Assembly (NCBI RefSeq): GCF_024643285.1
Contig: NZ_JAMSLW010000006.1
Span: 248,001-312,000, forward strand
Direction: 5' to 3'
DNA: 64,000 bases
Source: Parapedobacter lycopersici
Lineage (GTDB): Bacteria; Bacteroidota; Bacteroidia; Sphingobacteriales; Sphingobacteriaceae
Part shown: positions 1 to 64,000 of the stretch, piece after piece
How positions within the stretch are numbered: the first letter of the stretch is position 1
How the letters are laid out: each line of letters opens with the position of its first letter
Notes under the pieces: model-generated
Databases searched by the model: none
Seen by the model: the letters and a program-made list of their open reading frames with translations, nothing else
Told to the model about the DNA's origin: nothing
Made by a program: the position numbers and the translations under genes

Positions 1-1245
1 TTGCAGGCTGTCTGCACCCAGGCTGTCCGTGCCGTCGATGAAGCCGGTGTCATCGATGAAATCTGTATTGCCGAGGCTGTCCACCGTAAAATCCTGGCGT
101 TCGTCGTCAACCACCACGAGGTCGCCGCCTTCGCGGTCGAGGTTAAACTGCAGTGGGATATATGCCTTCAGCGGAATAAGCTGGGAGAAGAGCGTATCGG
201 CCGTCAGGTAAAGGGAATCCACCGCCGGGCGTTCCGAAAGCAGGGTGTCCCTGGCAACGGAGTCCTGCCGCAGGCTATCCGGCTGTGAAGGTAATCGGGT
301 AAGGCTGTCAACCGCCAGGCTATCTCCGGGTACCGCAACTGTGCTGTCGGGAGGGGAAGGGTCGTTCCGTGTCACCGTGATTACCAGCGGATTCTTGGTC
401 ATGGTAATCGATTCGTTTTCGCGCTGATAGATGCCAATGCCGCCATAGGCAAAAAACTGATCGGCCGTATCGATAAACAACACATGATCCACTGCCCGTC
501 CATTGCCCGATTTTCCATCGTAATAGAGGCTGTCACCCCGCAGGAACCGGCTGCCTTCCGTGTACAGGTTGTTGCTGTCAAACCAGGCCTGTTCGGTCTG
601 CGTATTGTATTGTCCCCGCTCGGTATAGAGGTTTTCCCCGTCGTGGCCCTTGATATTGGTTGGCCCGTAAAAATAAGTCATCTTCGACGCGGAATTATAT
701 CGCATCGTGTCGGTGAAGATGTTTACATTAGGTGTACGGACGACGACATCATGCCGGAAATAAGCATCTTTCGTGTTATCAAAATAATAGGCGTTCTGGC
801 TGGTGATGGTATCGGTGGCATTGACGATCCGGCCTCCGCCGGTGTAGGTGCCAATGCTGTTTTTCATGTTGTAGGTCAGGAAATTGGTAGTCAGCACCGC
901 ATCGTCGTCTACCATCCGTACATTGTTGGTGAGTGTGGCCAATTGGGTTTCCGCTGTGTAATGCAGTTTGTCGGCATAGATGACCGTACCATTCGGCTGG
1001 GTGATAATCACCTTTCCGAAGGCATCAAAAAACTGCCGGCCCAACTCATCGTTGTAAATGTATCCGCTATCCGCTGAAAGGGTAGAGCCCTGATGCTCGT
1101 ATACCGGACGGTAATTCATGATGTTGCCCGTGGAGGCGTTGAGCCGGCTATGCGAAGAGGAGATGAGCCGAAGCTGATCGTCCTGTGCATGCCCGTACGC
1201 GCACACCAGGGTAACGAGAATCAGGAGCAACGGAAACTTTTTCAC
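1..1245 (-). CDS. OstA-like LPS-transport family protein (3' part outside window)
   Basis: The reading frame is open from a GTG at 1245 to the window edge (415 codons, C-terminus missing). It starts with a signal peptide: VKK, a hydrophobic stretch rich in Leu, Ile and Val, then AYGHAQ. The following region has the repeated short beta-strand pattern of OstA/LptA-like domains, with phrases such as IYADKLHYTAETQLATL and YFDNTKDAYFRHDVVVR, where layers of 'T/V-x-adenosine-free' beta motifs recur roughly every 40 residues. A Pro/Asp/Ser-rich segment of repeated DSL motifs follows near residues 290-415. In Bacteroidota such proteins are annotated OstA-like and are thought to work in moving lipopolysaccharide to the outer membrane; that role is family knowledge. 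GTG is chosen because it is followed at once by a good signal peptide and lies 5 nt from a perfect -7 box. It is divergent from tilS. Confidence 0.8.
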   Translation of the reverse strand, partial: MKKFPLLLILVTLVCAYGHAQDDQLRLISSSHSRLNASTGNIMNYRPVYEHQGSTLSADSGYIYNDELGRQFFDAFGKVIITQPNGTVIYADKLHYTAETQLATLTNNVRMVDDDAVLTTNFLTYNMKNSIGTYTGGGRIVNATDTITSQNAYYFDNTKDAYFRHDVVVRTPNVNIFTDTMRYNSASKMTYFYGPTNIKGHDGENLYTERGQYNTQTEQAWFDSNNLYTEGSRFLRGDSLYYDGKSGNGRAVDHVLFIDTADQFFAYGGIGIYQRENESITMTKNPLVITVTRNDPSPPDSTVAVPGDSLAVDSLTRLPSQPDSLRQDSVARDTLLSERPAVDSLYLTADTLFSQLIPLKAYIPLQFNLDREGGDLVVVDDERQDFTVDSLGNTDFIDDTGFIDGTDSLGADSLQ

Positions 1246-1250
1246 AGGGG

Positions 1251-1279
1251 CAAAAGTACATAAATATCGCGTACCTTTG
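1251..1279. promoter_or_regulatory. Divergent promoter pair of the OstA-like gene and tilS
   Basis: Two Bacteroidota -7 boxes (TAnnTTTG) sit back to back in the 39-bp gap. TACTTTTG on the minus strand (1258 to 1251) serves the OstA-like gene and TACCTTTG on the plus strand (1272-1279) serves tilS. Each ends exactly 5 nt before its start codon. I see no clear -33 TTTG for either. The spacing implies transcripts with almost no 5' leader. Confidence 0.6.
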
Positions 1280-1284
1280 ACAAT

Positions 1285-2616
1285 ATGAATATACAGGAAC
1301 GGTTTGTTCATCAGCTGCGCACGCAGGCACTGTGCACACCGGCTGACCGCATTTTGCTGGCGGTAAGCGGGGGCAGGGATTCCGTTCTGATGGCCACCCT
1401 GTTTGTGCAGGCGGGGTACCGCGTTGGGATTGCTCACTGTAATTTTGGCCTGCGGGGGGAGGCCTCGGATGCCGATGAGGTACTGGTGCATAACCTGGCC
1501 CGGGAATTTGAAGTACCCTTTTACCGGGCTGCGTTTCCTACGGCGGACTATGCCAGCCAGCAGGGCATTTCCATCCAGATGGCTGCCAGGGAATTGCGTT
1601 ATGAATGGTTTGAAACTACCCGCGCTACGCAGGGGTATGATTATATCGCCGTCGCCCAGCATCAGAGCGACAGCACGGAAACGGTACTGTTAAACCTGGT
1701 GCGGGGCACCGGACTGGCCGGGTTGGGAGGGATTCAGCCGAAACGGGGGCGGATCATCCGGCCGTTATTGTTTTTAACAGGCGCGGAAGTGACGGAAGCC
1801 GTAGCGCAGCTGGGTTTGGCCTATCGCGATGACGAATCAAATTACGCCACCAAATACGCCCGTAACAAGATCCGCCTGGAGGTGGTTCCCCGGTTAAAGG
1901 AACTGAATCCGGAGCTGGACCGCACCTTTGGTGCAAATATGACGCATTTTGCGGCGGCTTACGAAGTGGTACAGCATCATGTGGAGCAGTTGCGTAATGA
2001 GCTGTTCAAGCCGTTGAACCCGACGTCATGGACCATCCCGATTGATCTGCTTTTGGCGTTGCAGCCCCAGCAGTTCCTGCTTTATGAGTTGTTCCGCCCG
2101 TTTCATTTTACCGACGCTGTGCTACGCGACCTGGCCGGGGCATTGCCGGGCAGCATCCCGGGGAAACAGTTTGCCTCGCCTACCCACGTACTGCATGTCG
2201 ACCGCGGTCAGCTTATCCTGGTCCCGGCCGGTGGAAGTGACGGGAAATCTGCCGTGCTGGAATCACCGGAAGCCGGGGTCCGCTGGGCAAATTATCATTT
2301 TAAGGCAACGCTGACAGACGATGTGGCCATACACCCACATCCGCACGCCGTTCAGCTGGATGCTGATAAGCTTATCTTTCCGCTGGAAATCCGCAGCTGG
2401 CAACGTGGCGATGTATTCAGGCCCCTGGGGATGAAAGGCACCCGAAAGCTGAGCGATTTTTTTATTTCGCTGAAAATCCCCCGATACCAAAAACAGGAGG
2501 TACCCCTGGTCGTCAACGGCAATGGGGATATCCTGTGGGTGGCTCCTTACCGGATGGCCGATCACTATAAAATTACCGCCATAACGAAAAAAGTACTTAC
2601 ATTAGCGTGCAATTAG
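1285..2616 (+). CDS. tilS: tRNA(Ile)-lysidine synthase TilS
   Basis: 443 residues, usual for TilS. The enzyme attaches lysine to C34 of the AUA-reading tRNA-Ile (CAU anticodon) using ATP, giving lysidine and changing both codon and amino-acid specificity; it is cytosolic and normally essential. The PP-loop ATP-binding motif SGGRDS is at residues 28-33 after the strand ILLAV. The N-terminal domain has HCNFGLRGEASDADE and the block HQSDSTETVLLNLVRGTGLAGLGG, where the usual HxxDDxxET is HQSDSTET. The C-terminal TilS domain follows, with RSWQRGDVFRPLGMKGTRKLSDFF near residues 370-395. The start lies 5 nt after a -7 box. The next gene begins 2 nt after the stop, so the two are probably co-transcribed. 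Confidence 0.95.
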   Translation: MNIQERFVHQLRTQALCTPADRILLAVSGGRDSVLMATLFVQAGYRVGIAHCNFGLRGEASDADEVLVHNLAREFEVPFYRAAFPTADYASQQGISIQMAARELRYEWFETTRATQGYDYIAVAQHQSDSTETVLLNLVRGTGLAGLGGIQPKRGRIIRPLLFLTGAEVTEAVAQLGLAYRDDESNYATKYARNKIRLEVVPRLKELNPELDRTFGANMTHFAAAYEVVQHHVEQLRNELFKPLNPTSWTIPIDLLLALQPQQFLLYELFRPFHFTDAVLRDLAGALPGSIPGKQFASPTHVLHVDRGQLILVPAGGSDGKSAVLESPEAGVRWANYHFKATLTDDVAIHPHPHAVQLDADKLIFPLEIRSWQRGDVFRPLGMKGTRKLSDFFISLKIPRYQKQEVPLVVNGNGDILWVAPYRMADHYKITAITKKVLTLACN

Positions 2617-2618
2617 GC

Positions 2619-3098
2619 ATGGAGGAAAAACCAATATTTACGGAAAACCAGTACCTGGGGCGCGATCGCGGGTGGGTAAGTGTGCGGTTGGTGCTGGCGT
2701 TGTTTTGTTTTATCGCATATTATATCAATATTGAGCGCGAAAGCGAGAGCCAGCTCTTCCTGTTGGTTGGTAGCGCCATCCTGGTGGTATCCATCATCAT
2801 GATGTACATGCTCCACTACCGCATTGTGGTGGTTAAGGGCAGTATCCGGCTGAGTGGGTTATGGACTACACGGCTGGTAAAGATCGACCTGAACAGTATT
2901 GTTAAAATAGAGTGCAAGCCTTACAGTAAGTTCTTTATTAACAACTCGGTATATAACCTCCACCAAAAGGGGCGGATTAAATTTTATGCGGGCGGCAAGG
3001 ATGCAGTTTGGTTAACTGACCGCGACGGGCTGGTTTATATCATTGGTACACAGCGGCAGGTCGAGTTTGAACAGGCCGTGCATCAGGCCAAGGCCTGA
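2619..3098 (+). CDS. Small membrane protein of unknown function
   Basis: 159 residues, not recognised as a named family. Two hydrophobic segments lie close together, around residues 20-37 (LVLALFCFIAYYI) and 46-66 (LFLLVGSAILVVSIIMMYML), so the protein probably sits in the inner membrane as a hairpin. They are followed by about 90 soluble residues that look beta-rich (YRIVVVKGSIRLSGLW, RIKFYAGGKDAVWLTDRDGLVYIIGTQ), resembling a PH-like or bPH domain in layout; this is an inference from pattern only. A GTG 12 nt upstream is possible but overlaps tilS; the ATG at 2619 leaves a 2-nt gap and is preferred. It is probably translated from the tilS transcript. Confidence 0.7.
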   Translation: MEEKPIFTENQYLGRDRGWVSVRLVLALFCFIAYYINIERESESQLFLLVGSAILVVSIIMMYMLHYRIVVVKGSIRLSGLWTTRLVKIDLNSIVKIECKPYSKFFINNSVYNLHQKGRIKFYAGGKDAVWLTDRDGLVYIIGTQRQVEFEQAVHQAKA

Positions 3099-3173
3099 AC
3101 AGCGGAATTGTCAGCGCGGCGTTAAAGAACGTAAAAATCACCGGCCCTTCGGGGAAAATCTTCTTTTTTCTTT

Positions 3174-3191
3174 TATTTTTGGTTAAGTTTG
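3174..3191 (+). promoter_or_regulatory. Candidate promoter of the DUF4834 gene
   Basis: Two overlapping-scale -7 boxes, TATTTTTG (3174-3181) and TAAGTTTG (3184-3191), fit the TAnnTTTG consensus and end 32 and 22 nt before the start codon at 3214. No TTTG is present at the usual -33 distance. A weak CCC-TTCG-GGG hairpin followed by a T-rich run just upstream (3145-3175) could end the previous transcript. Confidence 0.45.
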
Positions 3192-3213
3192 TGTCATTAA
3201 CAATTGAGCAGCT

Positions 3214-3501
3214 ATGGGATTACTGAAATTTTTGCTTGTTGCGATTGCGATTTTATGGTTGGTACGTATGATTGTACGGCTGATTTTTCCGTATGCGATG
3301 CGTAAGATGGCAGAAAAAGTGATGAGCAACGCACAACAGCAATATCAAAACGGCAACCCCTACCAGCAACAGGCCCATCGGCGGACCGGACCTGACGGAA
3401 AGGTTCATATTGACTATGTACCCCCACAGCAGACCAAAAAAGGAGCGAAAAATGCCGGTGAGTTTGTGGAATTTGAAGAGATTAAATCGTCTGCCAAATA
3501 G
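3214..3501 (+). CDS. DUF4834 family protein
   Basis: 95 residues. An N-terminal hydrophobic helix (LLKFLLVAIAILWLVRMIVRLIF, residues 3-27) is followed by a basic, Gln-rich linker (NAQQQYQNGNPYQQQ) and a short C-terminal motif, TGPDGKVHIDYVPP, ending in acidic EFVEFEEIK. This helix plus the DGKVHIDYVP tail is what I recognise as the DUF4834 family of Bacteroidota, whose function is unknown. The protein is probably anchored in the inner membrane with a cytoplasmic tail. It lies 27 nt upstream of recF but recF has its own -7 box. Confidence 0.75.
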   Translation: MGLLKFLLVAIAILWLVRMIVRLIFPYAMRKMAEKVMSNAQQQYQNGNPYQQQAHRRTGPDGKVHIDYVPPQQTKKGAKNAGEFVEFEEIKSSAK

Positions 3502-3514
3502 CCAGCAAAACGCC

Positions 3515-3522
3515 TATCTTTG
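3515..3522 (+). promoter_or_regulatory. -7 box of recF
   Basis: TATCTTTG matches the Bacteroidota -7 consensus and ends 6 nt before the recF ATG at 3529. The -33 element is not evident. If it is used, the recF message has almost no leader. Confidence 0.5.
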
Positions 3523-3528
3523 TAGGGT

Positions 3529-4641
3529 ATGTGGCTGAAGCAACTCTCTGTCCTCAACTTTAAGAACTACGCGGAGGCCGCGTTGGAATTTGTGCCCGAG
3601 GTAAACGCCTTCACTGGCGATAACGGTGCGGGAAAGACCAACCTGCTCGATGCCATTCATTACCTTTCCCTTTGTAAAAGCTACTTTAATCCGATTGACT
3701 CGCAGCAGATCCGCAGTGGGGGTGACTGGTTTATGGTACAGGGTGTCTTTGAGGCAGCCGGCCAGGCCGACACGGTTTCCTGCAGCCTGAAACGCAACCA
3801 GAAAAAGCAATTCCGGAAAAACAAAAAAGAATACACACGACTGGCCGATCATATCGGTCTTTTTCCGCTGGTGATGGTCTCGCCCAGTGACTCGGCTATC
3901 GTAACCGACGGGAGTGAAGAACGGCGGCGCTTTATGGATCAGGTGCTGTCGCAGACCGATTCACATTACCTGGATGAGCTCATCGCATATAACCGCTGCC
4001 TGATCCAGCGCAACAGCCTGCTGAAACAGGCAACCCGCGGCTCCAAACTGGACCTGGGGCTGCTGGATGTTCTCAATATGCAGCTGGTGAAATCCGGGGA
4101 AGCTATTTTCGAAAAGCGGCAGCTTTTTATGGACGCATTCATTACGGAATTCAACCGCCATTATCAGTTTCTGACAGATGCAGCGGAACAGGTTTCGCTG
4201 ACGTACGAGTCGCCGTTGATGCAGGGGTCATTCATGGACCTGCTGGAACAGCAGCTGGACCGCGACCGGTTATTGGAGCGTACCACCGTTGGCATCCATA
4301 AAGACGACCTGCTGTTTTCCATCCACGACGGGCTGGCGCTTAAAAAATTCGGTTCACAGGGACAGCAGAAATCTTTTTTGATTGCCCTTAAACTAGCCCA
4401 ATATAGCTTTTTGCAACAGCAGAAGGGTTTTAAACCATTGCTGCTGCTGGATGATATTTTTGATAAGCTGGACGATAAGCGGATCCGGAAGCTGATGCAG
4501 ATGGTGTCCGACGATGATTTCGGCCAGATTTTTCTTACCGGCACTAACGCACAGCAGATAAATCGTATCTTTGGTGAGATAAACCGGAAAGCGCGCATAT
4601 TTGAAATCGAGGCGGGTACGGTTAACCCGGAAACGACATGA
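3529..4641 (+). CDS. recF: DNA replication and repair protein RecF
   Basis: 370 residues, the normal RecF length. RecF is an SMC-like ATPase that binds ssDNA gaps and, with RecO and RecR, loads RecA. The Walker A motif GDNGAGKT is at residues 30-37, an ABC-type signature region near residues 270-285 (KFGSQGQQKSFLIALKLAQ), and Walker B at about 304-315 (LLLLDDIFDKLD). The N-terminus (MWLKQLSVLNFKNYAEAALEF) is typical. The stop overlaps the start of the DUF721 gene by 4 nt (ATGA), so the two are translationally coupled. In this phylum recF is often separated from dnaA and dnaN, as here. Confidence 0.95.
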   Translation: MWLKQLSVLNFKNYAEAALEFVPEVNAFTGDNGAGKTNLLDAIHYLSLCKSYFNPIDSQQIRSGGDWFMVQGVFEAAGQADTVSCSLKRNQKKQFRKNKKEYTRLADHIGLFPLVMVSPSDSAIVTDGSEERRRFMDQVLSQTDSHYLDELIAYNRCLIQRNSLLKQATRGSKLDLGLLDVLNMQLVKSGEAIFEKRQLFMDAFITEFNRHYQFLTDAAEQVSLTYESPLMQGSFMDLLEQQLDRDRLLERTTVGIHKDDLLFSIHDGLALKKFGSQGQQKSFLIALKLAQYSFLQQQKGFKPLLLLDDIFDKLDDKRIRKLMQMVSDDDFGQIFLTGTNAQQINRIFGEINRKARIFEIEAGTVNPETT

Positions 4642-4928
4642 GCAGAGGGTCAGACATCACCATCAAAGAAGCAGTAGAGAAAATGCTCGAAGTGTACAAA
4701 CTTCGGCGTAAGTTCGATGAAACGGCGTTAATTGCCGCATGGCCGGAATTAATGGGACAGGCTATTGCTAACCGGACCAAACGCCTGTATATCCGCGATC
4801 GCAAGTTATTCATCAATGTGGAATCGGCAGTAATCAAAAACGAGCTGCTGCTCATGCGTTCACAGATTATCGGGCGGATGAATGAGCACGTGGGGCAGGT
4901 GGTGATCGAAGACATTGTGCTGTTATAA
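4638..4928 (+). CDS. DUF721 (DciA-like) protein
   Basis: 96 residues. The layout matches DUF721: an N-terminal helix (TIKEAVEKMLEVYKLRRKFDETALIAAWPELMG), then the beta-rich part RTKRLYIRDRKLFINVESAVIKNELLLMRSQIIGRMNE. DUF721 includes DciA, the loader or operator of the replicative helicase DnaB in bacteria that lack DnaC; assignment of that role here is an inference from family membership. The ATGA overlap with recF couples it to a replication and repair gene, which fits. It is at the short end of the family. Confidence 0.8.
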   Translation: MSRGSDITIKEAVEKMLEVYKLRRKFDETALIAAWPELMGQAIANRTKRLYIRDRKLFINVESAVIKNELLLMRSQIIGRMNEHVGQVVIEDIVLL

Positions 4929-4967
4929 TGCATATGCTACCTCCCGGATACCAAGGGACTGCATTTC

Positions 4968-5011
4968 TTAACCTAGGTTAAAAATTGACCGATTAACCTC
5001 CCGTATATTTG
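4968..5011 (+). promoter_or_regulatory. Operator-like palindrome and promoter of the LLM oxidoreductase
   Basis: A perfect 14-bp palindrome, TTAACCTAGGTTAA (4968-4981), sits directly upstream of a possible -33 TTG (4985-4987). A third copy of the half-site, TTAACCT (4993-4999), lies inside the spacer before the -7 box TATATTTG (5004-5011). The -33/-7 spacing is 16 bp, shorter than usual. This arrangement suggests a repressor that covers the promoter; the regulator is not identifiable from this window. Confidence 0.55.
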
Positions 5012-5036
5012 TTGCATATCAATAGAAAGGCATATT

Positions 5037-6071
5037 ATGGAATTAGGCATCAGTATGTTTGGCGATCTGCACATCGATCCGGTTACCGGGAAAACGCAAT
5101 TGCCACAGCAGCGATTACAGGAAATTATCGAAGAGATTAAATTAATGGATGAGGTGGGACTGGATTACTTCGGTATCGGTGAACATCACCGGCCGGACTA
5201 TGTAGTGTCCAGCCCCGAGATTATATTGGCGGCCGCGTCTACCGTGACCAAGCGGATTAAACTGGGAAGTGCGGTTTCGGTGCTGAGTTCATCTGATCCG
5301 GTCAAGCTTTACCAGCATTTTTCGACAATTGACCTGCTTTCAAATGGCCGCGCCGAACTCATGGCTGGCCGGGGAAGTTTTACCGAGTCTTTTCCGCTGT
5401 TCGGTTACCGGCTCGAGGACTACAATAAACTGTTTGAAGAGAAGCTGGATTTACTGGTGAAGATCAACCGGGAAGATCGGGTTACCTGGGAGGGTAATTT
5501 CCGTGCGGCACTCAACAACCAGCAGGTTCTTCCCCGTGCATTGAACAATCAATTGGCTATCTGGGTTGCCGTTGGGGGTACACCGGCCTCTGTGGTCCGT
5601 GCTGCCAAGCTGGGGCTGCCGTTGATGATTGCCATTATTGGCGGATCACCACAGCAATTCCAACCGTTTTTTGAACTCTATAAAGAAACGTACATCGCCA
5701 GCGGACACGATGTGGCCAACTATCAGGTGGGCATACACGCACATGCATTCTTTGGTGAAAACGGTCAGGAGACCGCCGACCATTATTATCCGATCTATGC
5801 CGCACAGATGGACCGTGTGGGACGGTCACGGGGGTGGCCTCCCTATCAGCGGACGCAGTTTGATTTTGGCCGGTCGAAGCCGGGAGCGTTATTCATCGGT
5901 GATGCCGAACAGGCAATTGACAAGATACTGCATGTGCAGGAAATGTTCGGCTTGACCCGTTTTGCAGCACACATGGATATGGGGGCGCCTGATCACCGGG
6001 ATATGATGAAATCCATTGAGATTTACGGTACAAAGATTGCCCCGAGTGTGCGTAAAGCCCTGGAAAAATAG
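5037..6071 (+). CDS. LLM-class flavin-dependent oxidoreductase (luciferase-like)
   Basis: 344 residues forming one bacterial-luciferase-like TIM barrel. The start MELGISMFGDL is followed by IGEHHRPDYVVSSPEIILAAAS, the typical LLM stretch GEHH, then LGSAVSVLSSSDPVKLYQHFSTIDLLSNGRAELMAGRGSF, which is the flavin and substrate barrel signature. Family members use reduced FMN, often supplied by a separate reductase, to oxidise diverse organic substrates. The substrate here cannot be read from sequence. The gene stands alone, with its own operator-like promoter and a hairpin terminator, which suggests inducible expression. Confidence 0.9.
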   Translation: MELGISMFGDLHIDPVTGKTQLPQQRLQEIIEEIKLMDEVGLDYFGIGEHHRPDYVVSSPEIILAAASTVTKRIKLGSAVSVLSSSDPVKLYQHFSTIDLLSNGRAELMAGRGSFTESFPLFGYRLEDYNKLFEEKLDLLVKINREDRVTWEGNFRAALNNQQVLPRALNNQLAIWVAVGGTPASVVRAAKLGLPLMIAIIGGSPQQFQPFFELYKETYIASGHDVANYQVGIHAHAFFGENGQETADHYYPIYAAQMDRVGRSRGWPPYQRTQFDFGRSKPGALFIGDAEQAIDKILHVQEMFGLTRFAAHMDMGAPDHRDMMKSIEIYGTKIAPSVRKALEK

Positions 6072-6453
6072 GTCGCCGGTTACCTGGTGATTTCCGTTAC
6101 TTTTTCTTCCGCCACTGCAGGATAATTCCCGTTATGCTGCAGTGGCTTTTCGGAAAAGCCCAATAGTATCAAACAAACAAACCTGATAGCACGGCCTGCA
6201 ACACGGGCCGGGTTTTCGGGAAATATTGGTGGAGTTTGGTGGTGCCGAATCAAGCTGCTTTTTGATGTCCCAGATGCTTTCACCGGTGATCATGGCTTTT
6301 CCGCGGACATTCTGCAGGAACACGGGCTTATCCATTCCCGCATGACCGGCAATAGCTCATCGCTGGCCAGGATATATACTGAATCGATCCCGGGATAACG
6401 CCGGGGTGTCCGGTTGTGAGACGGAGACACTGGTTAATCAAAGGAACGGAAGT
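6072..6453. other. 382-bp gap with possible remnant of a lost gene
   Basis: No intact gene. On the minus strand two overlapping frames read like pieces of one protein: a first part giving SVYILASDELLPVMREWISP (about 6390 to 6320) and, in another frame, GMDKPVFLQNVRGKAMITG with SIWDIKKQLD (about 6338 to 6255), followed by non-protein-like sequence. This looks like a frameshifted, truncated coding fragment, but I do not recognise the family. The terminator of the upstream gene lies at its left end. Confidence 0.3.
6111..6150 (+). terminator. Hairpin terminator after the LLM oxidoreductase gene
   Basis: Perfect 10-bp stem GCCACTGCAG / CTGCAGTGGC (6111-6120 and 6137-6146) with a 16-nt loop, followed by TTTT. 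A second hairpin, GGCTTTTC/GAAAAGCC (6144-6160), overlaps its end. The T run is short, so efficiency is uncertain. Confidence 0.5.
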
Positions 6454-7644
6454 TCAACCATTGGCAGATGATTGCTGGTTTTTTTTAAGGTAATATGCAC
6501 CCAGGTTCTTTAAAATCAGGTAACCTGCCACGCCCGATACCAGGGAAGCGATCAGAATAGCGAATTTGGCTTCCGTTTGGTGGCCGGCATCGCTGAAAGA
6601 AAGCAACGCAATAAAGATAGACATGGTAAACCCGATCCCTCCCATTAAGCCGATGGCCAGCACTTGTACCCAGGGCGTGCCTTTGGGGAGTTCACTGATT
6701 CCCAGCCGTACGGCAATCCATGAAAACAGTGTAATTCCAAGCGGTTTACCCAGCACGAGCCCGGCAATGATTCCCAGGCCCAGTGGGCTGGCAAGCCCTT
6801 CAACCATGCCGCTTTCAAACCGGATGTTGGTATTAGCCAGGGCGAAAAGGGGCATAATAATGAAATTGACTGGGGTGCTGATGGCATGCTCCACGGTCTG
6901 GATTGGGGAGGGGCCACCCTGTTTACCTTTAATGGGTATGGCAAAAGCGGTGAGCACACCGGCAATTGTAGCGTGGATGCCTGAATGATGGATAAAATAC
7001 CAGATGAAAAGACCGGGTAGCAGGTAAAGCCAGATGGATTTGATGCCCATCCGGTTCATGAACATCATCAATAGGAAAATGCCCAGGGCATAGAGCAGGT
7101 AGGTGCTCTGAAGTTCCGTTGTGTAGAAAACCGCGATGACCAGTATGGCGCCGAGGTCATCCACAATAGCCAGTGCGGTCAGGAAAACCTTCATTGCGAT
7201 AGGAACGCGGTTGCCCAGGATGGATAATATACCAATGGCAAAAGCAATATCCGTGGCCATGGGGATTCCCCAGCCGTGCTGCGTTTCGGTATGACTATTC
7301 AGCAACACATAAATACCGGCGGGAATCAGCATACCGCCCATTGCGGCGAAAAAGGGTAACGAGGCTTTTTTGGCAGATGAAAGCTGTCCGTGAGCAAGTT
7401 CCTGTTTAATTTCAATTCCTACCATCAGGAAAAACACAGCCATCAGGCCGTCGTTTATCCAATTCAATAGGCTGTATTTCAGGTGTATGGAAGGTGTCTC
7501 GAAGCCTACTTGGCGACCCAATAGTGCTTCAAACCCCGCTCCCAGAGGAGAATTGGCAATGAGTAGTGAAATAATAAGAAAAACCAGCAGTGTAATGCCA
7601 CTTGCGGAATCTGCTTCGAAAAATTGTTTGATTTGTTTGCGCAT
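6454..7644 (-). CDS. nhaA: Na+/H+ antiporter NhaA
   Basis: 396 residues, usual length. NhaA exchanges cytoplasmic Na+ for external H+ in the inner membrane and supports salt and alkaline tolerance. About 11-12 hydrophobic segments are visible. The ion-binding pair of aspartates is in LTALAIVDDLGAILVIAVFY (near residue 161), and the discontinuous-helix region GWGIPMATDIAFAIGILS precedes it. The N-terminus MRKQIKQFFEADSASGITLL is standard. It is 42 nt downstream of the YrdC-type gene on the same strand and may be co-transcribed with it. Confidence 0.95.
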   Translation of the reverse strand: MRKQIKQFFEADSASGITLLVFLIISLLIANSPLGAGFEALLGRQVGFETPSIHLKYSLLNWINDGLMAVFFLMVGIEIKQELAHGQLSSAKKASLPFFAAMGGMLIPAGIYVLLNSHTETQHGWGIPMATDIAFAIGILSILGNRVPIAMKVFLTALAIVDDLGAILVIAVFYTTELQSTYLLYALGIFLLMMFMNRMGIKSIWLYLLPGLFIWYFIHHSGIHATIAGVLTAFAIPIKGKQGGPSPIQTVEHAISTPVNFIIMPLFALANTNIRFESGMVEGLASPLGLGIIAGLVLGKPLGITLFSWIAVRLGISELPKGTPWVQVLAIGLMGGIGFTMSIFIALLSFSDAGHQTEAKFAILIASLVSGVAGYLILKNLGAYYLKKNQQSSANG

Positions 7645-7686
7645 GAACGGAGCTGAAGTTACGGGTTCGAGTTATGAACGCCTAAT

Positions 7687-8307
7687 TTACAAAAACAAAC
7701 CCAGATCTCCCTTGCCTTCCCGCATAATTTCAAAATCGCCGGAAGTTACATCCACGATGGTGGAAGCAATATTGCCCCCATACCCGCCATCAATAACAAT
7801 GTCAACCAAATCGCCGTATTTTTCATGAATAAGTTCCGGGTCTGTGGAATATTCAACGATTTCATCTTCGTCATGTATGGATGCCGAAACAATGGGGTTT
7901 GCCAGCTGATGCACAATTTCACGTGCGATGTTATTGTCAGGTACACGGATCCCGACCGTCCGCTTTTTATTGCTTAGCAACTTGGGGACCTGTCCACTAG
8001 CATTGAAAATAAAGGTAAACGGTCCAGGTAACGCCTTTTTCAGTACCCGGAACGTTGCCGTATCAAACGACTTGGTGTATTGGGCAATATCCGTGAGGTC
8101 ATAGCAGACAAAGGAGAGATTCGCTTTCTCTGGTTTAAGTCCCCGCAGCTCGCATACCCGTTCGATTGCCCGGTGATTACGGATATCACAGCCAAGGCCA
8201 TATACCGTGTCTGTGGGATAAATGATCAGTCCGCCCCTTTTCAGGACATCCACGATCTGCTGGATGGCCTTCATGTTAGGATTTTCTTCGTATAGTTTAA
8301 GTAGCAT
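7687..8307 (-). CDS. L-threonylcarbamoyladenylate synthase (Sua5/YciO/YrdC family)
   Basis: 206 residues covering one YrdC domain. The enzyme makes threonylcarbamoyl-AMP from threonine, bicarbonate and ATP, the first step of the t6A37 modification of ANN-reading tRNAs. Family motifs: GGLIIYPTDTVYGLGCDIRN (residues 24-44), RGLKPEKANLSFVCYDL, PGPFTFIFNASGQVPKLL, and KKRTVGIRVPDNNIAREIV. There is no C-terminal Sua5 domain. Two members (YrdC and YciO) are hard to tell apart by sequence; YciO-like function is the alternative. It lies between asnS and nhaA on the minus strand, a translation-related neighbourhood. Confidence 0.88.
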   Translation of the reverse strand: MLLKLYEENPNMKAIQQIVDVLKRGGLIIYPTDTVYGLGCDIRNHRAIERVCELRGLKPEKANLSFVCYDLTDIAQYTKSFDTATFRVLKKALPGPFTFIFNASGQVPKLLSNKKRTVGIRVPDNNIAREIVHQLANPIVSASIHDEDEIVEYSTDPELIHEKYGDLVDIVIDGGYGGNIASTIVDVTSGDFEIMREGKGDLGLFL

Positions 8308-8349
8308 ACGCTGTTATCGACTAATCACCTGACACCGGCTCACCAACAG

Positions 8350-9795
8350 TTAGAATTCCGCATTGTTTGGCGTCCTCGGAAATGGAATGACGTCCCGGAT
8401 GTTGGTCATGCCGGTTACGAAAAGTACCAGGCGCTCAAAGCCCACCCCGAATCCGGAATGTGGTGCCGTACCAAACCTCCGTGTGTCCAGAAACCAATCC
8501 ATTTCGTCAGTCGGAACACCCATTTTATGCATTCGATCAATTAATTTGTCATACCGCTCCTCGCGTTGCGAACCGCCCACCAGCTCGCCGATACCGGGAA
8601 ATAGGATATCCATGGCGGCAACGGTTAATCTTCCTTGATCATCGGGTTCGTTCATCCGCATGTAAAACGATTTGATGTCTGCCGGATAATCCGTGAGGAT
8701 AACCGGTTTTTTGAAGTGTTTTTCCACAAGGTACCGCTCGTGTTCCGATTGCAGGTCGGCCCCCCAACCTTCAATCAGGTATTTGAACTGCTTCTTTTGG
8801 TTGGGTTTGCTGCGTTGCAGAATTTCAATGGCTTCCGTGTAGGTAAGCCGCTCGAATTCGTGATCCAGGCAAAAATTCAGTTTGGCTACCAGATCCATTT
8901 CCGACCGTTCCTGCTGCGGTTTTGCTTTTTCTTCTTCGAGTAACCTGTTTTTAAGAAACTCGATTTCATCCGGGCAGTGGTCAAGTGCAAAACGGATCAC
9001 GTACTTAAGCAGCTCTTCAGCCAGATCCATATTGTCTTGAAGTTCATAGAACGCCATCTCCGGTTCGATCATCCAGAATTCGGCCAGGTGGCGCGTCGTG
9101 TTGGAATTCTCCGCCCGGAAGGTTGGGCCGAACGTATAAATATTGCCCAGGGCCATGGCACCCAGTTCCCCCTCAAGCTGGCCCGAAACGGTAAGGTTGG
9201 TGGGCTTTCCGAAAAAATCTTCTTTATAATCAACCGATCCGTCTTCGTTGCGGGGCGTATGGTCGAAATCCAGCGTAGTCACTTTAAACATTTCTCCGGC
9301 ACCTTCTGCATCTGAACCGGTAATGATCGGTGTATGGAGGTATACAAACCCACGTTCGAAAAAGAATTGGTGGATGGCGAACGATAGCGCATTCCGCACC
9401 CTGAATACCGCATTGAATGTATTGGTCCGGAACCGTAGATGAGCAATTTCGCGTAAGAACTCGAGGCTATGCTTTTTTGGTTGCAGCGGGAATTTCTCCG
9501 GATCACTGTCCCCCAGAATTTCCAGCCGTGCTACTTTTATTTCTACCCGCTGCCCCTTGCCCAGGGATTCAACCAGCGAACCGGTGACAGCAATGGCTGC
9601 GCCGGTGGTGATCCGCTTCAGCAATGCTTCGTCCATTGTACTGAAATCCACCACGGCCTGCAGATTTCCCAATGTGGAACCGTCATTTATGGCAATGAAC
9701 TGGTTGTTCCGAAAAGTCCTGACCCAGCCTTTTACCGTCACGGTCTGTCCGTATTCAGTAGCGTTTAAAAGGTCTTTAATACGTATGTGTTTCAT
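8350..9795 (-). CDS. asnS: Asparagine--tRNA ligase
   Basis: 481 residues, class II aminoacyl-tRNA synthetase. An N-terminal OB-fold anticodon-binding domain ([22 protein letters not shown], residues 18-40) is followed by the class II core with motif 2 region [29 protein letters not shown] and motif 3 [29 protein letters not shown] near the C-terminus. The [12 protein letters not shown] and final PNNAEF wording favour AsnRS over AspRS. It charges tRNA-Asn in the cytosol. Same strand as the downstream YrdC-type gene (42-nt gap). Confidence 0.96.
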
Positions 9796-9842
9796 GTGCT
9801 GTTATCCGCTTAGTATAATGTGTCCGGCTAATTGCCGAGGTA

Positions 9843-9917
9843 TAAAAAAACCTCCAGGTTGTGGAGGTTTATGTTTTACGATCAGCACTGACCTAACGCC
9901 GTTTTATGGTAAAACGG
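9843..9917 (-). terminator. Terminator after sucC
   Basis: Read on the minus strand, a hairpin AACCTCCA/TGGAGGTT (9869-9862 with 9856-9849, 5-nt loop) is followed by a run of T. A second small hairpin, CCGTTTTA-TGG-TAAAACGG (9899-9917), lies 3 nt after the sucC stop codon. Together they separate sucC from asnS. Confidence 0.75.
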
Positions 9918-9920
9918 GGG

Positions 9921-11111
9921 TTAAGCCAGTACTTTAGTGACCAGCTCGGCTGCTTCTTTCAGCAGGATGGCCGAATAAACTTCCAGTCCGGATTCGTCGA
10001 TGAGTTTCTTGGCTTCCTCCGCATTGGTGCCCTGCAGACGCACAATAATGGGAACCGGAATATTGCCGATTTCCTGGTATGCATCAATAACACCCTGTGC
10101 TACACGGTCGCAACGAACGATACCTCCAAAAATGTTAATCAGGATCGCCTTCACATTGGGGTCCTGAAGAATGATGTTGAAACCGGCTTTTACCGTTTCC
10201 GCATTGGCTGTACCGCCAACATCAAGGAAATTCGCGGGTTCACCGCCGGCCAGCTTAATAATATCCATGGTGGCCATAGCCAGTCCGGCACCATTGACCA
10301 TACAGCCCACGTTGCCATCCAGCTTCACATAGTTGAGATTGGATTTTCCTGCCTCTACTTCGGTAGGATCCTCTTCCGCAACGTCGCGCAGTGCGGCATA
10401 ATCCGGATGACGGAAAAGGCCGTTTTCATCTAAATTAACCTTGGCGTCTACTGCCAGTATTTTGTCGTCTGAGGTCTTCAGTACGGGGTTGATTTCGAAA
10501 AGTGAAGAATCAGTCGCATCGTAGGCCTTATAGAGCGCTGCCACGAATTTAGTCATGTCTTTAAGGGCTGCACCACTCAGGCCCAGGTTGAATGCAATTT
10601 TCCGGGCCTGGAATCCCTGCAGTCCTACCTTCGGGTCGACTTCTTCCTTGAAAATCAGGTGAGGGGTTTTTTCGGCGACTTCCTCAATGTCCATACCGCC
10701 TTCCGTTGAATACATGATGATGTTCCGGCCGCGGCCGCGGTCGAGCAGTACGCTCATGTAAAATTCTTTGGTCTCGCTTTCGCCGGGATAATAAACATCC
10801 TGGGCAATCAATACCTTATTTACCTTTTTGCCTTCCGGCCCGGTCTGTGGGGTAACCAGCTGCATGCCAATAATATCGGTAGCCCGTTGTTTTACTTCGT
10901 CCAGGTTCTTGGCAAGCTTTACACCACCGCCTTTTCCACGTCCACCGGCGTGGATTTGGGCCTTAACGACCACCCAGTCCGAATTGTAATCCGTTTTCAG
11001 CTTTTTGGCTGCTTCCACAGCTTGTTCAGGCGTTTCAGCCACGATGCCTTCCTGCACGCGTACACCGAAACTTTTCAGTATTTCTTTGCCTTGATATTCG
11101 TGAATGTTCAT
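9921..11111 (-). CDS. sucC: Succinate--CoA ligase, beta subunit (ADP-forming type)
   Basis: 396 residues. SucC is the ATP-grasp subunit that, with SucD, converts succinyl-CoA to succinate with substrate-level phosphorylation in the TCA cycle. Visible features: N-terminus MNIHEYQGKEILKSFGV, ATP-grasp VVVKAQIHAGGRGKGGGVKLAK (residues 46-67), FEINPVLKTSDDKILAVDAKVNLDENG, and the CoA-ligase domain with NGAGLAMATMDIIKLAGGEPANFLDVGGTA and NIFGGIVRCDRVAQG. The usual partner sucD is not adjacent, so it must be encoded elsewhere, a common arrangement in this phylum. Confidence 0.96.
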   Translation of the reverse strand: MNIHEYQGKEILKSFGVRVQEGIVAETPEQAVEAAKKLKTDYNSDWVVVKAQIHAGGRGKGGGVKLAKNLDEVKQRATDIIGMQLVTPQTGPEGKKVNKVLIAQDVYYPGESETKEFYMSVLLDRGRGRNIIMYSTEGGMDIEEVAEKTPHLIFKEEVDPKVGLQGFQARKIAFNLGLSGAALKDMTKFVAALYKAYDATDSSLFEINPVLKTSDDKILAVDAKVNLDENGLFRHPDYAALRDVAEEDPTEVEAGKSNLNYVKLDGNVGCMVNGAGLAMATMDIIKLAGGEPANFLDVGGTANAETVKAGFNIILQDPNVKAILINIFGGIVRCDRVAQGVIDAYQEIGNIPVPIIVRLQGTNAEEAKKLIDESGLEVYSAILLKEAAELVTKVLA

Positions 11112-11128
11112 TTGTGAGAAATTTGGCG

Positions 11129-11159
11129 TAAAAGTAGTGTTTTAATTGGGAATGGTCAA
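11129..11159 (-). promoter_or_regulatory. sucC promoter
   Basis: On the minus strand a -33 TTG (11159-11157) is followed after 20 bp by TACTTTTA (11136-11129), one base off the -7 consensus, with 17 nt to the sucC ATG. Spacing fits the Bacteroidota consensus well. Confidence 0.55.
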
Positions 11160-11179
11160 GGGAAACGCCAAAAATTGGC

Positions 11180-11187
11180 TACCTTCG
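11180..11187 (+). promoter_or_regulatory. -7-like box of lolD
   Basis: TACCTTCG, one mismatch from TAnnTTTG, ends 4 nt before the lolD ATG. No -33 TTG lies at the right distance, so support is modest. Confidence 0.35.
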
Positions 11188-11191
11188 CCAC

Positions 11192-11842
11192 ATGCTACAG
11201 GCGAAAGGGATTTTTAAGTCGTACGGCGCATTGCCCATTCTCAAGGGCGTGGACCTGGATGTAGCCAGGGGTGAGCTGGTGAGCATCGTCGGCGCGTCGG
11301 GCGCCGGTAAGAGTACGCTCCTCCATATTATGGGGTCGCTTGATAAGCCGGACCGTGGCACCGTGCGGATCCAGGATATGGATATCGGTACGCTTTCGGC
11401 CAAACAGCTGAGTGCTTTTCGCAACGCACATATCGGTTTTGTGTTCCAGTTCCACCACCTGTTGCCCGAATTTACGGCCCTGGAAAATGTATGCATTCCA
11501 GCGTTTATTAAGAAAACAGATCGGAAGCAGGCAGAGGAAAAGGCCATGGAACTACTCGATCTGCTCGGCGTGCGTCAGCGTGCAGACCATAAGCCCGGAG
11601 CGCTTTCCGGGGGAGAACAGCAGCGTGTGGCCGTGGCACGTGCGCTGATCAACAATCCGTCGATCATTCTTGCCGACGAGCCTTCGGGGAATCTTGACTC
11701 CGAAAATGCGGAAGCACTGCACCGGCTTTTTGTGGATTTACGCAACCGGTTGAATCAAACATTTGTCGTAGTGACACATAACGAGGAGCTGGCGGCTATG
11801 GCCGACCGCATCGTGCACATGAAAGACGGTTTAATTAGCTAA
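11192..11842 (+). CDS. lolD: LolD-like ABC transporter ATP-binding protein
   Basis: 216 residues, one ABC ATPase domain. Walker [10 protein letters not shown] is at residues 34-42, the Q-loop region [18 protein letters not shown] at 83-100, signature LSGGEQQ at 138-144 and Walker B with [10 protein letters not shown] at 160-169. The [16 protein letters not shown] wording is characteristic of LolD/MacB-type ATPases, which drive lipoprotein release from the inner membrane (LolCDE). The permease genes are not adjacent. It is followed after 15 nt by an unassigned gene and starts a run of four same-strand genes. Confidence 0.88.
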
Positions 11843-11857
11843 ATAATCGACAGGTAC

Positions 11858-12355
11858 ATGGCGCATTATACCTTAATTACCCAGGGCACCAAACCACTCG
11901 CACAACGACTGGCACGCCTACTGCCAGCAACACACCGGGTGGTGTTCGGTGCAGCGGATGAAATGCCCGAGGTGTTGCTTCGGAGCGGAAATTACGTGCG
12001 CATACCACAAGCGGTTTCACCGGCCTTTGCCCATGAAATGCTGAAGCGTTGCCTGGATAGCCAGGTGGAGGTGCTGATTCCCCTTGGTAAATATGAGCTG
12101 AAGCCACTACTGGAAGCAAAGTTGCTGTTTAACGAATATGGTATTCGTATATTATTGCCGGAACAGTCGCTTTTTGACCAGTTAATGCTCTTTGAAAATC
12201 CACCGGTTCAGCTACCACTGCATGTTCTCGAAAACGGGCAGCCACTGAACCAGGCCGCTGTGGATATCACCGGACCTATGGATACCGGGCTTTCCGGTGT
12301 TTTTATCCTATCTGATTCCGGTGATGAGGCTGCATTATGTTGCCTCGCGGATTAA
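11858..12355 (+). CDS. Conserved-looking protein of unknown function
   Basis: 165 residues, not recognised. The N-terminal third (TLITQGTKPLAQRLARLLPATHRVVFGAADEMPEVLL) reads like a Rossmann-type beta-alpha-beta unit, and the next segment (CLDSQVEVLIPLGKYELKPLLEAKLLFNEYGIRILLPEQSLFDQ) resembles the pre-ATP-grasp half of ATP-grasp proteins, which would fit a stand-alone remnant of that fold; this is inference only. No signal peptide or membrane segment. It sits 15 nt after lolD and 32 nt before a HAD hydrolase gene, suggesting an operon. Confidence 0.65.
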   Translation: MAHYTLITQGTKPLAQRLARLLPATHRVVFGAADEMPEVLLRSGNYVRIPQAVSPAFAHEMLKRCLDSQVEVLIPLGKYELKPLLEAKLLFNEYGIRILLPEQSLFDQLMLFENPPVQLPLHVLENGQPLNQAAVDITGPMDTGLSGVFILSDSGDEAALCCLAD

Positions 12356-12387
12356 ACCATTTGCTGTTTTCTTAGTTCCAATGGGAT

Positions 12388-13032
12388 ATGCTGACTTACC
12401 CGGATATTGATGAAGGTAAAAAGGCCGTTATATTTGGCCTTGACGACGTGTTGTTTCCTAAAAAAGACTACCTCTTGCAGGTATACTACCTGTTTGCCCA
12501 TTTGCTGGAATACATGGAGACTGTACCTCCGGCGAAGGACCTGACGGACTTCCTGAAAACGGCATATGAGCACCATGGCGAATCTGGGCTTTTCAACCGG
12601 GCGGCTGATGCGTTCGGTATTGATCCAAAATACCGGGAAAACTTTGACCGGCTGCATATTGCGGCAAAACTCCCGCTGAAACTGCTGTTATACCAGCCGA
12701 TGCTCGATCTTATGCAGGCGCTTAATGGAGATGGTAAACAAGTGTTTATTCTGACGCCGGACAACCCAGCCATGCAGCTCAATAAACTGAAACACCTGGA
12801 ATGGAATGGGCTCGACCGTTCGCTGAAAGTGTATTTCCAGGAAGAATTGAAAGCCAAGCGACTTCATCCATTGCATTTCCTGCTAACGGATAACGGCCTC
12901 CATGCGTCGGATGCTGTTTGCATCGGTGCCGGTAACTGGAATACAGCACTTCCCAATGGAGGGGAAATTGATCTGATTGACGCGGCACGGTTTGTTCATC
13001 CGTCCGGTTCGCAAAAGATAGATACGCCATGA
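12388..13032 (+). CDS. HAD-like hydrolase
   Basis: 214 residues. The N-terminal AVIFGLDDVLFPKKDYLLQVYYLFAHLLEYM resembles HAD motif I (usual hhhhDxDGVL) but the nucleophile Asp position reads G-L-D-D, so the pattern is FGLDDVLF with Asp at 16 and 17. A helical cap follows, then QVFILTPDNPAMQLNKLKHLEWNGL, equivalent to motif II (T/S), a Lys in YFQEELKAKRLHPLHFLL for motif III, and LHASDAVCIGAGNWNTALPNGGEIDLIDA for motif IV, where the usual GDxxxD is weak (GAGNWNT). Phosphatase activity is therefore uncertain. It overlaps the start of the downstream protease gene by 4 nt. Confidence 0.7.
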   Translation: MLTYPDIDEGKKAVIFGLDDVLFPKKDYLLQVYYLFAHLLEYMETVPPAKDLTDFLKTAYEHHGESGLFNRAADAFGIDPKYRENFDRLHIAAKLPLKLLLYQPMLDLMQALNGDGKQVFILTPDNPAMQLNKLKHLEWNGLDRSLKVYFQEELKAKRLHPLHFLLTDNGLHASDAVCIGAGNWNTALPNGGEIDLIDAARFVHPSGSQKIDTP

Positions 13033-14468
13033 AGCAATTTACCGTAAAACTACTGGTGCTGGGGCTGCTGACCCTCCAGTTTCTGACAGGGTGCCAACGG
13101 GATTCCATTATGCCCGAGCTGGAGCGTCCCAGCCGGGGCGATACCAATGAAGATCTGTTGAAAGACTCTGTATATATCTATACCTATTTTTTTTACCTGT
13201 GGCAAGATGAGCTGCCCGATCAATTTCCCACGCGGAATTATAACTCGGCCGACGCTGTTTTGGAAGCATTAAAAGGCTACGCCCGGAATGACAAAGGCGA
13301 TCCTTACGATCGGTTCAGCTTTTTGGACCGGACCGGTACCGTGGATGCAGAAGTCCAGCAAGGGCTATCCGGTAGCTTCGGCTTCGATGTACGGTATCAG
13401 AACGATACAGACCTGTATGTGAAAAAGGTTGACCTTCAGTCGCCTGCTTATACCGCAGGGATCAGACGGGGATGGAAGGTTTTAGCCATCAACGGCAATG
13501 GCAACCTGTCGCTGGCTTCCATGGAGCAGGATAACTATGCTTTTCTGTATGGCGCACTGGATGGGACAGTCATTGACCTCAAGCTGCAAAAGCCGGACGG
13601 CGAATCGGTAACGGTAAGTCTTCGCCGGCAAAGTTATCGGATACAACCGATATTAGCCCATCGAATCTATACTGCGGGGACTAAAAAAGTAGGGTATTTT
13701 GCTTTCGATATCTTTGTTTCTACACTTGATTTCAATAATGCATCAACCTATGTGAAGACCCAGCTGGATCAGCTGATGTCCCAATTTGAGGCTGCCGGTA
13801 TCGATGAGCTGATTGTGGACCTCCGTTACAATGGCGGAGGAGCGGTGGTCACAGCCGATTACCTCGCTAATTTGCTGGCCCCGCCAGCGGTGGGAAACGG
13901 CCTGATGTATTCGTATAAGCTGAACGATGAACTTGTCAAAGGTGGATGGCAAAAAGACGTCTTTCCGACACAGTATTTTGATAAGCCTAACGGGCTGCAG
14001 CTAGATCGCATCTACTTTTTGGTAACCGAAGGCACGGCATCGGCAAGCGAATTGCTGATCAATACCCTGGAGCCGCATATCGACGTGAAACTGATCGGGG
14101 AAAACCGCACCTACGGGAAGCCTGTGGGAAACTTTGCCTGGGATATCATGAACGTCGACCTGTATGCGGTTTCTTTCCAGACATTCAACTCGGAGGGATA
14201 TGGCGATTATTTTTCCGGATTTCCGGTAGACAGGGTGGCGTATGACGACCTGACCCGCGATTTTGGTGATCCCAAAGAGGCAATGATTGCCGAGGCGCTC
14301 CACTATGCCGAAACAGGAAATTTCACGGCGACAGCGCGTAACCTGCAACTGAACAATAGGCAGATCGGTGGTGGAATGGCCAGCCGTTCCAATCTCAACC
14401 AGGTGCTCGATCGGCACGGTAACAAAGGAATGTACCGTTTTGACCGGAAAGCGATTCAACACAAATAG
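13029..14468 (+). CDS. S41-family C-terminal processing peptidase, lipoprotein
   Basis: 479 residues. A lipoprotein signal ends in the lipobox LTGC (residues 19-22), so the protein is probably anchored in the inner or outer membrane facing the periplasm. A PDZ-like region (SGSFGFDVRYQNDTDLYVKKVDLQSPAYTAGIRRGWKVLAINGNG) precedes the S41 core: ELIVDLRYNGGGAVVTADYLANLL, the Ser motif GTASASE (335-341) and the Lys in ENRTYGKPVGN. Ser/Lys dyad proteases of this class trim unfolded or tailed proteins. The last 80 residues (after AEALHYAETGNFTATARN) are Asn/Arg-rich and not part of the usual core. Translationally coupled to the HAD gene. Confidence 0.9.
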   Translation: MKQFTVKLLVLGLLTLQFLTGCQRDSIMPELERPSRGDTNEDLLKDSVYIYTYFFYLWQDELPDQFPTRNYNSADAVLEALKGYARNDKGDPYDRFSFLDRTGTVDAEVQQGLSGSFGFDVRYQNDTDLYVKKVDLQSPAYTAGIRRGWKVLAINGNGNLSLASMEQDNYAFLYGALDGTVIDLKLQKPDGESVTVSLRRQSYRIQPILAHRIYTAGTKKVGYFAFDIFVSTLDFNNASTYVKTQLDQLMSQFEAAGIDELIVDLRYNGGGAVVTADYLANLLAPPAVGNGLMYSYKLNDELVKGGWQKDVFPTQYFDKPNGLQLDRIYFLVTEGTASASELLINTLEPHIDVKLIGENRTYGKPVGNFAWDIMNVDLYAVSFQTFNSEGYGDYFSGFPVDRVAYDDLTRDFGDPKEAMIAEALHYAETGNFTATARNLQLNNRQIGGGMASRSNLNQVLDRHGNKGMYRFDRKAIQHK

Positions 14469-14546
14469 CCGGCGTCCATTAATTTTTTGTATATTGCGGT
14501 TTTACGAAGTCCGTGCGTCATAACCACGATGCTAAATTTCCATGTG

Positions 14547-15560
14547 ATGAAGGAAGGCAAACCGACAACCATCAAAGAAATCGCAAAACGATTGAAGATC
14601 TCACCATCTACTGTATCCCGGGCGCTAAACGGACACCCGAGTATCGGTCTGGTGACGACGATGCGTGTAAAACAGGTGGCCGAAGAGTTAAACTACGAGC
14701 CCAACCAGACTGCTATTTTCTTCAAACAGCGAAAGACTTTCACCATTGGGGTGGTATTACCCCGCCTGTCCGAACCCTTTTTTGCTGAGGCGATCAGCGA
14801 GATTGAGAACGTGGCCAATGAACGTAAATATACGGTAATTATGGGCCAGTCGCTGGATGATCAGGACCGTGAGCGACGCATTTTGCAGACACTGAAGACC
14901 CATCGGGTAGACGGGCTGCTGATGTCGATCGGAAAAAATACACACGACTACAGTTTCGTTGAATGGCTGGAAAGTGCCAATATTCCTGTGGTGTTTTTCG
15001 ACTGCGTGCCGGATGTTGACCATACCTATCAGGTGGTAAGCGACTTGACTGCGGGTATGTTTGAGGCTATTGACCTGTTTGTGTCCTGCGGGCACCGTGC
15101 CATTTCCCTGATTAACGGACCGGTAAAACGCCCGGAGAGCAGGGAACGCGAAACAGCCTATCGTAAGGGGCTGGAACGACAGGGAATTTCCTTTGAACAG
15201 GCGTATGTGGTTCATACTGATTTAACCCAACAGGGAAACGAAGCGGCTATTGCCCAATTGCTTACGCTTCCCGACCGGCCGTCAGCCGTGGTATCTTTCA
15301 ATGATTACGTGACATTGGATGTGATGAAAGCTGTCCGTCAGCGGGGACTTACCCTCAATCAGGATATTCATTTCATCAGTTATGCCAATTATCCCTTGTG
15401 GAAATACATGGAAAATCCACCAATGGCGTCGATTGAGCAGTTCCCCGGAAAGCAGGGTAAGAAGGCAGCTGAATTGCTTTTTGAACTGATGGAAGCCAAA
15501 GATAAACCACAGCCGTCCAAAACCGTGTTTAAGTCACGGTTGATTCACCAGAACAGTTAG
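14547..15560 (+). CDS. LacI-family transcriptional regulator
   Basis: 337 residues from the ATG at 14547 (two upstream in-frame ATGs at 14487 and 14529 give longer, atypical N-termini). The LacI helix-turn-helix TIKEIAKRLKISPSTVSRAL is followed by the hinge helix region and LNYEPNQTAIFFKQRKTFTIGVVLPRLSEPFFAEAISEIE, the start of a periplasmic-binding-like sensor domain. Members bind a small ligand, usually a sugar, and repress or activate catabolic genes. No sugar-metabolism gene is adjacent, so the target is not evident. It is convergent with lpd. Confidence 0.93.
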   Translation: MKEGKPTTIKEIAKRLKISPSTVSRALNGHPSIGLVTTMRVKQVAEELNYEPNQTAIFFKQRKTFTIGVVLPRLSEPFFAEAISEIENVANERKYTVIMGQSLDDQDRERRILQTLKTHRVDGLLMSIGKNTHDYSFVEWLESANIPVVFFDCVPDVDHTYQVVSDLTAGMFEAIDLFVSCGHRAISLINGPVKRPESRERETAYRKGLERQGISFEQAYVVHTDLTQQGNEAAIAQLLTLPDRPSAVVSFNDYVTLDVMKAVRQRGLTLNQDIHFISYANYPLWKYMENPPMASIEQFPGKQGKKAAELLFELMEAKDKPQPSKTVFKSRLIHQNS

Positions 15561-15597
15561 CTAGCTTGATAACTGAATCCTGATTTTCAGGTAATGA

Positions 15598-15658
15598 AAT
15601 TAGGTATTAGCGCAGGCGTTTATAAATGTAACGGCCGGTTGTGCACTAATACCTAATT
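15598..15658. repeat. Inverted repeat between convergent genes
   Basis: Perfect 13-bp arms AATTAGGTATTAG (15598-15610) and CTAATACCTAATT (15646-15658) around a 35-nt loop, between the LacI-type gene and the convergent lpd gene (12 nt from the lpd stop). It could act as a two-way transcription end, but lacks a T run and is unusually AT-rich for one. See findings. Confidence 0.7.
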
Positions 15659-15669
15659 CTACTGTGTTT

Positions 15670-17058
15670 TTATAAGTGGATTACTTCGCCGTAAGCGTCG
15701 GCAGCGGCTTCCATGATGGCTTCGCTCATGGTTGGGTGCGGATGTACGGATTTGATAATTTCGTGACCTGTCGTTTCCAGTTTGCGGGCAACCACAACTT
15801 CCGCAATCATCTCCGTTACATTGGTGCCAATCATGTGTGCACCGAGGAATTCACCATATTTGGCATCGAATATTACTTTTACGAAGCCGTCTTTGGCGCC
15901 AGCAGCACTTGCCTTTCCGGATGCGGAAAAAGGAAATTTACCTACCTTAATTTCATAACCGGCATCTTTCGCCGCTTTTTCTGTATAACCGACAGAAGCA
16001 ATTTCCGGTGAGCAATAGGTACAGCCCGGGATGTTGTTGTAATCAATGGGCGATACGTCAAGTCCCTTTATTTTTTCTACGCAGGTAATGCCTTCGGCTG
16101 AAGCCACGTGGGCAAGCGCCTGACCCTTCACAATATCTCCGATGGCATATACGCCATCGATATTGGTTTTATAAAAATCGTCAACAACCACGCGTCCCTT
16201 TTCGGTTTTGACGCCCACTTCTTCCAATCCCAGGTTTTCAATATTTGGTGTAATACCCACGGCCGAAAGTACGGTCTCCGCTTCAATGGTATCCGTACCT
16301 TTTGCCGTTTTGATCTGCACCTTGCTTAATTTGCCTGTACTGTCAACTGATTGTACTTCTGCACCGGTAAGGATGTTGATGCCGGCTTTTTTGAGGCTAC
16401 GCTCCAGTTGTTTGGATACTTCTTCATCTTCCACGGGAACAATACGGTCGAGATACTCCACAATGGTTACCTTGGTTCCGATCGCATTGTAGAAATAAGC
16501 GAATTCAACGCCAATGGCACCTGACCCCACAACAACCAGTGATTCAGGTTGTTTATCAAGGTTCATGGCCTGGCGGTATCCAATAATTTTCTTGCCGTCC
16601 TGTTTCAAGTTGGGGAGTTCGCGTGAACGTGCTCCAGTTGCCAGGATGGTGTGTTTAGCAACATATTCCTTTGTCGCGCCATCGGCACCCTTTACATCAA
16701 TTTTGCCCCCTTTTTTAATTTTGGCGGTACCCATAATGACATCAATCTTGTTCTTTTTCATCAGAAACTGGATGCCTTTGCTCATTCCGTCGGCAACGCC
16801 ACGGCTCCGCTTTACAATCGCACCGAAATCCGCCTCACCGCCCTTTACTTTGATGCCATACTCTTCTGCATGGTTAAGGTATTCAAACACCTGGGCACTT
16901 TTTAATAACGCCTTGGTGGGGATACAACCCCAATTGAGGCAAATGCCACCCAGTGATTCCCGCTCTATAATGGCTGTTTTAAATCCGAGTTGGGAAGCCC
17001 GTATAGCGGCTACATAACCGCCCGGTCCACTCCCGATAACAATAATGTCGTAATTCAT
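15670..17058 (-). CDS. lpdA: Dihydrolipoyl dehydrogenase (first copy)
   Basis: 462 residues. E3 component that reoxidises dihydrolipoamide of 2-oxoacid dehydrogenase or glycine-cleavage complexes with NAD+. FAD-binding GSGPGGYVAAIRASQLG at the N-terminus, redox disulfide in GGICLNWGCIPTKALL (Cys-x4-Cys near residues 40-45), NAD-binding VVVGSGAIGVEFAYFYNAIG, second FAD motif GVYAIGDIVKGQALAHVASAEG and C-terminal HPHPTMSEAIMEA with the catalytic His-Glu pair (HPHPTMSE). The ICLNWGCIPTKA variant differs from the second copy's TCLNVGCIPSKA. No E1 or E2 genes are adjacent. Confidence 0.95.
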   Translation of the reverse strand: MNYDIIVIGSGPGGYVAAIRASQLGFKTAIIERESLGGICLNWGCIPTKALLKSAQVFEYLNHAEEYGIKVKGGEADFGAIVKRSRGVADGMSKGIQFLMKKNKIDVIMGTAKIKKGGKIDVKGADGATKEYVAKHTILATGARSRELPNLKQDGKKIIGYRQAMNLDKQPESLVVVGSGAIGVEFAYFYNAIGTKVTIVEYLDRIVPVEDEEVSKQLERSLKKAGINILTGAEVQSVDSTGKLSKVQIKTAKGTDTIEAETVLSAVGITPNIENLGLEEVGVKTEKGRVVVDDFYKTNIDGVYAIGDIVKGQALAHVASAEGITCVEKIKGLDVSPIDYNNIPGCTYCSPEIASVGYTEKAAKDAGYEIKVGKFPFSASGKASAAGAKDGFVKVIFDAKYGEFLGAHMIGTNVTEMIAEVVVARKLETTGHEIIKSVHPHPTMSEAIMEAAADAYGEVIHL

Positions 17059-17104
17059 GGGCTCTTGATCTTCGAGTTTGAGTTAACGTAACGTATATGG
17101 TTGA

Positions 17105-17129
17105 TGATTCCACGATCGTGCTGGAATCA
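17105..17129 (-). promoter_or_regulatory. Dyad upstream of lpdA
   Basis: Arms TGATTCCA / TGGAATCA flank an inner palindrome CACGATCGTG (17111-17120), a 25-bp near-perfect dyad centred 58 bp upstream of the lpdA start. Its place suggests an operator for the minus-strand gene; no matching regulator can be named. Confidence 0.4.
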
Positions 17130-17314
17130 GCTAACCTGTGGACAAACTTACATAAATTTTTCCAAGATTATTTTGCTGTTTAGCGTTGTTTTTATGCGTT
17201 TACCCGGTTTGCTGTCCGAACGTTTCAGGCTGTCCGTCATGTTTTGGTCAAACACCTCCTGTTGATTAGGCAGATGGGTGAAAAATCAGTTACTTTGGGG
17301 GCAGAACGTCAATC

Positions 17315-17611
17315 ATGAGTACAAATAAATCTACACTGAAGCTATTCCGCAATACTGCGATTATTGAAGGAATCTCCACCATTATTCTTTTCTGTATTGC
17401 CATGCCTTTGAAATATTGGGGGGATATGCCCCAGGCGGTAACCTACGTGGGATGGATACACGGCTTACTGTTTATCGGTTATTGTTACCTCTTGGTGATG
17501 TGCTGGTTTACCTATCGCTGGAAATTCGGCCGGGCACTGCTTTTCTTCCTGGCATCATTAATCCCATTTGCTCCCTTTTTTGTCGAGCGGAAGCTGCGGC
17601 ACGAAGGGTAA
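17315..17611 (+). CDS. DUF3817 family membrane protein
   Basis: 98 residues with three hydrophobic segments: about 13-34 (TAIIEGISTIILFCIAMPLKY), 44-64 (YVGWIHGLLFIGYCYLLVMCW) and 73-90 (ALLFFLASLIPFAPFFVE). The order EGIST, WIHGLLFIGY, ASLIPFAPFFVERKL matches DUF3817 integral membrane proteins, of unknown function. It stands alone between the minus-strand lpdA and thioesterase genes, ending 15 nt from the convergent thioesterase gene. Confidence 0.85.
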   Translation: MSTNKSTLKLFRNTAIIEGISTIILFCIAMPLKYWGDMPQAVTYVGWIHGLLFIGYCYLLVMCWFTYRWKFGRALLFFLASLIPFAPFFVERKLRHEG

Positions 17612-17626
17612 AAGGTACACATTTCC

Positions 17627-18031
17627 TCAGGATCTACCGTCTTCGATAGCGTAGGTGATTTCTGTTCTCCCATGTGGCACGGGATTGCCTTGCTCGTCAA
17701 CATTGACGAATACCATCCGGTCAATGGTCAGGATACTTTTCCGGGTAATTTTGTTGCGCACCTGACAGGTAAGGGTAATGGACGTACGCCCGAAATAGGT
17801 GGCTTTAATGCCCAGTTCGATAATATCACCCTGTTGCGCAGAACTGACGAAATTGATTTCGGAGATGAACTTGGTAACCACACGCGGATTGCCCAGTTGT
17901 ACAATCGCGTAAATGACTGCCTCCTCATCAATCCATCGGAGTAGTGTTCCCCCGAAAAGGCTTCCATTGGGGTTAAGGTCTTCTGGCTTCACCCATTTAC
18001 GGGTGTGGAAATTCATTGTTTTCGCATCCAT
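17627..18031 (-). CDS. Acyl-CoA thioesterase (hot-dog fold)
   Basis: 134 residues from the ATG at 18031; an in-frame ATG 102 nt further upstream would add a non-homologous, Arg/Asn-rich leader abutting lpd and is not used. The single hot-dog domain shows LNPNGSLFGGTLLRWIDEEAVIYA (the catalytic Asp/Gly helix), VTKFISEINFVSSAQQGDIIELGIKATYFGRTSITLTCQVRN and VFVNVDEQGNPVPHG, as in the YciA/BFIT-like acyl-CoA hydrolases, which release CoA from acyl-CoAs. Placed between two E3 genes on the same strand. Confidence 0.85.
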   Translation of the reverse strand: MDAKTMNFHTRKWVKPEDLNPNGSLFGGTLLRWIDEEAVIYAIVQLGNPRVVTKFISEINFVSSAQQGDIIELGIKATYFGRTSITLTCQVRNKITRKSILTIDRMVFVNVDEQGNPVPHGRTEITYAIEDGRS

Positions 18032-18133
18032 GTTTCGCTTACGCCTTGATGCACAGCCGTTGATTGGGACAGTTTGTGATGGGTTGTTTTTGTAAATGTT
18101 TCGGGCAGCCAATAGACTGCCCGGAAACAACAA

Positions 18134-19540
18134 TTACATATGGATTGCCCGGTTGGCCGTCGCCGCGAGGGCAGCCTCCCGAAGTGCTTCTGTGTAAGTA
18201 GGGTGTGCGTGGCAGATACGGGCAATATCTTCAGCGGAAGCCCGGTATTCCATGGCTACCACGGCTTCGGCAATCATGTCTGCGGCACGTGGGCCTATCA
18301 TGTGTACACCGAGTACTTCATCCGTCTGTTCATCGGCCAGTACCTTGACGAAGCCATCGGTATCCATACTGGCCTTTGCCCGGCCGCTGGCTTTGAACGG
18401 AAACGATCCGGTCTTGTATTTTTTGCCTTCCTGTTTGAGCTGTTCTTCGGTTTTTCCTACACTGGCTACTTCCGGCCAGGTGTAAACAACTCCCGGAATT
18501 AAATTGTAATCAATATGCGGTTTTTGGCCAGCAATTCGTTCGGCTACAAAAACACCCTCGTCTTCCGCTTTATGTGCAAGCATAGCCCCTTTGATCACAT
18601 CACCAATGGCATAAACCCCCTGTACAGGCGTTTCCAACCCTTCGTTTACCGGTATCTTCTTTCCCCTTTCCTCCAGGCTAATGCCAATATGCTCCAATCC
18701 CAGTCCCTCGGTATACGCCGTGCGTCCCACGGCTACAATGCAGTAGTCGCCTTCCAGTTTCAGTTCCCCCCCCTTGGGGTCTTCAGCCGTTACTGTCACT
18801 TTTTTACCTTTGGTAGTGGCTCCCGTTACCTTGTGACCCATGTAGAATTCCATGCCCAGTGATTTTTTGAGCACCCGTTGCAATTCCTTGCCTAAGCCAC
18901 CGTCCATGGTTGGAATAATGGATTTTTCATATTCCACTACAGATACTTTGGCGCCAAGGCGTGCATATACAGAGCCCAGCTCCAATCCGATAACGCCGCC
19001 CCCGATAATGATTAGGTGGCCGGGCACTTCGGTTAGCGCCAGGGCCTCGGTGGATGTGATAATCCTTTTTTTATCAACTGGGAGGAAAGGCAGGGCCGTA
19101 GGCTTGGACCCGGTGGCAATGATCACGTTCTTTCCGCTGATTTGGGTTACCTTACCATCTTCACCCGTAATTTTTACATTGTTTTTGTCTACAAATGATC
19201 CCATGCCAATAAAACTGTCAATCTTATTCTTTTTGAAAAGAAAGGCAATGCCGGACGTGTTTTGGGCGATCACGTCTTCTTTCCGGGCCATCATCTGTTT
19301 CATGTCAACCTTCAGGTTACTCAGGTTGATGCCATGCGTGCCAAAATGGGTGGCCGCATTGTGGTAATGTTCGGATGAATCCAGTAATGCCTTGGAAGGA
19401 ATACATCCAACATTCAGACAGGTTCCGCCAAATGTGCTGTATTTTTCAATGATGGCTGTTTTTAAGCCCAACTGGGCGCACCTGATGGCTGCTACATAGC
19501 CGCCCGGTCCACTTCCGATTACGATGACGTCGTATTGCAT
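18134..19540 (-). CDS. lpdA: Dihydrolipoyl dehydrogenase (second copy)
   Basis: 468 residues, same family as the gene at 15670-17058 but clearly a paralogue rather than a recent copy. GSGPGGYVAAIRCAQLG (FAD), GGTCLNVGCIPSKALLDSSE (redox Cys pair), HLIIIGGGVIGLELGSVYARLG (NAD), GVYAIGDVIKGAMLAHKAEDEG, and CHAHPTYTEALREAA near the C-terminus. The GGTCLNVGCIPSKALL form is the classical mitochondrial-like E3. It probably serves a different 2-oxoacid dehydrogenase than the first copy; which complex each serves cannot be told here. Confidence 0.95.
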   Translation of the reverse strand: MQYDVIVIGSGPGGYVAAIRCAQLGLKTAIIEKYSTFGGTCLNVGCIPSKALLDSSEHYHNAATHFGTHGINLSNLKVDMKQMMARKEDVIAQNTSGIAFLFKKNKIDSFIGMGSFVDKNNVKITGEDGKVTQISGKNVIIATGSKPTALPFLPVDKKRIITSTEALALTEVPGHLIIIGGGVIGLELGSVYARLGAKVSVVEYEKSIIPTMDGGLGKELQRVLKKSLGMEFYMGHKVTGATTKGKKVTVTAEDPKGGELKLEGDYCIVAVGRTAYTEGLGLEHIGISLEERGKKIPVNEGLETPVQGVYAIGDVIKGAMLAHKAEDEGVFVAERIAGQKPHIDYNLIPGVVYTWPEVASVGKTEEQLKQEGKKYKTGSFPFKASGRAKASMDTDGFVKVLADEQTDEVLGVHMIGPRAADMIAEAVVAMEYRASAEDIARICHAHPTYTEALREAALAATANRAIHM

Positions 19541-19608
19541 GAGATTTATAAAGTTGTTTTAATGTGCCAAATGTAAACATAATTACCATTCGACAGAAGT
19601 TTGGCCAT

Positions 19609-19636
19609 AAAAAAAGACAGCCAATTGACTGTCTTT
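19609..19636 (-). terminator. Terminator after the azurin-like gene
   Basis: On the minus strand, stem AAAGACAG / CTGTCTTT (19636-19629 with 19620-19613) with an 8-nt loop, followed by a run of seven T. It lies 24 nt after the stop of the azurin-like gene. Confidence 0.85.
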
Positions 19637-19659
19637 GTAGTATCGTGGGAAAGCCGGAA

Positions 19660-20199
19660 TTACTCGGCTACAATTTTACCCTGCATGATGCCATAGTGGC
19701 CAGGGAAGCTGCAGATAAACGGAAATACGCCGTTGCTTTCCAGTGTAAATTCAATGGCATCGGTTTCACCCGGACCCAACAATTTCGTGTGGGCTACAAT
19801 GGAAGAAGCAAACGTAAGGGGAATGTATTCCGCATCAGCTGCTTTAATAGCCTCGCCGGCAAAAGCCGGTAGGTCCGTGCCCGGCTGGAGCACAACGACG
19901 TTATGTCCCATTGATTCCTTAGGAAGCTTACCAACGTTTTTAAATGTAAGTTTTACAGGCTCTCCTGCCTTTACCTTAAATAATGTTTTATCAAACCGCA
20001 TCAGGTCGCTTCCCTCCAGTACAATTTCGTTGCTCAACGCCACAGTATCCAACCCCGGAATATCAACAGCAGGGGCCTGTGTGGTGGGAGCGGCAGTTTC
20101 AGTAGAATCTGTAGCAGTTTGTTCGTTTGTCTGATTACCTCCGCAAGCGGCGATGAATAATGCACCTGCCAGTGCAGGGATGATAAATAACTTTTTCAT
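19660..20199 (-). CDS. Azurin-like cupredoxin lipoprotein
   Basis: 179 residues. Lipobox IAAC ends at Cys19, followed by a Thr/Gln/Glu-rich linker to about residue 45, then an azurin domain. Copper ligands are visible: His in ESMGHNVVVLQPG and Cys, His, Met in FICSFPGHYGIMQG (Cys-x4-His-x3-Met), as in type-1 blue copper proteins. It would carry electrons between membrane-side redox partners in the periplasm; the partner is unknown. It is transcribed from a strong consensus promoter and has a perfect palindrome in its leader. Confidence 0.93.
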   Translation of the reverse strand: MKKLFIIPALAGALFIAACGGNQTNEQTATDSTETAAPTTQAPAVDIPGLDTVALSNEIVLEGSDLMRFDKTLFKVKAGEPVKLTFKNVGKLPKESMGHNVVVLQPGTDLPAFAGEAIKAADAEYIPLTFASSIVAHTKLLGPGETDAIEFTLESNGVFPFICSFPGHYGIMQGKIVAE

Positions 20200-20248
20200 T
20201 TAAGTAAGGGTGTTAAATTTTAATGTGCACAGCGGATATCCCTTGGCT

Positions 20249-20260
20249 GGGACATGTCCC
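20249..20260 (-). promoter_or_regulatory. 12-bp palindrome in the azurin-gene leader
   Basis: GGGACATGTCCC is a perfect palindrome between the promoter (20326-20295) and the start codon (20199), 49 bp upstream of the start. It could be an operator just downstream of the transcription start. Confidence 0.45.
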
Positions 20261-20294
20261 GTGTATATTATAACTATTAATTTTGATTCCAGTC

Positions 20295-20326
20295 CAAAGG
20301 TAGCGGTATTTCCAAGTATTTCCAAA
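20295..20326 (-). promoter_or_regulatory. Promoter of the azurin-like gene
   Basis: Perfect consensus on the minus strand: TTTG (20326-20323), 20-bp spacer, TACCTTTG (20302-20295). The spacer carries a direct repeat of GGAAATAC with 10-bp spacing. Predicted leader is about 90 nt. Confidence 0.75.
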
Positions 20327-20411
20327 AGCAAAGCAAAATATCGTCGCATATGGAACGGGAAAATGCAGCCCGTTATTACGTAACGGTAATCGCACCGGAA
20401 AATGCAATATA

Positions 20412-21572
20412 TTATAGAATGGGATGCCTTTCAAAAGGGATCGTCCGGTCGAACAGGTACCGGTAAGTGTGATGGGTTTTGTAAATCCGGCCACCAACAT
20501 AACGGGCTACATTCATCATTTTCGGATTAAAATCCCCGATCCAGTTCATCTGAAGGTCCTCGTAATTCAATTCCCGCTTCATCAGGCGTGCCGCATGCAG
20601 TACCATGGCCGCTTCAACGCCTTTTTTCTGGTGTTCCGGTGTTACGCCGAATACGATTCCAAACATGGTTCTGCAGCGCCGCCGCCATCGGTTCCAGAGG
20701 AAAAGCACCTTGCCCCACAGTGTAAGCTTTCCGTCCATGAATTTTACAATCAGCTGGTTCACGTCGGGTATGTTTACCCAGAACGCGACCGGTTTGTCTT
20801 TGTAGTAGGCAAACCAGATGATCTTGGTGTCGAGAATGGGTTTCAGGCTATTCATTAGCTTTTGCGCCCCTTTTTCACTCATTGGATTCACGCCCACGTG
20901 CCTGCCCCAGGCTTCATTATATACCGTGCGGAAATCAGACGCAGCTTTGTCCAGCTGATGACGCCTGATGTGATCGTATGTATAGCCTGGGTCATCGAGG
21001 GTATGTGCGGCTTTTTCGAGGATTTTACTCGATATATCGGTCGCCATCTCTCTTCGATAGGTGAATTGCTTGAAGTAAACCTGAAAACCATAATTTTCGA
21101 AAAGCGCTTGATAATATGGCGGATTGTAGTTACAGCAATAACAAGGCGGGTGATATCCGTCCACAAGCAAGCCCCACCAACGCTCCCGGTTTCCGAAATT
21201 AATCGGACCGTCCATGGCTTCCATTCCCTGCTCGGTTAGCCAGGTCCTGGCTGTGTCAAACAGCATATTCGCGGCTGTCTGATCGTTGATGCATTCAAAA
21301 AAGCCACACCCGCCCGTACGTTGGGTGTTGTTGCTGGCTGTCTTTTCATCGTAAAACGCCGCGATACGGCCGATTGGTTTTTCAGTATCATCGAGTAACA
21401 GCCAACGGGAACATTTGCCCTGATGGAAAAGCGGGTTCTTTGACGGTTCGAATACGCCCTGCACATCGCTGTCAAACGGCCGGATGTAGTTCGGGTCGCT
21501 GCGATACAGCGGTAGCGGCATGGTTAAAAATAAACGTTCGGTTTTTTTATCTGCTACAGAAATAATGCGCAT
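20412..21572 (-). CDS. GNAT-like N-acetyltransferase family protein
   Basis: 386 residues from the ATG at 21572 (an earlier in-frame start at 21686 adds a Cys-rich segment unlike the family). Sequence opens MRIISVADKKTERLFLTMPLPLYRSDPNYIRPFDSDVQGVFEP. The N-terminal half has FHQGKCSRWLLLDDTEKPIGRIAAFYD (acetyltransferase-like beta strand with basic residues) and GFFECINDQTAANMLFDTARTWLTEQGMEAMDGPINFGNRERWWGLLVDGY; the C-terminal half has VFGVTPEHQKKGVEAAMVLHAARLM, a typical GNAT acetyl-CoA-binding motif (V-x-P-x-x-Q-x-x-G-x). The substrate is unknown. It is divergent from the GIN gene. Confidence 0.75.
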   Translation of the reverse strand: MRIISVADKKTERLFLTMPLPLYRSDPNYIRPFDSDVQGVFEPSKNPLFHQGKCSRWLLLDDTEKPIGRIAAFYDEKTASNNTQRTGGCGFFECINDQTAANMLFDTARTWLTEQGMEAMDGPINFGNRERWWGLLVDGYHPPCYCCNYNPPYYQALFENYGFQVYFKQFTYRREMATDISSKILEKAAHTLDDPGYTYDHIRRHQLDKAASDFRTVYNEAWGRHVGVNPMSEKGAQKLMNSLKPILDTKIIWFAYYKDKPVAFWVNIPDVNQLIVKFMDGKLTLWGKVLFLWNRWRRRCRTMFGIVFGVTPEHQKKGVEAAMVLHAARLMKRELNYEDLQMNWIGDFNPKMMNVARYVGGRIYKTHHTYRYLFDRTIPFERHPIL

Positions 21573-21703
21573 AGGTAAATATGGACATGTTCGCGAATTG
21601 GCTAAAATTAGCGCTTTGTGTCCGGTTTTGAAAATTAACATTGAAATTCCATGCAACATACCGGAAAGCCGAACGTCTTTTGACAAACATTAAACATTAA
21701 GCA

Positions 21704-22411
21704 ATGAGAAAATCAGTAGTTAGCTGGCTAAGCCTATTCAGCGTGCTGTGCTGTACGGCATCCGTGGCTGTTGCGGGAGTACGGGCAGATGAAACCCGAC
21801 CCGTAAGTGGATTCCATGGGGTATCCAACAGCGGAAGCATTAAAGTAGAAGTAACCCTTGGTAACACGGAATCCGTCCGGTTGACCGGGGATGACGACCT
21901 CATCGACGAAATTGAGACCGTAGTGGAAAATGGTATTTTAAAGATCCGCTACAAAAATCAAAGGCGAACGGAGGGGCGGCAGTGGGGTACGGTAACGGCG
22001 TATGTCGCCGCACGCCGGCTTGATGCACTTTTCCAATCGGGTTCAGGAAGTATCATCGTTTCGGGCCGTATTTCGGGAGATGAGTTGAACGGGGCGTTGA
22101 GCGGTTCCGGATCATTGACTTTCGATGCCGATGTGGCCGAGTGCAATGCGTCTATCAGCGGTTCAGGACGAATTACAGTCAACGGAAAGGCAGAAAGGAC
22201 CAACGTTACACTCAGCGGTTCCGGACGTTTTTCCGGCGAAAAATTGAAAAGCGGGTCTGCCAGCCTCCAGCTTTCCGGTTCCGGAAACATTTTCATTTAT
22301 GCTGAGAATCAGTTGAATGCATCAATCAGTGGGTCGGGTAATGTACATTACAGCGGTAATGCCCAAACGAATGTCCGGACATCCGGATCGGGTCGGCTCC
22401 GTAAAATGTAA
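21704..22411 (+). CDS. GIN (DUF2807) domain secreted protein
   Basis: 235 residues. A signal peptide (residues 1-24, VSWLSLFSVLCCTASVAVAG) precedes a domain of repeated Gly-Ser-Gly beta turns: FHGVSNSGSIKVEV, LFQSGSGSIIVSG, GALSGSGSLTFD, ASISGSGRITVNG, VTLSGSGRFSG, LQLSGSGNIFIY, ASISGSGNVHYSG. This is the putative auto-transporter adhesin 'head GIN' domain, expected to fold as a right-handed beta-helix-like solenoid outside the cytoplasm. Function unproven. Spacing of the GSG repeats is about 20 residues. Confidence 0.88.
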   Translation: MRKSVVSWLSLFSVLCCTASVAVAGVRADETRPVSGFHGVSNSGSIKVEVTLGNTESVRLTGDDDLIDEIETVVENGILKIRYKNQRRTEGRQWGTVTAYVAARRLDALFQSGSGSIIVSGRISGDELNGALSGSGSLTFDADVAECNASISGSGRITVNGKAERTNVTLSGSGRFSGEKLKSGSASLQLSGSGNIFIYAENQLNASISGSGNVHYSGNAQTNVRTSGSGRLRKM

Positions 22412-22585
22412 GAGAGAAGCCGGCTGATGCCATCGTTGAGTATATTAGGATCCATAGCGGAGTCCAATAGCCTGGTTACGTGCAATTGGCGAAAAGTGAT
22501 GTGCGGGAAGGAAAATAATTGTATCTTTAGCACATCACAGACGAATTTTAGCACATCGTAAACGAACCGGTAAATTGATAACCTT

Positions 22586-23578
22586 ATGGATCCTAATTTC
22601 ACTCCTATTTTAATGATCGTGGGTGCCATTGTGGCATTTTTTGTTTTGCTCTATTTGCTACCCGTGAACCTGTGGTTTACCGCGCAGCTGTCCGGCGTGC
22701 GGGTAAACCTGCTCAATTTGCTGCTTATGCGGCTCCGAAAGGTGTCCCCGGCGCTGGTAACCAACGCCATGATCACATCCACCAAGGCAGGCCTGAATAT
22801 CACATCCAATGAGATTGAGACCCATTTCTTGGCAGGAGGCAATGTCAACAATGTCATCAAGGCATTAATCTCCGCTGACAAGGCCAATATTCCGCTTGAT
22901 TTTAAGCTTGCTACGGCAATTGACCTTGCAGGGCGGGACGTGTTTGATGCTGTTCAACTTTCGGTAAATCCCCGTGTGATCAATACGCCGCCGGTGGCAG
23001 CCGTTGCCAAAGACGGTATCCAGTTGATCGCCAAGGCCCGGGTGACGGTGCGGGCCAACATCAATCAGTTGGTAGGTGGCGCCGGTGAAGAAACCATCCT
23101 TGCCCGTGTGGGAGAGGGGATCGTGACCACCATCGGCTCTGCCAAAGATCATAAAGAGGTGCTGGAAAACCCCGATAAGATTTCCAAGACAGTACTTTCC
23201 AAGGGGCTGGACAGCGGCACGGCTTTCGAAATCCTTTCGATTGATATTGCTGATATCGATATCGGCGAAAACGTGGGCGCAAAACTACAGGGAGACCAAG
23301 CTGAGGCAGACCTTAAGGTAGCCAATGCCCGTGCAGAAGAAAGACGGGCGATGGCCGTTGCCTCCGAGCAGGAAATGCGCGCGAAAGCACAGGAAGCCCG
23401 TGCAAAAGTGATCGAAGCTGAAGCACAGGTGCCGATGGCGATGGCCGAAGCTTTCCGGAACGGCAACCTGGGTATCATGGACTACTATAAAATGCAGAAT
23501 ATACAGGCAGATACGGAAATGCGCGGTTCCATTGCCAAGCCTGGTAATGCGGAAAGGGGAGGTAGGAAAAATGAGTAA
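22586..23578 (+). CDS. floA: Flotillin-like protein FloA (UPF0365)
   Basis: 330 residues. One N-terminal membrane segment ([24 protein letters not shown], 7-30) is followed by an SPFH-type domain: [72 protein letters not shown], then an Ala/Glu-rich coiled coil ([41 protein letters not shown]). FloA organises membrane microdomains and affects signalling and protease activity. In many bacteria an NfeD-like gene precedes it; here it is not adjacent. Its promoter is unclear (a TATCTTTA sequence lies 63 bp upstream). Confidence 0.93.
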
Positions 23579-23620
23579 CAGGGGCTTATTGCCAAACGCA
23601 ACCGGAAAGGAATAAAAAAA

Positions 23621-23650
23621 CAAAACCCCGATGATGGGCACCGGGGTTTG
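23621..23650 (+). terminator. Hairpin after floA
   Basis: AAACCCCG (23623-23630) pairs with CGGGGTTT (23642-23649), 11-nt loop; preceded by an A-rich run and followed by TGTTAC. It ends the floA transcript, or works on the opposite strand too. Confidence 0.6.
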
Positions 23651-24026
23651 TTACTAACCAATTATAAACCTAAATTATGAAAAGACAAATTTTAAATTCC
23701 CGTCATCCGGGTTAATTTCATAGTGCAAAAATAACACTATTTTTTATTTTTTCAATAACACTTTTGTTAAATGAATGTCAAAAGAACGTTTATTGAATCT
23801 GCCTGTATTCATACCTACAAGCATTTGGTTATGTATTAACAAACGCCGTGCCAAAAATCAATAATACCTTTACATAGTGTTATTTTTACACTATTGAATA
23901 TTTAGCTTGGTGTCTTTCAGTCACTAAACAGCTGAATCACCAAAAAATTAATGCAACAAAAATGCTAAATCAGGGTTTTATTTTTAAGTTTGAGGGCACA
24001 AAATTAAATCTGGGAACAACTATACA
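23651..24026. other. AT-rich 376-bp gap with two cross-complementary hairpins
   Basis: No gene that I trust. A 12-codon open frame (ATG at 23678, peptide MKRQILNSRHPG) follows the sequence ATAAACCTAAATT. Two local hairpins occur: ATAGTG-9 nt-CACTAT (23720-23740) and ATAGTGT-7 nt-ACACTAT (23874-23894). Their arms are also complementary to each other over 14 bp (23727-23740 with 23874-23887). Function unknown; see findings. Confidence 0.55.
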
Positions 24027-24548
24027 ATGACCTTATTTGATCAATTGAAGCGGGTAAAAGCCTTTGTTTTTGATGTAGATGGCGTACTTTCAGACGGAAG
24101 CGTCCTGGTTACCGAGCAGGGAGAACAACTGCGGACATTCCATACCAGAGATGGCTATGCGATTCAGCTGGCAGTCAAAAGGGGTTATCCAATAGCGGTA
24201 ATTACCGGCGGTAGGTCACTGGGGGTACAGAAAAGGATGGAAGGGCTGGGTATAACGGACGTTTACCTGGATGTACATGACAAAAGTGCGGTATTGCGCG
24301 ACTGGTTGTCCGGAAATCAGCTCACATTGGCTGACATTCTGTACATGGGAGATGACATTCCTGACCTGGAAAATATGAAAGTGACCGGTTTTCCGGCATG
24401 CCCTGCGGATGCAGCCGAGGAAATCAAAGCCATATCGGTGTACATATCGCCGAAAAAGGGTGGGGCCGGCGCTGCGCGTGATGTTATTGAGAAAGTAATG
24501 AAATTACACGGAACCTGGAATGAAGATTCCACAGTGACCAGCCGCTAG
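24027..24548 (+). CDS. kdsC: KdsC-like HAD phosphatase (KDO 8-phosphate phosphatase)
   Basis: 173 residues, the short HAD type without a cap domain. Motif I AFVFDVDGVLSDGS has Asp16 and Asp18 as nucleophile and acid. Motif II PIAVITGGRSLGVQKRMEGLG holds the Thr. Then LDVHDKSAVLRDWL carries Lys, and MGDDIPDLENM gives motif IV. It matches 3-deoxy-D-manno-octulosonate 8-phosphate phosphatase, which makes free KDO for lipid A core. It starts a same-strand run that includes lpxB, in keeping with LPS synthesis. The related nucleotide-sugar phosphatases of the same subfamily are an alternative. Confidence 0.85.
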   Translation: MTLFDQLKRVKAFVFDVDGVLSDGSVLVTEQGEQLRTFHTRDGYAIQLAVKRGYPIAVITGGRSLGVQKRMEGLGITDVYLDVHDKSAVLRDWLSGNQLTLADILYMGDDIPDLENMKVTGFPACPADAAEEIKAISVYISPKKGGAGAARDVIEKVMKLHGTWNEDSTVTSR

Positions 24549-24550
24549 CT

Positions 24551-25174
24551 ATGATGATATCAACTGAACAATCCCAAATCCCTTATTTAAACCATAAAAT
24601 TATCCTGGCTTCAAAGTCGCCAAGAAGGATGGAATTGCTGAAGCAGCTGGGTATTTCGTTTGAAGTGGCTACCTATGAAGTAGACGAATCCTTTCCGGCC
24701 AACCTCCATGCGGTAGCCGCTGCCCGATTCATCGCTGAAAAAAAGGCCCGTGCTTTTACCGGGACGATCGAAGCTGACCAGCTGTTGGTGGCGGCAGATA
24801 CCATCGTGGTACTCGATGGTTTTATCATCGGCAAACCAACAGATGAAGCACAGGCAACCGAACTATTGGAACGGCTATCCGGTACATCGCATGAAGTAAT
24901 CACGGCTGTTGCCATCCGTCAACCCAATGATGCCATCTACCTGTTCCAGGAAATAACCGAAGTCCGATTCAGGGAGCTAACTGCCAGTGAGATCGCTTAC
25001 TACCTCCGTCATTACCAGCCCTATGACAAGGCGGGCTCCTATGGCATACAGGAATGGATCGGCCTGGCGGCGATTGAGTGGATTAGGGGCCCGTATACCA
25101 ATGTGGTTGGCCTGCCTACAGCTGCTTTATGTACGGCGCTGCAGTATTTGACAACACGTTCGAGAGGCAACTAA
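24551..25174 (+). CDS. maf: Maf-family nucleotide pyrophosphatase
   Basis: 207 residues. The Maf signature is clear: KIILASKSPRRMELLKQLGISFEVATYEVDES, then QLLVAADTIVVLDGFIIGKPTDEAQATELLERLSGTSHEVITAVAI, and YLRHYQPYDKAGSYGIQEWIG, ending with VVGLPTAALCTAL. The family hydrolyses non-canonical or canonical nucleoside triphosphates (dTTP, UTP, CTP, modified bases) and is tied to cell-division control or pool cleaning. Starts 2 nt after kdsC, so co-translated. The DTIVVLDGFIIGKP segment supports dTTP/UTP pyrophosphatase; substrate is inferred. Confidence 0.93.
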   Translation: MMISTEQSQIPYLNHKIILASKSPRRMELLKQLGISFEVATYEVDESFPANLHAVAAARFIAEKKARAFTGTIEADQLLVAADTIVVLDGFIIGKPTDEAQATELLERLSGTSHEVITAVAIRQPNDAIYLFQEITEVRFRELTASEIAYYLRHYQPYDKAGSYGIQEWIGLAAIEWIRGPYTNVVGLPTAALCTALQYLTTRSRGN

Positions 25175-25187
25175 GGGGGATTACAGC

Positions 25188-25218
25188 TTGTTTCGGCGGT
25201 AATTATGCAGTACATTTG
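25188..25218 (+). promoter_or_regulatory. Promoter of the S4-domain gene
   Basis: A TTG (25188-25190) is followed after 20 bp by a perfect TACATTTG (25211-25218), only 4 nt before the ATG at 25223. This rules out the earlier in-frame ATG at 25205, which would place the -7 box inside the coding region. Confidence 0.6.
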
Positions 25219-25222
25219 CGTA

Positions 25223-25429
25223 ATGGCAGAATATAAGATCAGCGGTGAATACATCCAGTTAATTCAGCTGCTTAAGGTGCTTAGCTGGGTTGAGAACGGC
25301 GGGCAGGCGCAGGCTGCGGTAACAGCAGGCCTGGTTACCTGTAACGGGCAGGTCGACTATCGCAAGCGGCTTAAGGTACGGCCAGGGGACGTCGTTGAAT
25401 TTGAGGGAAAACAAGTGCGTTTAACGTAA
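25223..25429 (+). CDS. S4-domain RNA-binding protein (YaaA/RqcP-like)
   Basis: 68 residues from the ATG at 25223. It is a single S4 domain: IQLIQLLKVLSWVENGGQAQAAVTAGLVTCNGQVDYRKRLKVRPGDVVEFEGKQVRLT. The pattern, with NGGQA, V-x-VNG-like Q-V-x-x-R-K and GD-x-VEF, fits the small S4 proteins (YaaA, RqcP/YlmH types) that bind structured RNA, in some cases 50S ribosome-bound tRNA. Function here is inferred. Likely the first gene of a transcript from the promoter just upstream. Confidence 0.8.
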   Translation: MAEYKISGEYIQLIQLLKVLSWVENGGQAQAAVTAGLVTCNGQVDYRKRLKVRPGDVVEFEGKQVRLT

Positions 25430-25435
25430 TTGACC

Positions 25436-25864
25436 ATGAATAGGTATTTCAGTTTACTTTTTGCCGGGATATTGCTGGCGGCATGCGGGCAGGATAAACC
25501 GAAATCGGACTCATATGTCCTTTCGGTGGCTGTTGAAGCTTATGACGGGAATAATAAGAAAGGTGCGGTGGTGGAGCGGTTTGAAACAGATACTGTGGCC
25601 GCATCTTCCGCGTTGGCGGCTTATTCCAAGGGCATACAGAAATATGCTGCGGTGTTAATGCATATCCAGCAATTCCCTGATTCAATACAGGGTACGGGCG
25701 GACTGGCGGTTTATGACAGCAAAGGCCAGGATGTCGTTTCTACCATCCCACAAACCCAGCGCGACAGTGTCATCATGAATTTTATCCAGTTCGCAAGAAG
25801 GTCAACCATTCCCTATTACGATCGGGTAAAAGACTTCGAGCTGAAATTAATGACTGCAAGATAA
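25436..25864 (+). CDS. Small lipoprotein of unknown function
   Basis: 142 residues from the ATG at 25436 (a TTG 6 nt earlier is possible). Signal with lipobox LAAC (Cys18) then GQDKPKSDSYVLSVAVEAYDGNNKKGAVVERFETDTVAASSALAAYSKGIQKYAAVL. No recognised domain. It lies 6 nt after the S4 gene and 10 nt before aroB, so it is probably co-transcribed. Predicted to be membrane-anchored in the periplasm or outer membrane. Confidence 0.7.
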   Translation: MNRYFSLLFAGILLAACGQDKPKSDSYVLSVAVEAYDGNNKKGAVVERFETDTVAASSALAAYSKGIQKYAAVLMHIQQFPDSIQGTGGLAVYDSKGQDVVSTIPQTQRDSVIMNFIQFARRSTIPYYDRVKDFELKLMTAR

Positions 25865-25874
25865 GAACACAGCT

Positions 25875-26981
25875 ATGGAAGAACAAGTACGCGGAGCTGC
25901 GGCACCGGAACAGTTACCCTATATTTCAAGTACAGGCTATCACGTCGTTTTTGACGATACGTTGGCAAAATTGGCTTCATTTATCCAAACGGCCAGCTAT
26001 ACAAAAATTTTGATACTTACCGATCGGAATACTAACATACACTGCCTGCCGGTTATGCTGGAAGCAATGCCTGGGTTCGATGGTTATGACATAATCGAGG
26101 TAGATGAAGGTGAAGAGAACAAGAATATCGATTTTTGCGTAGGTATCTGGAAAATGATGCTCGACTTTGGTGCCGACCGTCAGAGCCTCCTTATTAACCT
26201 GGGCGGAGGCGTGGTCACGGATATGGGTGGGTTTGCCGCTTCTACCTTTAAGCGGGGTATCGATTTTATCCAGGTTCCCACTACGTTATTGTCCCAGGTC
26301 GATGCTTCGGTTGGCGGGAAGACGGGAATTGATCTGGACCACGTCAAAAATATTGTCGGCACGTTTGCCCAACCCAAGGCCGTTTTTATTTCTACAAAAT
26401 TCCTCGATACGCTGGAACACCGGCAACTGGTTTCGGGCTTTGCCGAAGTGATTAAGCACGGATTGATTTTCGACCGGGATTTTTACGAACGGATCAAGGC
26501 AAGCGACGCATCTCATTTATCGGCTGCGGATATTCACCACTCTGTTTCCATAAAAAATGAAGTGGTGACACAGGACCCTACTGAAAAGGGACTCCGTAAG
26601 ATATTGAATTTCGGACATACCATCGGCCACGCCATTGAAGGGTATTCCCTTGCCCATGATGCCAGGCCCCTGCTGCATGGCGAAGCCATCGCCGTGGGAA
26701 TGATCTGCGAGGCGTATCTCGCCCACCGGATAAACGGATTAACAAAGGAAGCACTGGATGATATCGTGCATACGTTCCGGACCCATTTTCCTGACTATGC
26801 ATACCACAATGCCATTTACGATGAACTGGTTACGCTGATGAAAAACGATAAGAAAAATATCGGCGACCGCATCGGTTTTGCCCTACTTAACCGGATCGGG
26901 CAATGTGACATCGACGTATTTGTACCTCACGAACTCATTCGCGAAAGCCTCGATTTCTACCGGATCCTTATTGCAGAATAA
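25875..26981 (+). CDS. aroB: 3-dehydroquinate synthase
   Basis: 368 residues. Second step of the shikimate pathway: DAHP to 3-dehydroquinate, using NAD+ and a metal. NAD-binding region KILILTDRNTNIHCLPVMLEAMPG; signature NLGGGVVTDMGGFAASTFKRGIDFIQVPTTLLSQVDASVGGKTGID; metal-binding Glu/His in GFAEVIKHGLIFD, LNFGHTIGHAIEG and LLHGEAIAVGM. All match AroB. 10 nt after the lipoprotein gene and 12 nt before the ThuA gene. Confidence 0.96.
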   Translation: MEEQVRGAAAPEQLPYISSTGYHVVFDDTLAKLASFIQTASYTKILILTDRNTNIHCLPVMLEAMPGFDGYDIIEVDEGEENKNIDFCVGIWKMMLDFGADRQSLLINLGGGVVTDMGGFAASTFKRGIDFIQVPTTLLSQVDASVGGKTGIDLDHVKNIVGTFAQPKAVFISTKFLDTLEHRQLVSGFAEVIKHGLIFDRDFYERIKASDASHLSAADIHHSVSIKNEVVTQDPTEKGLRKILNFGHTIGHAIEGYSLAHDARPLLHGEAIAVGMICEAYLAHRINGLTKEALDDIVHTFRTHFPDYAYHNAIYDELVTLMKNDKKNIGDRIGFALLNRIGQCDIDVFVPHELIRESLDFYRILIAE

Positions 26982-26993
26982 AAGTCGCCAAGC

Positions 26994-27746
26994 ATGAACA
27001 AGCACCTGTCTAGATCGATTACGTTGCTTTGCATATACCTGATGATTGCACTGATTGGTTATGCGCAGGAGCGGCCGAAGGTACTCGTATTTTCCAAAAC
27101 GCTGGGCTATCGCCACGCCAACATCGAAGCCGCGGCTGCAGTAATCAGACAGCTGGGACAGCAGCATGGGTTCGATGTGGATCACTCGGAAGATGTTTCG
27201 CTTTTTACGGACGAGGGCCTTCAGCCTTATCAGGCCCTTATTTTCCTGAGCACTTCGGGCAATCTGTTCAATGCAGATCAGCAGGCGGCTTTTCAACGGT
27301 ATATCCGTAAAGGGAAGGGTTTGGTGGGTATTCATGCGGCAAGCACGACAGCCTACGAATGGCCCTGGTATGGTAAACTGATCGGCGGGTATTTCGACCG
27401 CCATCCAGCAGTACAGTATGCCGATATCCTGGTGATCGACGACAAGCATCCGGCTACCAGGCACCTCCCGACGGTATGGCACCGCGAAGATGAGTGGTAT
27501 GATTTCCGGGAGATGAACAGCGATGTGAAACTCTTGCTGAAGCTCGACGAAAACTCGTACCAAGGTGGTGGCATGGGTGCAAATCACCCAATTGCCTGGT
27601 ATCATGAGTATGAAGGCGGGCGCGTATTCTATACCGCCCTGGGTCACACCGAAGCGTCCTTTGAAGACCCCGTATTCCAACAGCATATCGTTGGCGGCAT
27701 CTGGTATGCCATCCAGGGAGATTTGGCCACAGGAAGCAAAAATTGA
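26994..27746 (+). CDS. ThuA-domain secreted protein
   Basis: 250 residues. A signal peptide (about residues 1-24, LLCIYLMIALIGYAQ) precedes a ThuA glutamine-amidotransferase-like domain: RPKVLVFSKTLGYRHANIEAAAAVIRQLG, YQALIFLSTSGNLFNADQQAAFQRYIRKGKGLVGIHAASTTAYEWPWYGKLIGGYF, and GGGMGANHPIAWYHEYEGGRVFYTALGHTEASFEDP. Members are often linked to trehalose or other carbohydrate use and to a type-1 GATase-like fold without known catalysis; the exact role is unknown. In the same tight run as aroB. Confidence 0.88.
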   Translation: MNKHLSRSITLLCIYLMIALIGYAQERPKVLVFSKTLGYRHANIEAAAAVIRQLGQQHGFDVDHSEDVSLFTDEGLQPYQALIFLSTSGNLFNADQQAAFQRYIRKGKGLVGIHAASTTAYEWPWYGKLIGGYFDRHPAVQYADILVIDDKHPATRHLPTVWHREDEWYDFREMNSDVKLLLKLDENSYQGGGMGANHPIAWYHEYEGGRVFYTALGHTEASFEDPVFQQHIVGGIWYAIQGDLATGSKN

Positions 27747-27837
27747 AGACAGTCACGGGAAAGCTAATAATCAGCTAGGATCGGCGGGCAGCCCGTGAAA
27801 TCGGATGAACGCTGAATACCCATTATCGAAACAGCCA

Positions 27838-28950
27838 ATGAAATATTACCTTATAGCCGGAGAAACATCGGGCGACCTGCACGGCGCCAACCTGATCCGC
27901 TCACTTAAAAAGCAGGACGAAGCCGCCGAGTTCCGTATCGTAGGGGGCGACCGGATGGAGGAAACATCAGGGCAGTCTGCCGTGATACATACATCGCAAA
28001 TGGCATTCATGGGCTTCGTGGAAGTGCTTAATAACCTACGGAAGATTACCAGAAACCTTCGGCAGGTTAAATCCGATTTGCTTGCCCATCGGCCCGATGC
28101 ACTCATTTTGATTGATTTTCCGGGGTTCAATCTCCGCATAGCTGAGTTTGCCAAGAAAAACGGCATTACCGTGTGTTATTACATTTCACCCAAAGTTTGG
28201 GCCTGGAACCAGAAACGGGTGCTGAAAATCAAACGGGTGGTCGACCAGTTATTCTGTATCCTACCGTTTGAAGTTGATTTCTACCGATCGTGGGGTATGG
28301 AGGTCGACTATGTGGGCAATCCCCTGCTGGATGCCATTGAAAACTATCACTATCAGCCGGATTTCCTGGAGAAGAACCAGCTGACCGATCGACCGATTTT
28401 GGCGCTTTTGCCCGGTAGCCGTGAAATGGAAATCAGTCGCATATTGCCCATTATGGCTAACTTAACGCGTTTGTTCCCAGGCCATCAATGTGTCGTGGCC
28501 GGTGCACCGAATTTCAATAGGGAATTCTATCAGCAGTATATGGTCGGATTGGACCTGCCGGTGATCTTTGATGCCACGTATGATTTGCTGAAACATGCCC
28601 AGGCCGCAGTAGTAACCAGCGGAACAGCTACACTGGAGACTGCCATCCTGCGCGTACCGCAGGTTGTCGTCTACAAAGCCAACCCTATATCCGTGGCCAT
28701 TGCCCGAATGGTTATTAAGGTCCGATTCATTTCATTGGTTAACCTGATCACCGGTATGCTTGCCGTACGGGAACTCATCCAGAAAGACTGCAACATCGAT
28801 CGTATTGCCGATGAACTCGATTTGTTGATCAACAATAAGGAGTACCGCGCCAATATTCTTGAAAATTACGATACCCTCATGGAAAAAATGGGTAGCCCCG
28901 GAGCGTCCGACCGTACCGCCGAATTAATCGTTTCGGCAATCCGGAAATAA
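27838..28950 (+). CDS. lpxB: Lipid-A-disaccharide synthase
   Basis: 370 residues from the ATG at 27838 (an earlier ATG at 27805 adds 11 residues). LpxB condenses UDP-2,3-diacylglucosamine with lipid X to give the beta-1,6 disaccharide of lipid A, at the inner-membrane face. Family motifs: MKYYLIAGETSGDLHGANLIRSLK, FVEVLNNLRKITRNLRQV, LILIDFPGFNLRIAEFAKKNGITVCYYISPKVWAWNQKRV, and LPGSREMEISRILP, with the late SGTATLETAIL. Standard length. It ends 21 nt from the convergent porin gene. Confidence 0.96.
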   Translation: MKYYLIAGETSGDLHGANLIRSLKKQDEAAEFRIVGGDRMEETSGQSAVIHTSQMAFMGFVEVLNNLRKITRNLRQVKSDLLAHRPDALILIDFPGFNLRIAEFAKKNGITVCYYISPKVWAWNQKRVLKIKRVVDQLFCILPFEVDFYRSWGMEVDYVGNPLLDAIENYHYQPDFLEKNQLTDRPILALLPGSREMEISRILPIMANLTRLFPGHQCVVAGAPNFNREFYQQYMVGLDLPVIFDATYDLLKHAQAAVVTSGTATLETAILRVPQVVVYKANPISVAIARMVIKVRFISLVNLITGMLAVRELIQKDCNIDRIADELDLLINNKEYRANILENYDTLMEKMGSPGASDRTAELIVSAIRK

Positions 28951-28971
28951 GACTTACCGGAGTATTTTCCT

Positions 28972-30183
28972 TTAGATGCCTAATTCAATCTGGAATGTGG
29001 CTCCCCAGTTGTTGCCGTCATATGCCGTCTGGTAAACGCCGTCTTTCACTTGGTAATGGCCATTCAGCTGCAGTTTCAGGCGGTGGGCGCGGAAATATTT
29101 GGTAAGGCCCAATTCAACCACTTCGGTCTGCGACTCAAACGCGCTGATGTCCCGATGGGGTTTGATCCAGGTGTAGCGGCCGGCAAGTTCATAGCCTGAA
29201 TTACGGTTCAATACATAAGAAAGCTGCTGATTAACGCCCTGTCCCTTGAATGTGTGGACTTCTTCCCCTTCTTCATCGGACCCAATCGGATCGGCCGCAT
29301 CCCGTTTCATGTACTCTACCTGATATGCCCAGCCCCTGTATTTAAATATTGCATCGTAAAAGGAGGTCTTCAGCGTCATCGGTGTCGTTAAGTACCTGCC
29401 CGTCTGTCCGCCTGCCCGGGTAGTGCGGTCGTTGAAACTGTACCCCCCACCAATTGATAACTTCGGTGTTTCCTCGTATTCAAGATCCCCCTCCACATAG
29501 TCGCCCCCGTTCGTAAATGCACCAAGGGGAAGAACTTCGGCCCGGCCGGTATAGGCCAGCCCATCGTCTGTCACGTTAGCCACGCGTCCCTCTCCGGTGC
29601 TGATTGCACCCTTGAAATGAAACGGTACTTCACCAAGTACCGGTGAGTAGTAAGCTTTGATCCCGAAATCACGGTCGACATTGAAATTAGCATTGACCAA
29701 TGAACGTTCGGCAAACTGCAGTTCGCCGGATGAATTTACCCGCTGACGGTTTCCCGGGAGCTTATTCTGACCGAATGCAACGTAAAAATTGTCCGTAAAA
29801 TGGTAAAACACAACCGCGTCGCGGACGATATTGGGCACATCGGTATCGTCGTAATCCTGGTCGCCGCGGGTAAAGCCCAGCTGGATGGTGTATGTCAGTT
29901 TCGGGTTGTAGATGTAACCGTCCATCCGGAGCCGCAGCCGCCTGATCCGTGCCTCGAAACTTTCCGCTCCCAGGTCGTTTCCGCTGATGGAGGTGTATTT
30001 CAGGCGGCTTTGCATGCGGAACCTGAAATTGATATAGAAGGTGGAGTCGTCCCCGGTGAATTCGATGCCATCAAAATCCTCTACGGTAGCACGCTCATCA
30101 CGTTGGCGCTGGGCATGTAATAAGGCAGGCAGGGAAAGGAAAATACAGAGGGCGAGCAGCGTCAGCGATCGATGATTCATCAT
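28972..30183 (-). CDS. Phosphate-selective porin O/P family outer-membrane protein
   Basis: 403 residues. Signal peptide to about residue 25 (LTLLALCIFLSLPALLHAQ). The rest shows alternating beta strands with aromatic girdles, for example FYINFRFRMQSRLKYTSI, FEARIRRLRLRMDGYIYNPKLTYTIQLGF, VVFYHFTDNFYVAFGQNKLPGNRQRVNSSGELQFAERSLVNANF, and a final GNNWGATFQIELGI with a terminal hydrophobic residue-rich strand, typical of outer-membrane barrels. The RVNSSGELQFAERSLVN motif is the porin O/P family mark. Substrate could be phosphate or pyrophosphate in the named subgroup, but is not settled in this phylum. Confidence 0.87.
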   Translation of the reverse strand: MMNHRSLTLLALCIFLSLPALLHAQRQRDERATVEDFDGIEFTGDDSTFYINFRFRMQSRLKYTSISGNDLGAESFEARIRRLRLRMDGYIYNPKLTYTIQLGFTRGDQDYDDTDVPNIVRDAVVFYHFTDNFYVAFGQNKLPGNRQRVNSSGELQFAERSLVNANFNVDRDFGIKAYYSPVLGEVPFHFKGAISTGEGRVANVTDDGLAYTGRAEVLPLGAFTNGGDYVEGDLEYEETPKLSIGGGYSFNDRTTRAGGQTGRYLTTPMTLKTSFYDAIFKYRGWAYQVEYMKRDAADPIGSDEEGEEVHTFKGQGVNQQLSYVLNRNSGYELAGRYTWIKPHRDISAFESQTEVVELGLTKYFRAHRLKLQLNGHYQVKDGVYQTAYDGNNWGATFQIELGI

Positions 30184-30275
30184 TTATTTTTTATTAAATT
30201 ACGGTTACGAATTTCTACACTTAACGTTATCACATGATGTTTTTTATATTAATAAATCGTTAATTTTATGTTTGG

Positions 30276-31328
30276 TTATATTGCAGCAGGCTCCTGTTGG
30301 CTCAGGCAATGCCAGCTTCCTAGTCCCCAGATGATATCCGTACTGTCGATGCCCACAACAGCGCGGTCGGGAAAACAGGCAGCCAGGATATCCAGCGCCT
30401 GCTGATCCCGCCTGTCACGGTAAGTCGGCACCACCACCGCAGCATTGGCGATGTAAAAATTAGCATACGATGCCGGCAGGCGCTGCCCTTCGTAAATAAC
30501 GGGGGAGGGCATGGGCAGCTCAACAATGTTCAGGGATTTGCCATTGGTCAGGCGCATTTTCTTTAACGCTTCCAGGTTATCCTGCAACACGGTATAGTTT
30601 TCATCGGCCTTATCCGTCTCCACAACGGTCACCACCGTATCTTCGTTGACAAACCGCGTGATGTCATCAATGTGGCCATCCGTATCATCGCCCACGATAC
30701 CGTCGCCGAGCCAAAGTACCTGATCCACGCCATAATACTGGGAAAGGTAATTTTCAATCTGCTGCTGGTTTAGCTGCGGATTCCGGTTTTCGTTCAGCAG
30801 GCATGCAGTTGTGGTAAGCACCGTACCTGCTCCGTTGAAATCAACCGAACCTCCTTCCATCACGATCCCGGGATGGTAAACCGGAATGTCCAATGCCTCG
30901 CCGACTAATGTAGGTATCCGGTCGTCCTGTGCGAAGGGAGGGTATTTACCGCCCCATGCATTGTACCCCCAGTCCACAATCACCCGCGGAGCGCCGCTGG
31001 TGCCGTTATTTACCAGAAAAGCCGGACCGTGGTCACGGCACCACGCATCATCGGTAGGGTGGTGGTAAAAGCGGATGCTGGTTAAGTCGGCGCCCACCTG
31101 GTCGAGCTGCTCGGACGCCAGGCGTTCCATCGCCTCATCGCGTACATTAATACACACCTGCTCACCGGCCGATACCGCTTTGATGAATTGGCAGTAGGGC
31201 GCATAAACATCCTGTAGCTTACCGGGCCAACTGGCCTCCTTATGCGGCCAGCTTAGCCAGGTTGCCCGGTGGGGGTACCATTCGGCCGGAAAATGATAGC
31301 CTAACGCTTTTGGTGTCGGGTTTGTCAT
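30276..31328 (-). CDS. aguA: Agmatine deiminase
   Basis: 350 residues. Converts agmatine to N-carbamoylputrescine and ammonia. Guanidino-modifying enzyme fold with N-terminal AEWYPHRATWLSWPHKEASWPGKL, DDAWCRDHGPAFLVN, VMEGGSVDFNGAGTVLTT and the catalytic Cys in LGSWHCLSQQEPA at the C-terminus. The neighbouring N-carbamoylputrescine amidase gene (49 nt upstream on the same strand) confirms the agmatine-to-putrescine pathway. Confidence 0.95.
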   Translation of the reverse strand: MTNPTPKALGYHFPAEWYPHRATWLSWPHKEASWPGKLQDVYAPYCQFIKAVSAGEQVCINVRDEAMERLASEQLDQVGADLTSIRFYHHPTDDAWCRDHGPAFLVNNGTSGAPRVIVDWGYNAWGGKYPPFAQDDRIPTLVGEALDIPVYHPGIVMEGGSVDFNGAGTVLTTTACLLNENRNPQLNQQQIENYLSQYYGVDQVLWLGDGIVGDDTDGHIDDITRFVNEDTVVTVVETDKADENYTVLQDNLEALKKMRLTNGKSLNIVELPMPSPVIYEGQRLPASYANFYIANAAVVVPTYRDRRDQQALDILAACFPDRAVVGIDSTDIIWGLGSWHCLSQQEPAAI

Positions 31329-31377
31329 TTATTCAAAGAAATAAAAGGTTTTTGGAAAGATATGGGAACACAGCGAA

Positions 31378-32244
31378 TTATTCGTCAATGAACCGCTTGG
31401 TTACCGGCGCATAACTGTCTACCCGCCGATCGCGCAGAAATGGCCAGTGGGTGCGGTAATAGTCCGATTGGCCGAGGTCAACCTCCGTTACCACGGTTTC
31501 TTCCGCATCGTGGGAAGCCTTGTATAGCAGGCTTCCGAAGGGATTGGAAATAAACGATCCACCCCAGAAAGCCATTTCTGCTTCTTCGCCCACACGGTTT
31601 ACGGCAACCACTGGAATTCCGTTGGCCACGGCGTGCGACCGCTGAATGGTCTGCCAGGCGTTGTACTGTTCCGTATTGGTCGGGTCATCCTGGGAGTTCG
31701 CCCATCCGATGGCTGTGGGATAAAAGAGGACTTCTGCACCCATCAACGCCGTGATACGGGCGGCTTCAGGATACCATTGGTCCCAGCAGATAAGCACGCC
31801 AATGGTAGCAAATTTGGTTTTGAACACCCGGTAACCCAGATCGCCGGGCGTAAAGTAAAATTTTTCGTAGTACCCGGGGTCGTCGGGAATATGCATTTTC
31901 CGGTATTTACCCAGGTAGCTCCCGTCGGCGTCAATAACCGCAGTGGTATTGTGATAAATGCCCTGTGTGCGCTTTTCAAAGAGGGAGGCAACGATAACAA
32001 CACCCAGTTCGCCGGCCAGGGCGGCCAGCACATCCGTAGATGGTCCGGGTATAGATTCGGCAAGTTTAAAATTGTCATAATCCTCCACGTCGCAAAAATA
32101 CAAGGTGGAAAAGATCTCCTGCAGGCAGATTAGCTGCGCGCCCTTTGATGCGGCGACGCGGATTTGCTCAACTGCCTTGGCCAGGTTAGCCGCTTTGTCG
32201 GCTACACAGCTCATTTGTACGGTGCCAATATTAACTTTACGCAT
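31378..32244 (-). CDS. aguB: N-carbamoylputrescine amidase
   Basis: 288 residues, nitrilase superfamily. Hydrolyses N-carbamoylputrescine to putrescine, CO2 and NH3. The Glu-Lys-Cys triad is visible: Glu in CLQEIFSTLYFC, Lys in YRKMHIPDDPGYYEKFYF and Cys in GVLICWDQWYPEAARI. Immediately upstream of aguA on the same strand; together they make a two-gene putrescine unit behind a consensus -7 box. Confidence 0.95.
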   Translation of the reverse strand: MRKVNIGTVQMSCVADKAANLAKAVEQIRVAASKGAQLICLQEIFSTLYFCDVEDYDNFKLAESIPGPSTDVLAALAGELGVVIVASLFEKRTQGIYHNTTAVIDADGSYLGKYRKMHIPDDPGYYEKFYFTPGDLGYRVFKTKFATIGVLICWDQWYPEAARITALMGAEVLFYPTAIGWANSQDDPTNTEQYNAWQTIQRSHAVANGIPVVAVNRVGEEAEMAFWGGSFISNPFGSLLYKASHDAEETVVTEVDLGQSDYYRTHWPFLRDRRVDSYAPVTKRFIDE

Positions 32245-32263
32245 ATCCTGTTTTTTGAAAGCC

Positions 32264-32271
32264 CAAAGGTA
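32264..32271 (-). promoter_or_regulatory. -7 box of aguB-aguA
   Basis: TACCTTTG on the minus strand (32271 to 32264), 19 nt before the aguB ATG. A TTTG (32290-32287) is 15 bp upstream, shorter than the usual spacing, and lies in the T run of the preceding terminator. Confidence 0.5.
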
Positions 32272-32286
32272 CTACTTATTAGAACA

Positions 32287-32324
32287 CAAAAAAACCTAAC
32301 AGGTTTTTGAAAACCTGTTAGGTT
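32287..32324 (-). terminator. Strong terminator after the beta-propeller lipoprotein gene
   Basis: Perfect 14-bp stem (AACCTAACAGGTTT with AAACCTGTTAGGTT, 32324-32311 and 32306-32293), 4-nt loop, followed on the minus strand by a T run of seven or more. It ends the minus-strand transcript that stops at 32349. Confidence 0.9.
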
Positions 32325-32348
32325 GCTGATGCGGTTAGCGTTCCGTTA

Positions 32349-33221
32349 TTAGAAACTCAATTGGTAGGCCGCTACCTCATTTTTCAGGAACGTAGGTACA
32401 ATAACCAGGTTTTTTCCACTGACAAACCCAATGTCGGCCGTATTGGATTTTTCTGCCTGTGTATCCAGGAGTACAGTCGTTTCGCTGCCCCGGATGAAGA
32501 ATATTTCACCGTGCCAGCGGCTTGCTACAAAAGTCGTGTCATTGAGAATGACCAGGCCGTCGCCGCCGGTAACTTCCGCATTGATAATTTCCGGGGTATA
32601 GTTGCCGTCGGTGCTGAATTTCTTCAGCCCTTCGCCGTCCAGCGAATAAAGCTGGCCGTTATGGCATTCCAGGCCATTTACCCCTTTGCTTTCCGAATTA
32701 ATGGCCGCATACTCACCACCAACATTCAGGGAATAGATGATACCGCCGCGGCTGTCCGAAAAATAAAGTTGCTTGCCATCGGTGGCCATGTCGTTCAGGA
32801 AAACGGCATTCTCCACGGGTATGGTCTTTTCAATGGCTGCCGTTGTCACATCAATCACTTTAACGGCATCGATATCGGTCACGTACAGTTTTCCATTAAG
32901 CAGTGCCATCCCCTTGGGGGCATGCAGATTGCCTTCCACCCATTTAAGGTCGCGGATGGTGCCATCCGTATTGACAACGGAGATGAACCCGTCATTGTCT
33001 TTTTCGCCCGATGCCGTATTTCCACTGGATATATAGATGACATCCGCGCTGGCGTCATACAATGCAGACTCCGACCCGGTGAATATGGTATCGGTTTTCC
33101 AGGAAAGGGTAAGCGCAGGTTCCGTTTTGGCGGAAGCCGTATCGGAAGCGTTTTGATTCTGGTTGCCCATGCAGCCGCATAGTGCTGCAGCGATTACTGA
33201 AGGAAAGAGAAACTGTTTCAT
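32349..33221 (-). CDS. Beta-propeller lipoprotein (SMP-30/NHL-like)
   Basis: 290 residues. Lipobox ending in LCGC with Cys17, then an Asn/Gln/Ser linker. The rest is a propeller-like series of strands: ESALYDASADVIYISSG, DNDGFISVVNTDGTIRDLKW, APKGMALLNGKLYVTDIDAVKVIDV, NAVFLNDMATDGKQLYFSDSRGGIIYSL, GVNGLECHNGQLYSLDGEGLKKF, GGDGLVILNDTTFVASRWHGEIFFI. This resembles SMP-30/gluconolactonase-like propellers, but I cannot see the metal ligands well enough to propose lactonase activity. It is 28 nt from rpoN and may share its transcript. Confidence 0.75.
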   Translation of the reverse strand: MKQFLFPSVIAAALCGCMGNQNQNASDTASAKTEPALTLSWKTDTIFTGSESALYDASADVIYISSGNTASGEKDNDGFISVVNTDGTIRDLKWVEGNLHAPKGMALLNGKLYVTDIDAVKVIDVTTAAIEKTIPVENAVFLNDMATDGKQLYFSDSRGGIIYSLNVGGEYAAINSESKGVNGLECHNGQLYSLDGEGLKKFSTDGNYTPEIINAEVTGGDGLVILNDTTFVASRWHGEIFFIRGSETTVLLDTQAEKSNTADIGFVSGKNLVIVPTFLKNEVAAYQLSF

Positions 33222-33249
33222 AGTTTGATGATTTATTTAATAATTGATC

Positions 33250-34725
33250 CTAAAGCTGTTTCCGTAATCGGGCTACAGGTATGCCCATGGCCTCCCGGTA
33301 TTTTGCCACCGTCCGGCGGGCAATCGTATATCCTTTTTCTTTCAGGATTTCCGTGAGTTTTTCATCCGCCAACGGCTTGCGTTTATTTTCCGTGGAAATG
33401 CATTCTTCCAATATCTTCTTCACCTCTTTGTTCGATACTTCTTCACCGCTGTCTGTCTGTATGGCTTCAGAGAAGAAGGATTTAAGCAGAAACGTGCCGA
33501 ATTCCGTTTGCACATATTTTGAATTGGCCACCCGTGATACCGTGGAGATATCCATGTCTATCCGGTCGGCAATATCCTTCAGAATCATAGGCCTTAGCTG
33601 GCGCTCATCACCCGTCAGGAAATAGTCGTACTGGTAGTTCATGATGGCGTTCATTGTTTTGAGCAACGTTTGCTGCCGCTGTTTGATGGCGTCGATGAAC
33701 CATTTTGCCGAATCGAGTTTCTGCTTCACAAACTGGACGGCCTCTTTCATTTTTTTGTCTTTCTGTGCGGCTTTGTCGTAGTGGTCGAACATTTCCTGGT
33801 ACGACCGGCTGACCCGCAGTTCGGGAGCATTCCGGGCATTCAGGGTCAGGTGAAGCACCCCGTCGTTGTTGGCGATGTGGAAATCGGGAATAATGTGCAG
33901 CTGCTTTCCGGCCACAGCCCCCGAGTCGCCCGGTTTCGGATTCAGTTTCAGGATTTCATTGATAATATCCTTCAGTTCATCCGAATCAATATTGAGCGAT
34001 CGCTCCAGTTTATCGTAATGCTTTTTGGTAAACTCATCCAGGTGGTTTTCCACCACGCTAATGGCTTTTTTGATGATCGGATTTTCCTGATCCTTTTTAC
34101 GCAGCTGGATGAGCAGGCACTCCTGAAGGTCGCGGGCACCGATCCCCGGAGGATCAAATTCCTGGATAATCTTCAGGATCTCGGCCACGTCTGCCTCTTC
34201 GGCTATGATATTCTGTGAAAAAGCCAGGTCGTCTATCAGGGAAGCGATGGGCCTGCGGAGGTAACCATCATCATCCAGGCTGCCGATGATCTGCTGCCCG
34301 ATTAAAAAATTCCTGTCCGATAGCGCGAGCAGATCCAGCTGTTGCTGTAAATTCTCAAAGAAAGAATGCTGGATGGCAATCGGTATTTCCTTGCGGTCGT
34401 CTTCGTCATCACCGTTGGCTGTCGCGCTGCCACCGTAATCATGGATGTCATCTGCCTGCAGGTAGTCGTCTACATTGAATTCATCCATCTCGGCCGGCTG
34501 GTCATCCTCACTGAAACGCTCCTCATCAGGGTCCTTGTCCGGATATTCCTCACTTGGCTCGTTCATATTGGCCAGGCTGATATCTTCCAGTGCCGGGTTT
34601 TCCTCCAGCTCCTCCTTGATACGGGTATCCAATGACATGGTAGGCACCTGCAGCAGTTTGATAAACTGGATCTGCTGAGGTGATAATTTTTGTAGAAGTT
34701 TCTGTTGTAGTGTTTGTTTCAGCAT
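33250..34725 (-). CDS. rpoN: RNA polymerase sigma-54 factor RpoN
   Basis: 491 residues, full length. N-terminal region I is Gln/Leu-rich (LKQTLQQKLLQKLSPQQIQFIKLLQVPTMSLDTRIKEELEENPALEDI), then a long acidic region (residues 50-110, PSEEYPDKDPDEERFSEDDQPAEMDEFNVDDYL), the core-binding region, and the C-terminal DNA-binding part with the RpoN box ARRTVAKYREAMGIPVARLRKQL. Sigma-54 needs enhancer-binding AAA+ activators and -24/-12 promoters. No activator gene is in the window. In this phylum it is an additional sigma next to the primary sigma-70 type. Confidence 0.97.
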   Translation of the reverse strand: MLKQTLQQKLLQKLSPQQIQFIKLLQVPTMSLDTRIKEELEENPALEDISLANMNEPSEEYPDKDPDEERFSEDDQPAEMDEFNVDDYLQADDIHDYGGSATANGDDEDDRKEIPIAIQHSFFENLQQQLDLLALSDRNFLIGQQIIGSLDDDGYLRRPIASLIDDLAFSQNIIAEEADVAEILKIIQEFDPPGIGARDLQECLLIQLRKKDQENPIIKKAISVVENHLDEFTKKHYDKLERSLNIDSDELKDIINEILKLNPKPGDSGAVAGKQLHIIPDFHIANNDGVLHLTLNARNAPELRVSRSYQEMFDHYDKAAQKDKKMKEAVQFVKQKLDSAKWFIDAIKQRQQTLLKTMNAIMNYQYDYFLTGDERQLRPMILKDIADRIDMDISTVSRVANSKYVQTEFGTFLLKSFFSEAIQTDSGEEVSNKEVKKILEECISTENKRKPLADEKLTEILKEKGYTIARRTVAKYREAMGIPVARLRKQL

Positions 34726-34740
34726 AATATTATTACTTCA

Positions 34741-34748
34741 CAAACATA
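34741..34748 (-). promoter_or_regulatory. -7 box of rpoN
   Basis: TATGTTTG on the minus strand (34748 to 34741), 15 nt before the rpoN ATG. I see no -33 TTTG at the expected distance. Confidence 0.45.
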
Positions 34749-34784
34749 CGTAAAATAAGAGAAAGTTGATTAATCTCTGGTATA

Positions 34785-34823
34785 AGCAAAAAGCGGGTAC
34801 CCATGGGGCACCCGCTTTTTGCT
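34785..34823 (-). terminator. Terminator after trxA
   Basis: Perfect 14-bp arms AGCAAAAAGCGGGT / ACCCGCTTTTTGCT (34785-34798 and 34810-34823) around an 11-nt loop that itself contains the palindrome CCCATGGG. The U stretch lies in the stem, so it can work in both directions. It lies 15 nt from the trxA stop. Confidence 0.85.
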
Positions 34824-34838
34824 TGCAGTACATTACGG

Positions 34839-35156
34839 CTACAGTTGCTTTACCAGTTTGTCTGTCAGTACCGACTTGGGCACTGCACCGATCTGCTTGT
34901 CTACAATCTGGCCGTCTTTGAAGAATAACAGCGCCGGGATGTTCCGGATGCCGTATTTAACCGAGATGTCCGGGTTGTAATCCACGTTTACCTTGCCTAC
35001 TACGGCTTTGCCGTCGTATTCTTTGGCCAGTTCCTCTACAATAGGACCTACCATACGGCACGGACCGCACCATTCTGCCCAAAAATCCACCAGCACGGGT
35101 TTGTCCGATTGCAATACAACTTCATCAAAGTTGCTGTCTGTAATTTCTAATGCCAT
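34839..35156 (-). CDS. trxA: Thioredoxin
   Basis: 105 residues, one thioredoxin domain with the active site W29-C30-G-P-C33 in FWAEWCGPCRMVGPIVEELA. The cis-Pro region is IRNIPALLFFKDGQIVDKQIGAVPKS. Standard cytosolic TrxA that reduces protein disulfides with thioredoxin reductase. It sits between rpoN and dnaE on the same strand, separated from dnaE by 158 nt and followed by a strong terminator. Confidence 0.96.
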   Translation of the reverse strand: MALEITDSNFDEVVLQSDKPVLVDFWAEWCGPCRMVGPIVEELAKEYDGKAVVGKVNVDYNPDISVKYGIRNIPALLFFKDGQIVDKQIGAVPKSVLTDKLVKQL

Positions 35157-35314
35157 GATTTTTAGTTTAGTTTGCGGGGAACCGCCATTTGGCAGCTATC
35201 CGCTTATGTTACCTTAGTTTTTTACAATGTCATTCAGCTGCCGTTCATTGCAGGCAGCAATACAAAGATAAGGTATCCGTTTCATTGCCAAAGCTATTCC
35301 CGCAGATTCTGACA

Positions 35315-38300
35315 TTAATTTAACTTATACTTTACGCCGTTCAACGCCACCAGTCCGTCAATGAATTCATTGCTTGGGTTGATTTTGATGCCTTTTGATG
35401 GCATTTCCAGCCCAATTTCGCCTTCGTGATCCAATACCATAAACCTCAGCTGGCAGGTTTTGTTTTCCGATTGTTCGATATTGGTATGCACCAGCTGCTT
35501 TACCTGGTCAACGAAACGATCATTCAGCTCATGGAGCGGGACCTGGATGGTCAGGCATTTGGCCAGCTTCTCGCGCAGGTCCGAAAGGAGCTGGATGTTT
35601 TTAACCTCAAATCCCCAGTTGCCCGGCTGGCGGAAACGTTCCTGGATAATGCCCTTCACCTGAATGAAATAGCCTTCATGCAGGTACCCCTTCATTTTCA
35701 CGTAATCTTCGCCAAACAGTGCAATTTCATACGAGTCTGCATAGTCTTCAAATAACATGACCCCAAACGGCTTGCCGTTCTTGGTTACCCGGTGGCTGGC
35801 CGCTGTCACCATTCCGCCGATGGTCAGCTCCCGGTTTTTGATCTTGTTGAATTCGCGGCTTACCTCTTCTTCCACCGTGGTCGATTTCATTTTGTCGATC
35901 AAATTGAGCAGCCGTACACCATGCTGGCAGAAGTGGTTGATTTCAAACCGGTAGGTGTCGAGCGGGTGACTGGTAAGGTAAATGCCGATGACGTCTTTTT
36001 CGTACTTCAGCTTTTCGATCAATCCCCATTCCGGGCATACGGGCAGGGTAGGCTCCGGGATCTGCACATCGTTGCTTCCGCCAAAGAGACTTGCCTGGGC
36101 TGAGTTTTCACTTTCCTTGTGTTTTGCACCGTATTTTATGGCCTTTTCCAGCACCGTACCGCCATCGCCGTCGGCGTAGAAGTACTGCCCGCGGTGCGTA
36201 CCGGTAAAGCAGTCGAACCCGCCGGCATAGGCCAGGCTTTCAAAGGCCTTTTTGTTGGCGGCCCGCAGCTCAATTCGGCGCGCGAGGTCAAAGATCGATT
36301 TGTAGGGTTCCTTTTCGCGGTGCTGAACGATCGTTTCCACCGCACCCGCGCCTACGCCTTTTACGGCGCCCATTCCAAAGCGGATGGCGTTCTGTTCGTT
36401 TACCGTAAATTTATAGAACGATTCATTGACATCCGGTCCCAGAACCTGCAGGCCCATGCGCTTGCACTCCTCCATGAAAAAGGTTACCTGTTTGATGTCG
36501 TTCATGTTGTTGGAAAGTACTGCGGCCATGTATTCCGCCGGATAGTGCGCCTTCAGGTAAGCCGTCTGGTATGCAACCCAGGCATAGCAGGTCGAGTGCG
36601 ATTTGTTGAATGCATAGCTGGCAAATGCCTCCCAGTCTTTCCAGATTTTTTCGAGCACCTTCGCATTGTGGCCATTTGCCACGGCCTGTTCGATGAATTT
36701 CGGCTTCATCTTGTCCAGCACATCGCGCTGCTTCTTACCCATGGCCTTCCGGAGTACGTCGGCCTCACCTTTGGTGAATCCAGCAAGTTTCTGCGAAAGC
36801 AGCATCACCTGTTCCTGGTAAACCGTAATGCCGTACGTCTCCTTGAGGTATTCCTCGCAGGCATCAATATCATAACTGATCGGTTCCTCGCCGCGTTTCC
36901 GGCGAATAAAGCTGGGGATGTACTCCATGGGCCCCGGCCGGTACAGCGCATTCATCGCGATGAGGTCGCCGAATACCGTGGGCTTGAGTTCCTTCATGTA
37001 TTTCTGCATGCCGGGCGACTCATACTGGAAGATGCCGATCGTTTCGCCACGCTGGAACAGTTCATATGTTTTGACGTCGTCTATCGGGAATTCATCCGGA
37101 TTCAGCTCGATTTTATGGCGGTGTTTTACGATTTTGACCGTGTCCTTAATCAGCGTCAGGGTTTTCAGGCCGAGGAAGTCCATTTTGAGCAACCCGGCAC
37201 TTTCCACCACCGCGTTGTCAAACTGGGTCACATACAGGTCGGAATCCTTGGCCGTGGCCACGGGTACGAAATTGGTAATGTCGTCCGGTGTGATGATTAC
37301 GCCACAGGCGTGGATGCCCGTATTGCGGAGAGATCCCTCAAGTACCTGCGCCTGTTTGATGGTTTCGGCCTCCAGCCCGCTGCCCTGCGCCAGCGACACC
37401 AGCTGCTGTACATTCTCCAGTTCTTCGGCACGGAGCGCGCTGCGGAGTGCCTGCGCGTTCATGTTGAAGATTTTGTTGAGTTTGAGGTTTGGGATCAGTT
37501 TAGCGATTTTGTCGGCTTCAAACAGCGGCAGGTCCAGTACCCGGGCCGTATCCCGGATGGAAGATTTGGCCGCCATGGTGCCGTAGGTAATGATCTGCGC
37601 CACCTGGCTGGATCCGTATTTCTGGATGACGTAGTCCATTACCCGCCCGCGGCCCTCGTCGTCAAAATCGATATCAATATCCGGCATCGATATCCGGTCG
37701 GGATTAAGGAACCGTTCGAACAGCAGATCGTAGGCAATGGGGTCGATATTCGTGATCCCTAGGCAGTAGGCTACGGCCGATCCGGCTGCCGATCCCCGCC
37801 CCGGGCCAACGGAAACGCCCATATCCCGGGCCGCTGCGATGAAATCCTGCACAATCAGGAAGTACCCCGGATACCCCGTGCGCTCAATGGTGGCCAGTTC
37901 AAAATCCAGCCGGTCCTGTATATCGGGGGTGAGGTCGGCATAGCGCTTTGCGGCTCCCACATAGGTCAGGTGACGCAGGTAACGGTTTTCCCCCCGTTTG
38001 CCGCCGTCAAGCTCGTCTTCGGCCACCTGGAATTCATCCGGTATCTCAAATTTCGGCAATAGCACGTCGCGATACAGCGAGTAAGGGGTGATCTTGTCGG
38101 TGATTTCCTGGATATTGAGAATAGCCTCGGGCAGATCAGCAAATGCCTTCCGCATCTCCTCGCCCGATTTAAAGTAATATTCTTCGTTGGGCAGCCCGAA
38201 GCGGAAACCCCGTCCACGTCCTTTCGGTGTAGCCAGTTTTTCGCCGTCTTTTACACAGAGTAGGATGTCATGCGCGTGCGCATCTTCCTTTTTAATGTAA

Positions 38301-39745
38301 TACGTATTGTTGGTAGCTACGGTTTTTACGCCATGCTTATCGGCGAGCGCGATAAGCGTCTGGTTCACGCGGTCCTCATCCTCCTGTCCGTGCCGCATGA
38401 GTTCAATATAAAAATCAGCACCGAAGGTCGTTTTCCACCAAACCAGCGCTTCTTCTGCCTGGGTTTCCCCCATGTTGAGTACTTTGTTGGGGATTTCGCC
38501 GTATAAGTTTCCGGAAAGTACAATCAGATCCTCCCGGTACTGGTTGATGATCTGCCGGTCGATGCGGGGGACATAATAAAATCCCGCGGTATAGGCAATG
38601 GACGACATCTTAGCCAGGTTGTGGTAGCCATTTTTGTTCTTGGCAAGGAACACAACCTGGTAGCCATTGTCCTTGCGCGACTTGTCCGTGTGATTATCGC
38701 ACACATAAAATTCGCACCCCACGATGGGCTTAATGATGGTCTCCGTGGGTTCTTCGCCGTTTTCCACTGCGGCCTTGTTCTTGGCTTCCGCTGTCTTGTT
38801 GTGATTGAGCACCTGGCCCACGAATTGGAAGGCACCCATCATATTGCCATGGTCGGTGATCGCCACGGCCGGCATCCTGTGGGCAGCGGCAGCCTTGACC
38901 AGGTCGGCTACCGAAATAGTCGACTGCAAAACCGAAAACTGCGTGTGATTATGCAGGTGTACAAAGTCCACCCGGGCCATATCCCGCTTGTTGGCTTCGA
39001 GGTCCTGGCCCGAGAGCTGGGCGCCCTGTTCGGCTTTCAGCCGCTGGCGGATTTCGTCAGATGCCGCTTTGAGGTTTACGTGCGACAGCCCGACAGGTTG
39101 TATCGGGTCCGGGTACCGGTTGCGGAATTCCACAAAATAACCGGCATCTACCTGTAATTCTTCCGGCAGGAAGACGCCGCGTTTGACCAGTTCAAGGAAG
39201 CAGCGGGTGGTCGCTTCCACGTCGGCTGTCGCATTGTGTGCCTCGGCAAATGGCACCTCAAAAAGGTACTGGTGCAGTTCGGTAAGGGTGGGCAGTTTGT
39301 ATTTGCCGCCCCGTCCACCCGGAATCTTGATCAGCTCGGCCGTGGTTTCGGTACAGGTATCCAGTACCGGGATTTCCGCGAGCCGGGTAGCAATGCCCGT
39401 CCGGTAAAACTCACAGCCCATGATGTTGATGTCAAAGCCGATATTCTGGCCGACGACAAAACTTGCCTGCGCCAGGGCGGCATTGAACTTCTCGAGGATT
39501 TCGGTGAGTCCGGCACCCTGTTCCACAGCCAGCTCGGTGCTGATGCCGTGTATGCGCTCGGCATCAAACGGAATATTAAAACCTTCCGGTTTGATAAGAA
39601 AATCCTGGTGTTCCACCAGGTTGCCCATGGCATCGTGCAACTGCCAGGCGAGCTGCACACAGCGCGGCCAGTTATCGGTATCGGTAATCGGTGCATCCCA
39701 ACGCCTGGGGAGCCCCGTTGTTTCGGTATCAAATATTAAATACAT
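35315..39745 (-). CDS. dnaE: DNA polymerase III alpha subunit fused to a DnaQ-like exonuclease
   Basis: 1476 residues, about 300 longer than a standard DnaE. Residues 1-190 form a DEDD 3'-5' exonuclease: Asp6-x-Glu8 in LIFDTETTGLP, then HGISTELAVEQG, NIGFDINIMGCEF and HNATADVEATTRCFLEL. A linker of about 70 residues leads to the PHP domain at about 260 (FVHLHNHTQFSVLQSTIS). The polymerase catalytic region PDIDIDFDDEGRGRVMDYV is near residue 686. After it come the fingers, the beta-binding region and a C-terminal OB fold. Proofreading, PHP and polymerase are therefore one chain. The fusion is a known Bacteroidota arrangement and differs from PolC, in which the exonuclease is inserted into the PHP domain. 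Gene product is the replicative polymerase. Confidence 0.96.
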   Translation of the reverse strand: MYLIFDTETTGLPRRWDAPITDTDNWPRCVQLAWQLHDAMGNLVEHQDFLIKPEGFNIPFDAERIHGISTELAVEQGAGLTEILEKFNAALAQASFVVGQNIGFDINIMGCEFYRTGIATRLAEIPVLDTCTETTAELIKIPGGRGGKYKLPTLTELHQYLFEVPFAEAHNATADVEATTRCFLELVKRGVFLPEELQVDAGYFVEFRNRYPDPIQPVGLSHVNLKAASDEIRQRLKAEQGAQLSGQDLEANKRDMARVDFVHLHNHTQFSVLQSTISVADLVKAAAAHRMPAVAITDHGNMMGAFQFVGQVLNHNKTAEAKNKAAVENGEEPTETIIKPIVGCEFYVCDNHTDKSRKDNGYQVVFLAKNKNGYHNLAKMSSIAYTAGFYYVPRIDRQIINQYREDLIVLSGNLYGEIPNKVLNMGETQAEEALVWWKTTFGADFYIELMRHGQEDEDRVNQTLIALADKHGVKTVATNNTYYIKKEDAHAHDILLCVKDGEKLATPKGRGRGFRFGLPNEEYYFKSGEEMRKAFADLPEAILNIQEITDKITPYSLYRDVLLPKFEIPDEFQVAEDELDGGKRGENRYLRHLTYVGAAKRYADLTPDIQDRLDFELATIERTGYPGYFLIVQDFIAAARDMGVSVGPGRGSAAGSAVAYCLGITNIDPIAYDLLFERFLNPDRISMPDIDIDFDDEGRGRVMDYVIQKYGSSQVAQIITYGTMAAKSSIRDTARVLDLPLFEADKIAKLIPNLKLNKIFNMNAQALRSALRAEELENVQQLVSLAQGSGLEAETIKQAQVLEGSLRNTGIHACGVIITPDDITNFVPVATAKDSDLYVTQFDNAVVESAGLLKMDFLGLKTLTLIKDTVKIVKHRHKIELNPDEFPIDDVKTYELFQRGETIGIFQYESPGMQKYMKELKPTVFGDLIAMNALYRPGPMEYIPSFIRRKRGEEPISYDIDACEEYLKETYGITVYQEQVMLLSQKLAGFTKGEADVLRKAMGKKQRDVLDKMKPKFIEQAVANGHNAKVLEKIWKDWEAFASYAFNKSHSTCYAWVAYQTAYLKAHYPAEYMAAVLSNNMNDIKQVTFFMEECKRMGLQVLGPDVNESFYKFTVNEQNAIRFGMGAVKGVGAGAVETIVQHREKEPYKSIFDLARRIELRAANKKAFESLAYAGGFDCFTGTHRGQYFYADGDGGTVLEKAIKYGAKHKESENSAQASLFGGSNDVQIPEPTLPVCPEWGLIEKLKYEKDVIGIYLTSHPLDTYRFEINHFCQHGVRLLNLIDKMKSTTVEEEVSREFNKIKNRELTIGGMVTAASHRVTKNGKPFGVMLFEDYADSYEIALFGEDYVKMKGYLHEGYFIQVKGIIQERFRQPGNWGFEVKNIQLLSDLREKLAKCLTIQVPLHELNDRFVDQVKQLVHTNIEQSENKTCQLRFMVLDHEGEIGLEMPSKGIKINPSNEFIDGLVALNGVKYKLN

Positions 39746-39781
39746 GGGTTGCCTGCAAAATCCAACGCGAGAAAGCTCCTA

Positions 39782-39789
39782 CAAACTTA
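39782..39789 (-). promoter_or_regulatory. -7 box of dnaE
   Basis: TAAGTTTG on the minus strand (39789 to 39782), 36 nt before the dnaE ATG at 39745. No -33 TTTG seen at standard spacing. Confidence 0.45.
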
Positions 39790-40178
39790 CAGATTTTTGG
39801 AGGGAAACCCTAATGGCACGGGCGATACTTTGCCAATTGATTGTATAGGTAGCCGTTAGGTTTTCAACAGCAGCCGGCCGGGATACCTGCAATGTGAAGG
39901 ATGCGTTAATGCCAATGTATGATGTCGAGAAGTGTGTGATTTGCTTGTGTTGATATGAATTTGTTATTTTTTAGTTTGAAAATCATCAATTATTTATCGA
40001 ATTCGGTATAAATTGTTTAAATATTTAATTTTTACCATAAATAATGATGTTAAAATGTATTTTTTGATTTAAAAAATGAGTAATTATTAAAATTATTGTA
40101 TTATAATTTAGTTTTGTATAAAAATATGATAATATTTTATTGATTTTTTCAATTTAATAGCTAATTTCGTGTCAAAAT
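39790..40178. other. AT-rich gap between dnaE and amtB
   Basis: The right two thirds (about 39940-40178) is strikingly AT-rich compared with neighbouring genes: long runs of T, A and TAAT with very little GC. I find no gene or strong hairpin. It would bend and open easily and fits an upstream control region for amtB. Confidence 0.6.
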
Positions 40179-40186
40179 TATATTTG
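40179..40186 (+). promoter_or_regulatory. -7 box of amtB
   Basis: TATATTTG, perfect -7 consensus, ends 8 nt before the amtB ATG at 40195. A clear -33 TTTG is absent; the gene could instead be regulated through the AT-rich region upstream. Confidence 0.5.
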
Positions 40187-40194
40187 TTATTCAA

Positions 40195-41505
40195 ATGGAA
40201 TCAAAAAAATCTATTATCCCGTTTATTTTTTTAGTAATTATTGTGGTTTTGGCACTGATTTTTCCCGGAGTTCCCGGAAAAACGAATCATCAGTTTGATG
40301 CGGCCGATGTAGCTTGGATGCTTACTTCTACTGCATTGGTACTGATCATGACGCCGGGGTTGGCCTTCTTTTATGGGGGCATGGTGAAAAAGAAAAACGT
40401 GATATCGACGATGCTTCAGAGTTTTATCTGCATGGCGGTGGTAGCCGTAATATGGGTAGTCTTCGGGTTTAGTCTGGTATTCGGCGACTCCGTTGGCGGT
40501 GTAATCGGCAATCCAGCGACTTACTTTATGTTTACAGGGGTGTTGGACGGCCCGAACTGGCCCGGTGCACCGACCATTCCGTTTGCGCTCTTTGCGATGT
40601 ACCAATTGAAATTTGCCATTATTACACCGGCGCTGATCACCGGTGCATTTGCCGAACGGATCCGCTTCACGTCCTATATTCTCTTTATCTGTTTATTCTT
40701 TGTGTTCATTTATGCACCACTGGCACATGCCACGTGGCACCCCGATGGTATTCTGGCGCGGATGGGCGTCCTTGATTTCGCCGGGGGCACGGTGGTCCAC
40801 ATGTCTGCCGGTATCACGGCGCTTGCCTCGGCCTTATACCTTAAACAGGGCAACGGAAACGGCGGACATGAGCCTGCGCGGGTTACCTACGTATTGTTGG
40901 GTACCGGATTGCTGTGGTTTGGCTGGTTCGGGTTCAACGCGGGTTCCGCGTTCGGTGCCACGGCACTGGCGGCATCTGCATTGGCTACCACCACGGCCGC
41001 TTCGGGTGCTGCAGCGCTTGCCTGGATATTCTTTGATGCCGCACGCGGCAAAAAACCGACAGCCATGGGAACCTGCATCGGCATCGTAGTGGGATTGGTG
41101 GCCATAACCCCGGCAGCAGGGTTCGTCACGGTGCCCCACTCGCTGGTCATGGGTGCAGTGGCAGCGGTAATCAGCCGGCTTGTGGTCGAATGGCGTACCC
41201 ACTCGCGCGTAGACGATACACTTGACGTGTTTCCGAGCCATGGGGTAGGTGGCATGGTCGGCATGCTGTTTACCGGGGTATTTGCTACCAAAGCCATTAA
41301 TGGCGCCGTAACAACGGACGGATTGTTTTTCGGTGAAACCGGACTCTTTGTGGCGCATGTGGTCGGCTTGGTCGGTTCGGTCGCTTTCACGCTTATCATG
41401 GCATTTGTCCTGCTGAAAGTAACTGACCTGATCAGCAAGCTCCGGGTTACCCCCGAAGAAGAGGAGGTGGGGCTCGACATCAGTCAGCACGGCGAAAAAT
41501 TGTAG
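40195..41505 (+). CDS. amtB: Ammonium transporter
   Basis: 436 residues. The N-terminal membrane helix (IIPFIFLVIIVVLALIF) is followed by ten or eleven further hydrophobic segments. Amt signatures: DAADVAWMLTSTALVLIMTPGLAFFYGGMVKKKNVISTML, FAERIRFTSYILF and the block DFAGGTVVHMSAGITALASALYL, FGWFGFNAGSAF, and late DDTLDVFPSHGVGGMVGMLFTGVFA with the conserved His pair region. It imports NH3/NH4+ in the inner membrane. No glnB/glnK gene follows. A 18-bp hairpin terminator lies 50 nt downstream. Confidence 0.95.
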   Translation: MESKKSIIPFIFLVIIVVLALIFPGVPGKTNHQFDAADVAWMLTSTALVLIMTPGLAFFYGGMVKKKNVISTMLQSFICMAVVAVIWVVFGFSLVFGDSVGGVIGNPATYFMFTGVLDGPNWPGAPTIPFALFAMYQLKFAIITPALITGAFAERIRFTSYILFICLFFVFIYAPLAHATWHPDGILARMGVLDFAGGTVVHMSAGITALASALYLKQGNGNGGHEPARVTYVLLGTGLLWFGWFGFNAGSAFGATALAASALATTTAASGAAALAWIFFDAARGKKPTAMGTCIGIVVGLVAITPAAGFVTVPHSLVMGAVAAVISRLVVEWRTHSRVDDTLDVFPSHGVGGMVGMLFTGVFATKAINGAVTTDGLFFGETGLFVAHVVGLVGSVAFTLIMAFVLLKVTDLISKLRVTPEEEEVGLDISQHGEKL

Positions 41506-41555
41506 CCCTGTCCATGGCTGCACAGCCCTTGTTTCCTGCACCTAGCCTTCACTGA

Positions 41556-41629
41556 GGCCGGTGCTTTTGCCGTGTAACCGTACGCCCGGCAGGCGCAGGG
41601 ACGGCAAAAGCACCGGCCATCGTTTTTTT
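41556..41629 (+). terminator. Long-stem terminator after amtB
   Basis: Perfect 18-bp arms (41556-41573 with 41601-41618), with ends GGCCGGTGCTTTTGCCGT and ACGGCAAAAGCACCGGCC, and a GC-rich 27-nt loop, followed by TTTTTTT (41623-41629). It insulates amtB from purF, whose -33 TTTG begins 12 nt later. Confidence 0.88.
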
Positions 41630-41640
41630 GGCTTTCGCTT

Positions 41641-41673
41641 TTTGTTCTGTAATAACAAAATTGTGTATCTTTG
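41641..41673 (+). promoter_or_regulatory. Promoter of purF
   Basis: TTTG (41641-41644), a 21-bp spacer and a perfect TATCTTTG (41666-41673), 17 nt before the ATG at 41691. Strong match, and it fixes the start: the in-frame ATG at 41628 lies upstream of the promoter. Confidence 0.8.
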
Positions 41674-41690
41674 CATACTCAAATCAGAAC

Positions 41691-43601
41691 ATGAGTGAAG
41701 CTATCAAACACGAGTGCGGTATCGCACTGATTCGCCTGTTAAAACCCCTCTCATATTATCAGGAAAAATACGGCACAACCCTGTACGGCATCAACAAACT
41801 GTACTTATTAATGGAAAAACAGCATAACCGCGGCCAGGATGGGGCGGGGATTGCGACCATTAAACTGGATGTGAAGCCCGGTAACCGCTACATCAGCCGG
41901 TACCGGTCCATGGCATCCAATGCCGTGGCAGACATCTTTGAATACGTGCAGAAAAAGTTTGCTGCCGTCCAGCGGACGTATCCCGACCGTTTCGAAGACA
42001 GCCAGTGGCTGAAGGATAACGTAAGTTTTACCGGAGAGGTGCTGATGGGGCATTTGCGGTACGGCACACATGGCCGGAACAGCGTGGAAAGCTGCCATCC
42101 GTTTTTGCGCCAGAATAACTGGATGTCACGTAACCTGGTCATCGCAGGCAACTTCAACATGACCAACGTGGATGAGCTGCTTGAACAACTGTACGAGCTG
42201 GGCCAGCACCCGAAGGAAAAGGCCGATACGGTAACGGTACTGGAAAAAATCGGCCACTTCCTGGACGCCGAAAACCAGGAACTGTTCGATAAATTCAAGC
42301 ACGAGGGCCACAGCAACGAGACCATCAGTGCCCTGATTGCCGAACACATTGACGTAGCCCGGATTTTGCGTAAGTCGGCAAAGACATGGGATGGCGGATA
42401 TACCATTGAAGGCATATTCGGCCATGGTGATGCATTTGTGATGCGCGATCCCGCCGGTATCCGGCCCGCCTATTACTATATCAATGATGAGGTGGTTGTG
42501 GTTACGTCCGAAAGGCCCGCAATCCAGACGGCGTTCAATGTAAAATTTGAGGAAATCAGTGAAATTAAGCCGGGTTATGCACTCATCATCAAAAAAGACG
42601 GAACCATAACCGAAGAACAGTTCCGGGAGCCGGCCGAGAAAAAGTCGTGCTCATTTGAGCGTATTTATTTCTCACGGGGGAGCGATGCGGCCATTTATCA
42701 GGAACGCAAGCACTTAGGTCGGCTGCTGTGTCCGCAGATTCTGAAGGCCATCGATTACGATATTAAGAATACGGTATTTTCCTATATTCCAAACACCGCG
42801 GAAGTTGCTTTCTATGGTCTGGAAGAAGGCATCGGCGAGTATGTGCGCAAATTGCAGAAAGATACGCTGCTTAACCGGACCGATAAGATTGCAGACGAAG
42901 AACTGGATGAGATGCTCAGCATTTCCCCCCGGTTCGAAAAGCTGAATATTAAAGACGCCAAACTGCGGACGTTTATCACGCAGGATGCGGACCGGCGCGA
43001 TATGGTGCAGCACGTATACGATACCACATATGGCATTGTCAAGGATCATGAGGATACCATTGTGGCGGTGGATGATTCCATTGTGCGGGGTACCACACTT
43101 AAGCAGAGTATCCTGACCATCCTCGACCGGTTAAACCCGAAGAAGATCATCATCGTTTCTTCTGCCCCGCAAATCCGTTATCCCGATTGTTACGGCATTG
43201 ATATGTCGCGCATGGGTGAATTTGTGGCTTTTGAGGCCGCCGTGTCACTGCTCTATAAGAAAGGCATGGGCAATGTGGTTGATGAAGTTTACCGCAAATG
43301 CGTTGCGTCGCTTGACCTACCGAAAAACGAAGTTGAAAATTACGTAAAGGCCATCTATGCACCTTTTACGGACGAGGAGATTTCCAGTGAAATCGCCATT
43401 CTGATCCGCGGATCCCGTATCAAGGCGGAGGTAGAGGTGATTTACCAGAAGCTGGAGAACCTGCATATTGCCTGTCCCGATCATAAAGGCGACTGGTATT
43501 TTTCAGGTGATTATCCGACTCCGGGAGGAAATAAGGTCGTTAACCGGGCGTATATGAACTGGGTAGAGGGGAAAAACGTACGGGCGTATTTCAGTGCGTA
43601 G
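41691..43601 (+). CDS. purF: Amidophosphoribosyltransferase, long form
   Basis: 636 residues, about 130-160 longer than the usual PurF. Makes 5-phosphoribosylamine from PRPP and glutamine, the first committed step of purine synthesis. The start is MSEAIKHECGIALIRLL: the Cys used by class II glutaminases is Cys9, so an eight-residue propeptide would be removed to expose it. Glutaminase motifs follow (KQHNRGQDGAGIATI, MGHLRYGTHGRNSVES). The PRPP-binding motif VAVDDSIVRGTTL is near residue 457. An insertion and a long tail (after GEFVAFEAAV to the C-terminus) account for the extra length. This long type is a lineage variant; a short PurF may exist elsewhere. Confidence 0.88.
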   Translation: MSEAIKHECGIALIRLLKPLSYYQEKYGTTLYGINKLYLLMEKQHNRGQDGAGIATIKLDVKPGNRYISRYRSMASNAVADIFEYVQKKFAAVQRTYPDRFEDSQWLKDNVSFTGEVLMGHLRYGTHGRNSVESCHPFLRQNNWMSRNLVIAGNFNMTNVDELLEQLYELGQHPKEKADTVTVLEKIGHFLDAENQELFDKFKHEGHSNETISALIAEHIDVARILRKSAKTWDGGYTIEGIFGHGDAFVMRDPAGIRPAYYYINDEVVVVTSERPAIQTAFNVKFEEISEIKPGYALIIKKDGTITEEQFREPAEKKSCSFERIYFSRGSDAAIYQERKHLGRLLCPQILKAIDYDIKNTVFSYIPNTAEVAFYGLEEGIGEYVRKLQKDTLLNRTDKIADEELDEMLSISPRFEKLNIKDAKLRTFITQDADRRDMVQHVYDTTYGIVKDHEDTIVAVDDSIVRGTTLKQSILTILDRLNPKKIIIVSSAPQIRYPDCYGIDMSRMGEFVAFEAAVSLLYKKGMGNVVDEVYRKCVASLDLPKNEVENYVKAIYAPFTDEEISSEIAILIRGSRIKAEVEVIYQKLENLHIACPDHKGDWYFSGDYPTPGGNKVVNRAYMNWVEGKNVRAYFSA

Positions 43602-43609
43602 CTTAACCA

Positions 43610-43636
43610 GCCATTCACAAATGGCGTTAGCTAACG
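43610..43636. terminator. Two-hairpin ending between convergent purF and ribF
   Basis: GCCATT-CACA-AATGGC (43610-43625) is followed by the perfect palindrome CGTTAGCTAACG (43625-43636). Only 42 nt separate the two convergent stop codons, so these may end transcription from both sides. No T run. Confidence 0.5.
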
Positions 43637-43643
43637 TAACGGC

Positions 43644-44618
43644 TTATACACCCAGTAGCTCTTTTACCCGCCGTTCGTCTGCTGCCATCTGTTTGATCAT
43701 GTCCTCCATGGATTCAAACCATTGGTCGTGCCGGATAAAATGGAGGAACTCCACCCGGAGCTGCTCGCCGTAAATATCGCCGTCGAAATCAAATAAGTGT
43801 ATTTCAATGCTCCGTCCCACACCGTCTATCGTCGGGCGGGTACCGATGTAGCCCATTCCTTTGATCACACGTTTGGGTTCGTGATGTTCATAGACGCCGG
43901 TTGTGATTTCCCGAGGGTCAATTATCGCCGCTTCCACCGCATAAATGCCGTAAGCCGGAATAAGCTTTTGCGGTTCCCGTACCTGCAGGTTGGCTGTCGG
44001 ATAACCGATACTGCGACCCAGCTGATTTCCCCGCACCACTTTACCTGTTAACTGAAAAGGATACCCCAGGTAACTGTTGGCACTATTAATATCGCCCTTG
44101 ATCAGTGCCTCGCGTATCTTCGTAGAAGATACCGCCACATCATTGATGTCCTGTTCGGGAATCTGCTCCACGGAATAACCGTAAATATCCGCATGGCTCA
44201 GCAGGTCCTGAAACGTGCCCGAGCGGTCCTTGCCGAAGCGGTGGTCATACCCGATCACAATTTTTTTGGTGCCGATCTTGCCCACCAGTACCTCACGGAT
44301 GTACTCCTCTGGCGACTGATTGGAAAAATCACGGGTGAACGGTGTGATAATAAGGTGGTCAATACCCGCTTTCGCCAGCAATTCCACTTTTTCCTCAATA
44401 TCGCTGATCAGCTTGAGGCTATCATCTTCCGGATGAAGAATCATCCGCGGATGCGGGAAAAAGGTGAGAAGCACGGTTTCGCCATTGATGTGGCTGGCGC
44501 ACTCCTTCAACGTGCTCAGTATCTTCTGATGCCCCACGTGCACCCCGTCGAATGTACCGATCGTTACCACCGCGTTGTCCAGTGGGATGAAATCTTCGAG
44601 GTCTCTGTAAATCTTCAT
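43644..44618 (-). CDS. ribF: Bifunctional riboflavin kinase / FMN adenylyltransferase
   Basis: 324 residues. Makes FMN from riboflavin and FAD from FMN. N-terminal nucleotidyltransferase domain: DNAVVTIGTFDGVHVGHQKILSTL, TFFPHPRMIL, VIGYDHRFGKDRSG and SSTKIREALIKGDI; C-terminal riboflavin kinase domain: FQLTGKVVRGNQLGRSIGYPTANLQV, AYGIYAVEAAI and IEIHLFDFDGDIYGEQLRVEFLHFIRHDQWFESMEDMIKQM. It is the last gene of the ftsX-uppP-truB-ribF group, 33 nt after truB. Confidence 0.95.
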   Translation of the reverse strand: MKIYRDLEDFIPLDNAVVTIGTFDGVHVGHQKILSTLKECASHINGETVLLTFFPHPRMILHPEDDSLKLISDIEEKVELLAKAGIDHLIITPFTRDFSNQSPEEYIREVLVGKIGTKKIVIGYDHRFGKDRSGTFQDLLSHADIYGYSVEQIPEQDINDVAVSSTKIREALIKGDINSANSYLGYPFQLTGKVVRGNQLGRSIGYPTANLQVREPQKLIPAYGIYAVEAAIIDPREITTGVYEHHEPKRVIKGMGYIGTRPTIDGVGRSIEIHLFDFDGDIYGEQLRVEFLHFIRHDQWFESMEDMIKQMAADERRVKELLGV

Positions 44619-44651
44619 CAGGAAAGGGTTTGTACAAAAGTAACAGTTTTT

Positions 44652-45350
44652 TTATTGTCCCGCTGCCCGGATGTGCGCAATCAGGTCTTCCAGCTGCCAG
44701 GCGTCTGCCACGTGGAAGCTGCCGCTTTTGGTCCGCCGCAGCTGACTGAGGTGTGCACCGTTGTCCATGGCTTTGCCAAAATCGTATGCCAGCGACCGGA
44801 TATAAGTGCCTTTGCTGCACACCACGCGGAAATCAACCTGCGGTATGTTGATGCCCGTGATCTCAAACTCGCGGATGAACACCGAGCGGGGTTTTACCAA
44901 TACCTGTTCCCCGCGCCGGGCTTTCGCATATACCCGTTCACCGTCTATTTTAATGGCCGAATGGGCCGGGGGTACCTGCTCAATTTCACCGACAAAGGTT
45001 GACGCCGTATGCCGGATCCGGTCTTCGGTAATACCCGCCAGGTCGAACCGCTGGTCTATCTCCTGTTCCAGGTCGTACGACGGCGTCGTGGCACCCAGCG
45101 TAATGGTGCCGGTGTACTCCTTTTCCTGCGACTGAAACTCGGCGATGCGTTTTGTGAATTTGCCGGTGCATAGCACCAGTAGGCCCGTGGCCAGCGGGTC
45201 CAGCGTACCGGCGTGCCCTACCTTGACCTTCTGGGGCTTAATGGCGTTAACCACCTTGCGTACCACGTCAAAGCTCGTCCACTGGTATGGCTTATCAACG
45301 AGAAGTACCTCTCCCGAGGCAAAATCGAATGGCCTGTTGGCTTGTTCCAT
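44652..45350 (-). CDS. truB: tRNA pseudouridine(55) synthase TruB
   Basis: 232 residues. Makes pseudouridine at position 55 in the T-loop of tRNAs. Opening LLVDKPYQWTSFDVVRKV, then KVGHAGTLDPLATGLLVLC with the catalytic Asp, EKEYTGTITLGATTPSYDLEQEID, PPAHSAIKIDGERVYAKARRGEQV and RSLAYDFGKAMDNGAHLSQLRRTKSGSF. The stop of uppP overlaps its start (TAATG), so translation is coupled. Shorter than E. coli TruB because the C-terminal domain is reduced. Confidence 0.95.
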   Translation of the reverse strand: MEQANRPFDFASGEVLLVDKPYQWTSFDVVRKVVNAIKPQKVKVGHAGTLDPLATGLLVLCTGKFTKRIAEFQSQEKEYTGTITLGATTPSYDLEQEIDQRFDLAGITEDRIRHTASTFVGEIEQVPPAHSAIKIDGERVYAKARRGEQVLVKPRSVFIREFEITGINIPQVDFRVVCSKGTYIRSLAYDFGKAMDNGAHLSQLRRTKSGSFHVADAWQLEDLIAHIRAAGQ

Positions 45351-46144
45351 TATAGAATTTGCAGGCTATGGCCGCTCAGCAGCAGGGCGATGATCACCCC
45401 GCCGACAATGATCCGGTACCAGCCAAATGCTTTGAACCCATATTTGGTGACCACGCCGATAAAGGATTTGATCGCGATGATGGCGACGACGAACCCGATA
45501 AAATTGCCGATCACCAGCTGATTGATCTCTGCACCGCTCAATTGATGGCCGCCGTCAAAATGGTCCTTGAGCTTCAGCAGCGTTGCGCCGAACATCATGG
45601 GCAGGGCCAGGAAAAAAGAAAACTCTGCGGCAGCCTTGCGGGTCAGCTGCTGGGCCATCCCGCCGACAATGGTACTGGCCGACCGCGACGTGCCGGGAAT
45701 AAGCGCCAGGCATTGGTATAATCCTATTTTGAACGCTTGCCCGTAGGTAATATCATCGGAATCGCCAACGGTCGGACGGTTAAACCACCGGTCGACAAAC
45801 AGGAGGACAACACCACCCAGTACCAGCATCACGCCCACCGTGAGCGGGCTTTCCAGCAGCCCGTCGATAAAATCGCTGAGCAGGAATCCCAGTATCGATG
45901 CCGGAATTGCAGCAACAACGAGTTTATAATAAAAGGAGAGCGAGCGGAAAAAGCGCTTGTAATATAAAACCAGTACCGAAAGAATGGTGCCCAGTTGGAT
46001 AGCAATGGTAAATAGTTTAACAAAGGGGGTAGGGGCCACGCCCATCAGCGCCGAGGCGATGATCATATGGCCCGTCGACGATACCGGCAAAAACTCCGTG
46101 AGGCCCTCAATGATGGCCAGCACGATCACTTCAAATAGCGACAT
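45350..46144 (-). CDS. uppP: Undecaprenyl-diphosphatase UppP
   Basis: 264 residues, integral membrane enzyme that dephosphorylates undecaprenyl diphosphate to recycle the lipid carrier of peptidoglycan and other glycans. Signature motifs: EGLTEFLPVSSTGHMIIA near the N-terminus and IPGTSRSASTIVGG (the second active-site motif). About eight hydrophobic segments. The gene overlaps truB by 1 nt and shares a TAATG with the DUF3098 gene upstream. It can give bacitracin resistance when overexpressed. Confidence 0.95.
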   Translation of the reverse strand: MSLFEVIVLAIIEGLTEFLPVSSTGHMIIASALMGVAPTPFVKLFTIAIQLGTILSVLVLYYKRFFRSLSFYYKLVVAAIPASILGFLLSDFIDGLLESPLTVGVMLVLGGVVLLFVDRWFNRPTVGDSDDITYGQAFKIGLYQCLALIPGTSRSASTIVGGMAQQLTRKAAAEFSFFLALPMMFGATLLKLKDHFDGGHQLSGAEINQLVIGNFIGFVVAIIAIKSFIGVVTKYGFKAFGWYRIIVGGVIIALLLSGHSLQIL

Positions 46145-46380
46145 TAACTATCCCCGGATTTTTTTGGTTTGGCCAATATGGCTACCACGCCCAATGCAAA
46201 ACCTGCAACCACGACGAGCGGTGCCAATGTGATTTTCGTAAAGCTGTAAATATCCGATGTGCCTGTCATCAGCATAAAGCCAACAGCCACTACGGCGATG
46301 CTCAAAAGGAACAGCTGGTAATTTCGCTTGGCGAATACAAGCCCTTTTGGGGAACTTGCTGTTTTTTGTTGTTTTGACAT
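46144..46380 (-). CDS. DUF3098 membrane protein
   Basis: 78 residues with two hydrophobic segments (YQLFLLSIAVVAVGFMLMTG and FTKITLAPLVVVAGFALGVVAILA) joined by a short linker TSDIYS, and a basic, Ser-rich N-terminus. This matches the DUF3098 family, always small and usually encoded between ftsX and uppP in Bacteroidota. Function unknown; a role near the divisome or lipid-carrier recycling is inferred from position only. The start and stop overlap neighbours by 1-4 nt. Confidence 0.85.
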   Translation of the reverse strand: MSKQQKTASSPKGLVFAKRNYQLFLLSIAVVAVGFMLMTGTSDIYSFTKITLAPLVVVAGFALGVVAILAKPKKSGDS

Positions 46381-46395
46381 AGTAAACGATCAGTT

Positions 46396-47274
46396 TTACC
46401 GGTACAATTCATTGGATTTCAGCCGCAGGTATTTGCCAACGGCAAAATAGGTGCTCAGCCCTGAAATGAGGATACCCAAAGCGGCTACAATGATGAAGAT
46501 AATGATAAATTCGAACCAATTACGCAGGAAAACCAGCTCGGGAATTTCCCGCTGGCCCAGGTGCAGGGTAAGCAATAGCAGCAGGATGGCGATCAGCGCA
46601 CCCAGCAGCCCGTGCAGGATACCGTAGCCGAGGAACGGCCGCCGGATAAACCCTTTCGTAGCCCCTACCATCTGCATGCTTTTGATCAGGAAACGCTGTG
46701 AATAAATGGCCAGCCGGATTGTATTGTTAATCAGTGCTACCGCGATAACCAGCAGCAATGCGGTAAACGCCAGGATTACGATACCGATGGTACGGATATT
46801 TTTGTTGACCATATCGATGAGTGATTCCTGATAAACCACCTCTTTAATCATCTTATTGGCTGAAATCTTTTTGATGAAGGGCTGGATGCTGTCCGTATTT
46901 GCATATTGCGCTTTCAGATAAACATCAATTGATGAGAGCAGTGGATTATGGCCCAGAAACTCGACAAAGTCTTCCCCCAGTTCTTCCGATAGGTTTTTTG
47001 CGGCAAGTTCCTTACTGATGTACTCCGACCGCAGGACATAGGGATCTGCCTCCAGCTGCTTCTGATACGCCAGCACATCCCCTTCGCTGGCACCGTCATT
47101 CATGATGACATTAAGTACGATGTTTTCCTTTACGTAATCGGAGAGGTTCTTGGCATGCACCAGGATCAAACCCAATAATCCCGTCATCAGCAGCACCAAA
47201 GCGATGCTGATGACCGTCGATATGTATACAGACTTGGTCTTTTTGGAGGATGTGCTTACTTCGTACGATTCCAT
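46396..47274 (-). CDS. ftsX: Cell division permease FtsX
   Basis: 292 residues. N-terminal cytoplasmic tail, membrane segment SVYISTVISIALVLLMTGLLGLILVHA, periplasmic loop (residues 50-165, with SEYISKELAAKNLSEELGEDFVEFLGHNPLLSSIDVYLK), then three further membrane segments (IGIVILAFTALLLVIAVALINNTIRLAI, LLGALIAILLLLL, FIIIFIIVAALGILISGL). The region YSQRFLIKSMQMVGATKGFIRRPFLGYGI is the FtsX core. With FtsE it regulates peptidoglycan hydrolases at the septum. FtsE is not adjacent. First gene of the ftsX-DUF3098-uppP-truB-ribF operon. Confidence 0.93.
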   Translation of the reverse strand: MESYEVSTSSKKTKSVYISTVISIALVLLMTGLLGLILVHAKNLSDYVKENIVLNVIMNDGASEGDVLAYQKQLEADPYVLRSEYISKELAAKNLSEELGEDFVEFLGHNPLLSSIDVYLKAQYANTDSIQPFIKKISANKMIKEVVYQESLIDMVNKNIRTIGIVILAFTALLLVIAVALINNTIRLAIYSQRFLIKSMQMVGATKGFIRRPFLGYGILHGLLGALIAILLLLLTLHLGQREIPELVFLRNWFEFIIIFIIVAALGILISGLSTYFAVGKYLRLKSNELYR

Positions 47275-47295
47275 GCGCCATCAGTTATTATGATG

Positions 47296-47328
47296 CGAAA
47301 GTAATGATTTGGATTGATAAATATCCAA
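47296..47328 (-). promoter_or_regulatory. Promoter of the ftsX operon
   Basis: On the minus strand TTG (47328-47326), 22-bp spacer, TACTTTCG (47303-47296), one mismatch from the -7 consensus, 21 nt before the ftsX start. It would drive the operon ftsX to ribF. Confidence 0.55.
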
Positions 47329-47420
47329 TTCAGCCGGCAACAAAATGAAATATGCCCCGCTACCCAGCGCTACTGGGGGCATAAATTCCTTTCGTAACAA
47401 GCTCCCTGCAGCGGTTGTCT

Positions 47421-50400
47421 TTATTGCCACCCGCCACCCAGCGTTTTGTAGAGCGCGAGTTTTGTAATCGCCTTTTCGTGCCGGGTTTTCACCAGGTTAA
47501 TCTCGGCATCCAGCACCGTGCGCTGTGCGGTTATGATATCGAGGTAAGATGCGCGCCCGGCCTTAAACAGCTCGTTGGCGGCATCCACGGCTTTCCGCAG
47601 GGCGGTTACCTCCCCGGTGTTGTGGATTTGCCGCTGATCCAGGTATTGCTGTGCCTTTAAATGGGTCTGCACTTCCTTCCAGGCATTCAATACCGTCTTT
47701 TCATAGTCGTGAAACGCGATACCATACGTCGCCTTGGCCGTTTCATAGGCCGAATGGATTGTTCGCTGATTAAATACCGGAGCGGTAATCCCACCCAATA
47801 GCCCATAAGTAACGGAGGTAGGGGCCATCCATAGCTTGGTCGGGTCGAATGCCTGCAGGCCGATGTATGGCGATAACACCAAACTAGGCAAAAAAGCTGC
47901 TTTAGCCGCATCAATTTCCGCACCCGAAGCCAGCAGCTCCAGTTTGGCCATTCTTACGTCCGGCCGCAGTTCCAGCAACTGCGGCGGTATACCTGCCAGA
48001 ACCGAATCGGTAAACGGCGAGGTCATCCAGGCCGAGGTGTCCCGGTAAATACGCCCGTCAAAACGGCCCAGCAGGTAGTTCAGCTGATTTTCCGTCGCCG
48101 TAATCTGTTGCAGCACCTCTTGTTCAATACCCTTGGAGTGATGCAGCATCGCGTTGAACTGCTGGACACCCAGCTCATCCGCACGCCCCGCCTCTTTCTG
48201 GGTTTCGACAATCGCCAGCGCGTCTTCCTGCAGCCGAATATTCCGGCGTAATATCGTCAGCTCGTTATCCAGCGCCAGCAGGCCATAATAGGCCGTGGCA
48301 ACATCTTCAATGAGTGTGGTCTTGATCAGCCGCTGCCCCTCATAACTCGCCAGGAACTGCTGATAGGCGGCCTCTTTTTTGTTTTTTAACTTTCCCCACA
48401 GGTCGATTTCCCAGGAGGCACGTAACCCGATAAAATAGTCAGGCAGCGGCGTTGGCAGTTTTTCATCCTCCTTCAGGTTGTCTGAGAAATTCGTATCGTA
48501 GTTGCCGATCCCGTCCATCGTGTAAAACCCGTATTTCCGTAGCCCGGCTTCCGCCATCGCATCGACGGAAGGAAGTAACCCGGCCCTCCTCCATGCAAAA
48601 TTTGCCCGGGCGATTTCCAGCTGATGGAGGGTCCGCTCCATATCCGGGTTGTTGGAAAGTGCCGTGTCGATGAGGCCGACCAGGTGGGCGTCGTGGAAAA
48701 ACCGACGCCAGCTGAGCGTTGCGGTGTTAGTTGTATCCGTCGCCGTTCCGTAGCTTTCCGGAAGGGTCCGGTGCGTCATTCCGGAAAACTCCCTGGGCCC
48801 CGTACATCCGGTCACCAATACCAGTCCGATGATGCCTGCCATGCCAGCAGCGCCAGTTTTGATTTTCTTTTTCCTGTTCCTGCGCGAAGTGAATAATACA
48901 TAAAGTCCGGGGATAACAATGACCCCGACAATGGTGCCGACCACCATGCCGCCCACGGCTGTGGTGCCGATGGAACGGTTGCCCAGGGCACCCGCTCCGG
49001 AAGCGGCAGCTAACGGGATTAAGCCGGCAATGAACGCGAAAGATGTCATTAAGATAGGGCGTAGGCGTGCCACGGCACCATCGATTGCGGCCTGCAGCCG
49101 TGTCGCGCCCTGCCTGTACCGCAATTGGGCATATTCGATAATCAGAATGGCGTTTTTACCCAATAATCCGATCAGCATCACCAGCGCTACCTGTGCATAG
49201 ATGTTGTTTTCAAGTCCCAGCAGTTTGAGGAAGAGAAACGCACCGAATATGCCTGCCGGCAGTGATAGGATAACCGGTAATGGCAGCAGGAAACTTTCGT
49301 ATTGCCCGGCGAGGATGAGGTACACAAAAAGCAGGCAAAGCGCGAAGACGTATATGGCCTGGTTGCCGGATAGAATCTGCTCACGCGTCATGCCCGACCA
49401 TTCAATACCATAACCCTGCGGAAGCGTTGCCGCAGCCACGCGCTCCACCGCTTCAATCACCTCGCCGCTGCTATACCCCGCCGCCGCGTCACCGCTGACG
49501 AGTGCCGCGGTAAACATGTTATACCGCGTTACCTGTTCCGGTCCGTAAACACGCTCCATGGTAATGAATGCAGAATAAGGGACCATTTCCCCGGTATTGT
49601 TCTTTACGTAAAGCTTAAGCACGTCTTCCGGCTTTTCGCGCGCACCCGGGCCAGCCTGTACCATCACTTTGTACATCTGGCCGAAACGGATAAAATTGGT
49701 TGCATAAAAGCTGCCCATCAGGGTCTGGAGTGTGGTCATCGCATTTTCCACACTGATGCCCCGCTTGGCGGCCATGTCATGGTCGACCTGGAGCAGGTAC
49801 TGCGGGAACCGGGGGTCAAAGGAGGAAAAGGCATTGCCTACTTCGGGTGATTCTTCGAGCTTGGTCATGAAATCAGCCAGCACATCGGCCGTCCGGTCGA
49901 GGTCGTCGGTGCCGGTGCGGTCGAGCAGCCGGAGTTCAAATCCGCTGGAATTGCCGAATCCGGGTACCGTCGGTGGCGGAAAATACTCGATATCGGCATC
50001 TGCGAGGTGAGCGGTATTTTCCTCCAGCCAGGCAATGACATCCGAAACAGATTCTTTCCGGTCGTCCCAGGCTTTCAGGTTGATCATGCCCATGCCATAC
50101 GATGCCCCGGACACTTCCGTAATGATGCTGTACCCGGCCAGCGTAGACACGGTCTCTACCGCCCCGTGGCCGCGGCTGATGGAGTCGACCTGGTTAAGTA
50201 CCGCGATGGTCCGGTCTACCGTTGCGCCCGGCGGCGTGGTTACGTTCACGTAGATCATGCCCTGATCTTCTGTGGGTATAAATCCGGAGGGCAGCACACT
50301 GCTGGTTCCCCAGGTTGCCACAAAAAATGCAGCCAGAAGCCCCAGGGTAATCACCCGTCGGCCCGCTATTTTTCCGATCAGCCCGGCATAACGGGTGGAT

Positions 50401-51977
50401 ATCCGGTTGTACCAGTTGTTAAATCCGTTGAAAAACGAAGCCAGCCAGCCCTTGGACGCCGGCTTGTCGTGCGGCGACTTGAGGAAGAGTGCACAAAGTG
50501 CAGGTGTCAGCGTTAAGGCGTTAATGCCGGAGATAACGATCGACGCGGCGAGTGTCAGTGAAAACTGCCTGTAAAAAACACCGACCGGTCCGGAAAGAAA
50601 GGCCACAGGAACGAATACGGCAGACATTACCAGTGTAATGGCCACTACAGCCCCGCCGATTTCCTTCATTGCGGCCAGGGTAGCCTCCAGCGGGGGCAGC
50701 CGGTCCTCCTCCATCTTCACGTGCACGGCTTCCACCACCACGATCGCATTATCCACCACAATTCCGATGGCCAGCACGAGCGCAAAGAGCGTAAGCAAAT
50801 TGATGGAGAACCCCAGTAGCTGCATGAAAAAGAGGGCGCCAACCAGGCACACCGGTACGGCCAGTGCCGGTATCAGCGTAGAGCGGAAGTCCTGCAGGAA
50901 GATAAACACCACCAGGAATACGAGGAGAAACGCTTCCACGAGCGTACGGATTACTTCACTGATTGATGCGTCCAAAAAACGGGAAACGTCGTAACTGACC
51001 GTATATTTCATGCCCGGCGGGAACGTGGATTCCTGCAATTCGCCCATGCGCTGTTTCACGTTTTCAATAACTTCCTGGGCGTTAGACCCCGGCAGCTGCT
51101 TCATCATAATCGACGCCGAAGGACGGCCGTCGGTTTTGGATTCCATTTCATAGTCGAGCGACCCGAATTCCACATCGGCAATGTCGCGTACCCGGAGGAT
51201 CGACCCGTCGGCATTCGCCCGGATGGGGATGTTGCGGTATTGTTCAGGCTCGGAAAATTTACCCGGATAACGCAGTACATACTGCTGCATGTTGACCCGC
51301 TGGTCCGATCCAATGCCCGTCTGTCCCGGAGCAGCCTCAATGTTCTGTGCGCGGAGCGCCGAAATGACCTCTTCGCTGGAAACGTCATATGCGGCCATCC
51401 GGTCGGGTTTAAGCCAAACCCGCATCGCGTAGTCACGCGCACCCATAATCTGGGCAAAACCAACACCCTCGATCCGCTTCAGCTCCTTCAGAATGTTGAT
51501 GTCGGTAAAGTTGTAAATGAATCGCTCATCGGCGGTGGCGTCATCGCTGTAGATGTTGAGGTACATGAGCATGCTGTTTACCTCTTTTTCCGTGGTTACA
51601 CCGGCTTTGATGACCTCTTCCGGCAATTCGTCCAACACCGTGGTCACCCGGTTCTGCACGTTTACCGCCGCAATATCGGGGTCTGTGCCCACCTTAAAGA
51701 AAACCTGTATCAGGATGGTGCCGTTATTCGTTGCAACGGAGGTCATGTAAGTCATCCCCGCAACGCCGTTGATGGCCCGCTCAAGCGGGATGGCTACCGC
51801 ATCGGTGCCCACTTCGGCATTGGCGCCTGTGTAGTTGGCCGTTACCACGACCGACGGTGGCACGATGTCCGGAAACTGGGTGACGGGCAGCGTAAACAGG
51901 GCAAGCACGCCCAGTAAGGTAATAAGCAAAGAGATGACCAGCGACAGCACCGGTCGTTTAATGAATGTCTCTAACAT
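47421..51977 (-). CDS. RND efflux pump fused to outer-membrane efflux lipoprotein
   Basis: One uninterrupted 1518-codon frame. Residues 1 to about 1040 are a complete HAE1-type (AcrB-like) inner-membrane pump: MLETFIKRPVLSLVISLLITLLG, relay helix LAIGIVVDNAIVVVEAV (Asp409; the next residue is Asn410, where AcrB has a second Asp), Lys941 in LLGKNAIL and Thr in RPILMTSFAF. A basic stretch (SRRNRKKKIK) is followed by Met1046-AGIIGLVLVTGC1058, a good type II signal with lipobox LVTGC. Residues 1058-1518 (461 residues) are a full OprM/NodT-like outer-membrane factor (LIDTALSNNPDMERTLHQLEIARANF, WEIDLWGKLKN, LLELRPDVRMAKLELLASGAEIDAAKAAFLP). The channel could be released by signal peptidase II, or be translated separately from the internal ATG at 48842. 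The adaptor gene is 30 nt upstream. Confidence 0.9.
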   Translation of the reverse strand: MLETFIKRPVLSLVISLLITLLGVLALFTLPVTQFPDIVPPSVVVTANYTGANAEVGTDAVAIPLERAINGVAGMTYMTSVATNNGTILIQVFFKVGTDPDIAAVNVQNRVTTVLDELPEEVIKAGVTTEKEVNSMLMYLNIYSDDATADERFIYNFTDINILKELKRIEGVGFAQIMGARDYAMRVWLKPDRMAAYDVSSEEVISALRAQNIEAAPGQTGIGSDQRVNMQQYVLRYPGKFSEPEQYRNIPIRANADGSILRVRDIADVEFGSLDYEMESKTDGRPSASIMMKQLPGSNAQEVIENVKQRMGELQESTFPPGMKYTVSYDVSRFLDASISEVIRTLVEAFLLVFLVVFIFLQDFRSTLIPALAVPVCLVGALFFMQLLGFSINLLTLFALVLAIGIVVDNAIVVVEAVHVKMEEDRLPPLEATLAAMKEIGGAVVAITLVMSAVFVPVAFLSGPVGVFYRQFSLTLAASIVISGINALTLTPALCALFLKSPHDKPASKGWLASFFNGFNNWYNRISTRYAGLIGKIAGRRVITLGLLAAFFVATWGTSSVLPSGFIPTEDQGMIYVNVTTPPGATVDRTIAVLNQVDSISRGHGAVETVSTLAGYSIITEVSGASYGMGMINLKAWDDRKESVSDVIAWLEENTAHLADADIEYFPPPTVPGFGNSSGFELRLLDRTGTDDLDRTADVLADFMTKLEESPEVGNAFSSFDPRFPQYLLQVDHDMAAKRGISVENAMTTLQTLMGSFYATNFIRFGQMYKVMVQAGPGAREKPEDVLKLYVKNNTGEMVPYSAFITMERVYGPEQVTRYNMFTAALVSGDAAAGYSSGEVIEAVERVAAATLPQGYGIEWSGMTREQILSGNQAIYVFALCLLFVYLILAGQYESFLLPLPVILSLPAGIFGAFLFLKLLGLENNIYAQVALVMLIGLLGKNAILIIEYAQLRYRQGATRLQAAIDGAVARLRPILMTSFAFIAGLIPLAAASGAGALGNRSIGTTAVGGMVVGTIVGVIVIPGLYVLFTSRRNRKKKIKTGAAGMAGIIGLVLVTGCTGPREFSGMTHRTLPESYGTATDTTNTATLSWRRFFHDAHLVGLIDTALSNNPDMERTLHQLEIARANFAWRRAGLLPSVDAMAEAGLRKYGFYTMDGIGNYDTNFSDNLKEDEKLPTPLPDYFIGLRASWEIDLWGKLKNKKEAAYQQFLASYEGQRLIKTTLIEDVATAYYGLLALDNELTILRRNIRLQEDALAIVETQKEAGRADELGVQQFNAMLHHSKGIEQEVLQQITATENQLNYLLGRFDGRIYRDTSAWMTSPFTDSVLAGIPPQLLELRPDVRMAKLELLASGAEIDAAKAAFLPSLVLSPYIGLQAFDPTKLWMAPTSVTYGLLGGITAPVFNQRTIHSAYETAKATYGIAFHDYEKTVLNAWKEVQTHLKAQQYLDQRQIHNTGEVTALRKAVDAANELFKAGRASYLDIITAQRTVLDAEINLVKTRHEKAITKLALYKTLGGGWQ

Positions 51978-52007
51978 GGTTTAATGAATAATGCGTTGAA
52001 ATCTTAG

Positions 52008-53159
52008 TTAGCGGCCATCGGCGATAAGCCGGTTTTCACCCGGCCCGACCATTACCGGATTGATCGTCATTCCGTCCCTTAGGTTCTGCGTCCCTTCAAA
52101 TACGATTTTATCACGCAGCTGCAGACCGCTTTCCACCATGTAGTAATGGCCTACGCGCTGTCCCGCCTGGAATGGCGTCATCACTACCGTATGGTCGTCC
52201 ATGACTTTATAAACGTAGGTGCGGTCCTGTATTTCGAAAACGGATTTCTGATGGACGGCCAGGTTTTGACCGTTTTGCATCGGTACACTGACCTTTCCGG
52301 AGGCCGCATGCTTGATCAGTCCGCCGGGGTTCGGAAACAAGGCGCGCAGCGATATGGTTCCCGTGGTTTCCTCAAACTCGTTTTCCGCAAATTCCGCAGT
52401 ACCTTCGTGCGGGTAGGGTGCACCATTGGCAAGCGTCAGTCTCACCGGCAGGGTAAAGTCAACGGTACGCAGACTATCGTTGGTGACAATGCCCAGGTAT
52501 TCCTGTTCCGAAATGTCAAAATAAGCGTATACCTGGTCCAGGTCAGAGATGGAGGTCAGCAACATGCCTTCATCCAGTAAACTGCCTTCTTTCAGCGGGA
52601 TGCGGTCGATCCGCCCTGAAAAAGGGGCGCGTATCGTCGTATAGGTAAGCTCCGTTTTTGCAAAATCGAGCAGCGAACGGGCCTCCTTAATCCTGGATTC
52701 GGCAGCGCTGCGCTGCGCTTCGGCTACTTTGAGGTCGGTTTCCGATACAATGTTCTTCGCGACAAGCAGTTTCGTGCGCTCCACTTCGAGCATCGTGGTC
52801 TGCCCATCGGCAATGGCATTTTCCAGTACCGCTTCCGCGCGGGCAACCGCTGTCAGGTGTTCCGTGTCATTCAGCTTAAACAGGGGCTGCCCGGCCGCTA
52901 CTTCAGCACCTTCGTCAATGTATATTTTTTCAAGGAATCCCTTTAGCCGGGTGCGGATTTCCACGTTCTTGATTGCCTGTATACTGGCAACATACTCGTG
53001 ATATACCGTGGTGTCAAGCAGCGAAACTTCGGCCACAGGTGCCGAATGGTGCTGCACGTTGTCGTTTGCCTGTTCTGCATTTCCGCTACAGCCAATAAAT
53101 GCAGTGATAAATAAACCGGAAGCAATGATTATGCGCCGTGAGGTGATTGTCGTATTCAT
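52008..53159 (-). CDS. RND efflux periplasmic adaptor (AcrA/HlyD family) lipoprotein
   Basis: 383 residues. Lipoprotein signal with lipobox FIGC (Cys24). Membrane-fusion layout: lipoyl halves LKGFLEKIYIDEGAEVAAGQPLFKL and ELTYTTIRAPFSGRIDRIPLKEGSLLDEGMLLTSISDLDQVYAYFDISEQE flank a helical hairpin (AEAVLENAIADGQTTMLEVERTKLLVAKNIVSETDLKVAEAQRSAAESRIKEA), followed by beta-barrel and membrane-proximal parts. It links the pump to the outer-membrane channel encoded next. First gene of the efflux operon; no local regulator is present. Confidence 0.93.
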   Translation of the reverse strand: MNTTITSRRIIIASGLFITAFIGCSGNAEQANDNVQHHSAPVAEVSLLDTTVYHEYVASIQAIKNVEIRTRLKGFLEKIYIDEGAEVAAGQPLFKLNDTEHLTAVARAEAVLENAIADGQTTMLEVERTKLLVAKNIVSETDLKVAEAQRSAAESRIKEARSLLDFAKTELTYTTIRAPFSGRIDRIPLKEGSLLDEGMLLTSISDLDQVYAYFDISEQEYLGIVTNDSLRTVDFTLPVRLTLANGAPYPHEGTAEFAENEFEETTGTISLRALFPNPGGLIKHAASGKVSVPMQNGQNLAVHQKSVFEIQDRTYVYKVMDDHTVVMTPFQAGQRVGHYYMVESGLQLRDKIVFEGTQNLRDGMTINPVMVGPGENRLIADGR

Positions 53160-53208
53160 GGTCTTTATTCGTATTCGTTATGGTAAATTGTTGTCAATGA
53201 TGTTCGCT

Positions 53209-53246
53209 GCAACATAGCTGATGTTGCATCCAGCATAAAAGCTGGA
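53209..53246 (-). promoter_or_regulatory. Tandem dyads upstream of the efflux operon
   Basis: GCAACAT-5 nt-ATGTTGC (53209-53227) is followed 1 nt later by TCCAGC-6 nt-GCTGGA (53229-53246), both perfect. They lie 50-87 bp upstream of the adaptor start. The first has the size and spacing of a dimeric repressor site; I see no TAnnTTTG box. Confidence 0.45.
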
Positions 53247-53367
53247 CGTACCTATCCCTTCAGGGAATAAATAGATTTTAAAAATGGGAAATGATGAGCT
53301 GCCCCGCCATGACGCGGATAGCTACGGGGATGACACGCAACCCCGGGTGTGGAATGAAAAGATGGTA

Positions 53368-53739
53368 TTAGAACGGCTTCAGCCGGAACAGGAAGAGGTA
53401 ATAACCTAACAGGCAAGAGATCCTGGTATCGAAATCCCAATACGTAAGCGGCTTACAGAATGCTAAAATCGGGGCAAAATCGATGCTTGTATTCTTTTTG
53501 GGAAGCGGTGTGGATATGCATTTTGCCGTTGATGGGCGGTAGTCATCGTATTGGACATCATCGGGCTTGGTATCGCCGCCGTCCGGAATGATGTTGAGCA
53601 CATCCGCCAAAATGATCTCTACCAGCGGCGCGCCGTCAATAATGCCGGCACTGTTGGTCCCACGGACAGGGTTTCCCTGATAGAAAACCGTGTTCACATA
53701 GGCAAGTAAAACAAGAAGGTAAAGCAGTCTCGTCCGCAT
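53368..53739 (-). CDS. Small protein of unknown function
   Basis: 123 residues from the ATG at 53739 (an earlier ATG at 53781 is possible). An N-terminal hydrophobic helix (MRTRLLYLLVLLAYVNTVFY, residues 1-20) looks like a signal peptide or anchor. The rest, GNPVRGTNSAGIIDGAPLVEIILADVLNIIPDGGDTKPDDVQYDDYRPSTAKC, is polar, and the tail is hydrophobic (LLGYYLFLFRLKPF). No recognised domain. It stands between the efflux operon and leuS; without a known family it could be a spurious frame, but its length and clean N-terminal helix favour a real exported protein. Confidence 0.5.
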   Translation of the reverse strand: MRTRLLYLLVLLAYVNTVFYQGNPVRGTNSAGIIDGAPLVEIILADVLNIIPDGGDTKPDDVQYDDYRPSTAKCISTPLPKKNTSIDFAPILAFCKPLTYWDFDTRISCLLGYYLFLFRLKPF

Positions 53740-53895
53740 ATTTGCCCGCGAAGATAGCAGATTTACGGCTACCATGTACACAGATCACTTTTTTGTTACC
53801 GATCCGGCAGGACGGTCGTTTGCCCGCTCCGTAAACCGGTAATTGGCCCCCGTACCGGCAGCTTCCTGCCGGTCGGGAGTTTCTTAAAAAAATCG

Positions 53896-53903
53896 TATTT
53901 TCG
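53896..53903 (+). promoter_or_regulatory. -7-like box of leuS
   Basis: TATTTTCG, one base off TAnnTTTG, 25 nt before the leuS ATG at 53929. No -33 TTG is seen at the right spacing. Confidence 0.3.
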
Positions 53904-53928
53904 CCGTTCGTATTCAATCTGTACATAA

Positions 53929-56718
53929 ATGGACTATAATCACCGGGCAATAGAGCAGAAGTGGCAAAAATTTTGGGCCGATAACCAGACATTCAAAGCA
54001 AGCAATACTTCCACGAAACCAAAATACTACGTGCTGGACATGTTTCCCTATCCATCAGGGGCAGGCTTGCATGTGGGCCATCCCCTGGGATATATTGCCT
54101 CGGATATATTTGCCCGGTATAAGCGGGTCAAGGGCTTCAACGTGCTGCATCCCATGGGGTACGATTCCTTTGGATTGCCAGCCGAACAGTATGCTATCCA
54201 GACCGGGCAGCACCCCGCCATTACCACGGCAGCGAATATCAGCCGGTATCGCGAGCAGCTTGATAACATCGGCCTTTCGTTCGACTGGAGCCGTGAGGTG
54301 CGTACGAGCGACCCGGAATATTACCGGTGGACACAATGGATCTTTATGCAGCTGTTTGACGCCTGGTATAACAAGGCATCGGACAGGGCAGAACCCATCC
54401 GCAGCCTGATCACCCATTTTGAAACCCGGGGGAGTTCGGGCGTGCTTGCCGTATCGGATGAGGATACCGCCGCATTTACGGCGGCGGAATGGGCAGGTTT
54501 CAGTGATGCCGAAAAACAGCGGGAGCTGCTCAAATACCGCCTGGCCTACCTGCGTGAAAGCACCGTGAACTGGTGTGCGGCGTTAGGTACCGTGCTGGCC
54601 AATGACGAGGTGATCAACGGGGTATCCGAACGGGGGGGCTATCCCGTGGAACAGAAGAAAATGATGCAGTGGAGCATGCGCATCACGGCCTATGCCGAGC
54701 GCTTGCTTACCGGACTGGAAACAGTCGACTGGCCGGAGCCGCTGGTGGAGATGCAGCGGAACTGGATCGGGAAAAGCATTGGCGCCAGTGTCAGGTTTGC
54801 CGTTCCGTCGCTTGCGCCGGACGTGGCGATCGAAGTATTTACTACCCGGGTGGATACCATCTACGGGGTAAATTGCCTGGTGCTGGCCCCGGAGCACGAC
54901 CTGGTGTCGCAGCTGACGACCGCAGAACAGCAGGCTGAGGTAGAAGCCTACATTGCCCATACAGGCAAGAAATCGGAACGCGACCGGATGGCGGACGTGA
55001 AGACCGTTTCGGGTGCATTCACCGGAAGCTATGCCGAGCATCCGTTAACTGGAAAAGAGATCCCCATCTGGATTGCCGATTACGTGCTGGCCGGCTACGG
55101 TACGGGAGCCGTGATGGCGGTACCTTCGGGCGACCAGCGCGACTACCTGTTTTCCATGCACTTCGGCCTGTCGATCATCCCCATTTCGGATGCCCAGCAG
55201 CTCGACGGGCAGGCCGACCCCACAAAAGCCGGCCGGTATATTAATTCCGACATCATTAACGGCCTTACCTATCACGAGGCGGTTGACGTATTGATCAAAC
55301 AACTGGAAGCCACGGGTGCCGGGGAAGCGACCATCAACTACCGGATGCGTGACGCGATTTTCGGTCGGCAGCGGTATTGGGGGGAGCCCGTGCCGGTATA
55401 CTTTAAAGACGGATTTCCGCAACTGATCGAAGCAAGCGAGCTGCCGCTGGTGCTACCCGAGATTGACAAATATCTGCCCACGGAAAGCGGCGAGCCGCCG
55501 CTCGGCCGGGCGGGCGACTGGAAATACCGGGGACAGTTCGATTACGAACTGAGCACCATGCCGGGCTGGGCCGGCTCAAGCTGGTATTGGTACCGGTATA
55601 TGGATGCGCACAACAGCAATGCGCTTGTTTCACCCGAAGCGGTGAACTACTGGCAGGCAGTCGACCTGTATATCGGTGGTTCCGAACACGCAACCGGTCA
55701 CCTGCTGTACAGCCGTTTCTGGAATAAATTCTTAAAAGACCTCGGGTACGTACCTGAAGAGGAGCCGTTTAAAAAACTCATCAACCAGGGCATGATCCAG
55801 GGGCGGAGCAGTTTTGTTTACCGCGTGCTCGATACGGAGGGAAGGGGCACCAATACGTTTGTATCCTACGGATTGAAAGAACAGTACACCACCGTGCCGT
55901 TGCACGTTGATGTCAATATCGTAAGCAACGATGTACTCGATATCGAAAAGTTCCGGCAGTTCCGGCCGGATTTTGCCAATGCGGAATTTATCCTCGAAAA
56001 CGGAAAATATAATTGCGGGCATGAAGTAGAGAAGATGTCGAAATCCAAATACAATGTGGTGAACCCGGACGATATTATCGAACAATACGGTGCCGATACA
56101 CTGCGGATGTATGAAATGTTCCTGGGCCCGCTGGAGCAGAGCAAGCCCTGGAACACCAACGGCATCGAAGGAGTATATAAGTTCCTGCGCAAGCTATGGA
56201 AGCTGTTCCACGACGCGGAGGGCAATTTTTCGGTCAGCCACGGGGAGCCGGACCGGGCCGAGTTGAAGGCCCTGCACAAAATCATCAAAAAGGTAGCGGA
56301 AGATATCGAGCGGTTTTCGTTCAATACGTCTGTTTCATCTTTCATGATCTGCGTAAACGAACTGACTGACCTGAAATGTAATAAGGCGGCGATATTGCAG
56401 GAACTATGCATTGTGCTGTCGCCTTACGCACCCCACATCACCGAAGAATTGTGGGCGTTGCTGGGTAACACGCCGGGGACATTGTCTGAAGCGGCATATC
56501 CGGAATTTAATCCGGATTACCTGGTGGAAAGTGAATTTTCCTATCCCATTTCCGTAAACGGAAAGATGCGGATGAACCTTTCCCTGCCACTGAGTTTGGA
56601 AACGGGGGAAATTGAGCAGGCGGTACTGGCAAATCCGGATGTGCAGCGCTATCTGGACGGAAAACCCGTACGCAAAGTGATCGTGGTGAAAGGCCGGATT
56701 GTGAATGTGGTGGTGTAG
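53929..56718 (+). CDS. leuS: Leucine--tRNA ligase
   Basis: 929 residues, class I synthetase. HIGH-type motif HVGH in [16 protein letters not shown] near residue 47, a large CP1 editing domain in the middle, and the KMSKS motif in [16 protein letters not shown] near residue 702. The catalytic core includes [23 protein letters not shown]. The C-terminus [55 protein letters not shown] is the usual LeuRS tail. The frame ends 302 bp before the next gene, which holds the repeat element. Confidence 0.97.
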
Positions 56719-56755
56719 GCACGGGCCAGGCGTACAGGGAATTGTCCGATAGTTC

Positions 56756-56990
56756 TTCGAGGCGTGTTCGACTGCTCTTCGAGGGCTGTTCGAGTCCGCT
56801 TCGGGACTTCTTCGACCCTTGTTCGGGGCGGCTTCGACTCCGCTTCGAGTGCGCTTCGGGGCTGCTCGGCACGCAATGCGTTGCGCTCCGAAGGCCTTCG
56901 AAGGATTCCCGAAACCACGCCGACGGAATCCCGAACGATTGTCGAAGCAGACTGGATAAAACTCCGGTGCGGCGCCGAAGCACACCCGGA
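56756..56990. repeat. Two opposed 11-bp-period TTCG/CGAA arrays around a hairpin
   Basis: On the plus strand TTCG starts at 56756, 56767, 56778, 56789, 56800, 56811, 56822, 56833, 56844 and 56855, exactly 11 bp apart; units read TTCG-R-N4-K-S. A central hairpin, CGCAA-TGCG-TTGCG (56872-56885), is centred on 56878.5. To its right CGAA or CG-type cores start at 56899, 56910, 56921 (CGAC), 56932, 56943, 56965 (CGGT), 56976 and 56987 (CGGA), again at multiples of 11. The TTCG and CGAA cores mirror each other about 56878.5. The intervening bases vary and pair only weakly. It fills the gap between leuS and the S9 peptidase gene. Function unknown. Confidence 0.9.
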
Positions 56991-57020
56991 AGCGGAATAG
57001 CCAATAAAAACAATACGATA

Positions 57021-59144
57021 ATGATGAAAAACATGTTTTCGTTGGGCATTTGCCTATCCTTATTTCTTGCAGTCCCGGCAGCCGCCCAAACCAAACGGCT
57101 CGACCTGGACCAGGCCTGGGGCATCAAACGTTCGCTGACTAAACCGATCAACACCATTGAAGGGTGGGCGGATGCCCGGCATTACATCGAATACGATACA
57201 CAGGCGCGACAGCTGTATGCGGTAGACAGCAAGACCGGGCAACGCCGGACTTACACGCCGCCGCCCAGCAGCGATACAGAAGTCTATATCCAGGATAAGG
57301 ATATCTATATCCGGGAGGGCGGCCAAGCTCCCCGGAGGCTGACACAGTCGCCCGCTGAAGAAGAAAAAAATCCCACGCTCTCGCCGGACAACCGGTATGT
57401 GGCATTTACCCGGAATAATGACCTTTATGCCATCAGCGTGCCGGATGGCCGCGAAATCCGCTACACCAGCGATGCCACGGACGTCATCTACAACGGATGG
57501 GCATCGTGGGTATATTATGAAGAGATCCTGGGCCGTCCGACGCATTATAAGGCCTTTTGGTGGTCGCCAGACAGCAAATCGTTAGCCTTTATGCGTTTCG
57601 ATGATACCGAGGTGCCCATGTTCCCGATCTTTGGCTCAAAGGGCCAACATGGTTATGTGGAACAGACACGCTACCCCAAGGCAGGTGATCCCAACCCAAA
57701 GGTACGGGTCGGGTTTGTGCCGGTGGAGGGCGGGGAAACCGTGTGGGCCGCGTTCAACGAGAACGACGACCAGTATTTCGGCCAGCCGTACTGGAGCTAC
57801 GACAGCAACTCACTGATGGTGCAATGGATGAACCGCGACCAGACAAACCTTAAATTTTATGCGATAGATCCCGTATCGGGCAGCAAAAAGGAGATATATG
57901 ACGAGAAACAGGAAGCCTGGATTGACCTGAGCCACGCCGAACGCATTACCTACCTCAAAGACAACAAACATTATATCTTAAAAAGCGATAAGACCGGCTG
58001 GGCCCATTATTACCTGTACACGCTGGATGGTACGTTGGTTAATCCGATTACTGCGGGCCCGTGGCAGGTATCCGCATTGCAGCTGGTGGATGAGCAGAAC
58101 CGGGTGATCTACTTTACTGCCCGGAAAGAACATTCGACAACGGAAGACCTGTACCGCGTTAATTACGATGGCAGCGGTCTGCGGCGGCTGACATTCGGCA
58201 ATTACACCCATGAAGTGCATGTGGCACCCGACGGCGCACATTTTATTACCACCTATTCCAATGTGGAAACGCCGACGAAAATTGCCCTGCTTGATAACCG
58301 CGGCAAACTGATCCGCGAACTGGCCGACAGCCGGGCGGATGATTTTTCAGATTACCGCTATGGCCGGACTGAAATGATTACCATCCCTACGCCGGATGGC
58401 TATGCGTTGCCGGCTACCATTACATGGCCGACGGACTTTGACGAAACCAAACCCCATCCGGTTATCTTCAGCATCTATGGCGGTCCAGACGCGGGAACGG
58501 TAAAAAACACCTGGAAAGGAACCGCCAACCAGCACTGGGCCAACGAGGGTATTGTCCAGATCGCCGTGGATCACCGGGCGTCCGGTCATTTCGGGAAGCA
58601 GGGCGTTGCACTCATGCACCGCAACCTGGGTAAATGGGAAATGGAAGATTACATCACGGCAGCCAAATGGCTAAAGAGCAAACCCTGGGTGGCCAAAGAT
58701 AAGCTGTTGATTACCGGACACAGTTACGGTGGGTACATTACCTGCCTGGCGTTAACCAAAGGGGCGGATTACTTTGATTACGGCATCGCCGGCGCGCCGG
58801 TGACCAGCTGGGAGCTCTACGATACGCATTACACCGAACGGTTCATGGATACCCCGCAGGATAACCCCGAAGGCTATAAGAACGGCTCAGTATTGACCTA
58901 CATTGATCAGTATAAAGGCGTATTACGCATTATGCACGGCGATATGGACGACAATGTGCATATGCAGAACACGATTCAGCTGATTGACGAACTGCAGAAC
59001 GCCGGAAAGCATTTTGAACTGATGATCTATCCCGGGGGGAGACACGGCTGGACGGGCCCCAAAGTGGTGCACGACCGGATGGAGCGTATCCGGTTTTACT
59101 ATCGGTACCTGTTGGAGAAGCCGGTTCCGGAAGCACTCAGATGA
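57021..59144 (+). CDS. DPP-IV-like S9 family peptidase
   Basis: 707 residues from the ATG at 57021, which starts a signal peptide (MMKNMFSLGICLSLFLAVPAAAQT); reading further upstream would only translate the repeat element. An N-terminal propeller (DPP4_N) region includes NGWASWVYYEEILGRPTHYKAFWWSPDSKSLAFMRFDD, whose double Glu is the DPP-IV N-terminus-binding motif. The alpha/beta hydrolase domain has the triad in GHSYGGYITC (Ser near 569), HGDMDDNVH (Asp near 641) and YPGGRHGWTGP (His near 675). It would remove dipeptides, often Xaa-Pro, from peptides in the periplasm. Promoter not evident; the leader contains the repeat. Confidence 0.93.
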   Translation: MMKNMFSLGICLSLFLAVPAAAQTKRLDLDQAWGIKRSLTKPINTIEGWADARHYIEYDTQARQLYAVDSKTGQRRTYTPPPSSDTEVYIQDKDIYIREGGQAPRRLTQSPAEEEKNPTLSPDNRYVAFTRNNDLYAISVPDGREIRYTSDATDVIYNGWASWVYYEEILGRPTHYKAFWWSPDSKSLAFMRFDDTEVPMFPIFGSKGQHGYVEQTRYPKAGDPNPKVRVGFVPVEGGETVWAAFNENDDQYFGQPYWSYDSNSLMVQWMNRDQTNLKFYAIDPVSGSKKEIYDEKQEAWIDLSHAERITYLKDNKHYILKSDKTGWAHYYLYTLDGTLVNPITAGPWQVSALQLVDEQNRVIYFTARKEHSTTEDLYRVNYDGSGLRRLTFGNYTHEVHVAPDGAHFITTYSNVETPTKIALLDNRGKLIRELADSRADDFSDYRYGRTEMITIPTPDGYALPATITWPTDFDETKPHPVIFSIYGGPDAGTVKNTWKGTANQHWANEGIVQIAVDHRASGHFGKQGVALMHRNLGKWEMEDYITAAKWLKSKPWVAKDKLLITGHSYGGYITCLALTKGADYFDYGIAGAPVTSWELYDTHYTERFMDTPQDNPEGYKNGSVLTYIDQYKGVLRIMHGDMDDNVHMQNTIQLIDELQNAGKHFELMIYPGGRHGWTGPKVVHDRMERIRFYYRYLLEKPVPEALR

Positions 59145-59166
59145 GGCCGACAAAGGGGAGCGCGAT

Positions 59167-59931
59167 TTAAAGCCACCCCTTATTAAGGGCCAGCTGTACC
59201 AGTTCGAGGACCGATGAGGTATTGGTTTTGCGGTAGATGTTTTTGCGATGCGTAGCGACAGTGGTGGTGCTGATGTGCAGGTCATCCGCAATTTGTTTGG
59301 TGGTCTGGTTCCGGGCCAGCAGTTCCAGAATCTGTTTTTCGCGGCGGGTAAGGATATTTACGGAAGGCGTGAGCCGCCGGACGGGATCGACATCAATATA
59401 CGAAGGTTCACCCTCCAATCCAATAAAGGACAGCACCATCCGGTTATCTTTCTTTAGGTGGCTGATGTCGGTATGCACCACAAACGTGCGCAGCACGGCA
59501 CCCTCATCATCCGTCTGGATGGTAACCACCTGCTGGAGCACGCGGATGTAGCTGCCGTCGCTTCTGCGTATCCGGTAATCATAACGGCTTTTGTACCGGG
59601 TTACTTTATCAGGGGGCAGCTGCGACCAGAACCGGGTAACCGTCGCTTCGAAATCAAGAAAATAGGGGAGGTCCTCCGGGTGGATCTTATCCATTAATAA
59701 ATCCAGCGTAAGCGCTTCCGGTTTATAGCCGATGACATCAATGACGTTGCTGCTGGCGTATTCAATTTTCATTTCCGGGGGATTGAACACCATGTAATAA
59801 TAGTCGCCTACCTGAAAGACATGAAGCAGCTTTTTATAGAGTTCAATTTCCAATGTTAGCTCACCCGGCGTCTTATGCTGGGCAATTTCCGTCCATATTT
59901 TCCTCGCTTGGTCTAAGATGAGTTTTTCCAT
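59167..59931 (-). CDS. PAS-LuxR transcriptional regulator
   Basis: 254 residues. A PAS-like sensor domain (about residues 40-165: YYMVFNPPEMKIEYASSNVIDVIGYKPEALTLDLLMDKIHPEDLPYFLDF, RRSDGSYIRVLQQVVTIQTDDEGAVLRTFVVHTDISHLKKDNR) is joined to a C-terminal LuxR helix-turn-helix (about 192-250: LTRREKQILELLARNQTTKQIADDLHISTTTVATHRKNIYRKTNTSSVLELVQLALNKGWL). No receiver or kinase domain. Ligand unknown. It is convergent with the peptidase gene and divergent from a small secreted protein gene, sharing a palindrome-bearing region with it. Confidence 0.92.
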   Translation of the reverse strand: MEKLILDQARKIWTEIAQHKTPGELTLEIELYKKLLHVFQVGDYYYMVFNPPEMKIEYASSNVIDVIGYKPEALTLDLLMDKIHPEDLPYFLDFEATVTRFWSQLPPDKVTRYKSRYDYRIRRSDGSYIRVLQQVVTIQTDDEGAVLRTFVVHTDISHLKKDNRMVLSFIGLEGEPSYIDVDPVRRLTPSVNILTRREKQILELLARNQTTKQIADDLHISTTTVATHRKNIYRKTNTSSVLELVQLALNKGWL

Positions 59932-60052
59932 TGATAGGTTGGTTGGTTGCGTTAAGGTGCTGCAATATACAAAAAAATAGGTGCCTGGGCCAACACCCCG
60001 GCCGGATCGGGTGCCGTAACAAGGGAAAAACAGCAGAAAATCAAAAAACAGT

Positions 60053-60104
60053 AAAAATACCTTATGTCAGGTATTTTTTGTCAGTCATTAACATGTTACT
60101 TTTG
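60053..60104 (+). promoter_or_regulatory. Palindrome and promoter for the secreted protein gene
   Basis: AAAAATACCT (60053-60062) and AGGTATTTTT (60069-60078) form a perfect 10-bp dyad with a 6-nt spacer. It overlaps a TTTG (60077-60080) and precedes a perfect -7 box TACTTTTG (60097-60104); the -33/-7 spacing is 16 bp. It could be an operator, or the end of another transcript; see findings. The rest of the 301-bp gap (59932-60232) holds no other gene. Confidence 0.55.
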
Positions 60105-60232
60105 CATGCGCGGTATCCGTTAGCATGTAGGCCAGAAACACGGTGAGTATCATCGTATGATTAGCCTGCAAAGGAACAGCTACCATTAACATTAACAACC
60201 ATAACAGAATTTTCACGACTAAAACAATCAAA

Positions 60233-60703
60233 ATGAAGACAACGCAGGTAATTATGGCCTTATGTGCCGTGTTTTTAATTGGGGTCGGCGCGGTGAATGC
60301 GCAGTCGTCGCGATCAGATCTACAGAAAATGTATGTTTCTCACCTTCAGAAGCAGGGCTATCAGCCGGAAATTGATTCAGACGGCGACATTGAATTCAAA
60401 GCTGAGGGAAATACCTTTTACATTATTGTAGACGAAGATGATCTGGAGTCGTTCCGGATTTTATACCCGAGTTTTTGGGAAATCGAGTCATTGTCTGAAA
60501 AGGCGCAGGTGTATAATGTGGTTAACTACATTAACAGGACAACGAAAATTGCCAAGGCTTACCTGAACTCAAGCGAGGATAATGTTTCCATGGACGTTAA
60601 TATTTTTATTGCGGAACCGGAAGATTTTAAACCGCATTTTCGCCGCATGGTCAACTTATTAATCGCGGAAAGACGAGAATTCATTGACAAAATGAATGAA
60701 TAG
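60233..60703 (+). CDS. Secreted small protein, YbjN-like
   Basis: 156 residues. Signal peptide (residues 1-23, ALCAVFLIGVGAVNAQ). The mature part is acidic and helical/beta mixed: LQKMYVSHLQKQGYQPEIDSDGDIEFKAEGNTFYIIVDEDDLESFRILYPSFWEIESLSEKAQVYNVVNYINRTTKIAKAYLNSSEDNVSMDVNIFIAEPEDFKPHF. The VYNVVNYINRTTKIAKAYLN region looks like the YbjN / type-III chaperone-like fold, an inference from pattern. Its gene is divergent from the PAS-LuxR regulator, so regulation by it is plausible. Confidence 0.75.
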   Translation: MKTTQVIMALCAVFLIGVGAVNAQSSRSDLQKMYVSHLQKQGYQPEIDSDGDIEFKAEGNTFYIIVDEDDLESFRILYPSFWEIESLSEKAQVYNVVNYINRTTKIAKAYLNSSEDNVSMDVNIFIAEPEDFKPHFRRMVNLLIAERREFIDKMNE

Positions 60704-60746
60704 TGCCGTGGCGCATGCTGCCGGGGGTTTTTTCTAAAATTTTTAA

Positions 60747-60776
60747 TTGGAGGATTCATTTCAATCACTATATTTG
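60747..60776 (+). promoter_or_regulatory. Promoter of tRNA-Ala
   Basis: TTG (60747-60749), 19-bp spacer, perfect TATATTTG (60769-60776). Transcription would begin about 60783, about 90 nt before the mature tRNA, so the tRNA-like remnant lies in the precursor leader. Confidence 0.7.
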
Positions 60777-60789
60777 CAGTCCGATTGAA

Positions 60790-60856
60790 GGGGAGATTGA
60801 TTTGGCTGGTTAGTGCGTCCGGAAAGTATTCGGGGAGGTCACCGGTTCAATCACAG
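60790..60856 (+). pseudogene. Degenerate tRNA-like sequence in the tRNA-Ala leader
   Basis: GGGGAGATT at 60790 starts a stretch that aligns without gaps to the first half of the downstream tRNA-Ala (about 20 of 28 bases in the D-arm region) and, after a one-base shift, to its variable and T-arm (AGGTCACCGGTTCAATC against AGGTCATCGGTTCGACTC). An anticodon stem TCCGG/TCGGG can form with two wobbles. The D-stem, the 3' T-stem half and the acceptor 3' side are missing or unpaired, and the base before the anticodon is A instead of the invariant T. It reads as a decayed tRNA. Confidence 0.5.
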
Positions 60857-60872
60857 AACGAAGTAAGATAAT

Positions 60873-60946
60873 GGGGGATTAGCTCAGCTGGCTAGAGCGT
60901 TTGCATGGCATGCAAAAGGTCATCGGTTCGACTCCGATATTCTCCA
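60873..60946 (+). tRNA. tRNA-Ala (GGC anticodon)
   Basis: 74-nt cloverleaf: acceptor GGGGGAT/ATTCTCC with the alanine identity pair G3-U70, D-arm GCTC...GAGC, anticodon stem TTTGC/GCAAA with loop ATGGCAT (anticodon GGC), variable AGGTC, T-arm ATCGG-TTCGACT-CCGAT, discriminator A. CCA is not encoded. It reads GCC and GCU codons. Confidence 0.96.
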
Positions 60947-60947
60947 C

Positions 60948-60980
60948 AGAATACCTGCCATTGGCAGGTATTCTTTTTTT
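60948..60980 (+). terminator. Terminator after tRNA-Ala
   Basis: Perfect 12-bp stem AGAATACCTGCC / GGCAGGTATTCT (60948-60959 and 60963-60974), 3-nt loop, then a T run to 60980. It begins 2 nt after the tRNA, a classic factor-independent end. Confidence 0.93.
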
Positions 60981-61171
60981 AAACCTAACCTAAACCTGTA
61001 TTACCTGTACGTCGCGAAAGAAATTCAACTTTTTTATTCCATTATTCGTTGAACGGTATTTTTATGGGCATCTTTATGCGCCGGGTATCAACAACAGCGC
61101 CGGTGTTCATGAAAATGATACGCCACACGCTGAAAGCCACAAGGCAGGACCGAATCATAAACTTAAAAAAT

Positions 61172-61642
61172 ATGAAAATTACGAACGCATTGATGATAAT
61201 CGCCGGCATATCGGCAGTGTCGTGTACCGGAAACATGGAAGGCACGCCCGCTGAAACCACGAAGCTTCCCATTGTGGGCACCTGGAAGCTTATCACGGCG
61301 AAGACGATTGAAAATGGCGACACGACCACCACCGATTATACAAAGGATAGGTCGTTCATTAAGATTATCAACGATACTCATTTTGCTTTTCTGCATCACG
61401 ACCTCAATAAGGGAAAAGACTCACTGGCGTTTTTCTCCGCCGGAGGGGGTGATTATGTGTTGAAAGACAGTATGTATACGGAGCACCTGGAGTATTCCGA
61501 TGGCCGGGACTGGGAAGGAAATACGTTTGATTTCCATGTGAATATATCGAATGACACACTGACCCAGCGCGGACTGGAGCAGGTGGAAAGTGCAGGGGTG
61601 AACCGGGAAATCGTTGAAACGTATATCCGGGTAGCGCTGTAA
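61172..61642 (+). CDS. Lipocalin-like lipoprotein
   Basis: 156 residues from the ATG at 61172 (in-frame ATGs from 61049 onward give a long Arg/Met-rich leader, not used). The signal has a lipobox in SAVSC (Cys18). The mature part, LPIVGTWKLITAKTIENGDTTTTDYTKDRSFIKIINDTHFAFLHHDLNKGKDSLAFFSAGGGDYVLKDSMYTEHLEYSDGRDWEGNTFDFHVNISNDTLTQRG, has the GTWKL opening and strand pattern of the lipocalin-like domains common in Bacteroidota. Ligand unknown. Membrane-anchored, periplasmic or outer-membrane. Confidence 0.75.
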   Translation: MKITNALMIIAGISAVSCTGNMEGTPAETTKLPIVGTWKLITAKTIENGDTTTTDYTKDRSFIKIINDTHFAFLHHDLNKGKDSLAFFSAGGGDYVLKDSMYTEHLEYSDGRDWEGNTFDFHVNISNDTLTQRGLEQVESAGVNREIVETYIRVAL

Positions 61643-61739
61643 CGGTAATTGAACAGGTGCAATTGTGGTGTAATTGATACAAGAAGATTGATTTCCGAAA
61701 AGATTATCTCATCTTTGCAGGATAATTTCCAGCTGCTGA

Positions 61740-62525
61740 ATGATTCAGTTTTTAAAAGATAGTACGTTTGCCGTCAATGAAGTCATTAACAAATCATGGG
61801 ATTTGCTGCGGCAGCATTATTTTTCCGTGGCAGGGCTCTGTTTCCTGCTGTTTCTGACGTCCAATACCTCCGGTATCCTGGCTTTTTATCTCAATGAGGT
61901 GAGCCCGTTCCTCAGTGCATTTATGGCCTTTCTTTTCGTGATTTTGTATTTCGGTATTCAGCTGGCGCTGTTTAAGTACATCTTCCAGCTGATTGATGGA
62001 AAGGACCATGTCCGTTTACAGGAAACCATCCCCACCACCCGCGAACTGGTATATTTCTTCGCGGCAATGTGCTGTATCGCCGCTATTGCGCTGGTTTTTT
62101 ATTTCATCATCTCGCTGCTTGGTTTCCCATTGGTTTACGCCGGTGTAGACATCACGGTGCTGGTCGACATTACCCGCGTAATCGCGGCCGTGTTGATTTT
62201 CCTTTTCCTGCTGCGCGTGGCCTTTTACCCTTTTTTTATCATCGACCGGCACGCGGGACCCTGGCGCGCCGTTAAGCTGAGTTTTGCGCTTACGAAGGGA
62301 AATATCACCAAATTATTGCTCATCTTGGTATTTTTTGCCATTTTGCACCTGTTATATATTTATTTCAATTACAGTGGATACCCGATAGTATCTACTGCTT
62401 TGAGCGTAATCAATTCCTTTTTGGTTGGTCCGCTTTCCAGTGTGGTAGTGGCCATGGCCTACCGGGATATGATGATGCATTACCAAGGCGGCGAGGATCC
62501 CAAGGTGACGGAAAATATTATTTAA
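61740..62525 (+). CDS. Integral membrane protein of unknown function
   Basis: 261 residues with six hydrophobic segments: about 28-52, 55-80, 100-130, 140-165, 188-210 and 220-245. Sequence opens MIQFLKDSTFAVNEVINKSWDLLRQHYFSVAGLCFLLFL. The pattern and the WRAVKLSFALTKGNITKLLLILVFFAILHLLYIYF section resemble DUF975/glycerophosphoryl diester-type membrane proteins of unknown role; I do not assign a family. A CATCTTTG just upstream, one base off the -7 consensus, is the only promoter sign. The next gene starts 21 nt later. Confidence 0.7.
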   Translation: MIQFLKDSTFAVNEVINKSWDLLRQHYFSVAGLCFLLFLTSNTSGILAFYLNEVSPFLSAFMAFLFVILYFGIQLALFKYIFQLIDGKDHVRLQETIPTTRELVYFFAAMCCIAAIALVFYFIISLLGFPLVYAGVDITVLVDITRVIAAVLIFLFLLRVAFYPFFIIDRHAGPWRAVKLSFALTKGNITKLLLILVFFAILHLLYIYFNYSGYPIVSTALSVINSFLVGPLSSVVVAMAYRDMMMHYQGGEDPKVTENII

Positions 62526-62546
62526 GACATTTACGAAGCAGGCATT

Positions 62547-63731
62547 TTGGAGAAGAAGAGTATAGCGGTCCTGGGCGCCACGGGAAGTATCGGTACACAA
62601 GCGCTGGAAGTTATCCGCGCCCATCCGGACCGGTTTACGGTTTATGCATTGACGGCAGGCTCAAATGCCGATTTACTGATTGCGCAGGCGCTGGAATTCC
62701 GGCCCAGTGTGGTTGTCATTGCCGATCCCGACAAATATAAGCAGGTGCAAACAGCCCTGGCAGGTACTGCGATTAACGTGCTTGCCGGCAACGAGGCGCT
62801 TGAAGAAGTGGTTCAGCACACGGGGGTTGATACGGTGCTCTGTGCACTGGTTGGATCAGTTGGATTGCGTTCTACCCTTGCCGCTATTGAGGCTGGAAAA
62901 ACAATTGCCTTGGCTAATAAAGAAACACTGGTGGTAGCCGGTGCGCTGGTGATGGATCTGGCCGCCCGTAAGGGCGCGCGGATATTGCCGGTAGATTCGG
63001 AACACTCGGCGATTTTCCAGTGCCTGGCAGGAGAACAGGCCCAACAGGTCGATAAAATTTACCTTACCGCGTCCGGCGGCCCGTTCCGTGGCAAGCGCCG
63101 GGCGGACCTGAACGCGGTAACCGCGGAGCAGGCATTGCGGCACCCGAACTGGGTGATGGGCGCTAAGATCACCATCGATTCGGCATCGTTGATGAATAAA
63201 GGGCTGGAGGTTATTGAAGCCAAATGGCTGTTTAACCTTGATGTGAGTCAAATTGATGTGGTCGTGCATCCGCAATCGATCGTACATTCGCTGGTGCAGT
63301 TCAAAGACGGAAGTATCAAGGCGCAGCTCGGTCTTCCGGACATGAAGTTGCCGATACAATATGCGCTGACGTACCCGGACCGGGTGGAGAACGCGTTTCC
63401 GCGGTTTGACTTTACCGACTTTTCGACGCTCACATTTGAGCCGGTCGACCGGGTCACGTTCCGCAACCTGGAGCTGGCATACCGTGCGCTGGCGACGGCA
63501 GGGAACATGCCCTGCATTCTGAATGCCGCGAACGAAGTAGTGGTTGCCGCATTTTTAAAAGGGGAAACGGGCTTTTTAGCAATGAGTGATGTGATTGAGG
63601 AAACATTGGCCGCGGTGACATTTATGCAGCAACCCACGTTGGCCGATTACGAGTCGACCGACCAGCAAAGCCGGATTATTGCGCGGGAGCTGGTAACAAA
63701 AAGCAGAAAAATATATCATATAGAAAAATAA
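62547..63731 (+). CDS. dxr: 1-deoxy-D-xylulose-5-phosphate reductoisomerase
   Basis: 394 residues from a TTG at 62547, the only start consistent with the N-terminal NADPH motif IAVLGATGSIGTQALEVIR. First committed step of the MEP isoprenoid pathway: DXP to MEP. Metal and substrate motifs: LPVDSEHSAIFQCL, YLTASGGPFRGK, NWVMGAKITIDSASLMNKGLEVIEAKWLF, HPQSIVHSLVQFKDGS and LNAANEVVVAAFL. The gene lies 6 nt upstream of rseP, a pairing very common in Bacteroidota and elsewhere. Confidence 0.96.
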   Translation: MEKKSIAVLGATGSIGTQALEVIRAHPDRFTVYALTAGSNADLLIAQALEFRPSVVVIADPDKYKQVQTALAGTAINVLAGNEALEEVVQHTGVDTVLCALVGSVGLRSTLAAIEAGKTIALANKETLVVAGALVMDLAARKGARILPVDSEHSAIFQCLAGEQAQQVDKIYLTASGGPFRGKRRADLNAVTAEQALRHPNWVMGAKITIDSASLMNKGLEVIEAKWLFNLDVSQIDVVVHPQSIVHSLVQFKDGSIKAQLGLPDMKLPIQYALTYPDRVENAFPRFDFTDFSTLTFEPVDRVTFRNLELAYRALATAGNMPCILNAANEVVVAAFLKGETGFLAMSDVIEETLAAVTFMQQPTLADYESTDQQSRIIARELVTKSRKIYHIEK

Positions 63732-63737
63732 GATTAA

Positions 63738-64000
63738 ATGGGTGTACTGGTAATGATCGGGCAGGTTTTATTGGGCCTGTCCATATTGATAGTGTTACAT
63801 GAGTTCGGGCATTTTATAGCGGCCCGTGCATTTGGTATCAAGGTAGAGAAGTTCTACCTGTTCTTTGACGCATGGGGCGTTAAGCTATTCAAGTTCAACT
63901 TTAAGGGGTGTGAATACGGTATTGGCTGGCTGCCGCTGGGTGGCTATGTGAAAATCGCGGGAATGATCGATGAGTCGATGGATACCGAGCAGCTCAAGGG
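63738..64000 (+). CDS. rseP: RseP site-2 protease (5' part only)
   Basis: The window ends after 87 codons. The first membrane segment carries the zinc-metalloprotease motif HEFGH (residues 21-25) within LSILIVLHEFGHFIAARAFGIKVEKFYLFF, and GWLPLGGYVKIAGM follows, as in RseP/YaeL. It cleaves anti-sigma factors and remnant signal peptides in the inner membrane. The expected PDZ domains lie outside the window. Confidence 0.93.
   Translation, partial: MGVLVMIGQVLLGLSILIVLHEFGHFIAARAFGIKVEKFYLFFDAWGVKLFKFNFKGCEYGIGWLPLGGYVKIAGMIDESMDTEQLK

Follow-up and report, generated by a model that had tools for sequence, protein, structure and literature searches.

The window analyzed here, which is the whole stretch of 64,000 nucleotides of Parapedobacter lycopersici DNA, carries a mirror-symmetric array in the gap between two plus-strand genes. 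The upstream neighbor, lying outside the element, is leuS encoding leucine--tRNA ligase (positions 53929 to 56718; TIGR00396, E 2.5e-281) and the downstream neighbor is a DPP-IV/S9 peptidase gene (57021 to 59144).

Architecture of the array

The left arm (56756 to 56865, plus strand) consists of ten 11-bp units each opening with TTCG, the cores lying at 56756, 56767 and so on to 56855 with a step that is always 11 bp. The center (56866 to 56892, assigned to no strand) is a near-palindrome, TCGG-N3-GCAA-NNNN-TTGC-N3-CCGA, with its axis at 56878.5. The right arm (56889 to 56990, minus strand) has CGAA-type cores in mirror register and is more degenerate than the left arm. Its CGAA, CGAC, CGGA or CGGT cores are found at 56889, 56899, 56910, 56921, 56932, 56943, 56965, 56976, and 56987, and the slot at 56954 is missing. 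The core positions bear out the original prediction of ten TTCG cores of exact 11-bp period plus mirrored CG-type cores, and the predicted symmetry axis at 56878.5 agrees with the sequence of the center, GCAA-TGCG-TTGC.

The possibility that shuffled sequences might show an equal period was put aside by shuffling the 235 bp 2000 times with dinucleotide content preserved; the longest 11-bp TTCG/CGAA run was then 3 (seen once) versus 10 in the real sequence. When any 4-mer was allowed, the maximal 11-bp run in 300 shuffles of the 235 bp was again 3.

The array had also been said to create misleading long reading frames and it does so on both strands. On the minus strand, false frames 193 and 216 aa long span the array (window positions 56404 to 57157), whereas on the plus strand the S9 frame runs back to a TTG at 56742 (stretch 56742 to 57020). 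We rejected this N-terminal extension of the S9 protein to 56742 as an artifact of the stop-poor array. Annotators should note that such arrays generate long false reading frames.

The array belongs to a dispersed family

The array is one copy of a dispersed mirror-symmetric family. BLAST with the array gave further loci in the same genome at 68–85% identity (L002–L021), and hence the array is not unique to this site, as the original prediction had allowed it might be. The pattern of four successive TTCG-N7 units matched the genome 97 times in forward and 78 times in reverse orientation versus 0 and 2 matches for the reversed-pattern control. A sequence model built on 19 copies (threshold E ≤ 0.01) gave 71 matches, which were merged by hand into a family of 24 loci. 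A fixed register set on CAA-NNNN-TTGC fits 19 of the 22 loci laid out (L001–L021 and L025), the other three lacking this center, and a MAFFT alignment of the copies required only two gap columns in 134. By eye, the copies also differ by whole units: one unit of L002 is missing from L005 and L006.

Conservation within the family is concentrated in the cores. In the left arm, pairwise identity among the 19 copies is 0.99 for cores and 0.58 for spacers, and the right-arm values are 0.76 and 0.44. These figures uphold the earlier view that core and period are kept as spacers vary. TTCG is present in 186 of 209 left-arm slots; in those 186 units a purine always fills position 5, and C or G fills positions 6 and 11 in 183 units each. 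The unit consensus across the family is TTCG-R-S-N-S-B-K-S with an information content of 12.9 bits per unit. Because the cores stay while the spacers drift, selection seems to act on the sites.

The family is intergenic in this genome. The flanking genes are in tandem, convergent, and divergent order with no bias toward gene ends. The neighbors include leuS, dnaK, rpsA, an ileS-like gene, rimP, and the gene of ribosomal protein L3, although we claim no enrichment of translation or chaperone genes.

Two loci of the same genome (L433 at 89.2 kb of contig C12 and L434 at 347.4 kb of C19) seem by eye to form a second subfamily in which a center of TTCGGGTTTTTCCCGAA replaces GCAA-NNNN-TTGC. Some arrays (L002, L003, L062, L067, and L071) share a flank, located at about 1700–1900 in L002 and L003, which contains hairpins having stem differences that look compensatory. 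This shared flank also carries the motif GCGAGGCCC, which occurs in relatives as well.

Orthologous sites and distribution among relatives

In all four same-genus species that are syntenic at the leuS–S9 gap the array is absent. The distance from the leuS stop codon to the candidate S9 start is 108 bp in G002, 28 bp in G003, 144 or 171 bp in G005, and 15 or 39 bp in G007; in the window's genome it is about 302 bp. In the remaining four relatives the gene downstream of leuS is not S9. At dnaK the upstream neighbor is common to seven of the eight relatives, and the TTCG pairs spaced at 11 bp upstream of dnaK number 0 in all eight versus 9 in the window's genome. The dnaK upstream gap is ~188–324 bp in six of the seven syntenic relatives versus 482 bp here. 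The rpsA site, where only a single TTCG pair was seen in two relatives, says little because the upstream neighbor is mostly not common to the relatives. Judged from these sequences, gain of the array in the lineage of the window's genome would be the simpler reading of the empty leuS–S9 and dnaK sites. Presence/absence polymorphism at orthologous sites, the behavior looked for in a miniature inverted-repeat transposable element (MITE), was found at both.

Upstream of dnaK in G001 (locus L529), a mirrored 11-bp array of GGTAA/TTACC cores occupies the place of the TTCG array. In 400 kb sampled from a single contig of G001, no 4-mer formed a lag-11 run of five or more units.

Within the taxonomic family, the pattern of four TTCG-N7 units was found in 52 of 201 genomes. 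The reversed-pattern control gave mostly 0 matches across the 201, with a maximum of 4 plus 2 in G102, a genome itself lacking a true match. The strict mirrored pattern was present in 5 of 395 genomes of the phylum with 0 control matches.

Arrays lie upstream of DUF6266 genes in relatives

When the ORFs near array loci were clustered, DUF6266 (PF19781) recurred; at L211, for example, the array lies some 700 bp upstream of DUF6266 with another short frame in between. DUF6266 is encoded in 88 of the 201 family genomes, including 47 of the 52 array-positive genomes versus 41 of the 149 array-negative genomes. Within-genus permutation gave a mean overlap of 35.3, and 47 was reached in 0 of 20,000 permutations.

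We then approached the arrays from the protein side. In 30 loci (L402–L431), the best DUF6266 match from each of 30 genomes, lag-11 periodicity (p ≤ 0.02) was detected upstream of DUF6266 in 20 and downstream in 1; the values for lag 10 were 19 and 0. Another 59 DUF6266 loci were taken in score order, with the copy of the window's genome, two G093 rows, and L501, which extended beyond the end of its contig, excluded. Of the resulting 89 genes, all chosen by protein, 66 had a lag-11 array in the 700 bp before the gene, and 4 had one at −1480 to −780. Lags of 8, 9, 10, 12, 13, and 14 were found within 700 bp in 8, 6, 43, 2, 0, and 9 loci, respectively, and thus lag 11 exceeds lags 8, 9, 12, 13, and 14, as befits direct repeats spaced by roughly one turn of the helix. 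TTCG/CGAA pairs near DUF6266 numbered 172 at lag 11 versus 4, 7, 15, 6, 0, and 2 at those same six lags. Perfect TTCG or CGAA pairs spaced by 11 bp were present near the gene in 43 and far from it in 3 of the 89 loci, and TTCG lay to the left of CGAA in 19 of the 20 loci showing both. The 11-bp cores vary by locus (TTCG, TTACC, TCCG, TTACG, and others).

A second array having a 10-bp period is present in 43 of the 89 loci (L402–L431 and L468–L527). It lies nearer DUF6266 (median −181 versus −350 for the 11-bp array) and its cores are also locus-specific, among them GTCAAA, GGCAAA, TGCCAA, and TATCA.

The single DUF6266 gene of the window's genome, which is outside the 89, has 0 TTCG/CGAA pairs at 11 bp in its 700 bp upstream. 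A search for DUF6266-cassette genes at 30 loci plus three stretches of this genome returned only that known copy.

At some DUF6266 loci (L402–L431, L435, and L436) holin-like, CHAP endolysin-like, and lipoprotein genes follow. In the 1.5 kb downstream of the 30 loci there is a CHAP-like frame in 12 and, by our reading, a spanin-like lipoprotein in 4. On two 4.3-kb IMG/VR contigs DUF6266 is next to a PF05105 holin-like gene, and tblastn with DUF6266 against phage and plasmid collections gave no match. From sequence resemblance, the genes after DUF6266 in these loci look like a lysis module that recurs several times within a genome. The DUF6266 structure model (mean pLDDT 52.7) is unreliable over residues 1–111, and the remainder resembles fibronectin-III-like chains, a likeness that implies no function. 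Among open PMC papers, we found none on DUF6266.

An HTH_17 gene often precedes the array

A gene encoding a protein like HTH_17, which we take to be InterPro IPR041657, lies within 1480 bp upstream in 46 of the 89 DUF6266 loci and is on the same strand in 44. In all 37 loci having both a same-strand HTH gene and a lag-11 array, the array is between the HTH stop codon and DUF6266, at a median of 78 bp from the stop (arrays were scanned in the last 700 bp before DUF6266). However, no HTH gene was seen within 1480 bp upstream in 27 of the 66 array loci, which counts against a role for HTH_17.

The recognition-helix motif Y[YF]R was present in all 10 HTH loci that have eight or more TTCG pairs versus 1 of the 40 others, and in 6 of 6 versus 1 of 40 when the four loci found via their own arrays were left out. 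Note that the motif was picked after inspection and that some of these loci are close relatives. The match of Y[YF]R to TTCG also holds within single genomes: in G197 (ten pairs at L518, one at L506), in G215 (ten at L493, one at L526), and in G005 (TTCG at L363 and L382, TTACC at L519). Identity to the HTH_17 of the window's genome correlates with the number of TTCG pairs (Spearman 0.46, n = 50, p = 0.0008; 0.34, n = 46, p = 0.02). In a broader test, HTH proteins from loci sharing a core were not significantly more alike than those from loci with unlike cores (identity 0.274 versus 0.260; 1090 of 5000 permutations).

The window's genome encodes one HTH_17 protein at E ≤ 0.001 and its helix, STYFR, carries Y[YF]R. 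The gene, at ~379.3 kb of contig C16, lies ~2.1 kb before DUF6266, and the whole interval contains further frames but just one CGAA pair. It is on another contig than the window copy, which has no adjoining HTH gene.

How the arrays may work

We slightly favor the view that the array is an operator track for a winged-helix HTH_17 protein that polymerizes head to tail. Each 11-bp unit would be one protein site, and the units would tile one face of the helix. The small, excisionase-like HTH_17 protein would bind the units head to tail at about one protomer per turn, and two opposed filaments would meet at the palindromic center, where they could bend the DNA or occlude it by neighboring promoters. 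In the bacterial family, the arrays usually stand upstream of DUF6266, often in the order HTH_17-array-DUF6266 and sometimes ahead of lysis-like genes, and the window's genome has the TTCG version at 24 loci and one HTH_17 gene left. An HTH_17 filament is the most economical reading because the RDF-type proteins, RdfS, and BldC bind at about one turn per molecule. Against it stand the missing 11-bp array between HTH_17 and DUF6266 in this genome, the lack of cassette genes at its array loci searched, the negative comparison of same-core with different-core HTH proteins, and the rival 10-bp array. The original suggestion of repeated protein binding on one helix face gains from the core/spacer contrast, the helical phase, the lack of complementarity between the arms, and the HTH_17 linkage; that HTH_17 occupies the sites is what we infer from these.

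The alternative half of that suggestion, a stacked RNA fold, did not find support. The two arms might be transcribed as a hairpin serving as an RNA structure, a terminator, or a processing site, and the mirror-symmetric cores do pair at 90% around a CGCAA/TTGCG center. Yet the spacers show no covariation between arms: those of the same copy match at 0.458 versus 0.469 for arms of different copies, and the observed figure was equaled or exceeded in 885 of 1000 permutations. As the arm spacers of one copy match no better than those of different copies, the array behaves as a row of duplex sites rather than a hairpin. The fold z-scores are weak (−1.66 and −1.26), an Rfam search at the array gave no match, and gene ends are not favored, the neighbors being in tandem, convergent, and divergent order. 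We find the hairpin scarcely credible. A partition-like site of the parC type, or a nucleoid-organizing site used across the chromosome, would account for the exact helical phase and the 24 spread-out loci, and plasmid R1 parC is indeed bound via 11-bp direct repeats (PMC9426499). However, no ParM or ParR was present among the 39 neighbor proteins scanned at 22 loci of this genome (31 with a Pfam family, 8 without) and such arrays are scarce or absent in several close relatives, making this very improbable.

Two other readings deserve more weight, although we consider both unlikely. A non-autonomous mobile element (a MITE or foldback element) with arms of repeated recombinase-binding sites and only incidental effects on genes has a modest chance of being correct. 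It fits the 24 dispersed loci, the syntenic relatives lacking the array at leuS–S9 and dnaK, the inverted arms, and the intergenic siting with neighbors in all orientations, and it is compatible with protein binding. It leaves unexplained the fixed HTH_17-array-DUF6266 position in relatives, and no transposase partner was identified in a genome-wide search in which RAYT was the sole transposase family sought. RAYT (PF01797) was absent from the window's genome, and the control search was positive in 5 of 14 genomes. A REP/RAYT element was rejected, the genome having no PF01797 Y1 transposase. We are more doubtful that HTH_17 targets the promoter-proximal 10-bp array and that another protein binds the 11-bp arrays. 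The lag-10 signal at 43 of the 89 DUF6266 loci is indeed closer to the gene than the 11-bp array, HTH presence associates with lag 10 (Fisher p 0.006, versus 0.028 for lag 11), and the DUF6266 of the window's genome has by eye TGCCA repeats at 10 bp and no 11-bp array. In contrast, the Y[YF]R loci agree by eye in their TTCG 11-bp core and differ in their 10-bp core, which is TATCA-like in L498, L510, and L493 and TGCCAA in L502, L363, L382, L383, and L359.

A broader proposal that extends the HTH_17 operator track is one we advance tentatively, expecting it to be wrong somewhat more readily than right. The Bacteroidota would have a class of paired tracks for protein filaments, each a mirrored 11-bp array whose core can be exchanged (TTCG, TTACC, TCCG, and others) and each served by an HTH_17 winged-helix protein of its own within an HTH_17-array-DUF6266 cassette trailed by lysis-like genes. 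Arrays might leave the cassette for intergenic sites, and in the window's species a single HTH_17 might coat about 24 loci, regulating genes or organizing the nucleoid across the genome. If these readings are true, this is an undescribed repeat class of helically phased protein sites in which the core changes among paralogous loci and a candidate reader protein is encoded alongside, and it offers natural matched pairs for learning how polymerizing small winged-helix proteins read DNA. DUF6266, which is multi-copy in many of these genomes, would gain a first handle, as would the lysis-like genes that trail it.

Comparison with known systems

We found no described family of such 11-bp arrays in Rfam or in open PMC papers, in agreement with the earlier statement that no named family was known. 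Apl, like other RDFs, binds cooperatively and head to tail to direct repeats spaced by one helix turn (10–11 bp; PMC7498355), RdfS, which is assigned to IPR041657, covers ~10 bp per molecule, and BldC filaments have one turn per molecule (PMC11963761). The array resembles the operators of phage 186 Apl, lambda Xis, RdfS, and BldC in having direct repeats 10–11 bp apart (five and seven for Apl; PMC7498355, PMC11963761). Cooperative head-to-tail binding to RDF-type operators would have its counterpart here in the small HTH gene near the DUF6266 loci, the putative binder, and from this analogy we infer that the array may work like those operators. Unlike the RDF-type operators, the array family has ~20 units in two mirrored arms, occupies 24 loci, and has a core that varies among paralogous loci.

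Plasmid R1 parC likewise has 11-bp direct repeats, ten by the title of a reference cited there, and these are bound by a polymer-forming complex (PMC9426499). Unlike the array, parC is plasmid-borne beside parM and parR, neither of which was found among the scanned array neighbors. The nearest repeat families seen are BrickBuilt and PINSR, which we compared by their published descriptions. The BrickBuilt MITE of Porphyromonas gingivalis is also from the Bacteroidota, has a similar copy number of ~20 (19 for BrickBuilt), and is intergenic with tandem sub-units and flanking inverted ends, but its tandem unit is an identical 23-nt sequence and the text consulted reports no mirrored helical-phase arms (PMC4596501). 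PINSR of Prevotella intermedia, another Bacteroidota element, is 188 bp, intergenic, non-coding, and lineage-specific like the array, but it is present in 177 and 184 copies and according to its authors lacks terminal inverted repeats (PMC4755523). Taken against these systems, the repeat class is likely new and its working principle likely one already known.
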